Positions 1-33,870 of a DNA stretch of 33,870 nt are shown piece by piece. The stretch's first letter is position 1. Every line of letters begins with the position of its first letter. Location: contig CALMJY010000057.1 in the NCBI GenBank assembly GCA_937864815.1, positions 1 through 33,870 on the forward strand. The letters are read 5' to 3'. The notes below the pieces were generated by a model that searched no databases, had not been told where the DNA came from, and worked only from the letters and a program-made list of their open reading frames with translations. The DNA is from an uncultured Bacteroidota bacterium. Its GTDB lineage: Bacteria > Bacteroidota > Bacteroidia > Bacteroidales > VadinHA17. The translations under genes were made by a program, and so were the position numbers.

Positions 1-742
1 GATTCTGTCCGGTACCTGTTTCATCCTCTTCTTCTTCAGGTTCGGGGAGAATAATAACACGTTTATTTTTAAACGGGATACTCCAGATTATGAAATAGTT
101 GAATCCGGGACTGAATGATTTTGATCCGTTTCCATACCCCGGCAGATATACAGGTTTCAGATGTCTGCCAGTTCCGGGATCTATCATTTTCCTGAAACTG
201 ACAGTCCATCCCATGCTCAGATTTTTCAAAACTTCAGCCCTCACTCCCGGTGTAACTTCAAAATAATGAGCCCATTCATCTGTTAAAGGGACAGATGTTA
301 CTGATCTGCCCCAGTAGTTTTCCCGTGTTATAGTGGGTATTTCATAGTTAAAATGGCATATACCGTATCTGAATCCTATTCCAACAGCATATTTACCTTG
401 CGATTTGTCAGGCTTTAACAGGTTTATGTCGAAACCTGTCTTAAAATAGAATCCTTTTGTCCGGTAATCATACATAAGGAATGATGTATCCCTGTATCTG
501 GGATAGCTGTAATCTGAGCGTCCGGCAATAAAAATGGCTGATAATTTTTCAGTCAGGTCAAGACTGAAATAGCCTTCAAGATTTACCCTGTCCTTTTCAT
601 AAAAATATTTGGCTGTACCGGCTAGTTCAAATCCTAGCCTGAATTTAAGCGGAAACTGTATAGTATCCTGGGCGGAAACTTTACCGGTAAGACTGGAGAA
701 TACCAGCATTATGCTAATAAAATATACTGATATTCTCGACAT
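1..742 (-). CDS. DUF6048-type envelope protein (partial, C-terminus beyond window)
   Basis: My own translation of the minus strand gives an open frame from ATG at 742 to the left edge with no stop, about 247 codons. The first ~25 residues form a signal peptide (hydrophobic run, then VSA-QD as a plausible cleavage site), so export is likely. The rest alternates aromatic and polar residues in short strands (for example GFRYGICHFNYEI and GFNYFIIWSIPF), as in a small outer-membrane barrel, and ends here in an acidic EPEEEEDE stretch. The start overlaps the end of the upstream DUF6452 gene by 29 nt, which suggests translational coupling; a later ATG at 709 would lose the signal peptide. Assignment to DUF6048 rests on remembered pairing with DUF6452 and general look, so it is moderate. 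Molecular function is unknown. Confidence 0.7.
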   Translation of the reverse strand, partial: MSRISVYFISIMLVFSSLTGKVSAQDTIQFPLKFRLGFELAGTAKYFYEKDRVNLEGYFSLDLTEKLSAIFIAGRSDYSYPRYRDTSFLMYDYRTKGFYFKTGFDINLLKPDKSQGKYAVGIGFRYGICHFNYEIPTITRENYWGRSVTSVPLTDEWAHYFEVTPGVRAEVLKNLSMGWTVSFRKMIDPGTGRHLKPVYLPGYGNGSKSFSPGFNYFIIWSIPFKNKRVIILPEPEEEEDETGTGQN

Positions 743-1178
743 TTGATGTTGTAATATTATAATTCCTTTTTGCAATTGAATCGATAGCATGCCTGGTAAA
801 AAATATTGTATCAACGGTATGAAACATTGAGTATCCGCACTCTTTTGAAATCAGGTGAGGATAGCTCCAGTACTGGAATTTAATTGTATCGGATATTCCG
901 TTAATCATAATAACAAAGCTTGAAACTACAGAGGAATCATTGAGAGGAAAAAGGGCTGGTGGTGTAAGTTTTACTTTATTGTAGATGGCAGAATCCATAT
1001 TAAGACCATAAAGAGTCAGACTTTCAGGAACTGCTTGATTTTTTGTCGAGTAGCTGTAAAAACCCGCCTTTACAAATGCTTCAGTTTCGTCAATACACGA
1101 AAGTTCAAGACAGGAGCCAAGTGGCAGGAAAAAACCTGAAATGATTATTGCAGCAATTGCCTGAAGAGATCTTCTCAT
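714..1178 (-). CDS. DUF6452 family putative lipoprotein
   Basis: 154 residues. The N-terminus has a basic start (MRRS), a hydrophobic core and a lipobox LGSC with Cys at residue 23, so it is probably an exported lipoprotein. The rest is a compact domain with a CIDETEAFVKAGFYS segment that I recognise as DUF6452, a family of Bacteroidota of unknown function. It sits 61 nt after alaS on the same strand and overlaps the next gene by 29 nt, so alaS, this gene and the DUF6048-type gene could share a transcript. The DUF6452/DUF6048 pairing suggests the two proteins act together in the envelope, which is inference from context only. Confidence 0.75.
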   Translation of the reverse strand: MRRSLQAIAAIIISGFFLPLGSCLELSCIDETEAFVKAGFYSYSTKNQAVPESLTLYGLNMDSAIYNKVKLTPPALFPLNDSSVVSSFVIMINGISDTIKFQYWSYPHLISKECGYSMFHTVDTIFFTRHAIDSIAKRNYNITTSNVENISIFY

Positions 1179-1239
1179 ATTTTATGAAAGCCTCAAAATT
1201 ACAAAATTTACCTTGTCGTTCGCAAAGTAGTTTCCAGTT

Positions 1240-3882
1240 CTAAAGTTTCTGCAATATCAATAATGCTTTCTCTATAGCTTTGGAAATTCCTGCAGGGTTT
1301 TTCCCTCCGGCAGTTGCCAGGAAAGGCTGACCACCTCCTCCCCCATTAATTTCGCCTGCAATCTCCTTGATCAGGTTGGTTGCTGTAATGTTTTGATCTT
1401 TAACCAGATTATCACTTACCATGACGACCAGGTTAGCTTTTCCTCCGGAAGCTGATCCTATTACAAGGACAGTGTTTTCTGAAGTTTTTCGCATCTGGAA
1501 GGCAATGTTTTTAAGCATTTCCGGTGATTCAGCATCGAGGTTACCTGAAACAAAAGTGATATTTCTTACCTTCATCGCTTTGGATGTAAGGTCTTTAATA
1601 ATCATGTCGGCAGATTGTGCCTCGAACCTCTCAATAGTTTTTCTAAGGGAGGAGTTATCAGCAATCAGCTTTTCAACACTATCCTTTACATTCCCGGTGC
1701 TCTTTAGAAGTGCAGAGATATCTTCAAGAACAGCCAGTTTTTCATTTACGTATTCAATTGCCTTACCGGCAGTTACGGCCTCAATCCTCCTTATTCCGGC
1801 GGCGATGGCACCTTCTGCCACTATTTTGAAAAGCCCTATTTTACCTGTTGATTCAACATGTGTTCCTCCGCACAGCTCAACCGATTTTCCGAATTCAACA
1901 ACCCTTACACGATCACCATACTTTTCACCGAAAAGAGCCATTGCCCCTTTAGCTTTTGCCTCTTCCATAGGGATTCCATCTGAAACAACACGGACGTTAT
2001 TTTCCCGTATAAGACTGTTGACCATATCCTCAACCTTTTGAAGCTCTTCCCCTGATGGTTTGCTGAAGTGACTGAAGTCAAAACGGAGACGGTCAGCTGT
2101 AACCAGTGACCCCTTCTGCTCAACATGGGTTCCAAGAACTGTTCTTAAAGCCTGGTGAAGCAAATGGGTTGCAGAGTGGTTATTGGCTGTCATCTGTCGC
2201 CTGAGGACATCAACACTAGCATTGAATACTGCTGAGGTGTCGGCGGGCAGTGTTTTGGCAATATGAATTATAAGATTATTTTCTTTTACCGTATCAGATA
2301 TCACTATTTTTTCTTTCTCCGACTTAAGTATCCCGGAATCTCCTGCCTGGCCACCTGACTCACCGTAAAACGGAGTTTTATCAAATACCAGCTGGATTGT
2401 ATCTTTTCCCCTTACCTTCACTTTACGGTATTTTGTTATCTTCACCTGGTCCTCAGTTTTATCATATCCTGTGAAGATTGTTCCTTCAGCATCATTAATG
2501 ATGGTCCAGTCATCAGTTTCAACAGCAGCATCTTCTCTCGAGCGTTCCTTCTGAACATTCATTTCTGCCTCAAATCCCTTTGTGTCGAGATCGAGACCGT
2601 TTTCCCTCAGTATCAGTTGTGTAAGGTCAACAGGAAAACCAAATGTGTCATAAAGTTCGAATGCAGCCTTACCGGGCATTGTATTCTTTTTTTCCTTCCG
2701 GAGGTCTGCAATTATCCTGTCGATCATTTTCAGACCCTTTCCCAGTGTTTTCAAAAAAGCTGTCTCCTCTTCAAAAATTATTTTCGAAATGTGTTCCTTC
2801 CCTGATTCAAGTTCGGGATATTGTTTTCCCATTGAAGCTGCGAGGACCGGAACAAGCCTGTGAATAAAAGGTTCTTCTGTTTCAAGATTATTGTAACCAT
2901 ACCTTACAGCCCTGCGGAGTATTCTTCTGATTACATAGCCGGCTTTATTGTTTGAAGGTATCTGTCCGTCAGCTATTGAGAATGCCACAGCCCTCAGGTG
3001 ATCTGCTATCACTCTCAGTCCTATATCCCATTTCTCATTTTTACCATATGGTTTACCTGTGATGGCTGAGATCTCCTTTATAATTGATTGAAATATATCT
3101 GTTTCATAATTGGACTTTTTCCCCTGAATGATCATACATAACCTCTCAAACCCCATCCCTGTATCAACGTGCTTTGAAGGTAACTGTTCCAGCGAACCGT
3201 CAGTCTTACGGTTATACTGAATGAATACCAGATTCCATACCTCTATTACATGAGGATGTCCTTTATTAACCAAATCCCTGCCCGGAATTTTCTTTCTCTC
3301 ATCATCATCCCTGATGTCAACATGTATCTCTGAACAGGGTCCGCAGGGGCCAGTCTCACCCATTTCCCAGAAATTATCCTTTTTTGAGCCTTCGAGAATC
3401 CTCCCTTCAGGTTTACTGAAGCATTTCGTCCAGTAACCGTATGCTTCATCATCACGTGAGACATTTTCATCCCTGCTGCCTTCAAATATGGTGGCATACA
3501 GCCTGTCTTCAGGAATTCCTAACCTTTTTACAAGAAGTTCCCAGGCCCATTCGATAGCCTCCTTTTTGAAGTAGTCGCCGAAAGACCAGTTGCCCAGCAT
3601 TTCGAACATTGTATGGTGATAGGTATCGTGTCCTACTTCCTCAAGATCATTATGTTTGCCTGATACTCTCAGGCATTTCTGTGAATTTGCTACTCTTTTC
3701 TGATAATCAAGCTGATGCCCCAGAAATATATCCTTGAACTGGTTCATACCTGCATTGGTGAACATCAGTGTAGGATCGTTTTTAACAACCATTGGTGCAG
3801 ATGGAACTATGGTGTGACCTTTGGACCTGAAGAACTCAAAAAATTCCTGGCGCAGGTCCTGTGATTTCATGTTATTTATCAT
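1240..3882 (-). CDS. alaS: Alanine--tRNA ligase
   Basis: 880 residues, the usual size (E. coli enzyme 876). It charges tRNA-Ala with alanine in the cytoplasm. Class II catalytic core in roughly residues 1-250, with FFRSKGH near 20, FTNAGMNQFKD near 41-51 and the GNWSFGDYFK motif near 97-106. The tRNA-binding region follows, with HLRAVAFSIADG near 295. The editing domain carries HSATH (569-573) and CGGTH (671-675), the expected zinc/editing ligands. The C-Ala domain near the end has the glycine-rich GGGGGQPF signature. The start could be 3882 or the in-frame ATG at 3870 (MKSQDLR), which fits the family N-terminus slightly better. It is divergent from the first M23 gene across a 78-nt gap. All key residues look intact. 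Confidence 0.98.
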   Translation of the reverse strand: MINNMKSQDLRQEFFEFFRSKGHTIVPSAPMVVKNDPTLMFTNAGMNQFKDIFLGHQLDYQKRVANSQKCLRVSGKHNDLEEVGHDTYHHTMFEMLGNWSFGDYFKKEAIEWAWELLVKRLGIPEDRLYATIFEGSRDENVSRDDEAYGYWTKCFSKPEGRILEGSKKDNFWEMGETGPCGPCSEIHVDIRDDDERKKIPGRDLVNKGHPHVIEVWNLVFIQYNRKTDGSLEQLPSKHVDTGMGFERLCMIIQGKKSNYETDIFQSIIKEISAITGKPYGKNEKWDIGLRVIADHLRAVAFSIADGQIPSNNKAGYVIRRILRRAVRYGYNNLETEEPFIHRLVPVLAASMGKQYPELESGKEHISKIIFEEETAFLKTLGKGLKMIDRIIADLRKEKKNTMPGKAAFELYDTFGFPVDLTQLILRENGLDLDTKGFEAEMNVQKERSREDAAVETDDWTIINDAEGTIFTGYDKTEDQVKITKYRKVKVRGKDTIQLVFDKTPFYGESGGQAGDSGILKSEKEKIVISDTVKENNLIIHIAKTLPADTSAVFNASVDVLRRQMTANNHSATHLLHQALRTVLGTHVEQKGSLVTADRLRFDFSHFSKPSGEELQKVEDMVNSLIRENNVRVVSDGIPMEEAKAKGAMALFGEKYGDRVRVVEFGKSVELCGGTHVESTGKIGLFKIVAEGAIAAGIRRIEAVTAGKAIEYVNEKLAVLEDISALLKSTGNVKDSVEKLIADNSSLRKTIERFEAQSADMIIKDLTSKAMKVRNITFVSGNLDAESPEMLKNIAFQMRKTSENTVLVIGSASGGKANLVVMVSDNLVKDQNITATNLIKEIAGEINGGGGGQPFLATAGGKNPAGISKAIEKALLILQKL

Positions 3883-3933
3883 TCTTTCAGATTAATGCCT
3901 TATTTTTGGCTTGTAAAATTAATTTATTTGGCT

Positions 3934-3941
3934 TAGATTTG
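3934..3941 (+). promoter_or_regulatory. Candidate Bacteroidota -7 element for the M23/MerR/Nif3 operon
   Basis: TAGATTTG matches the Bacteroidota primary sigma -7 consensus TAnnTTTG, 19 nt before the proposed TTG start at 3961. No well-spaced -33 TTTG was found; the nearest is about 25 nt upstream, longer than usual. Position in the divergent alaS/M23 gap supports it. Low-to-moderate confidence. Confidence 0.35.
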
Positions 3942-3960
3942 TCGATTACCCTGGTAAATT

Positions 3961-4947
3961 TTGAAAAAGGGATTGCATTTGTTCAGGAACAGGAAATATA
4001 TACTCGATCTTTCTGATCTGCAGTACAAGCAGATACAGCTGCCTTTCAGGATGAAACTGCTCAGGGCTTTTATGTGGTTTGTCCTTTCAGTACTTATGAC
4101 TCTTGTATATGTTTATTTATTCAGAAGTGTATTTGGGTCACCTAAAGAAAAGTTACTGGCACAGCAGGTTGAGAATATGAAGCTGCAGTATGCACTTGTT
4201 GGACGGCAGCTTGATAATTCGATGTCGATGCTGAACAGTTTCAGACTCTCTGATGATATCAGGTACAGGCCGGTTCTAGATATGGATACTATCCCTGAGT
4301 CATTCAGGAAGGCCGGATACGGAGGCGTAAACCGGTATAGTGATCTTACCGGTTTCATTAATTCTGATATGCTTGTTTCCTACCGTTCCAGGATTGACAT
4401 GATATCAAATATGGCAAAAGTCCAGAAAGAGTCATTCAATGCTATTGATGAAAGAGCCGGAGAATGGAAAATGGAAATGGACCATCAGCCTATGATCAGT
4501 CCGGTTGATGTAAAGTACCGCCTTGGCGACGGTTTCAGGTTCAGGGAAGTGCATCCGGTTCTGGGAACTCCAAGGATGCATTATGGTCAGGATTTTGAAG
4601 TGCCCTACGGAACAGAAGTATATGCAACCGGTAACGGAACAGTAATTGAATCAGGATGGAACTCAATGGGATTCGGGAATTATGTAGTTATTGACCATGG
4701 TTATGGCCTTCGTACAACTTACGGACATCTGTCCAGGATTAATGTTTCAAAAGGCCTCAGTATAAGGAGGGGTGACCTTTTAGGATACAGCGGTAATACC
4801 GGGACATCATCCGGTCCTCATTTACATTATCAGATCGACCAGTTCGGGGAGCATAAGAATCCCATAAATTTCTTCAACAATGATATGACCGTTGACGAGT
4901 ATAATGAAATGATACAGGTTCTGGCTTCAAAGACCATATTCAGATAG
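3961..4947 (+). CDS. Membrane-anchored M23 (LytM-type) metallopeptidase, first copy
   Basis: 328 residues with a predicted zinc endopeptidase domain of the M23 family, which cleaves peptidoglycan cross-links or stem peptides. One transmembrane segment at about residues 35-54 anchors it to the inner membrane; a coiled-coil-like linker (about 60-100) and a spacer follow, with the peptidase at about 195-305. Zinc ligands H207, D211 and H289 and the catalytic histidines H256 and H287 are all present (HYGQD, YGHLS, GPHLHY), so it should be active rather than an EnvC-like inactive activator. The start is a TTG: the frame has a stop at 3955, and the first ATG (4051) would cut into conserved residues that align with the neighbour copy. 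It is paralogous to the next gene and probably heads a five-gene operon. Confidence 0.92.
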   Translation: MKKGLHLFRNRKYILDLSDLQYKQIQLPFRMKLLRAFMWFVLSVLMTLVYVYLFRSVFGSPKEKLLAQQVENMKLQYALVGRQLDNSMSMLNSFRLSDDIRYRPVLDMDTIPESFRKAGYGGVNRYSDLTGFINSDMLVSYRSRIDMISNMAKVQKESFNAIDERAGEWKMEMDHQPMISPVDVKYRLGDGFRFREVHPVLGTPRMHYGQDFEVPYGTEVYATGNGTVIESGWNSMGFGNYVVIDHGYGLRTTYGHLSRINVSKGLSIRRGDLLGYSGNTGTSSGPHLHYQIDQFGEHKNPINFFNNDMTVDEYNEMIQVLASKTIFR

Positions 4948-5013
4948 CATCTGAACTTATAATTCCCTTTCCCCTGGTACATTCCATGATTTTATTATAT
5001 ATTCAGAAATGAT

Positions 5014-5021
5014 TATATTTG
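5014..5021 (+). promoter_or_regulatory. Candidate -7 element just before the second M23 gene
   Basis: TATATTTG matches TAnnTTTG exactly and ends only 7 nt before the ATG at 5029. If used, transcription would begin almost at the start codon, giving a leaderless or near-leaderless message. No clear -33 TTTG is seen. Could be chance in an AT-rich gap of 81 nt. Confidence 0.35.
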
Positions 5022-5028
5022 CGGGATT

Positions 5029-6000
5029 ATGCCGCGCTCAAAGTATAAATTCAATCCGGAATCACTCAGTTTTGACAAGGTACGACTTGGCATCAGGGAT
5101 ATTTTGCTCAGGTTTCTCGCTTATTTTACCGGATCTGTTCTAATAGCTTTTGTGTACTGGGTAATCTTTGCAGCATTCTTTGATTCCCCGAAGGAAAAAG
5201 CTCTTGAGAGGGAGATACAGCAGCTTCAGATCCAGTATGACCTGATCAACAGGGAGATGGCTAATGTTGAAAAAGTTCTTGAGGACCTTCAGAAGACTGA
5301 TGATAATCTTTACAGAACGATCTTTGAAGCTGAACCTTTACCCGGAACATTACGCGATGGTGGTGTGGGAGGCGTAAACAGATATACAAACCTGGAAGGT
5401 TACTCGAACTCTGATCTTGTAATTGAAGCAACAAGCCGTCTCGATAAAATCAGGAAAAGGGTATATATGCAGTCAAAATCGTTTGACGAGTTAATCCTTC
5501 TGGCACAACGCAAAGAGGAAATGCTCAAGTCTGTTCCGGCAATACTGCCTATTTCAAATGATGACCTTACAAGAACTGCATCTGGTTTTGGATTGAGAAT
5601 CCATCCGATTTATAAGATCACAAAATTCCACAGCGGAATGGACTTCACCGCACCGGCCGGAACCGATGTATATTCAACCGGCGATGGAGTTGTGACTGAA
5701 TTACAGTCTTCCCAGAGAGGACTGGGAAAGCATATTATTATTGATCACGGTTTCGGATATTCAAGTGTTTATGCTCATCTGAGCAATTTCAATGTGAGAA
5801 GAGGACAAAAAGTTCACAGAGGTGATGTGATTGGTTATGTGGGAAATACCGGTACTTCTGTTGCCAATCATCTTCATTATGAAATTAAGCTGAACGGAAG
5901 AAATGTTGATCCGGTTAATTATTACTTTGAAGACCTGTCACCTGCAGAATATGAGAGGATGATAGAGATTGCCTCCAAGACCGGTCAGTCATTTGACTAG
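5029..6000 (+). CDS. Membrane-anchored M23 (LytM-type) metallopeptidase, second copy
   Basis: 323 residues, same plan as the preceding gene: basic N-terminus, one transmembrane segment (about 28-50), the shared FDSPKEK motif right after it (GSPKEK in the first copy), a coiled-coil stretch (about 55-90), the shared GGVNRY motif and a C-terminal M23 domain (about 185-290). Ligands H201, D205 and H283 and catalytic H250 and H281 are intact (HSGMD, YAHLS, NHLHYE). It is likely a periplasm-facing peptidoglycan hydrolase. The two genes clearly arose by duplication but have diverged widely, so they may have separate substrates or timing. ATG start with the KYKFNPESLSF N-terminus matching the KYILDLSDLQY of copy one. 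Confidence 0.94.
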   Translation: MPRSKYKFNPESLSFDKVRLGIRDILLRFLAYFTGSVLIAFVYWVIFAAFFDSPKEKALEREIQQLQIQYDLINREMANVEKVLEDLQKTDDNLYRTIFEAEPLPGTLRDGGVGGVNRYTNLEGYSNSDLVIEATSRLDKIRKRVYMQSKSFDELILLAQRKEEMLKSVPAILPISNDDLTRTASGFGLRIHPIYKITKFHSGMDFTAPAGTDVYSTGDGVVTELQSSQRGLGKHIIIDHGFGYSSVYAHLSNFNVRRGQKVHRGDVIGYVGNTGTSVANHLHYEIKLNGRNVDPVNYYFEDLSPAEYERMIEIASKTGQSFD

Positions 6001-6028
6001 GATTTATTGATAACTCTAAACACATTTT

Positions 6029-6364
6029 ATGCCTTACAAGGAACCAAAAGTAGAAAAGCTCTATTATGCCATCGGGGAAGTTGCCGGGATGCTTAATGTA
6101 CCTGTATCAACCATCAGGTTCTGGGAGAATGAGTTTGATATCCTTAAACCAATGAAGAACAAAAAGGGCAACAGACTTTTCACCCAGGCTGATGTCAGAA
6201 ACCTTAAGATAATCCATCACCTTGTCAAGGAAGAGGGTATGACACTGGAAGGTGCTCGGAAGAAACTTGAAGGAAAGTGGGATGAAACAGATAATAAATT
6301 TGAGATTAACCAGTCTCTGCAAAAGATAAAAGCTATCTTACTTGATATAAGAGATAATATTTAG
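6029..6364 (+). CDS. MerR family DNA-binding regulator (single HTH domain)
   Basis: 111 residues. The N-terminal two-thirds is a MerR-type winged helix: YYAIGEVAGMLNVPVSTIRFWENEF (about 12-36) is the helix-turn-helix, followed by the wing (NKKGNRLFTQADV) and GMTLEGARKKL. The short C-terminal helix (about 85-111) has no cysteines or ligand-binding domain, so it is not a metal sensor of the classic kind. It lies 28 nt after the M23 pair and 20 nt before nif3, in what looks like one operon. The target is unknown; a link to cell-wall genes is a guess from context. Confidence 0.9.
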   Translation: MPYKEPKVEKLYYAIGEVAGMLNVPVSTIRFWENEFDILKPMKNKKGNRLFTQADVRNLKIIHHLVKEEGMTLEGARKKLEGKWDETDNKFEINQSLQKIKAILLDIRDNI

Positions 6365-6384
6365 CTCTCATTGTTTCCCTGAAA

Positions 6385-7479
6385 ATGAAACTAATTGAAT
6401 TAACTGATTTCCTCGATTCATCAATCCCATTATCATTCCAGGAAGATTATGACAACTCGGGGCTGCAGGTTGGTGATCCCGGCATGGAGGTAAAATCAGT
6501 TTTGCTAGCCCTTGACATGACAGAAAAAGTTCTGGATGAGGCTATTGCTTCCGGATGTAATCTGATTATCACCCACCATCCTCTTATTTTTTCAGGAATA
6601 AAAAGACTAACCGGAAAGAGTACAGTTGAAAAGATAATTGTAAAGGCATTAAAAAGAGAAGTTGCCATCTATTCCGCTCATACCAACCTTGATATTTTCA
6701 ATGGAGGAGTAAGCAGGAAAATGGCAGAAAAGTTAGGTCTTCAGAATATTAAAGCGCTTTCTCCCCTTAAGGGCAGACTGTTAAAACTGGTTACCTATAT
6801 ACCTGAGGATCATCTTGATTCGGTGAGGAATGCAGTCTTTGAAGCAGGTGCAGGAGTAATAGGTAATTATGACAGTTGCGGATTTGTGACAATGGGATCA
6901 GGCACTTTCAGGGGAAATGAAGCCACCAATCCGTTCGTGGGAGAGAAAGGGAAACTTCATGTTGAAAGGGAGATTAGATTTGAAACAGTCTTTTTATCGC
7001 ATTTAAGGGAAAAGGTGATTAGAGCCCTTCTTAATTCCCATCCGTACGAAGAAGTTGCGTATGATATTTATAACCTTGAGAATGATAATGTTGATTTCGG
7101 GCTGGGTTGTACTGGTGAACTGGCTGAAGCTATAAGTGAAAATGATTTTCTGGAAAAGGTCAGAGATACCTTTGGCTCAGGAGGAGTAAGATATTCAAAA
7201 TTAACAGGGAATCCTGTTAAAAATATTGCTGTCTGCGGTGGTGCGGGTGCATCACTTTTGAGAGATGCAATCTCTTCCGGTGTCGATGCTTATGTTACCG
7301 GTGATATAAAATACCATAATTATTTTGACGCTGAAAGTAAGATACTGCTTGTGGATGCAGGTCATTATGAGAGTGAAAAATTCTCTGCTGAAATAATATT
7401 CGACCTAATTATCAAAAAATTCCCTAAATTTGCAGTCCGGTTTTCAAAAACAGATACGAATCCGATAAACTATTTGTAA
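6385..7479 (+). CDS. Nif3-like dinuclear metal centre protein (NIF3/YqfO family)
   Basis: 364 residues, matching the long YqfO-like form in which a PII/CutA-like domain (about 125-230) is inserted in the Nif3 fold. Metal-ligand motifs are visible: THHPLIFSG (H64, H65), AHTNLD (H99 to D103) and a C-terminal GHYESE. The family is often annotated as GTP cyclohydrolase I type 2, but the true substrate is not settled, so I use the structural name. It sits 20 nt after the MerR gene and 1 nt before the zinc-ribbon gene, an arrangement I recall as common in Bacteroidota. Confidence 0.94.
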   Translation: MKLIELTDFLDSSIPLSFQEDYDNSGLQVGDPGMEVKSVLLALDMTEKVLDEAIASGCNLIITHHPLIFSGIKRLTGKSTVEKIIVKALKREVAIYSAHTNLDIFNGGVSRKMAEKLGLQNIKALSPLKGRLLKLVTYIPEDHLDSVRNAVFEAGAGVIGNYDSCGFVTMGSGTFRGNEATNPFVGEKGKLHVEREIRFETVFLSHLREKVIRALLNSHPYEEVAYDIYNLENDNVDFGLGCTGELAEAISENDFLEKVRDTFGSGGVRYSKLTGNPVKNIAVCGGAGASLLRDAISSGVDAYVTGDIKYHNYFDAESKILLVDAGHYESEKFSAEIIFDLIIKKFPKFAVRFSKTDTNPINYL

Positions 7480-7480
7480 A

Positions 7481-8245
7481 ATGGAAAAAGTGAAATCACA
7501 CGATTCAGAAATTTCAGTGGAAGACAGGCTGAGAGCGTTATACAGTCTTCAGCTGGTCGATTCAGAGATAGATAAAATAAAAACATTAAGGGGTGAGTTA
7601 CCACTGGAGGTTCAGGACCTGGAGGATGAAATTGCCGGACTTGAGACAAGGCTTGGCAACCTGAAAGATGAGGTAGTTAACCTGGAAAAGTCGGTGACCA
7701 ATAAGCATAATGAGATCGCTGCTGCTGAAGCTCTGATTAAAAAATATGATGAACAGCAGAAGAATGTAAGGAATAACCGTGAATATGATTCACTGTCAAA
7801 AGAAATTGAGTATCAGAATCTTGAAATTGAGCTTTTCAATAAGAAGATAAGGGAGTTTAATGCACAGGTAGAAGAGAAAAATCTTGTTATTGCTGAATCC
7901 GAAACACTTCTCTCTGACCGTAAAACTGACCTTGAAAATAAGAAGTCAGAACTTGATGAGATTATTTCCGATACTCAGAAGGAAGAGGAAGGGCTTTATA
8001 AAAAGTCAGAAAAGGTTGAATTGATTATTGAAGAGAGACTACTTACCGCTTATAAAAGGATACGATTAAATGCAAGAAATGGTCTTGCAGTGGTTCCGGT
8101 TCAGAGAGATGCCTGCGGAGGCTGCTTCAATCAGATACCCCCACAGCGTCAGCTCGATATCAAATCGAGAAAGAAGATTATTGTGTGCGAATATTGCGGA
8201 AGAATCCTTGTTGATGACGAGATAATAAAAGAGGGACATCTTTAA
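7481..8245 (+). CDS. Coiled-coil protein with C4-type zinc ribbon
   Basis: 254 residues. About residues 30-185 are heptad-rich, charged coiled coil (for example EDEIAGLETRLGNLKDEV). The C-terminus has two CxxC knuckles (ACGGCF and VCEYCG) about 30 residues apart, forming a zinc ribbon that may bind nucleic acid. This is the family often called 'C4-type zinc ribbon domain protein' next to nif3. The single-nt gap to nif3 suggests co-translation. Function unknown. A terminator follows about 25 nt downstream. Confidence 0.93.
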   Translation: MEKVKSHDSEISVEDRLRALYSLQLVDSEIDKIKTLRGELPLEVQDLEDEIAGLETRLGNLKDEVVNLEKSVTNKHNEIAAAEALIKKYDEQQKNVRNNREYDSLSKEIEYQNLEIELFNKKIREFNAQVEEKNLVIAESETLLSDRKTDLENKKSELDEIISDTQKEEEGLYKKSEKVELIIEERLLTAYKRIRLNARNGLAVVPVQRDACGGCFNQIPPQRQLDIKSRKKIIVCEYCGRILVDDEIIKEGHL

Positions 8246-8269
8246 TTCCCTGAATCAAAATCCACTTGG

Positions 8270-8301
8270 GGGTGTCTCAAAAAAGGCACCCTTTCTTTTT
8301 T
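8270..8301 (+). terminator. Rho-independent terminator of the M23-zinc ribbon operon
   Basis: GGGTGTC (8270-8276) pairs with GGCACCC (8285-8291), one G-U pair included, around an 8-nt loop, followed by a T-rich tract TTTCTTTTTT. It lies about 25 nt after the zinc-ribbon stop codon. Confidence 0.85.
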
Positions 8302-8314
8302 GGTTTATTGTCAC

Positions 8315-8340
8315 TTACTTTTGCTCCTCCAAAAAAGTAA
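8315..8340. repeat. Short inverted repeat (8-bp stem)
   Basis: TTACTTTT (8315-8322) is the inverse complement of AAAAGTAA (8333-8340) with a 10-nt loop. The flanks (GGTTTATTG and CCAAAG) resemble dispersed intergenic repeats I recall from Bacteroidota genomes, which is from memory and not checked here. It could act as a second, weaker terminator. Confidence 0.5.
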
Positions 8341-8421
8341 CCAAAGAAAAAGAGTCCGGAAAAGACACTCCTTTTGGAGCTAATCTTTATACAAATATTT
8401 TTTATATATGTTCTCAATATT

Positions 8422-8617
8422 AGAAGGAGATCCCTCTCCGCTGAAGCGGGATCGGGATGACAGGTTCTTTTGGGGTAAAATGTGAGGGAAAGAAGCGGCG
8501 AGCCGCAGCAGTATTCAGGATAAATATAGAATGGTATCTTTGCGGCTCGCCGCTTCTTTCCCTCTGTTTCTAAGCTAATTACCTGTCATCCCGATGCGAA
8601 GCGAAGGATCTCCTTCT
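8422..8617. repeat. Nested (compound) inverted repeat, MITE/REP-like
   Basis: Outer arms: 8422-8433 pairs with 8606-8617 (12 of 12) and 8451-8465 pairs with 8581-8595 (15 of 15), with unequal unpaired stretches between them. Inner arms: 8485-8507 and 8541-8563 are perfect inverse complements over 23 bp, rich in GCGGCGAGCCGC, around a 33-nt AT-rich loop. The outer arms carry GGGATGACAGG, which resembles widely dispersed bacterial intergenic repeats. No transposase is present, so it would be non-autonomous if mobile. Confidence 0.8.
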
Positions 8618-8799
8618 CCATTCAGGATTTAACTTATTTGCAGATGTAATGAAAGATTAGCTTCAAAACGGGGGGAAACTTTTGCTGCCACTCAACTTCA
8701 ACTAAAAAAAGTCTTAGGTTGACTGCTATGGGGGTGAAACCGGATTATTGAAGCAGCCTCTTTTTTATTAATTTTACAATCATTACAGGATAGAATTAT

Positions 8800-10800
8800 A
8801 TGACAGCAGATTTTAAAAAACTTGTATCCGAAGGTATACCTGAAGAACTGCCGGCAGCTAAATCCTATGATGCAGGTATAAATCATGCACCAAAACGCAA
8901 ACAGATACTCAGCATTGAGGAGAAGAAACTTGCCCTCAAAAATGCTTTGAGATATTTTCCTGAAAGATTTCATAAAAAACTTGCAGTTGAATTTGCCCGG
9001 GAACTGGAAGATTTTGGCCGGATCTATATGTATAGATTCAGACCTGATTATGAGATCAGGGCGAGGAATATCGATGAGTTTCCATATGTTTCAAAAAACG
9101 CGGCTGCAATAATGCTGATGATCTCCAACAATCTCGATAATTCAGTAGCCCAGCATCCTCACGAGCTAATAACCTATGGTGGTAACGGTGCTGTGTTTCA
9201 GAACTGGGCACAGTACAGGTTAACAATGAAATATCTTTCGGAGATGACGGATGAACAGACTCTTGTTGTTTATTCAGGACACCCGATGGGCCTTTTTCCT
9301 TCGCACAGGGATGCTCCCCGGCTTGTTGTAACAAACGGAATGGTAATACCCAACTATTCCACGCAGGATCATTGGGAAAAATTCAATGCTCTCGGCGTTT
9401 CACAATATGGCCAGATGACGGCAGGATCATATATGTATATCGGTCCCCAGGGGATAGTGCACGGAACAACAATTACAATTCTCAATGCTGCACGAATGAC
9501 AATAGGAGGGAATTACCGCGGAAAGCTATTTCTTTCCTCAGGTCTTGGAGGAATGTCGGGAGCTCAGCCAAAAGCAGCAGCGATTGCGGGAATGGTGTCA
9601 GTTATAGCCGAAGTGAATCGGAAAGCCATTGAAACAAGATATTCGCAGGGATGGGTTGATGAAGTTTGTCATGATATTGATACACTGTGTAAAAGAGTCA
9701 GGGAAGTTAAGTCTTCAGGAGGCATAATATCGATAGCTTATGCCGGGAATATTGTTGATGTGTGGGAAAAGTTTGCAGATGAAAATATAAAGGTTGATAT
9801 AGGTTCAGATCAGACTTCACTGCACAATCCATGGTCGGGAGGTTATTACCCTGCAGGGTACAGCTTTGAGGAGTCTTCAAAGATGATGACTGAGGAGCCT
9901 GACAGGTTCAGGGAGGCTGTCAGGAAATCACTTGTAAGACAGGTTGCTGCAATTAACAGGCATACCGCATCAGGGACATATTTCTTTGATTATGGAAATG
10001 CATTCCTCCTTGAGGCTTCACGTGCAGGAGCGGATGTAAAGGATAAAAATGGAGCGTTCAGGTATCCTTCATACGTCCAGGATATTATGGGCCCTCTCTG
10101 TTTTGATTACGGTTTCGGACCTTTCAGGTGGGTATGCTGTTCAAATGATCCTGCTGATCTTCAGGTAACAGATATTATTGCAGCAGAAGTACTTGAGGGC
10201 ATATCAAAAAAAGCTCCTGCCGCAATAAAGAAGCAGCTTTCAGATAATATTCACTGGATCAGGGAAGCCGCAAAAAATAAGCTTGTTGTGGGGTCACAGG
10301 CCAGAATATTGTATGCCGATTCTGAAGGGAGGATAGCAATAGCTGATGCCTTCAATAAAGCAGTCTCGGAAGGCAGGATATCAGGACCGGTTGTTATCGG
10401 AAGGGATCATCATGACGTTTCAGGTACTGATTCCCCATTCAGGGAGACATCAAATATTTATGACGGTTCCAGTTTTACTGCCGACATGTCTGTCCAGAAT
10501 GTAATAGGAGACGGATTCCGTGGTGCAACCTGGATATCACTTCATAACGGTGGAGGCGTTGGATGGGGGGAAGTAATAAACGGAGGATTCGGAATGGTTC
10601 TTGACGGTTCAGAGGAATCCTCAAGGCGTCTGAAAAGGATGCTTCACTGGGATGTAAATAACGGGATCGCAAGAAGGAGCTGGGCAAGAAACGCGAATGC
10701 AATTTTTGCAATTAAGCGTGAAATGGATAGAACACCAGGATTAAAAGTCACGCTTCCGAACATTGCGGACGATAAAATAATTGATGGTTTATTTGAATGA
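8800..10800 (+). CDS. hutU: Urocanate hydratase (urocanase)
   Basis: 666 residues, the long form (common bacterial HutU about 557; vertebrate UROC1 about 676). Converts urocanate to 4-imidazolone-5-propanoate in histidine degradation, using tightly bound NAD+. Family signatures: YGGNGAVFQNW (126-136), QMTAGSYMYIGPQG (205-218), the nucleotide-binding SSGLGGMSGAQPKA (246-259), FGPFRWVCCSNDP (439-451) with the expected cysteine, RDHHDVSGTDSP (535-546) and HNGGGVGWGEVINGG (582-596). All are intact. It stands alone: no hutH, hutI or formiminotransferase is in the window, so the rest of the pathway must be elsewhere or absent. It converges on ispF with an 11-nt gap and no obvious terminator. Confidence 0.97.
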   Translation: MTADFKKLVSEGIPEELPAAKSYDAGINHAPKRKQILSIEEKKLALKNALRYFPERFHKKLAVEFARELEDFGRIYMYRFRPDYEIRARNIDEFPYVSKNAAAIMLMISNNLDNSVAQHPHELITYGGNGAVFQNWAQYRLTMKYLSEMTDEQTLVVYSGHPMGLFPSHRDAPRLVVTNGMVIPNYSTQDHWEKFNALGVSQYGQMTAGSYMYIGPQGIVHGTTITILNAARMTIGGNYRGKLFLSSGLGGMSGAQPKAAAIAGMVSVIAEVNRKAIETRYSQGWVDEVCHDIDTLCKRVREVKSSGGIISIAYAGNIVDVWEKFADENIKVDIGSDQTSLHNPWSGGYYPAGYSFEESSKMMTEEPDRFREAVRKSLVRQVAAINRHTASGTYFFDYGNAFLLEASRAGADVKDKNGAFRYPSYVQDIMGPLCFDYGFGPFRWVCCSNDPADLQVTDIIAAEVLEGISKKAPAAIKKQLSDNIHWIREAAKNKLVVGSQARILYADSEGRIAIADAFNKAVSEGRISGPVVIGRDHHDVSGTDSPFRETSNIYDGSSFTADMSVQNVIGDGFRGATWISLHNGGGVGWGEVINGGFGMVLDGSEESSRRLKRMLHWDVNNGIARRSWARNANAIFAIKREMDRTPGLKVTLPNIADDKIIDGLFE

Positions 10801-10811
10801 AGTTTTGCAGG

Positions 10812-11291
10812 TCAGTCCTTTGAAAGCAGAACTACTGCCATTCCGATAATTCCTTCCTCGCGACCGGGAAAACCCATTTTTTCGGTTGTAGTTGCCTTAA
10901 TAGTTACATTGTCAGGTTTTGTGGAGAGAATTGATGAAAGTGTCATTCTCATTTCCGGAACATATGATGTTATTTTGGGTTTTTCAAGGCAGATTGTACA
11001 ATCGAGGTTAACGATCTTAAAACCTTTTTCACGGATAAGGTCAAAAGTCCTTTCAAGAATTATTTTACTGTCGATGCCTTTGAATTCGCTGCTGCTGTCG
11101 GGGAAGTAATAACCTATATCACGTAATCCGGCAGCTCCGAGAAGAGCATCGCAGATTGCATGGATGAGTACATCGCCATCGGAATGAGCCACACATCCTT
11201 TTTCAGAAGGAATATCAACACCTCCCAGCCATAGTTTAAGGCCGGTTTCAAGTCTGTGAAAATCAATCCCCTGACCGATTCTTATATTCAT
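10812..11291 (-). CDS. ispF: 2-C-methyl-D-erythritol 2,4-cyclodiphosphate synthase
   Basis: 159 residues, standard size. Forms the cyclic diphosphate from CDP-ME 2-phosphate in the MEP isoprenoid pathway. Zinc ligands D10 and H12 (GIDFH) and H44 (DVLIH) are present, with the HSDGD motif at 36-40 and the C-terminal ATTTEKMGFPGREEGI signature. Its ATG overlaps the porV stop by 4 nt (ATGA), so it is translationally coupled to porV. No other MEP gene is nearby. Confidence 0.97.
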   Translation of the reverse strand: MNIRIGQGIDFHRLETGLKLWLGGVDIPSEKGCVAHSDGDVLIHAICDALLGAAGLRDIGYYFPDSSSEFKGIDSKIILERTFDLIREKGFKIVNLDCTICLEKPKITSYVPEMRMTLSSILSTKPDNVTIKATTTEKMGFPGREEGIIGMAVVLLSKD

Positions 11292-12475
11292 CCTTTTGTT
11301 TTGCTGGCGTTGCGCAGGGCATTAATGTCAAAAGCGAGAGAAAATCTGAGTGTTCTCGCAAGCGGATGATTTTGTACCATAGGCATCAGGTATGAGAAAT
11401 CAAGAGTGAAAGCACTTAATCTCAGACCTGCACCTGCAGTAAAATATTTACGGTTTCCTTTTGTTTCATGCTCATGAAAATAACCGCCCCTTACAGCGAA
11501 AAGGTTATTGTACCAGTACTCAACTCCTGTTGCATACATTATCTCATGCATTTCCTCCTTAAATCCTCCGGGAGCATCGTAGAACGACTGGAAAATTGCA
11601 ACTGGCACAGAGACATTCGGATCTTTTCCGGCTATTATGCTGTCGGGATTTGATGTGCTGTAAATCGGAGGCGTGGGAACAAGAAGCTTATTAAGGTCGA
11701 GTGATACGGTAATCTTGTTATAACTGTCCAGATCAACAGTAAATGAGCTTCCTATCCTCATATTCATAGGAATAAAATCAGATGTCTGTGAATCGGAATA
11801 GCTCATTTTACTACCTATGTTGGAGAAATTAATTCCGGCAGCAACAACTCCTTTTTTATCACCTACAGATATATCTTTATTATAATATCCTGAGATATCG
11901 GCAGCAAATGAAATGCCTGGTTTTGTAGCCACCCCTCCTGAATAAGATCCGCCGGTAAGATTGGAATAAATAAACCTGAAGGCAATTCCTCCGGCAAAAT
12001 TTTCAGCGAATAATCTTGAATAGCCAAGATCAAATGCGAACTCATTTGGAGTAAAAGTACGTTCAAGGTTTCCAAATTCATCAGTAAACGGTACATCTCC
12101 CAGAGATGAATAAAGCAGGCTTGAGCTGACAACCTGTTTTTTGTCAATCCTTGTATATCCTGAAAGGAGGGCTATATTGATATCGGGGACAAGTGTTCTG
12201 AGCCATGGAGAATAAGCGAGTCCAATCCCCCCTTTTCCATCGATAAAGGCGAATTTTGCAGGATTCCAGTGCATGCTGAAAACATCGGGCGACATTGCCA
12301 CTCCTGCATCTCCTATACCTCCAGCTCTGGAATCAGGTGCAATGGTCAGAAAAGGAACCACAGTCTGAATGGCATTCAACTCCCCTGAACTATCCTGCCC
12401 ATATAGTTTTAAACTGCCCGTGAACATCAGGACAATCCAAAACAATATTACCCCGCATTTCTTCATTTCATTCAT
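11288..12475 (-). CDS. porV: Type IX secretion outer-membrane protein PorV (LptO)
   Basis: About 396 residues from ATG 12475 (MNEMKK) or 392 from 12466 (MKKCGV); the open frame runs up to 12502, but the extra residues precede the signal peptide and are unlikely to be translated. Signal peptide ends near LYGQ. The mature start, with FLTIAPDSRAGGIGDAGVAMSPD followed by HWNPAK, is the hallmark of the PorV/PorQ family of 14-stranded FadL-like barrels. PorV takes T9SS cargo from the translocon to the attachment complex with PorU. Directly follows porU (54 nt gap), the usual order. PorQ is the main alternative, but porU next door favours PorV. Confidence 0.93.
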   Translation of the reverse strand: MNEMKKCGVILFWIVLMFTGSLKLYGQDSSGELNAIQTVVPFLTIAPDSRAGGIGDAGVAMSPDVFSMHWNPAKFAFIDGKGGIGLAYSPWLRTLVPDINIALLSGYTRIDKKQVVSSSLLYSSLGDVPFTDEFGNLERTFTPNEFAFDLGYSRLFAENFAGGIAFRFIYSNLTGGSYSGGVATKPGISFAADISGYYNKDISVGDKKGVVAAGINFSNIGSKMSYSDSQTSDFIPMNMRIGSSFTVDLDSYNKITVSLDLNKLLVPTPPIYSTSNPDSIIAGKDPNVSVPVAIFQSFYDAPGGFKEEMHEIMYATGVEYWYNNLFAVRGGYFHEHETKGNRKYFTAGAGLRLSAFTLDFSYLMPMVQNHPLARTLRFSLAFDINALRNASKTKG

Positions 12476-12529
12476 TTCAAAAACTTTGCAAATATAAAAC
12501 AAATATTTTCCGCTCTTATTGTGTTGTGC

Positions 12530-15500
12530 CTATAAAATGATCATTCTTCCTGAAGAACTTACAGTTTCACCTTCTGGTGTGACAATTGTTATTCTGTAAG
12601 GATAAAGCCCTCTGCCAACCCGGCTCCCTCCATTATCACGACCATCCCAGATCACCGGTGGAAGAGTAAATCCTGATGTAATGACGGTGGTCCTGATTAC
12701 CTTAATCATTTTGCCGCTGAGGTTATAAATATTAATATTTATAGTGAGTTCCTTATCCGGTCTGTTATGTTCTGCCTGAATCCTGGTCTCATTGAAAAAC
12801 GGGTTTGGATAATTGATCAGATTACTTATAACGAATTTACCGTCATTTTCAACAAAAAAATCTATTGTGCCGGTTGATGAATTATTAAAATTATCCCAGG
12901 CTTTAAGTGTCAGTGTATGTTTTCCTTCAGAAAGACCCGGAAGATCATATAAAAGACTGCCTTTCCGGTAATTATCGAAATCATTTTCAAAATAGCTGTT
13001 AAGGACAAATGAGTTGTTCCGGTCATTGTCAAGGTATGCTATGATATCATGTCCAATGCCTGAACCGGTTGTGTTAATACCTCCCGGATCCTCAATTATG
13101 GCAAGTAATTTAGGGGTACTGTTTGTCATGCCTCCGTTCCGGAAAAGAGTATCATTCATGAAAAGACTGATTTCAGGACCTGTATTGTCGGTAATCCCGG
13201 CCTGTGAAAAACCTCCGACAATCACCCTGCTGAATTCCCCGTTCATATCCTGTAATTTATCCGTTGCATAATAGCTGACTTTTCCGTAACCTGTTGAATA
13301 ATCTATGTCTCTTGGTACAATGAAGGTGAAGCTAAACCTTCCGTTCTTTGCAAGTGTATTGCCGCTGAAAAGAATATTATGCCTCACAGGAAATTCAACG
13401 CTCGATCCTCCATCATTGGCAAGTGTCTTGATCATGCTTTCCTTATCAAATACAAGTGGCGAAACGATTCCGTTAAAAGAGTCAACCAGCTGACCCGAAT
13501 AGTTTTCAATATGCCCTGATACAGTGATGACTGACAAAGCTTTCAGACTATCTATATCATCAGTGACAGGTACGCTGTTTATTGAATCAGTTACTACATT
13601 TCCATGCCATGGATAGGAAAGCTTCAGGGCAGGATCACCCAGAAGGGTGAAGTTTCTTTTATTCGGACCACTGCCTGAATTATTTTTAGCGAGACGGATT
13701 ATGTCACCAAATGCCAAAGCAGATCCTGATGAATCCCTGTCGAATGCAAAATTGAAAATGTTCCTGTTGAGAAATGCATTGGGTGCAGAGTAGACAACAC
13801 GTGTTGTTGACATCAGCGCAATGGCCCCTGTTGTAATACCGGTAAGTGCCAGCTCACCTGCCGAAGTTTTTTGAATTAATTCCCCGGTCAGATTATTAAT
13901 TTCAATGTCATCAAACCGGCTGAATTCACAGGTTGCTGTAATAAACAGAGGTAGTTTCCCGGTATTCTTCCAGGATGTGATATCGCCCGTTTTAAGTATT
14001 CCTTCATGGGCAAGGCCATTTTCACTACCATGTCCTGTGTAATTAAAAATAAGGCAACCATTATTTATCCGGTCATTAATGGCCTGGTTTACATTTGGAT
14101 ATGTCTGGCCGCTGACAGTGGTGGTCTGACGATAAGAATCGAGGTATATTTTCTCCAGGTTGAAAACAGGTACACTATCCTGAATTATTCTGGCAAGTGA
14201 TTCGGCATCTGACAGATGTGTGTTTCCATCTTCATCATCGGCAGTCAGGCATATAATATTCTTCCAGTCTCCGTTATTTACCGGATCAAGATATGTCCTG
14301 ATTTTTGATAAAACAATACCGGCCTGAAGAGTGTCATTAACAGGCAGGCGGCCTATCCCGATATCCTCTGTTCCCTCTGCTTCGCCTTCATTATCCTCAA
14401 GCAGGCCGTAAAAATCGTCAGAGGTAAAAGTGGAAACTACAACATTCGAATTCTGAGACTGATATGTGGGTATAAAATTGGGATTTTTAGGGGGTGGTGT
14501 TTTATTTTCGAATGATCCATCACCGAAAAGCAATAAATATTTAAGCGGGGTCTTTGTATTTCCCTGGAAGATATACTTGAACCTCACGAAGTTCCTAATT
14601 GCAGCAATATCGGGCACTCCTCCAGAGAATTCATTATAGATCTGTTCAGGTGTAACTATCAGTGATTCAAGGTTGTCATTTGCACGATGGATATCTGCCA
14701 GCTGCATTGCATATTTGAGGAACAGAGGATGGGATACTATTATCATGCCGGCAGGCTGTGATCCGTGCAGATTCTGGACAGGAACAGTCGTAGTCCTTAT
14801 AACAGGATTAAGAAAGTTCCCTTGTGTAAATGCTGCATAAGTTTTCAGGATAGTTGTACTGTCAGTAAAGGTAATTACATCACCTGCCTTAACATAGCTG
14901 ACCTGTTTAATGTTATACTGATCGGTTATATCCCAGATTACAGGTTCATTATTTCCTGCATTAATCCGGAATTCTGTTACACGTCCTGATGCAACTGACC
15001 TGTAATCACTGAACTGTGTATATGATCCTTTATAGCTGTTGGTCTTCCTGCCATGCAGGGTTATGTAATCGAGCCATCCGGCATTTTCCGATGATGTCCC
15101 GTTATTAATATATTTCAGCTCAAAAACCGGAGAAGCTGAAGAAGGAATAAGAGAATCTCTGTACTCAACAATATTGGCATAAGTACCTGTGTAGTTATAA
15201 AGGTTAACAGGTGGTACAGAAATATTCTTCGCAGTAACAGATCCCTCATTGAGTCTGAAAATGGTTGTTATTGCAGCCCGTGCAGCTACCCTGATATTGT
15301 ATTTTATTTTTTCACCATTTATGAGATCATTAAAACCGGGATTGATTGTAAGGCCGCTAAGCACTGAAACAGGCTGAAACCACTCCCTGCCTGATTTCTT
15401 AAGGTTTTCGCCTTCAATTTCGTGTACAAAGAGTGCATCTGAAGCTTCGGAAACATTATTGGCCACAGCACTGGTCTTGATGGTCTCAATTCTTTTTCCG

Positions 15501-15937
15501 GTTACTTCATCAGTTGTGAGAAAGTAATATGATGTATCTGAATAGTTATGTCTGAGAAAACTGTATTTTCTGTCACTTTTATTGTAAATCCACCTATGGG
15601 TTGCCTTTCCGTAAAAAAGGAGGTATTCACCTTCATTCAGAACTGAGTCACTACCTGAAATAAATATGGCCAATTCCTCAAGGTCATCAGGAGAGGGTGA
15701 ATTATTATAATATGAAAGTTGTCCCCAGTTATTGGAATAAAGCCGGGGTTTTGACGGATTGCTGATTCCAAGCTGTTTAAGCTTTGAAAAATCTATCCTG
15801 TAAATACCATCCCGGACAACTGCAATTTTAAACCAGGTTCCTTTTGAAAGCACAGACGAGGAAACCCTTGTCTGAGCAATCAGATCAGAACAGAGTACCG
15901 GAAGAAGGATAATAATTATTTTTGAAAGCCTCATCAT
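12530..15937 (-). CDS. porU: Type IX secretion sortase PorU (C25 gingipain-like)
   Basis: About 1135 residues from ATG 15937 (or 15934); the open frame begins at a TTG at 15949, less likely. Signal peptide ends near LIAQ. The gingipain-type C25 domain covers roughly residues 400-760 (numbered from the TTG), with LLLFGDGSFENK, DIGIGRLPV, the catalytic histidine in NYTGHGSENG (H640) and catalytic cysteine in ITATCEFSRFDD (C674). PorU cuts the C-terminal signal of T9SS cargo and attaches it to A-LPS at the cell surface. The end has YPNPFFNET and a FlgD-like/T9SS-type C-terminal domain (about 1040-1139), as in known PorU. Probably co-transcribed with porV and ispF. Confidence 0.95.
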   Translation of the reverse strand: MMRLSKIIIILLPVLCSDLIAQTRVSSSVLSKGTWFKIAVVRDGIYRIDFSKLKQLGISNPSKPRLYSNNWGQLSYYNNSPSPDDLEELAIFISGSDSVLNEGEYLLFYGKATHRWIYNKSDRKYSFLRHNYSDTSYYFLTTDEVTGKRIETIKTSAVANNVSEASDALFVHEIEGENLKKSGREWFQPVSVLSGLTINPGFNDLINGEKIKYNIRVAARAAITTIFRLNEGSVTAKNISVPPVNLYNYTGTYANIVEYRDSLIPSSASPVFELKYINNGTSSENAGWLDYITLHGRKTNSYKGSYTQFSDYRSVASGRVTEFRINAGNNEPVIWDITDQYNIKQVSYVKAGDVITFTDSTTILKTYAAFTQGNFLNPVIRTTTVPVQNLHGSQPAGMIIVSHPLFLKYAMQLADIHRANDNLESLIVTPEQIYNEFSGGVPDIAAIRNFVRFKYIFQGNTKTPLKYLLLFGDGSFENKTPPPKNPNFIPTYQSQNSNVVVSTFTSDDFYGLLEDNEGEAEGTEDIGIGRLPVNDTLQAGIVLSKIRTYLDPVNNGDWKNIICLTADDEDGNTHLSDAESLARIIQDSVPVFNLEKIYLDSYRQTTTVSGQTYPNVNQAINDRINNGCLIFNYTGHGSENGLAHEGILKTGDITSWKNTGKLPLFITATCEFSRFDDIEINNLTGELIQKTSAGELALTGITTGAIALMSTTRVVYSAPNAFLNRNIFNFAFDRDSSGSALAFGDIIRLAKNNSGSGPNKRNFTLLGDPALKLSYPWHGNVVTDSINSVPVTDDIDSLKALSVITVSGHIENYSGQLVDSFNGIVSPLVFDKESMIKTLANDGGSSVEFPVRHNILFSGNTLAKNGRFSFTFIVPRDIDYSTGYGKVSYYATDKLQDMNGEFSRVIVGGFSQAGITDNTGPEISLFMNDTLFRNGGMTNSTPKLLAIIEDPGGINTTGSGIGHDIIAYLDNDRNNSFVLNSYFENDFDNYRKGSLLYDLPGLSEGKHTLTLKAWDNFNNSSTGTIDFFVENDGKFVISNLINYPNPFFNETRIQAEHNRPDKELTININIYNLSGKMIKVIRTTVITSGFTLPPVIWDGRDNGGSRVGRGLYPYRITIVTPEGETVSSSGRMIIL

Positions 15938-16143
15938 AACTTCCGGCAAAGATAAAAGATATAAATATACTCTCTGGATAACTGGTCCTCTCCTTTTTTG
16001 TTTTGGATGCAGGAAATAATAACGTGAACAAACCGTTCTTATTGCAGTCTTATTACCATCATTTTAAAATATAAACCTGAAATTTGAAGAAGGAGAGGTT
16101 ATTGTTTAGTTTGTTATGTTTGTATATGTATTTTAATAAACAG

Positions 16144-17112
16144 ATGCCAGGAATTCGCTGGATCATTATATTTTCAGGGTTTGTTGCCAGTCTGTCGGTG
16201 AATGGACAGGAGACTGACCCCGGTCCCGGTTACCAGATGGTGCTAATGAATAATCCTGCCCTGTCAGGAAGTGAAGGAAGCGGAAATCTCAGGCTGTCAT
16301 ATCTTAATTTTTATCCGGGAAACGGGTATAACCTTCATTCAGTCTATCTGTCTTTTGATTCCTATTTTCAGAAATTACATGGAGGAGCCTCATTTTACCT
16401 TGCTGAGGATTATCTTGGCGGATCAGTTAATAATATAAGAGGAGGCTTTTCATATTCATATTTTCTTCAGGCCGGAGAGGATCTCTTTTTTAATGCCGGC
16501 CTCAGTTTTTCTTTTTATCATCAGGGCTATAACTTCAGTAATTCTGTACTTCCTGATATGATCGATCCGCTTTCGGGAGTTGTTTATCCTTCTTCCGAGG
16601 CCCTGAAACCATCAGGGAAAACAGTTTTTGATATGGGAACCGGATTTACCTTTGTTAAGGACTGGCTGTCAGGAGGGCTTGCAGTACTTCATCTGGCTGA
16701 GCCGGATTTATCTTCAGGAGGTACCGATAAGGAAATAATACACAGAAAACTATTTGTACATCTTTGTGGCGATTTCCCGTTTGGAAAGACTGACAAACTG
16801 TATGCAAGACCTGTAACATATTTGAGTTACCAGGAAAAATTCCTTATCGGAGGTGGAGGATTGTCTGTTGAAACTGAGAACATTGCAATTAATGCAATTG
16901 GAATGGGAGATAATTCAGGGAATATAAATCTTCAGACAGGATTTTCCGTTAGAGCCGGATTTGTTACTTTCAATTATACCTACCGGTTCAATATTATTTC
17001 CGGTAATTCACTGATGCCAATGTCGCTTCTTCATCAGACTGGACTAGCATTCAGTTTATATGATGTTGATAAAAGAAAAAGTACTAAAACAATAAATTTT
17101 CCTAAATTGTAG
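16144..17112 (+). CDS. PorP/SprF family type IX secretion membrane protein
   Basis: 322 residues from ATG 16144 (MPGIRW), chosen because it begins a clean signal peptide ending at VNGQ; an ATG at 16126 and a TTG at 16084 in the same frame are longer options. The mature protein begins with QMVLMNNPALSGSEGSGNLRLSY, the NP-A-G start typical of PorP/SprF barrels, and continues in alternating strands, ending with a barrel-like segment. PorP/SprF proteins pair with PorE/SprE-type partners or assist secretion and anchoring of particular cargo such as SprB. Many paralogues occur per genome, so its specific partner cannot be named. Divergent from porU, upstream of the GldJ-like gene. Confidence 0.85.
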   Translation: MPGIRWIIIFSGFVASLSVNGQETDPGPGYQMVLMNNPALSGSEGSGNLRLSYLNFYPGNGYNLHSVYLSFDSYFQKLHGGASFYLAEDYLGGSVNNIRGGFSYSYFLQAGEDLFFNAGLSFSFYHQGYNFSNSVLPDMIDPLSGVVYPSSEALKPSGKTVFDMGTGFTFVKDWLSGGLAVLHLAEPDLSSGGTDKEIIHRKLFVHLCGDFPFGKTDKLYARPVTYLSYQEKFLIGGGGLSVETENIAINAIGMGDNSGNINLQTGFSVRAGFVTFNYTYRFNIISGNSLMPMSLLHQTGLAFSLYDVDKRKSTKTINFPKL

Positions 17113-17153
17113 TTATATTTGGTGTTTGAAATATAGAAATTCTTAAAATTTAT

Positions 17154-17161
17154 TATATTTG
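17154..17161 (+). promoter_or_regulatory. Candidate -7 element for the GldJ-like gene
   Basis: TATATTTG matches TAnnTTTG exactly, 34 nt before the ATG. A second identical match lies at 17114-17121, right after the previous stop. A TTTG at 17125-17128 is 25 nt upstream, a little far for -33. An SD-like TAAGGAG (17187-17193) precedes the ATG at 17196, unusual for this phylum. Confidence 0.4.
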
Positions 17162-17195
17162 AATAATCTATTAGAGCCATAAAACCTAAGGAGTT

Positions 17196-18707
17196 ATGTT
17201 TAAAATCAGAATTTTACTTGTTTATCTATTTTCTGTAGTACTTCTGACATCCTGTTTTCTGAAGAAAGACGGAGGCGGAGATCCGAACGTTTCATCAACA
17301 ACAGGCTGGGAGTACAATAATCCGGATAATGGCGGATTTGAAGTTGCCCTGGGCGCTGAACAAAGAACGGGTCCCGGACTTGTTCTTATTGAAGGAGGCC
17401 GTTTTACTATGGGGCAGATTGAACAGGATGTCCTTTATGACTGGAACAACAAGCCAAGGACAGTTACTGTATCTTCATTCTACATGGATGAAACAGAAAT
17501 AAAAAATATCGACTACCGTGAGTACCTTTTCTGGCTCCGCAGAGTTTATAAGGATTATCCGGAGGTATTCAGACGGTCGCTTCCTGATACACTGGTATGG
17601 AGAAGCCCGATGGGATTTAATGATCCTTACGTACAGTATTATTTCAGGCACCCATCATATAATAATTATCCTGTTGTAGGTGTAAGCTGGGTTAAGGCAA
17701 ATGATTTCTGCCTCTGGAGAACTGACAGGGTGAATGAACAGCTTCTTATAGATGAGGGTGAACTCAGTCCCGATCCTAATCAGCTGAATGAGAAAAACTT
17801 CAATACTGAGGCATATCTTGCAGGTATGTACGAAGGTGTTGTAAACCAGCTTCGTGAAAGTCTGAACCCTGAACAAACCGAAAGAAGGACCAATTTCGAG
17901 GATGGACTGCTTCTTCCGAGTTACAGACTGCCTACAGAAGCCGAGTGGGAATTTGCAGCCTATGCACTGAGAGGGACAACTTTTGAGGAGAGAATATACG
18001 AAAGAAGATTATATCCCTGGGATGGCCACAATGTAAGAAATGCCGACCAGAAGAACCGTGGTGAGATGATGGCAAACTTTGTCCGTGGCAGGGGTGACTT
18101 GATGGGTGTTGCCGGGAACCTTAATGATAACGGATCAATTACAGTTGATGTGAAGTCATACTGGCCAAACGATTATGGTCTTTACTGTATGGCAGGGAAC
18201 GTTAATGAGTGGGTGATGGATGTTTACCGTCCCCTTACATATGATGACATGGACGGATTCAACCCCTTCAGAGGTAATGTTTATACTGACCTTCGCAGAG
18301 ATGCCAATGGAAATATTGTCGGAAAAGATAAGCTTGGTCGTCTTTATGTTGATACAGTAAAGGATGTTGATGTGGCTAACAGATATAACTACCAGAAAGG
18401 TGACTACAGAAATTATAAGGATGGAGACCTTCAGTCTGCAATACCGGGTGGTGCCGACTGGAATACGGAAGATGGCAAAAAGGGTTCATTGAGGATGTAT
18501 TCCCAGGATGCAGGTTCCGGAGGAGGTCAATCCGACTACGTTACACTGATCAATGATAATGCAAGAGTTTATAAAGGTGGTTCATGGAAAGACAGGGCTT
18601 ATTGGCTTAATCCTTCCACCAGAAGATTCCTTGATCAGGATGCTTCCCGCGATGATATTGGTTTCAGGTGTGCAATGATCAGGGTTGGAAGCCCGGCAGG
18701 TATGTAA
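17196..18707 (+). CDS. gldJ: GldJ-like gliding motility / T9SS lipoprotein (FGE-sulfatase fold)
   Basis: 503 residues. A short signal peptide ends in the lipobox LTSC (Cys 20), so it is a lipoprotein. The body is a formylglycine-generating-enzyme-like domain: GLVLIEGGRFTMGQ (about 60), the YPVVGVSWVKANDFCLW segment, LPTEAEWEFAAYALRG, MAGNVNEWVMDVYRP and a final KGGSWKDRAYWLNPSTRRF with DIGFRCAMI. Long insertions distinguish it from true FGE. GldJ and GldK share this fold; the acidic 'DPNVSSTTGW' start and location beside porU/porV and murF favour GldJ. GldJ stabilises GldK and is needed for gliding and T9SS in Flavobacterium. It is less certain whether this organism glides. Confidence 0.82.
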   Translation: MFKIRILLVYLFSVVLLTSCFLKKDGGGDPNVSSTTGWEYNNPDNGGFEVALGAEQRTGPGLVLIEGGRFTMGQIEQDVLYDWNNKPRTVTVSSFYMDETEIKNIDYREYLFWLRRVYKDYPEVFRRSLPDTLVWRSPMGFNDPYVQYYFRHPSYNNYPVVGVSWVKANDFCLWRTDRVNEQLLIDEGELSPDPNQLNEKNFNTEAYLAGMYEGVVNQLRESLNPEQTERRTNFEDGLLLPSYRLPTEAEWEFAAYALRGTTFEERIYERRLYPWDGHNVRNADQKNRGEMMANFVRGRGDLMGVAGNLNDNGSITVDVKSYWPNDYGLYCMAGNVNEWVMDVYRPLTYDDMDGFNPFRGNVYTDLRRDANGNIVGKDKLGRLYVDTVKDVDVANRYNYQKGDYRNYKDGDLQSAIPGGADWNTEDGKKGSLRMYSQDAGSGGGQSDYVTLINDNARVYKGGSWKDRAYWLNPSTRRFLDQDASRDDIGFRCAMIRVGSPAGM

Positions 18708-18726
18708 GTATTGATTCCTATATATT

Positions 18727-18752
18727 AAAGGGGCTTCTTCAGCCCCTTTTTT
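18727..18752 (+). terminator. Strong rho-independent terminator after the GldJ-like gene
   Basis: AAAGGGGCT (18727-18735) pairs perfectly with AGCCCCTTT (18741-18749) around a 5-nt loop, followed by a T run to 18752. It ends only 5 nt before the first murF ATG. Confidence 0.92.
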
Positions 18753-18757
18753 AGTCC

Positions 18758-20059
18758 ATGCCAAATATGAAGACAGAACAGATCTACGAACTATACAGAA
18801 AATCAAAAGGAATAAATACCGATTCACGGACAATTAAGCCCGGTGAAATATTTTTTGCTCTCTGGGGTGAAAAGTACAACGGTAACATTTATACCGAGGA
18901 AGCTTTGGGTAAAGGTGCTTCATGGGCTATTATTGATGACCCTCTTTATGAAACAGACAGCACATTACTGGTTGACGATTGCCTCTTTGAGTTACAGGCG
19001 CTGGCTGCACATCACCGGAAAATACTTAATATCCCTGTACTTGCAATAACAGGAACCAATGGTAAAACAACAACTAAGGAACTGATAGCAGCCATCCTTT
19101 CAAAAAAGAAAAAAATACATTATACCAGGGGAAATCTTAATAATCATATAGGAGTGCCTCTGACAATACTTTCGGCTCCCGATGACGTCGAAATGATGGT
19201 TATTGAAATGGGAGCCAGTCATATAGGTGAGATAAGGTCACTTTGTCTGATCGCCAGACCTGACTTTGGTATAATTACAAATATAGGAACTGCTCATATT
19301 GAGGGATTTGGATCATTTGAAGGGGTTGTGAAAGCAAAAACAGAGTTATACGAACATCTTAGGAAGGTAAACGGGGTAGCTCTATATAATGAACAGAATC
19401 CTATTCTGACTGAAAAGATCTTCAAAGTTGTCAACCGTGCAGTTCCTTTCAGCGATCCAACAGGCATTGAATTGGTGCTGGAAATTATCATTTCTGATCT
19501 GTTCCTTAAGCTAAAGGCTACTTACCAGCACAAATCGTATGAGATTAATACAAATCTTTTTGGAGCATATAACCATGAAAATATAAAAGCTGCGATCGCT
19601 ACCGGTCTTTTCTTTGATATCCCTATGGAAGATATTGTTAAAGCCATTGAGGACTATCAGCCGGAAAATAACAGGTCCCAGGTTCTTAAAAAAGCAACTA
19701 ATACTCTTATCTGCGATTCATACAATGCCAATCCGTCAAGCATGATTACAGCAATTCAATCATTTGCCGGAATGGTTTCGGAACATAAGCTGATAATACT
19801 GGGTGATATGCTTGAACTCGGAGATAAAACCGAAGCTGAACATTTAAAGGTCCTTCAGGAACTTGAATCTGTGAAACCGGAATTGGTCTACTTAGTTGGT
19901 CCGGTCTTTTCAGGCCTGTCAGATAAGTATGGATACAAGTCATTCTCCGATACTGAAAAACTTATTGATCATCTTAACAAGAAACCTGTTAAAGATTTCA
20001 CAGTACTAATTAAAGGATCACGTGGTATCGGACTTGAAAAAATCTATCCCCTGCTTTAG
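18758..20059 (+). CDS. murF: UDP-N-acetylmuramoyl-tripeptide--D-alanyl-D-alanine ligase
   Basis: 433 residues, normal size. Adds D-Ala-D-Ala to the UDP-MurNAc-tripeptide, the last cytoplasmic step of peptidoglycan precursor synthesis. Mur ligase features: substrate domain with NTDSRTIKPGEIFFAL (about 20-35), ATP-binding ITGTNGKTTTKE (97-108), the VIEMGASHIGEI segment, the AYNHENI motif and DSYNANPSS in the C-terminal domain. Start at 18758 or the in-frame ATG at 18767 (MKTEQIYELY). The preceding terminator leaves no room for a normal leader, so it must rely on readthrough or a promoter inside or before the hairpin. Confidence 0.96.
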   Translation: MPNMKTEQIYELYRKSKGINTDSRTIKPGEIFFALWGEKYNGNIYTEEALGKGASWAIIDDPLYETDSTLLVDDCLFELQALAAHHRKILNIPVLAITGTNGKTTTKELIAAILSKKKKIHYTRGNLNNHIGVPLTILSAPDDVEMMVIEMGASHIGEIRSLCLIARPDFGIITNIGTAHIEGFGSFEGVVKAKTELYEHLRKVNGVALYNEQNPILTEKIFKVVNRAVPFSDPTGIELVLEIIISDLFLKLKATYQHKSYEINTNLFGAYNHENIKAAIATGLFFDIPMEDIVKAIEDYQPENNRSQVLKKATNTLICDSYNANPSSMITAIQSFAGMVSEHKLIILGDMLELGDKTEAEHLKVLQELESVKPELVYLVGPVFSGLSDKYGYKSFSDTEKLIDHLNKKPVKDFTVLIKGSRGIGLEKIYPLL

Positions 20060-20072
20060 TATATTTGGCTGC

Positions 20073-21233
20073 TTACTGATTTTTCCCGTTAAAGGTTATA
20101 TTGATCAGAAGGACCTCCGATCTGCTGCCTGAACGGACTCTTGGGCCCCATAATCCGTAGCCGGAGGATACAATAATATTTGTGTTACCTCTTTTTACAT
20201 ATCCATAGCTTACATCGTAGATCATACGTGTTATATAATTCAGAGGCCACATCTGTCCGTTATGTGTATGACCTGAAAGCTGCAGATCGATTCCATTCCT
20301 TACCGATTCTTCGAGATGAAATGGCTGATGATCCAGCAGGATCATTGGTTTTGTTGTATCTGCCTGACTTATAAGCTCTCCGATTGATTTACGTCCTTTA
20401 CCGTAAAATCTTAAAGCATCCCTGTCAATCCTGCCAATCAATTGAATTCCACCATCCAGTGTAATAATTTCATCTTTCAGTACACGTATTCCCTTGCTTT
20501 CAATATAGGGAATTGTTTTACTGCCCCCGCCAATATACTCGTGATTCCCGGCAATTGCATATATCCCTTCCCTGCACCTTGGACATGTAAAATACTGAAG
20601 CAGGTCACCTCTCAGGACAGGGCCAATTTCCCCATCAATAATATCACCCAGAAGAAGGACAACATCAGGATTAAGATCCTTCATCATAGAAGAGAGTTTA
20701 ATAATGCTTCTTTTTCTGATGACGCTGCCAAGATGAATATCTGATACAGCAGCAATCCTGAGGTTTTTAAACTCCCCTGCAGGCTTATCAATTGTAGTAT
20801 TATACTCTCTGACAACAGGTATCACAGCATTTATAAAACCACCTGTAATCAGCAAAACCGAAATTGATGAAGTAATCAGGAATGACCATTTTCTGAAGAG
20901 AGGAATCGTATCACTTCCGAGTATGCCAATAATTCTGAATAGTAGAAGTATAATGTCTGACAACAGAAAGAAAATAAATCCGTAAAGCATAAATGCAAGC
21001 CAGAATCCTCCTATTATGTTAAGGACATCCGTAATCAGTGAAGAATGCCTTGCTTCAATTATTTTGGCTACAATAAATATTACAGAAATTAAAAAAAATG
21101 TCAGTGTGTAGAGGAGCTTGTTAGCCTGAAGAACAGGCAGGGCATTATATCCTTTAAAAAAAAGATATAGATTTAGGAGAGTGTAAATTGTTAGTACAAC
21201 TATAAAAAAAACCGCCATTTGATATCGTCTCAT
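20073..21233 (-). CDS. Membrane-anchored metallophosphoesterase (YkuE-like)
   Basis: 386 residues. The N-terminal ~150 residues contain about four transmembrane helices; the C-terminal calcineurin-like domain has the full metal motif set: VSDIHLG, LLGDIID, AGNHEY and SGHTHNGQMWP. Such proteins hydrolyse phospho-esters at the membrane, some acting on lipid-linked pyrophosphates; the substrate is not known. Its ATG overlaps the glycosyltransferase stop by 1 nt (TAATG), so it is the last gene of a tight envelope-related operon. Converges on murF with a 13-nt gap. Confidence 0.92.
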   Translation of the reverse strand: MRRYQMAVFFIVVLTIYTLLNLYLFFKGYNALPVLQANKLLYTLTFFLISVIFIVAKIIEARHSSLITDVLNIIGGFWLAFMLYGFIFFLLSDIILLLFRIIGILGSDTIPLFRKWSFLITSSISVLLITGGFINAVIPVVREYNTTIDKPAGEFKNLRIAAVSDIHLGSVIRKRSIIKLSSMMKDLNPDVVLLLGDIIDGEIGPVLRGDLLQYFTCPRCREGIYAIAGNHEYIGGGSKTIPYIESKGIRVLKDEIITLDGGIQLIGRIDRDALRFYGKGRKSIGELISQADTTKPMILLDHQPFHLEESVRNGIDLQLSGHTHNGQMWPLNYITRMIYDVSYGYVKRGNTNIIVSSGYGLWGPRVRSGSRSEVLLINITFNGKNQ

Positions 21234-22267
21234 TATTTGTTATTGTTCCATTTAATCAGGTCGAAAGTCTTCCGGCCTCTGATATAGAACTCATAAACAA
21301 TGCTTTTGTTCAATACTTTTCCGGGAGCACTGATCAATTCGAGATCCGATACTTCTTTTCTTTTCAGGCGGAGTGTGGTTTTATTCCTGTAATAATCCAT
21401 GTGTGCCTTTAACACTGAAATAAAGTTTTTTCCGTCACCCTTAAACAGAAACATAATAGCTGCCACACCGTCAAGAAGCTTTCTGATAAACATTATTTTA
21501 CCAAGATGATCTTCGGGAAGGTTCTTATAGAGGAGGAACAGGCTGTTCCTGAAGTTAAGATATGTTTTATAGGGAGAGGTATAGGGTAATGATCCTCCGC
21601 CCACATGATAAATTACAGATTCGGGAATATAACAGATCCTGTAACCCAGCTTGCTGAATCTCCAGCACAGATCTATTTCTTCCATATGAGCAAAGAATGC
21701 AGGATCAAATCCTCCTGCTTTTTTCCAGGCCTCAGACCTGACAATCATACATGCCCCGCTTGACCAGAATACATCTGTCCGGGTATCATACTGACCCGAG
21801 TCCCTTTCGATGTGATAAAAAATCCTGCCCCTGCAGAAAGGATATCCATATTTATCAATGAAGCAGCCGGCTGCACCAGCATGTTCAAAAAAATCACGAT
21901 TTGAAAAGGATTTTATTTTTGGCTGGCAGGAGGCAACATCAGGATTGGAATCCATATATTGTACTAGGGGACTGAGCCATCCTTCAGTAACCTCAATATC
22001 AGAGTTAAGCAGAAGATAATATGTGGCGTCGATTTTTTCAAAAGCCAGGTTATAACCGCCGGCAAAGCCATGATTTGCTCCGAGTTCAATTACTTTTATA
22101 CCGGTATGATTTGCAGTCAGATATTCAACCGAACCATCAGTAGATCCGTTATCAGCTACATAAATACCTGTTTCAGTGTCAGATGAGTATCTGATTACCA
22201 CAGGAAGGAATTTCTTCAGGAAGTCAATTCCGTTCCAGTTCAATATTACAATAGCGGTCTTAAGCAT
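21233..22267 (-). CDS. Family 2 glycosyltransferase
   Basis: 344 residues. GT-A fold, family 2: VILNWNGIDFLKKFLP at the N-terminus, the nucleotide-sugar motif ADNGSTDGSVEYL, GANHGFAGGYNLAF, the metal-binding NSDIE, and the acceptor-side region HMEEIDLCWRF (the ED-like catalytic site) and YIPESVIYHVGGGS. This resembles rhamnosyl- or similar glycosyltransferases acting on lipid or polysaccharide acceptors at the inner membrane. The C-terminal ~100 residues may hold an amphipathic membrane-binding region. It overlaps the acyltransferase gene by 8 nt and the phosphoesterase gene by 1 nt. Sugar and acceptor are unknown. Confidence 0.92.
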   Translation of the reverse strand: MLKTAIVILNWNGIDFLKKFLPVVIRYSSDTETGIYVADNGSTDGSVEYLTANHTGIKVIELGANHGFAGGYNLAFEKIDATYYLLLNSDIEVTEGWLSPLVQYMDSNPDVASCQPKIKSFSNRDFFEHAGAAGCFIDKYGYPFCRGRIFYHIERDSGQYDTRTDVFWSSGACMIVRSEAWKKAGGFDPAFFAHMEEIDLCWRFSKLGYRICYIPESVIYHVGGGSLPYTSPYKTYLNFRNSLFLLYKNLPEDHLGKIMFIRKLLDGVAAIMFLFKGDGKNFISVLKAHMDYYRNKTTLRLKRKEVSDLELISAPGKVLNKSIVYEFYIRGRKTFDLIKWNNNK

Positions 22268-23144
22268 CTGGCTGAGGTCTTTTGTGTTTCCACCGCCTGT
22301 GGCTCCAGAGCCAGAATTCAGGATTTTCTTTAATCTGATCCTCCAACTTTCTTACATAAGTTTCGATAATATCTTTCTCTTCAATCCCTGAAGTATGTTC
22401 AAAAAGAACTTCAAAATCCATGTTATAATGTCCGCGTTTTATCTTTTGAACATTCATAAAGACTACTGGCATATCGTATTTTGCGGCTATTTTCCCCGCT
22501 CCCTTGAAGAATGGGGTATCCTGGTTCAGGAAAGTTGTCCAGTGATCTGTTTCAAGCCCGGGGGGTGTCTGATCTGCAATAAAAACACTAAAGGTGTTAA
22601 TTTTATGGTTCCTGTAATTGATAATATCTTTGATAATCATTGAGGTAGGGGCGAGTTTCAAGCCGTCCTTTGATCTCTGTTCATTCATAAACCTGTTAAA
22701 ATATTTGTTTTTCAGAGGTTTATAAATAACTATAGTAAGGTAATTGACATGCTGACCCAAAAGCGTTGGCCATTCCCAGTTATTGTAATGTCCAAGCACT
22801 CCGATTACATCGCGTTTTTCAGATCTGAATTTGTCAAATATTTGAGTATTGCTGACTGTATACCTTATTAGCTGTTCATCATTTGGCAAATTCCTCAGTT
22901 TAAGGATCTCAACAAAAAGATCGGCAAGGTGATGGTAGAAACCTTTTTCGATTTTGCAGATTTCTTCATCTGATTTCTCAGGGAAGGCGTTTTTAAGATT
23001 TTTTCTTACGACTTTTTTCCTGTATCCGGGGAAATAATAGAGCAATGCAAAAAGAAAATCAGAGAAGATATATAGAACCCGCAAAGGAAGCAGTGTGATT
23101 GTCCAGTTGACAGCAAAGAAAAGGTAATAACCTATTGCTCCCAT
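22260..23144 (-). CDS. Lysophospholipid/lipid A acyltransferase (LpxL/HtrB-like)
   Basis: 294 residues. N-terminal hydrophobic anchor, then an LPLAT core with the catalytic HX4E motif GHYNNWEWP (about 117-125), IADQTPPG and GAGKIAAKYDMPVVFMNVQ, and the C-terminal PEFWLWSHRRWKHKRP signature typical of lipid A late acyltransferases. It probably transfers an acyl chain to lipid A or a similar lipid at the inner membrane. Starts 7 nt after the phosphatase gene and overlaps the glycosyltransferase gene by 8 nt. The pathway (lipid A, ornithine lipid or other) cannot be decided here. Confidence 0.93.
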   Translation of the reverse strand: MGAIGYYLFFAVNWTITLLPLRVLYIFSDFLFALLYYFPGYRKKVVRKNLKNAFPEKSDEEICKIEKGFYHHLADLFVEILKLRNLPNDEQLIRYTVSNTQIFDKFRSEKRDVIGVLGHYNNWEWPTLLGQHVNYLTIVIYKPLKNKYFNRFMNEQRSKDGLKLAPTSMIIKDIINYRNHKINTFSVFIADQTPPGLETDHWTTFLNQDTPFFKGAGKIAAKYDMPVVFMNVQKIKRGHYNMDFEVLFEHTSGIEEKDIIETYVRKLEDQIKENPEFWLWSHRRWKHKRPQPDA

Positions 23145-23151
23145 TTATATT

Positions 23152-23952
23152 TTATTTTTGAATCATAAATTTACTTACAATTTCCAAAATTTCCGGGTAA
23201 ACATTGCCGTTAGCTGCAACAATTTCCTCCCCGTTAAGGTTTCTTTCTCTTCCTGAAAAATCACTTATCCGTCCTCCGGCTTCTCTCAGAATTATTATAC
23301 CTGCACAGATGTCCCAGGGATGTAGCCCGTATTCATAGAATACCTCGAACCTGCCGCAGGCAACATAAGCTATATCTATTGCTGCCGATCCCATTCTCCT
23401 TATTCCCTGGGTATTCATGCAGAGCCACGAGAGCAGTTTCATGTAGTTTTCAAGTCTGCCGAAGTCATTGTAAGGCAGACCGGTGGCAATGAGACTTTCG
23501 GACAGGGATTTTGCATCTGAAACATGAATTCTTTTTCCGTTAAGCCATGCTCCGCCTCCCTTCCAGGCAGTATATACTTCATTACCTCCCACCACATGGA
23601 TAACGCCCGCAACAGGCTCATTGTCCTCCATCAAACCGATGCTGATCGCAAACAGCTTTAAGCCATGAAGGAAATTTGTTGTACCGTCAAGAGGATCGAT
23701 GACCCAGCAGTATTTTTCACCGGATTTTGAAGAGGTGCCTTCCTCTGTCCTGAAACCTGCCTCCGGCAATATAGTTGACAATTTGTCAACGAGCATTTTC
23801 TCAGAGCCTTTGTCGACATAACTGACAAAATCATTCAGCCCTTTTTTTTCAGTATGGCTGATATCAAATACTGCAGCCTCTTTTAAAATAAACACAGCTG
23901 TTTCTGCTGAAGCCTTCTCAACTTCCTTACAAATTTTTTTCAGATCAATCAT
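23152..23952 (-). CDS. Inositol monophosphatase family protein
   Basis: 266 residues, standard for the family. Metal-binding motifs: FRTEEGT (the glutamate), WVIDPLDGTTNFLHG (DPLDGTTNF) and YGLHPWDICAGIIILREAGG at the C-terminus. All metal ligands are present, so it should be an active Mg2+-dependent phosphatase, on inositol phosphates, PAP, FBP or another small phosphate. The exact substrate is unclear, and in bacteria without inositol the name is only a family label. Start lies 3 nt after the mtaB stop, so translation is probably coupled. Confidence 0.94.
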   Translation of the reverse strand: MIDLKKICKEVEKASAETAVFILKEAAVFDISHTEKKGLNDFVSYVDKGSEKMLVDKLSTILPEAGFRTEEGTSSKSGEKYCWVIDPLDGTTNFLHGLKLFAISIGLMEDNEPVAGVIHVVGGNEVYTAWKGGGAWLNGKRIHVSDAKSLSESLIATGLPYNDFGRLENYMKLLSWLCMNTQGIRRMGSAAIDIAYVACGRFEVFYEYGLHPWDICAGIIILREAGGRISDFSGRERNLNGEEIVAANGNVYPEILEIVSKFMIQK

Positions 23953-23955
23953 TAT

Positions 23956-25260
23956 TCAGTCTGTTAATTCCGATGACATCCTTCCCGATTCTGATATAGC
24001 CTTTAATTTAACTTTTCTTACCGTACCGGCTAGTCTGGCATTCCAGGGATATTGAACCCTTATATAATTGGAAGAGAAACCGGTAGCGTATCCGTCGGTT
24101 CTTGTTCTTTCAAAGAGAACATCAGTTATCGTACCAATATTTTTTCTCTTAAAATCTTCCTGTTTTTCTGAAGACAGTTCTGACAGGATTCTGCTTCTTC
24201 TCTCTTTCTCAGCATGTGATACCTTGCCCGGAAGAGATGCAGCAACAGTATCAGGTCTTTCAGAAAATGTGAAAACATGAAGATAGGAGAGGGGTAAATC
24301 ACTCAGGAAGGTGAAGGTATCCTTGAAATCTTCCTCTGTTTCACCCGGAAATCCGATTATTACATCAGCACCTATTCCTGCAAGAGGGATTATTTCCCTT
24401 ATCCTGGCAACACGCGATGCGAAAAGATTCCGTTTGTATCTTCTTCTCATCAGACCCAGAATTTTGTCAGACCCGCTCTGCAATGGGATGTGAAAGTGCG
24501 GGAGGATCTTTTTATTTTCCGCAGTCAGGACAATTATTTCATCTGTAAGAAGATTAGGTTCTATTGAAGATATTCTGTAACGTTCAATGCCCTCAATTGT
24601 AATAAGTTCTCTCAGTAGTGACTCAAATGTATCGCCTGTGGATTTTCCAAAATCGCCGATATTAACGCCGGTAAGGACGATCTCCTTCACTCCTGTTTCA
24701 GCTATTTTTCCGGCTTCCAGGATTATTTCATTAATTCCCGGATTCCTGCTGACACCGCGAGCCAGCGGGATTGTACAATAAGAGCATCCGTAATCGCAGC
24801 CATCCTGGACTTTCAGGAATGACCTGGTTCTGTCGCCCATTGAGAAAGAAGGATTGAAACTATCCGTCTCAGAAATATTGCATGAATGGATTTCTGCAAC
24901 TGCTTTCTTCTGAGTATTTTCAAGGTAAGAGGCGATGTCGAACTTCTCATTCATTCCGAGTACCAGGTCCACACCCGGAATTGATGATATCTCCTGAGGC
25001 TTAAGTTGTGCATAGCATCCCACTACAGCTATGAAAGCTCCAGGTGAAAGGTTGATAAATTTTTTTATGACCTGTCTGCATTTTTTGTCTGCTGCATCCG
25101 TTACAGAACAGGTATTAATAATATATATATCAGCCTTGGTATTTGCAGGTACCCTCTCAAAGATCTCCGGTGGGAATGATCTTGACATTGTTGAGGTCTC
25201 AGCGAAATTCAGTTTGCACCCCAGTGTGTGGAATGCGATTTTCTTTTTAACAGTTTTCAT
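23956..25260 (-). CDS. mtaB: tRNA t6A37 methylthiotransferase MtaB
   Basis: 434 residues from ATG 25260 (MKTVKKK), preferred over the 25275 extension that reads into a repeat. Radical-SAM methylthiotransferase that turns t6A37 of ANN-decoding tRNAs into ms2t6A. N-terminal UPF0004 cysteines in TLGCKLNFAET, INTCSVTDAADKKC and VVGCYAQ bind the auxiliary 4Fe-4S cluster; the radical SAM motif CDYGCSYC (CxxxCxxC) follows, with IGFPGETEEDF later. A C-terminal TRAM-like domain is shortened. The KLN signature (GCKLN) fits MtaB rather than MiaB or RimO. First gene of the tight five-gene run. Confidence 0.95.
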   Translation of the reverse strand: MKTVKKKIAFHTLGCKLNFAETSTMSRSFPPEIFERVPANTKADIYIINTCSVTDAADKKCRQVIKKFINLSPGAFIAVVGCYAQLKPQEISSIPGVDLVLGMNEKFDIASYLENTQKKAVAEIHSCNISETDSFNPSFSMGDRTRSFLKVQDGCDYGCSYCTIPLARGVSRNPGINEIILEAGKIAETGVKEIVLTGVNIGDFGKSTGDTFESLLRELITIEGIERYRISSIEPNLLTDEIIVLTAENKKILPHFHIPLQSGSDKILGLMRRRYKRNLFASRVARIREIIPLAGIGADVIIGFPGETEEDFKDTFTFLSDLPLSYLHVFTFSERPDTVAASLPGKVSHAEKERRSRILSELSSEKQEDFKRKNIGTITDVLFERTRTDGYATGFSSNYIRVQYPWNARLAGTVRKVKLKAISESGRMSSELTD

Positions 25261-25267
25261 TTTTTTT

Positions 25268-25303
25268 GCCACCAAGGCGCCAAGGCACCAGTTGGCACCA
25301 AGG
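25268..25303. repeat. GGCACCAAG-type short tandem repeat upstream of mtaB
   Basis: About four imperfect copies of a G(G)C(A/G)CCAAG unit in tandem, ending 8 nt before the mtaB start on the minus strand. It resembles dispersed low-complexity intergenic repeats recalled from Bacteroidota genomes (from memory). No coding role seen. Confidence 0.7.
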
Positions 25304-25312
25304 TCAGATACT

Positions 25313-25996
25313 TTATTTCTTTAGTTTTGTGATGTAAACATTTCTGAACTGAATATCCTTTCCTTCGCTCTGGAGGCATATTGATCCATTTGTAATATTG
25401 CAATTGGTGCCCTTGTTCATAAGGACGCCATTTACAATAACTTCAATAATATTTCCCTTACAGGTTACCTCCATTGTATTCCATTCACCTACAGGCTTTT
25501 CGGTTGATTCTGCATTCTTTTTTACAACAGCTTTGGTTTTATCAGAACGCTCTGCAATATCTGCACCATTCATACAAACAAAATCTCCGGCATTACCTGC
25601 CATCAGCTGACATTCAATACATTTAAGCCATATGGCATCAGGTTCCTGACCATGTACAAACACCCCGCTGTTGGTAGCCTCAACAGGCCAGCGCCATTCC
25701 ACATGGAGTTTATAATCAGAATACTTTTCTTTGGTTCGCATGTATCCGAAAGGATTCCCGCTTATATTTATAACATCATCTTTTACCGTAAAAACCGTGG
25801 AAGGATCGACAGTCTGATCTTTCAGGTAGAAGGTCCAGTTCGAAAGATCTTTACCGTTGAAAAGCTGAATTGTCTCACTTTTGGTATTTTTCTTTTCCTT
25901 CTCTTTTTTGCCTTTTGATTGTGCCTGCAAGGAGAGAGTTGCTGTTAATAAAATAACAGTAGCGAATGCAATTAATTTTACTGTTCGTTTTCTCAT
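25313..25996 (-). CDS. Secreted DUF1080 protein (3-keto-disaccharide hydrolase fold)
   Basis: 227 residues from ATG 25996 (MRKRTVKL), chosen because it starts a good signal peptide ending at LQAQ; the frame is open to 26062 but that part reads through a repeat. A lysine-rich linker (about 27-42) leads into a DUF1080 concanavalin-like domain: ETIQLFNGKDLSNWTFY, the EWRWP segment, NSGVFVHG, and the closing IQFRNVYITKLKK. Family members hydrolyse 3-keto-glycosides or bind carbohydrate; this one is single-domain and lacks an obvious lipobox, so it is probably periplasmic. Unrelated neighbours (PhoH, mtaB) and flanking repeats make the context uninformative. Confidence 0.88.
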   Translation of the reverse strand: MRKRTVKLIAFATVILLTATLSLQAQSKGKKEKEKKNTKSETIQLFNGKDLSNWTFYLKDQTVDPSTVFTVKDDVINISGNPFGYMRTKEKYSDYKLHVEWRWPVEATNSGVFVHGQEPDAIWLKCIECQLMAGNAGDFVCMNGADIAERSDKTKAVVKKNAESTEKPVGEWNTMEVTCKGNIIEVIVNGVLMNKGTNCNITNGSICLQSEGKDIQFRNVYITKLKK

Positions 25997-26028
25997 AATT
26001 GTATATTTATAATATTTACTGACGTTTA

Positions 26029-26060
26029 ACCCACCCCTGGCCCCTCCCTGGAGGGGAACC
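26029..26060. repeat. Dispersed-type inverted repeat (CCCCTCC/GGAGGGG)
   Basis: CCCCTCC (26041-26047) and GGAGGGG (26050-26056) form a near-perfect palindrome, preceded by ACCCACCCCTGG. The pattern matches a common intergenic repeat recalled from Bacteroidota genomes. It lies upstream of the DUF1080 gene. Confidence 0.65.
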
Positions 26061-26085
26061 ACCTTCTCTGACTTTAATAATTTTT

Positions 26086-26117
26086 CCCCTGAGCCCTGTG
26101 TCCTGCACCCTGTGCCG
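26086..26117. repeat. CCCTG-type low-complexity repeat
   Basis: CCCTGAGCCCTGTGTCCTGC-type sequence with four CCTG-containing units directly after the phoH stop codon (minus strand). No good hairpin plus T run, so it does not look like a classic terminator. Confidence 0.55.
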
Positions 26118-26119
26118 TT

Positions 26120-27454
26120 TTATAATAGTTTACTTGCCAGTTCGGCAAGAAAACTGCGTTCACCCTTTACAAGGTTAACATGTGCAAAAATATCCTGATC
26201 CTTCATTTTGTCGGAAAGGTAGCTTAATCCGTTTGATGCTGTATCAAGGTAAGGTGAATCAATCTGTTCAATGTCACCTGTAAAGACCATTTTGGTTCCT
26301 TCCCCCGCTCGTGTTATAATGGTCTTTATCTCATGCGGAGTAAGGTTCTGAGCTTCATCCACAATGAAGAAGATGCTTGAAAGACTTCTTCCCCTTATAT
26401 AGGCAAGCGGGGTAATCACGAGTTTTTCCTCCTTCATCATATCATTAATTCTCAGGAACTCAGGACTCTGGTGGCTGAATTTATGCTTAATGACTGTAAG
26501 GTTATCATAAAGAGGCTGCATATACGGGTCCATCTTTTCCTTTACATCACCAGGGAGGAATCCGAGATCCCTGTTGGCAAGAGGCACGATAGGACGAGCC
26601 AGGAATATCTGCTTGTATCTCTTATGCTGTGAAAGTGCCGCAGCAAGAGCCAGTAGTGTTTTTCCGGTTCCTGCTTTTCCTGTAAGGGAAACAAGCTGGA
26701 TATCAGGGTTTGACAATGCTTCAAGGGCAAATGTCTGCTCTGCATTACGCGGATCGATACCATATGTAGTCTGCTTGATTACCCTGTTAAGCATTTTGTT
26801 AACGGGATTATAATGTGCCAGGGCACTTGCTCCGTTGTTCTTCATAATGAAAAACTGGTGCCCGGCAAGAGGCTGTTCAATACCGAATTCATCAGAATGC
26901 ACTCCTTCAGGTACCTCATAGAGCTTACTTATGAGCTCATGGCTGACAGCCTCAAAAATCCTGATACCCTTATAAAGGTCATCAATGTTGGCAACCTTGT
27001 CATTCTGATAGTCCTGTGCCAGAATGCCAAGCGACTTGGCTTTCATCCGGAGATTTATATCCTTAGTTATCAGGGCAACGGTTTTATCCTTGTTGGCATT
27101 ACAGACATAATCAGCAATTGCAAGAATACGGTGATCTGAAGTTCTTTCCGGAAAGGACTGGCTTACCTTTTCCGAAAAATCCTTACCTGTTTCGATATGC
27201 AGATTGCCGAGATTATCCCCAAGAGGGATATTTGCAGTTAAAAGCATATCCCCTGATAGTTTGTCAAGCTCCCGCGTAAATTCACGTGCATGGAAATTTA
27301 TCAGATCATTTCCCCTTTTGAACTTGTCAAGTTCTTCAAGAACAACTATGGGAATTATTACATCATTCTCCTCAAAGTTGTAAATGCATTTATAGTCGTG
27401 AAGCAACACATTAGTATCGATAATAAACAATTTCTTGTTGTTCTTTTTTTTCAT
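26120..27454 (-). CDS. PhoH family protein with N-terminal PIN domain (PhoH2/YlaK-like)
   Basis: 444 residues in two domains. PIN RNase domain at about 1-150: KLFIIDTNVLLHD, with acidic residues in VVLEELDKFK and SDHRILAIADY, and TKDINLRMKAKSLG. PhoH ATPase at about 230-440: Walker A LTGKAGTGKTLLALAAA, Walker B FIVDEAQNLTPHEIKTIITR and the GTKMVFTGDIEQID motif. Such PIN-PhoH fusions are thought to be RNA-unwinding nucleases, acting on RNA in the cytoplasm. Transcribed divergently from folC across a ~127-nt gap. ATG start with lysine-rich MKKKNNKK. Confidence 0.94.
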   Translation of the reverse strand: MKKKNNKKLFIIDTNVLLHDYKCIYNFEENDVIIPIVVLEELDKFKRGNDLINFHAREFTRELDKLSGDMLLTANIPLGDNLGNLHIETGKDFSEKVSQSFPERTSDHRILAIADYVCNANKDKTVALITKDINLRMKAKSLGILAQDYQNDKVANIDDLYKGIRIFEAVSHELISKLYEVPEGVHSDEFGIEQPLAGHQFFIMKNNGASALAHYNPVNKMLNRVIKQTTYGIDPRNAEQTFALEALSNPDIQLVSLTGKAGTGKTLLALAAALSQHKRYKQIFLARPIVPLANRDLGFLPGDVKEKMDPYMQPLYDNLTVIKHKFSHQSPEFLRINDMMKEEKLVITPLAYIRGRSLSSIFFIVDEAQNLTPHEIKTIITRAGEGTKMVFTGDIEQIDSPYLDTASNGLSYLSDKMKDQDIFAHVNLVKGERSFLAELASKLL

Positions 27455-27581
27455 TTTTAATACCCTCTAATTCAAAGTGTTACAACAAAAACAATAATAG
27501 ATTAATCCACCTGTAAAAATAACATATTTAAACCATTAATTGTTTGCTGTTAGTAAACTATGTTATTTTGTGGAAAAAAGA

Positions 27582-28871
27582 ATGACGTATAAGGAGACAC
27601 TAGACTTTCTTTATTCGCAACTACCGGCATATCACAGGATAGGGAAAGCAGCATATAAGAATGATCTTGGCAATACACTGGCTCTTGATGAATATTTTGG
27701 CCATCCCCATGAAAAATATAAAACGATCCATATAGCAGGAACGAATGGTAAAGGATCTGTTTCACATCTGACTGCTTCTGTTTTGCAGGAGTCGGGTTTC
27801 AGGACAGGTTTGTACACTTCACCACACCTTAAGGATTTCAGGGAGCGGATTAAGGTGAATGGTGAAAAAATTCCTGAAAAAGAAGTTATATCATTCGTTG
27901 AACTTCATAAAGATATTCTTCAATCGTTGCAGCCTTCATTTTTTGAAATGAGTGTTGCCATGGCTCTTGATTATTTTGCAAGGGTAAATGTTGACATTGC
28001 TGTTATAGAGGTTGGTCTGGGGGGAAGGCTTGATTCCACAAATATCATTACCCCGGTTTTATCTGTTATTACAAATATCGGGCATGATCACATGGATCTG
28101 CTTGGGGATACACTGGCAAAAATAGCTGTTGAAAAAGCAGGGGTCATTAAGAATGGAGTCCCTGTTGTGATTGGTGAAACAAATTCTGAAATTCGTGAAA
28201 TATTTTCATCTGCTGCAGAAAAATCAGGTTCACAGATTTATTTTTCAGAGGAAAATTATTCATGCATGCTTGATAAAATGGATTTCAGTCAAAATGAGCG
28301 TCACTTTATTGTGACATCGAACACAGATCAACAGAAAACAGAAGGAACAATTCCACTCGGAGGAGATTACCAGGCGGCAAATCTCAGAACTCTGCTTCAG
28401 TTATTAAAATGCCTTTCCGGTACTCTAAATCTGACAAATGAGAATATAGTTAACGGTATAAGAAATGTGGTTAAGAATACCGGATTAATGGGGCGATGGC
28501 AGGTTCTTGGCAGAGATCCTTTAATTGTGTGTGACACGGGTCATAACCGGGAGGGGCTGGAATATGTTATAAAACAGCTTTTGATGGTTGATGTGGTTAA
28601 AAGGCATTTTGTGATAGGTTTCGTAAGTGACAAGGATCTTGGATCAGTTCTGCCATTATTCCCAGCTGATGCTGAATATTATTTTACCAGGGCATCAGTT
28701 CCAAGGGCGATGGATGAAAATAAATTATTGAATGAGGCTTCCATTTTTGGATTAAAGGGGAAGTCTTATCCTTCAGTAGGAGAGGCATATACAGCAGCCA
28801 GATCAAATGCATCTCAAAAGGATCTTATATTTGTAGGGGGCAGTACTTTTGTTGTGGCTGAAGTAATATAA
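27582..28871 (+). CDS. folC: Bifunctional folylpolyglutamate/dihydrofolate synthase
   Basis: 429 residues from ATG 27582 (MTYKETLDFLYSQ), the family N-terminus; the frame is open up to a TTG at 27540. Adds glutamate to dihydropteroate/folates. Mur-ligase-like ATP motif IAGTNGKGSVSH, TSPHLKDFRERI, the EVGLGGRLDSTNII motif, NIGHDHMDLLG and C-terminal DTGHNREG. All present, so it should be active. The dihydrofolate synthase role is usual in single-copy bacterial FolC. A GGAAAAAAGA stretch just before the ATG may aid initiation. Confidence 0.95.
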   Translation: MTYKETLDFLYSQLPAYHRIGKAAYKNDLGNTLALDEYFGHPHEKYKTIHIAGTNGKGSVSHLTASVLQESGFRTGLYTSPHLKDFRERIKVNGEKIPEKEVISFVELHKDILQSLQPSFFEMSVAMALDYFARVNVDIAVIEVGLGGRLDSTNIITPVLSVITNIGHDHMDLLGDTLAKIAVEKAGVIKNGVPVVIGETNSEIREIFSSAAEKSGSQIYFSEENYSCMLDKMDFSQNERHFIVTSNTDQQKTEGTIPLGGDYQAANLRTLLQLLKCLSGTLNLTNENIVNGIRNVVKNTGLMGRWQVLGRDPLIVCDTGHNREGLEYVIKQLLMVDVVKRHFVIGFVSDKDLGSVLPLFPADAEYYFTRASVPRAMDENKLLNEASIFGLKGKSYPSVGEAYTAARSNASQKDLIFVGGSTFVVAEVI

Positions 28872-28878
28872 AATTTCT

Positions 28879-28886
28879 TAAATTTG
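28879..28886 (+). promoter_or_regulatory. Candidate -7 element for the 5'-nucleotidase gene
   Basis: TAAATTTG matches TAnnTTTG, 22 nt before the ATG at 28909, in the short gap after folC. No TTTG at ideal -33 spacing. Could be chance. Confidence 0.35.
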
Positions 28887-28908
28887 ATCTGGTGAATAGT
28901 AATGTCTG

Positions 28909-30711
28909 ATGAATAGAATCTTCCTAATATTTTTACTGGTATATTTTTCATTGTCTTTATCAGCTCAGCCTGCAGGAAAAGTTGTACTGTTGTATACTAA
29001 TGATATTCATTCCAGAGTAACAGGTTTTGGTCCCGAATCCTATTATTCTCCAGTTACTGTAAATGACGACAAAACTACCGGAGGATTTGCAAGGATAGCT
29101 TCTGTTATTGAAAACGAAAAAAAGCAAAATACAGGTACCACACTGGTTCTTGATGCGGGTGATTTCCTTATGGGAACTCTTTTTCAGCATCTGGAACCAG
29201 GTACCGGATTTCAGTTGCCACTTATGAAACGCATGGGTTATGATGTGGTTTGTATAGGGAATCATGAGTTTGATTATGGACCGGAAAAGCTTGCAGAAAT
29301 CATTACTTCTTCATCAAAAAAGGGTGAATTGCCGGCAATATTGTTAAGTAACGCAGTTTTCAGTAAAAAGGATATTAAGGATGATTCGCTTGAAGAGCTG
29401 TTTAGTAAAAACTCAATTCTGCGAAAATATGTAATTGAGCGTGACGGTATTAAATTCGGATTCTTTTCGCTGATGGGAAAAGTTGCGGATGAAAATGCTG
29501 CATATGCCCCTCCTGTTGAATTTTCAAAGCAGATAGCTGCCGCAAAAAAGATGGTGAAAGAGCTTAAGAAGGAAGGTTGTGATGTAATAATCTGTTTGTC
29601 TCATTCAGGTATTGATAAGGACAAAGATGGCGGATGGAAAGGAGAAGATGTTGAACTTGCTCAAAAAGTAAAAGGTATAGATGTGATAATAAGCGGCCAT
29701 ACACATACTCAGCTTGATAAGCCTCTTATGATAAACGGAGTTCCAATTGTTCAAAGTGGAGATTACGGAAGAAATGTTGGCAGACTTGAACTGTCATTTG
29801 AAAAGGGCAGTATAAAAATCACTGACGGCAGACTTATTCCGGTAGATGACAGAATTTCCGGCAATACTGATATAAATTCCAGAATTGAAGAGCAGAAGCG
29901 GATCGTTGACAATGAAATACTTAAACCGCTGGGGATGGAGTATGGAAAAAGTATTGCAGAATCTGATTTCCTTCTGGTCTGCGATGAACAGGGTGATGTT
30001 GAGGGCAGTAATCTGGGACCTTTTGTTGCCGATGCGATACATAAATATGTAAACAGACATTCGGAATCAGGTACCGATGTGAGTATGGTGGCAACCGGGG
30101 TTATAAGGGAAAAGATACTCCCCGGACCGCAGACTGCACCCGATATATTCAGAGTGATGTCGATGGGATCAGGAAAGGATAAGGTCCCTGGTTATCCTCT
30201 TGCAAGAGTGTATGTTACAGGAAAAGAACTGAAAAGCATACTTGAAATACTGAATGTTGCATGGAAATCGACACCTGCCAACTACTGTTATTTTTCAGGA
30301 ATCAGGGTGGAGACAAATCCTGACGGAGGATTACTTAAAAAGATAAAAAAGGTTGAAATATTTAAAGGTGACGGATCATCTCATGCTGTTGATTTTTCCA
30401 GGAAAAATAAAACTCTGTTTGCAATTACTGCAAATTCATATATGCTGGAGTTCATCGGGATAATAAAAAAGATGAGTTTTGGCCTGATAAATGTAACACC
30501 TAAGGATAGCGCCGGAAACAGGATAGCGGATATGAGTTTCGCTGTAATCGACATGGATAGTAGTAAGGATGGTATCCAGGAGGGTAAAGAATGGCTTGCA
30601 CTGATTGAGTATCTTCAGTCAATGAAAGACACAAACGGAAACGGTGTTCCTGATATTGATTCAAAATACAGGAATGCAATAAGGACTCATTTCCCTGTAA
30701 GCTCCGAATAG
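28909..30711 (+). CDS. Secreted 5'-nucleotidase / UshA-like metallophosphoesterase
   Basis: 600 residues. Signal peptide of about 20 residues ending LSAQ. N-terminal calcineurin-like domain (about 24-310): LLYTNDIHSRV, LDAGDF, GNHEFDYG, CLSHSGIDKD and SGHTHTQL bind two metals. C-terminal 5_nucleotid_C domain (about 345-560) with GNRIADM near its end binds the nucleotide. It likely removes phosphate from nucleotides in the periplasm or at the surface to scavenge nucleosides and phosphate. No lipobox or GPI-like anchor, and no T9SS CTD is seen at the end. Convergent with the M28 gene, only 2 nt between stop codons. Confidence 0.93.
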   Translation: MNRIFLIFLLVYFSLSLSAQPAGKVVLLYTNDIHSRVTGFGPESYYSPVTVNDDKTTGGFARIASVIENEKKQNTGTTLVLDAGDFLMGTLFQHLEPGTGFQLPLMKRMGYDVVCIGNHEFDYGPEKLAEIITSSSKKGELPAILLSNAVFSKKDIKDDSLEELFSKNSILRKYVIERDGIKFGFFSLMGKVADENAAYAPPVEFSKQIAAAKKMVKELKKEGCDVIICLSHSGIDKDKDGGWKGEDVELAQKVKGIDVIISGHTHTQLDKPLMINGVPIVQSGDYGRNVGRLELSFEKGSIKITDGRLIPVDDRISGNTDINSRIEEQKRIVDNEILKPLGMEYGKSIAESDFLLVCDEQGDVEGSNLGPFVADAIHKYVNRHSESGTDVSMVATGVIREKILPGPQTAPDIFRVMSMGSGKDKVPGYPLARVYVTGKELKSILEILNVAWKSTPANYCYFSGIRVETNPDGGLLKKIKKVEIFKGDGSSHAVDFSRKNKTLFAITANSYMLEFIGIIKKMSFGLINVTPKDSAGNRIADMSFAVIDMDSSKDGIQEGKEWLALIEYLQSMKDTNGNGVPDIDSKYRNAIRTHFPVSSE

Positions 30712-30713
30712 GC

Positions 30714-32363
30714 TTATTTATTTTTTGTACCCCATGTGCTGAAAGGGAAATCAACAACCGGCCTTGTCTTTCTGTTTGCCACCTCCAGACCTATTTCATA
30801 CATAGTACGGGTAATCAGTTCCATTTTGCCGAAATCGAGTTTTTCGATAACGTCACCCGGGGTGTGATAATCTGAATGGAGGCCTGTTGTAAAGAACAGA
30901 ACCGGTATATCCTTCTTAACGAAATTGTAATGATCGCTCCTTGAAAACAACTGCAATGGATGGCCCCTTCCGCTCAGACTGTAATCAAAGGCGATCCTGC
31001 TCTTTTTATCAATTTCGTCGGCAATGGCAATAAGTTCCTTGCTCTGGTTATCAGTAATTACGAAAACAGTATCCGGCCCGGACATTGGTGTCTGATCGGT
31101 TGAATCAGCAACTCCTTTAACACGGCCTATCATATCCATATTGAGGTCAGCAACTGTTTTTTCAAGCGGGAAGAGAGGAGCCCTGGTATAGGATTCTGAG
31201 CCAAATAAGCCGATCTCTTCACCTGAAACCCAGAGGAAAAGAATTGATCTGGAGGGTTTCTTTCTAAGCGATCCGAATGCCTGTGCCATTTCAAGTAAGG
31301 CAGCGCAGCCTGAGGCGTCATCATCTGCGCCCGGATGCACTTTGTCTCCTGTGCCTCCTATGTGATCGTAATGTCCTGAAAATACAACAACCTCATTTTT
31401 AAGGACCGGATCACTACCTTCTATGTATCCAGCGATATTATTAAGCGTTAAGTCTTTGCTGATAGTTTTTGTATCAATATATAATTTGGTGTCAGCGATT
31501 TCGAAAGACCTGCTCTTGAGAGAATTATTAATTTCGTTCTGGAGGTCTGTAAGTGTTTTGCCCGATCTGCTAAGTATCTGATCAGCCAGATTTCTGTGAA
31601 TGAACAGAACTTTTGGCAGTGAAGCCATAAAAGGATTTGGAGTTTTTTCCTTATCGCCTTTGAGCGATAATTCTGAGTCAAGATAACCAATAATACCCGA
31701 ATTTGATTCTTCAAATGACTTGAATCCCGATTTAGGATCTGAAACTATAAGAATCGCTTTAGGTTTTGTAAGGATAAGTGTTGATAATTTAATCTGGAAA
31801 TTCATTTCTGATAACCATCCTGGTTCTTCAAAGTGACTTGTTTTGCCGTCTTCCTTCAAAGGAGCCCTGTTCATAATCAGTAAAATCTTTCCTTCGGTTT
31901 TAATATTTTCAAAATCATTGTAATTGTATTTATCAGTCTTGATTCCATATCCTGCAAATACAATTTCACCCTCTATAGTGAATTCGGCAGGACCAGTTGG
32001 TACAAGGTTATAAAAAGTCTCATTACTTGTCAGAGTGTCTTTACCTTTAAGAATAATCTTTATTTCAGATTTCTCGAAATCAGTTACTTTCCTGCTTAAA
32101 TTATATGGCTGATAAAAGCTGTTCCCATTTGCAGGCTTGAGTCCTGTTAGTTTAGCCTGAGATGCAAGGTACCGGGCTGCTATTTCTAAACCTTCCTCAC
32201 CGTTCTTTCTCCCTTCAAGAAGGGGAGAGGCAAGGAATGAAACATGGCTTTCAAGATCCTTTGCTGTGATAGTCTGGGAGGAACTGTTCTTTTGAGCACT
32301 GACTGAAATTACTGATAATAAGACAAATGTGGCTGTAAGACTGACGATTATTGGTTTGTTCAT
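30714..32363 (-). CDS. Secreted M28 family zinc aminopeptidase with PA domain
   Basis: 549 residues. Signal peptide ends at VSAQ. After the N-terminal part (HVSFLASPLLEGRKNGEEG), a PA-like insert (about 105-260, VPTGPAEF to FIHRNLAD) precedes the M28 peptidase domain (about 315-545). Zinc ligands: GHYDHIG, HPGADDDASG, SGEEIGLFGS (catalytic E plus ligand), NMDMIG and DYHTPGD. All present, so it should be an active di-zinc aminopeptidase, cleaving N-terminal residues from peptides in the periplasm or outside. No T9SS CTD visible at the C-terminus. Nothing in the context narrows the substrate. Confidence 0.94.
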   Translation of the reverse strand: MNKPIIVSLTATFVLLSVISVSAQKNSSSQTITAKDLESHVSFLASPLLEGRKNGEEGLEIAARYLASQAKLTGLKPANGNSFYQPYNLSRKVTDFEKSEIKIILKGKDTLTSNETFYNLVPTGPAEFTIEGEIVFAGYGIKTDKYNYNDFENIKTEGKILLIMNRAPLKEDGKTSHFEEPGWLSEMNFQIKLSTLILTKPKAILIVSDPKSGFKSFEESNSGIIGYLDSELSLKGDKEKTPNPFMASLPKVLFIHRNLADQILSRSGKTLTDLQNEINNSLKSRSFEIADTKLYIDTKTISKDLTLNNIAGYIEGSDPVLKNEVVVFSGHYDHIGGTGDKVHPGADDDASGCAALLEMAQAFGSLRKKPSRSILFLWVSGEEIGLFGSESYTRAPLFPLEKTVADLNMDMIGRVKGVADSTDQTPMSGPDTVFVITDNQSKELIAIADEIDKKSRIAFDYSLSGRGHPLQLFSRSDHYNFVKKDIPVLFFTTGLHSDYHTPGDVIEKLDFGKMELITRTMYEIGLEVANRKTRPVVDFPFSTWGTKNK

Positions 32364-32430
32364 TTTGTATGATATGGTTATGTGAAATGGTATTTTGACA
32401 AAGTAATAAAGAAATAAGGGATAATTTTCA

Positions 32431-32438
32431 TAATTTTG
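32431..32438 (+). promoter_or_regulatory. Candidate -7 element for the TerC-family gene
   Basis: TAATTTTG matches TAnnTTTG, 19 nt before the ATG at 32458. The 94-nt gap shows no manganese (yybP-ykoY) riboswitch pattern that I could see. Confidence 0.35.
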
Positions 32439-32457
32439 TGGCCTAAATTTTTAAAGG

Positions 32458-33387
32458 ATGGGTATAAGCATCTGGTTCTGGATCGGGTTTCATATTTTCA
32501 TTTTTATAATGCTGGCACTTGACCTGGGTGTATTTCATAAGAAATCACATAAAGTGCCTGTTAAAGAGGCTCTTACATGGAGTCTGGTCTGGATCTCCCT
32601 TGCCATGGCTTTTAACTTGCTGATCTATTTTAAGTTTGGCAAAATCAAAGCACTTGAATTTCTTACAGGATATGTAATTGAATACTCACTAAGTGTTGAT
32701 AATATTTTTGTTTTTATTCTGATATTCTCATATTTTGCCGTAAAGGATGAGTATCAGCACAGGGTATTGTTCTGGGGTATTCTGGGCGCTTTAATAATGA
32801 GAGCAATATTCATCTTTGCAGGAGTTGCCCTGATAAACAGGTTCCACTGGATAGTGATAATTTTTGGAGGTTTCCTTGTTTACACCGGTATTCATATGTT
32901 GTTTTCGAAAGATACAGAAGTAGACCCTGAGAAGAATGCGATTGTGAAATTTTTCAGGAAGTTTTTGCCGGTATCAGAAAATTATCATGGAGACAGGCTC
33001 TTTATCAGGCAGAACCACAAGCTTTATGCTACACCTTTATTTCTCGTTCTCCTGGTTATTGAATCATCCGATCTTATATTTGCAGTTGACAGTATACCTG
33101 CCATTCTGGCAATCAGTCAGGACAGGCTGATTGTTTACACTTCGAATATTTTCGCTATTCTGGGACTCCGGTCACTATATTTTGCAGTATCCGGAATTAT
33201 GGGATTCTTCAGATTCCTGAAGATCGGGTTGGCATTTGTCCTGACCTTTGTTGGAACAAAAATGCTACTGGCGTTTTTTGGAATTGAGATACATATTGTT
33301 GCCTCATTGCTTGTGATTATTTCAATACTTACGATATCCATTCTGGCTTCAGTGTTGATAAGAGAAAACAAGCCTGAAGAAAAATAG
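32458..33387 (+). CDS. TerC/Alx family inner-membrane metal transporter
   Basis: 309 residues with about eight to nine transmembrane helices. TerC hallmarks: LALDLGVFHKKSHKV, the acidic helix IEYSLSVDNIFVF, and in the second half LLVIESSDLIFAVDSIPA, where the aspartates are thought to bind metal. The family includes Mn2+ exporters (Alx, MeeF/YceF) and tellurite-resistance TerC. No ter operon surrounds it, so a housekeeping manganese-export role is more likely; this is inference. ATG with AAAGG just upstream. Confidence 0.94.
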   Translation: MGISIWFWIGFHIFIFIMLALDLGVFHKKSHKVPVKEALTWSLVWISLAMAFNLLIYFKFGKIKALEFLTGYVIEYSLSVDNIFVFILIFSYFAVKDEYQHRVLFWGILGALIMRAIFIFAGVALINRFHWIVIIFGGFLVYTGIHMLFSKDTEVDPEKNAIVKFFRKFLPVSENYHGDRLFIRQNHKLYATPLFLVLLVIESSDLIFAVDSIPAILAISQDRLIVYTSNIFAILGLRSLYFAVSGIMGFFRFLKIGLAFVLTFVGTKMLLAFFGIEIHIVASLLVIISILTISILASVLIRENKPEEK

Positions 33388-33475
33388 CAGTTTGAGGTTT
33401 TTAAAATATTGTATTGGGAGTGTACTTTATTATTTCCGCATTTAGCTTTTATAAATACGATGTACTTAAACGAGA

Positions 33476-33501
33476 AACCCCGCGTATGCGGGGTTCTGTT
33501 T
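33476..33501. terminator. Hairpin terminator downstream of TerC gene and of the tRNA-like fragment
   Basis: AACCCCGC (33476-33483) pairs perfectly with GCGGGGTT (33488-33495) around GTAT. T-rich tracts lie on both sides, so it can stop transcription from TerC (plus) and from the tRNA-like unit (minus). The same hairpin design recurs at 33814-33831. Confidence 0.8.
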
Positions 33502-33503
33502 TG

Positions 33504-33568
33504 TGGGGGTTGGCGGGATCGAACCGCCGACCCTCCCGACTTATGAATCGGGATGCTCAGAACCAGCT
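33504..33568 (-). pseudogene. tRNA-like fragment lacking its 5' acceptor strand (tRNA pseudogene)
   Basis: Read on the minus strand, the 3' part is a textbook tRNA end: T-arm GGCGG-TTCGATC-CCGCC (33528-33512, fully paired), acceptor strand AACCCCC and discriminator A at 33504. Before it are a 5-nt variable loop GGGTC and an arm TCCCG/CGGGA whose loop is 10 nt (ATTCATAAGT) rather than 7, and a D-loop remnant AGCTGGTTCTGAGCA. The matching 5' acceptor strand GGGGGTT and a proper D-stem 5' side are missing. The loop contains CAT, but I would not assign an anticodon. It overlaps the last codons of the GIY-YIG gene. Confidence 0.7.
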
Positions 33569-33804
33569 TTAATGAGTTCATCAATTCGTTGCCTGTTCTT
33601 CCATCGTTTGATTTGTTTTTCCCTTGACATAGCCTCTTTTTTAGTGACGAATCTTTCCGAATAAACAAGTTTCCAAGGTCTTCCGGAATTTGAAAATCCT
33701 TTTGATTTTCTATTATGTTTAGCAAGTCTGTCATTTATATCAGAAGTGAATCCGATATAATACTTATCAAGTTTTGATGAATAAATAATATACAAGAAGT
33801 ACAT
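33541..33804 (-). CDS. Small GIY-YIG nuclease-family protein
   Basis: 87 residues, one GIY-YIG domain of the UPF0213/YhbQ-like type common in Bacteroidota. Motif: LYIIY (4-8) then YYIGFT (15-20), R26 of the NDRLAKHN helix, and the glutamate region KKEAMSREKQIKRWKN (55-70), so it keeps candidate catalytic residues Y5, Y16, R26 and E57/E62. Such a domain cuts DNA or RNA; the target here is unknown. The last nine residues (KAGSEHPDS) are encoded by tRNA-like D-loop and anticodon-arm sequence. The ATG lies about 6-9 nt after the T run of the upstream terminator with no SD, so it depends on readthrough of a tRNA transcript or an unseen promoter. Confidence 0.85.
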   Translation of the reverse strand: MYFLYIIYSSKLDKYYIGFTSDINDRLAKHNRKSKGFSNSGRPWKLVYSERFVTKKEAMSREKQIKRWKNRQRIDELIKAGSEHPDS

Positions 33805-33807
33805 ATG

Positions 33808-33831
33808 AGAAAAACCCCGCGACAGCGGGGT
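33808..33831 (-). terminator. Rho-independent terminator following the right-hand tRNA 3' end
   Basis: On the minus strand, ACCCCGC (33831-33825 complement) pairs with GCGGGGT around a 4-nt loop, then TTTTT follows. It begins 10 nt after the tRNA 3' end at 33841 and finishes next to the GIY-YIG start codon. It is the second copy of the 33476-33501 hairpin. Confidence 0.85.
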
Positions 33832-33840
33832 CTGAATTAG

Positions 33841-33870
33841 TGGGGGTTGACGGGATCGAACCGCCGACCC
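33841..33870 (-). tRNA. tRNA 3' end (partial; 5' part beyond window)
   Basis: On the minus strand the 30 nt that are visible form a variable loop GGGTC, a T-arm GGCGG-TTCGATC-CCGTC (one G-U pair), acceptor strand AACCCCC and discriminator A. They match the 33504-33533 copy at 29 of 30 positions. Whether this belongs to a complete, working tRNA or to another fragment cannot be seen, because the anticodon lies off the right edge. Confidence 0.55.

Follow-up and report, generated by a model that had tools for sequence, protein, structure and literature searches.

Candidate minimal GIY-YIG homing elements at tRNA genes of Bacteroidota

A small GIY-YIG nuclease gene recurs beside tRNA genes across the Bacteroidota, commonly in the company of a complete tRNA and of broken copies of tRNA sequence. 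With a probability of about 0.7, this arrangement is a minimal homing-type mobile element that enters tRNA genes and brings a substitute tRNA with it. The recurrent insert is probably selfish, breaking tRNA genes while leaving one working copy and often building tandem arrays. The case described first lies in the window, the whole stretch of DNA that was analysed, which is the entire contig C57 (33,870 nt) of a draft genome of 4.66 Mb in 348 contigs.

The minus-strand order at the right edge of the window is a tRNA 3′ end, a terminator-like hairpin, a GIY-YIG open reading frame, a partial tRNA copy, and a second terminator-like hairpin. The upstream tRNA is represented by its T-arm and acceptor 3′ strand (33841..33870), as delimited by sequence and the contig end; the edge at 33870 falls within the tRNA, whose 5′ part lies beyond the contig, and ARAGORN makes no tRNA call within the window. 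A terminator-like GC hairpin with a T-tract (33808..33832; sequence and fold) separates this tRNA end from the nuclease gene (33541..33804), which encodes a single domain of 87 aa. The downstream partial copy (33504..33568), defined by sequence, repeat structure, and comparison to relatives, has an intact T-arm and acceptor 3′ strand and is followed by the second hairpin (33473..33497; sequence and fold). The initial annotation proposed that a unit of tRNA 3′ end and terminator occurs twice, about 337 nt apart, with a single small GIY-YIG gene between the copies, and both claims were borne out. On the minus strand, GGGTCGGCGGTTCGATCCCGTCAACCCCCA (33870-33841) and GGGTCGGCGGTTCGATCCCGCCAACCCCCA (33533-33504) are identical at 29 of 30 bases with a spacing of 337 nt, and a GC hairpin ending in a T-rich tail comes after each. 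The repeat unit is thus real, but its downstream copy is longer than first noted, beginning in the D-loop at about 33568. A repeat search of the window returns one family (two 83-nt copies, 77% identity, spacing 337), and in folding both tRNA-end plus terminator stretches beat 200 of 200 shuffles (z -4.6 and -4.0). The anticodon-arm slot of the downstream copy is occupied by a 20-nt palindromic hairpin, TCCCGATTCATAAGTCGGGA (33534..33553, unstranded; pattern match and fold), of the form TCCCGA...TCGGGA. Downstream copies in relatives share this anatomy, with equivalent hairpins in the anticodon-arm slot. Because the nuclease reading frame runs into the downstream tRNA copy, within which its stop sits, the protein tail GSEHPDS is tRNA-derived.

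The upstream tRNA of the window is probably tRNA-Val(TAC), since Val-TAC is absent among the 30 of 35 tRNA matches of this genome that were fetched and typed, and since a homologue in the same-genus genome G112 lies directly behind a tRNA-Val(TAC). That homologue is broken by stops, and the T-arm of its tRNA is near-identical to that of the window. A TerC-like gene (window 32458-33387; L062/L162 in G112) adjoins the tRNA-Val locus in both same-genus genomes. It lies on opposite sides of the tRNA in the two, so that their synteny is not clean, which suggests a rearrangement at the array.

The window protein matches PF01541 with an E value of 1.2e-18 (67.5 bits versus a curated cut-off of 22.6) and, weakly, T5orf172. 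An alignment of the window protein and 23 homologues has six invariant residues (Y5, Y16, G18, R26, H30, and E62), and conservation of the catalytic Arg and Glu (R26, E62) in all 24 sequences places the family in the GIY-YIG superfamily. Family proteins are bare domains of about 80-100 aa. Textbook GIY-YIG homing enzymes have an additional DNA-binding domain; none is recognisable in this nuclease, which counts against the homing reading. The closest solved structures, PDB 1zg2 and 1ywl (UPF0213 / URI-type), are structures of hypothetical proteins and likewise comprise a single GIY-YIG domain of equal size; we know of no tRNA context for proteins of that type. A group I intron was rejected, as the 22 Rfam matches in 33350-33870 (up to E 10) include no intron family. 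An integrase-type element was also rejected: the window unit has the GIY-YIG reading frame only, and the units of three arrays measure about 355-378 nt.

The genome of the window has eight GIY-YIG matches, of which two are seen beside tRNA and two others lie at contig ends. The second tRNA-associated case is a GIY-YIG gene about 24 nt past a complete tRNA-Val(GAC), where there is no downstream copy. Within the order, 36 of 198 genomes have a close homologue (E <= 1e-15), with 48 matches in total. In a scripted survey of these matches, a tRNA or its remnant adjoins 43 of the 48 genes, in 33 of the 36 genomes, compared to a T-arm motif in 11 of 262 random 320-nt stretches; homologues thus mostly lie near tRNAs, in keeping with the initial annotation. 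An ARAGORN tRNA call is adjacent in 31 cases (some of these calls being pseudo-copies), a T-arm motif within 160 nt of the gene is alone present in 12, and neither is present in five. Of the genes in this last class, L063, L064, and two inner genes of L083 show tRNA-derived sequence by eye, and L075 is a truncated stretch. A scan of titled genomes gave at least 31 loci, with labels including Flavobacteriaceae, Cyclobacteriaceae, Saprospiraceae, and Bacteroidales; named carriers among the loci listed are Marivirga arenosa, Taibaiella lutea, Marinirhabdus, and Psychroflexus. The loci listed also include one metagenome bin each labelled Bifidobacterium, Chlorobiota, and Paceibacterota (L149, which has no tRNA). 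A survey of 66 loci (19 near-duplicates of 85 being left out) found a complete tRNA less than 800 nt upstream in 46, and 11 of the remaining 20 have less than 500 nt of upstream sequence. These upstream tRNAs are of many isotypes (Val-TAC, Val-GAC, Arg-TCT, Asn-GTT, Ala-GGC, Asp-GTC, Met, Thr-CGT, and Pro-GGG). The layout is present in the one-contig genomes G195, G226, and G590, which rules out an assembly artefact. One member (L053) had no match in 50,697 phage records (tblastn) or in plasmid records, and three members had no PHROG match. A scan of viral contigs gave one relative, L211 on an IMG/VR contig, with T-arm sequence on both sides; this contig may be a misassigned bacterial fragment.

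The recurrent layout can be written as [pseudo-tRNA]n - complete tRNA - terminator - (GIY-YIG - pseudo-tRNA - terminator)m. Its complete tRNAs, arrays, variety of isotypes, and upstream pseudo-copies were unseen in the initial annotation. Upstream pseudo-copies are intact at tRNA positions 1-28 and decayed in the remainder, downstream pseudo-copies are often intact at positions 44-76, and the two kinds are not both present at every locus. Some members (e.g., L003, L079) have no downstream copy, which is a further point against homing. Three nuclease units occur in tandem in G195 (378-nt period), in G024 (period about 355), and in G086 (period 371), the last behind five upstream pseudo-copies. 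Three loci have a variant order, in which a pseudo-tRNA and the GIY-YIG gene precede the complete tRNA (L216, and by eye L228 and L237); in the pseudo-tRNAs of L216 and L237 the palindrome sits in the D-loop (partly by eye). A strict pattern caught 19 downstream copies; in 17 of them the anticodon-arm slot holds a perfect stem of at least 6 bp, compared to 5 bp in 42 of 51 native anticodon arms. By eye, a palindrome also breaks the T-loop in L116, L117, and L205. The pseudo-copies of L083 number five upstream and three downstream, with palindromes that differ between the two sides.

Among downstream copies with a match score of at least 34, the closest isotype is that of the adjacent tRNA in 29 of 31, with two ties, on a panel that is drawn from the genome of the window and biased toward the adjacent tRNA. 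Direct repeats in the 300 nt on each side exceed the 99th percentile of 446 control windows in 79 of 101 gene instances and fall short in 22; array members in this count are not independent, and the highest control score (230) equals real cases. The test covered genes of at least 150 nt with at least 100 nt on each side, at loci from which near-duplicates had been removed.

Occupied and empty versions of one locus are found within a single genus. A search of 30 genomes of the G226 genus gave a tRNA-Val locus in 28, with folC adjoining in 25, and the nuclease is present at three of the 28 loci (G226, G590, and G605), as sought within the fetched loci, two of which (L196 and L206) end early at contig ends. 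The order in G226 is folC, pseudo-copies, tRNA, nuclease gene, pseudo-copy, and epimerase. The initial annotation called for an empty site in relatives, and L207 is a clean one: folC and a single tRNA-Val are followed about 120 nt on by an epimerase homologue (63% identity to that of G226), and the nuclease is absent. Other loci of the genus without the nuclease include L189, in which a single tRNA is followed about 0.7 kb further by the epimerase (80% identity), and L201 and L202, in which two intact tRNAs are followed about 110 nt further by the epimerase. Occupied and empty alleles of one locus in close relatives are what is required of a homing element. The comparison of G195 to its relative G093 was unusable as an empty site, the contigs of G093 breaking inside the tRNA.

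These loci also bear on tandem duplication alone, whereby a resident GIY-YIG gene stood by chance beside a tRNA, unequal recombination copied both, and the spare tRNAs decayed. Because L182, L188, L197, and L198 hold two or three intact tandem tRNA-Val genes at the same locus with no nuclease, tRNA duplication by itself also occurs in the genus, and the near-identical units of the arrays are likewise in keeping with such a process. Yet the arrangement repeats at Val-TAC, Val-GAC, Asn, Asp, Met, Arg, Ala, Pro, Thr, and other tRNAs, the insert is present or absent inside one genus, and the carriers of one genus do not all fall together in the protein tree. Duplication as the whole account is therefore decidedly unlikely, and recurrence together with the empty sites led us to reject a chance duplication.

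Comparison to intact tRNA genes of relatives suggests which tRNA is native. In four of four comparisons (L117, L083, L205, and L094), the outermost pseudo-copy is preceded by promoter-like sequence as found at the intact tRNA gene of the relative, with alignment scores for outermost versus inner copies of 27 v 8, 19 v 6, 58 v 7, and 37 v 5. For L083 (compared to L151) and L094 (compared to L154), the match is limited to the tRNA and promoter and does not imply the same chromosomal place. The inner copies and the complete tRNA have a leader different from the promoter region of the relative. The position of this native-like promoter suggests that the working tRNA is part of the insert and that the original tRNA gene is now the dead one. 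The terminator side is less clear, and the comparison is mixed: the outer terminator is closer than the inner to empty-site terminators in 7 of 11 comparisons for L205, 11 of 11 for L204, and 4 of 11 for L117 (22 of 33 in total). The idea that an element inserted at a tRNA gene rebuilds its 3′ end is supported by the empty sites and the recurrence, but what is carried in often seems to be a whole substitute tRNA.

In the mechanism that we infer, from cleavage site and repair route to the selfishness of the element and the reason for its palindrome, the GIY-YIG nuclease would cut a given tRNA gene wherever a copy of it is uninterrupted. Repair would draw on an element-bearing chromosome, with the 5′ and 3′ parts of the tRNA serving as homology arms. 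Repair would place a leader, a complete substitute tRNA, a terminator, and the nuclease gene within the old tRNA gene. Two pseudo-copies would be left of the old gene: an upstream one, still at the native promoter, and a downstream one that precedes the old terminator and often has a palindrome replacing its anticodon arm. Such an insertion would be tolerated because the cell keeps one working tRNA. Tandem arrays would arise via renewed insertion into the substitute tRNA or by unequal crossing-over. Each renewed insertion would add one upstream and one downstream pseudo-copy, which fits the presence of the leader of the element at inner copies, but not the unequal counts in L083 (5/3) or L078 (six upstream, one downstream). 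Loci with the complete tRNA downstream (L216, L228, and L237) would need a mirror-image version of the mechanism. The complete tRNA in occupied loci should stay cleavable, which is also a point against the homing reading.

The protein is mostly under purifying selection, tandem copies included, although several dS values are saturated. The dN/dS values of tandem copies are 0.025/0.187 for L081, 0.010/0.142 for L083, and 0.027/0.285 for L133, with looser values for L116 (0.183/0.345). One tandem pair (L135) has two amino-acid changes and zero silent ones, which counts against homing. In a protein tree of 93 rows and 89 columns, with one gene of at least 165 nt per locus and many forks open, isotype labels change 18 times, compared to 35.8 in shuffles, and none of 200 shuffles is as low. 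Of the 93 rows, 20 are unlabelled; some labels, including all those for non-tRNA repeats, were assigned by eye, and ARAGORN 'tRNA-Leu(taa)' calls on the L081 pseudo-copies were counted as Val. Isotype labels are clustered on the tree, yet they switch several times. Two carriers of one genus (L204 and L205) cluster with L099, a carrier from another order (100/93), and apart from L117, which shares their genus. The shape of the tree fits lineages with a tRNA preference that were acquired independently.

A different view is that the nuclease acts on RNA and forms, together with the tRNA-like RNAs, a defence or toxin-antitoxin unit. The order of RNA unit, terminator, and small nuclease gene does recall type III toxin-antitoxin loci. 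GIY-YIG enzymes, however, are known as DNA nucleases; the pseudo-copies are decayed on their inner sides; and the gene is missing from the tRNA-Val locus in most of the G226 genus. PADLOC found no known defence family, its matches being weak and partial (PDC-S14 and UzuA models, best E 3.5e-4). RNA-based control or immunity is accordingly very improbable.

A bare nuclease beside hairpins also invites comparison to REP elements and their associated transposases. RAYTs are Y1/HUH transposases, and the window protein, which has no PF01797 (Y1 transposase) match, does not belong to them. The likeness lies in a small nuclease gene tied to hairpin repeats (PMC2817692); the difference is that the present protein is GIY-YIG and its repeat is mostly a tRNA. 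A REP/RAYT-like reading would have the nuclease recognise DNA hairpins and spread hairpin repeats, the tRNA being merely the repeat of most members. It draws on seven loci (L220, L221, L223, L226, L233, L234, and L238) in which the gene is flanked by direct copies of non-tRNA interspersed repeats, and these rows, whose labels were assigned by eye, all belong to a single 13-row clade (100/97). The flanking repeat of L221 is multicopy: its own genome has three copies, including the pair that flanks the gene, and another genome of the genus has 14. The structures matched by the protein also include SLX1, a structure-specific nuclease. The other six rows of the clade (L002, L004, L005, L224, L225, and L239), on the other hand, have no flanking repeat.

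Palindromes in the genomes at large bear on the same question. The TCCCGA palindrome has a median count of 10.5 in the 36 carrier genomes versus 4.0 in the 162 others (P ~9e-8), a comparison that ignores kinship and in which copies within the element inflate the count. At the profile threshold, the family is found in 14 of the 15 palindrome-richest genomes without a strong match, versus 2 of 15 drawn from 23 palindrome-free genomes. However, the Y1 transposase PF01797 also tracks palindromes, although more weakly (15/15 versus 8/15), and a preference of palindromes for the loops of larger hairpins was unsupported (1 of 13 sites exceeded the 95th percentile of the controls). The nuclease is not credited with spreading palindromes, because Y1 shows a similar trend and the loop-insertion idea failed; overall, the REP/RAYT-like reading is unlikely. 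In genome G000, the palindrome TCCCGATAGCTATCGGGA is an interspersed repeat (e.g., L103, L105, L107, L109, and L110), and TCCCGAN{0,10}TCGGGA occurs 33 times versus four for the reversed control, sometimes within other repeats. One of these copies (L110, C87:5476-5493) lies in the D-loop of a tRNA-Pro-like 5′ fragment just upstream of an intact tRNA-Pro(CGG) (C87:5527); no GIY-YIG match is among those listed for contig C87.

The nearest known systems are a phage enzyme and a group of fungal mitochondrial insertions. In PMC13096335, SegB of T-even phages is described as a free-standing GIY-YIG homing endonuclease that cuts inside tRNA genes, with the motif RAWTSGAAC, and drives tandem amplification of tRNA-Tyr and segB, aided by a short stretch of homology that the tRNA 5′ end shares with the 3′ end of segB. 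On our reading, RAWTSGAAC is the reverse complement of GTTCSAWTY, the tRNA T-loop consensus. Compared to what is described there, the present element is alike in having a GIY-YIG gene beside tRNA genes (here for 43 of 48 matches), tandem amplification, and many isotypes. In contrast to SegB of phage genomes, it resides in Bacteroidota chromosomes, and its bare-domain gene splits the tRNA gene and leaves pseudo-copies around the working one. PMC3630166 describes mORFs, which insert in fungal mitochondrial protein genes and bring their own C-terminal part to replace the native one, which persists downstream; the atp9 mORF is GIY-YIG. The mORFs, as presented there, place an endonuclease in an essential gene, with a replacement 3′ part and the native 3′ part duplicated downstream, and the anatomy of the present elements fits such a plan. 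The mORFs occupy mitochondrial protein genes, whereas the elements here occupy bacterial tRNA genes, often with a whole substitute, palindromes, and arrays. By analogy, the present system would join features of SegB and the mORFs in bacterial chromosomes. Searches of the open-licence literature gave no description of such an element in bacterial chromosomes.

A broader proposal is offered tentatively, as a possibility with the odds somewhat against it. These would be autonomous bacterial elements that rank with the smallest known. The repeat mobilised by a bare GIY-YIG nuclease would be structured, hairpin-forming DNA (mostly tRNA genes, and interspersed repeats in one clade), and essential tRNA loci would be converted to nested arrays in which dead copies surround a single working tRNA brought in by the element. 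If so, the lineages concerned would have a working tRNA gene that belongs to a selfish element. If the homing reading is right, essential tRNA genes in many Bacteroidota would have been broken and replaced by very small selfish elements. Assembly breaks, tRNA pseudogenes, and odd GIY-YIG C-termini (GSEHPD tails) in Bacteroidota would be accounted for. The element would offer a tractable bacterial case of a homing nuclease whose cost is offset by its supply of the very gene that it destroys, as well as a cellular counterpart of SegB-driven tRNA amplification. It would also provide candidate compact nucleases from lineages keeping to particular tRNA isotypes.

The pseudo-tRNA motif can also be sought without reference to the protein, and 4 of 395 genomes of the phylum match. 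In three of these, the nuclease has a complete tRNA on one side and the motif on the other. The fourth (L118, in G277) has a tRNA, a pseudo-tRNA, and a tRNA in succession at a tRNA-Val locus without the nuclease gene, and is a possible scar of a lost element. At another locus (L158, in G138), an apparent folC is followed by a tRNA-Val and then by a decayed downstream copy, and no gene separates the tRNA from the copy; this locus is probably such a scar.
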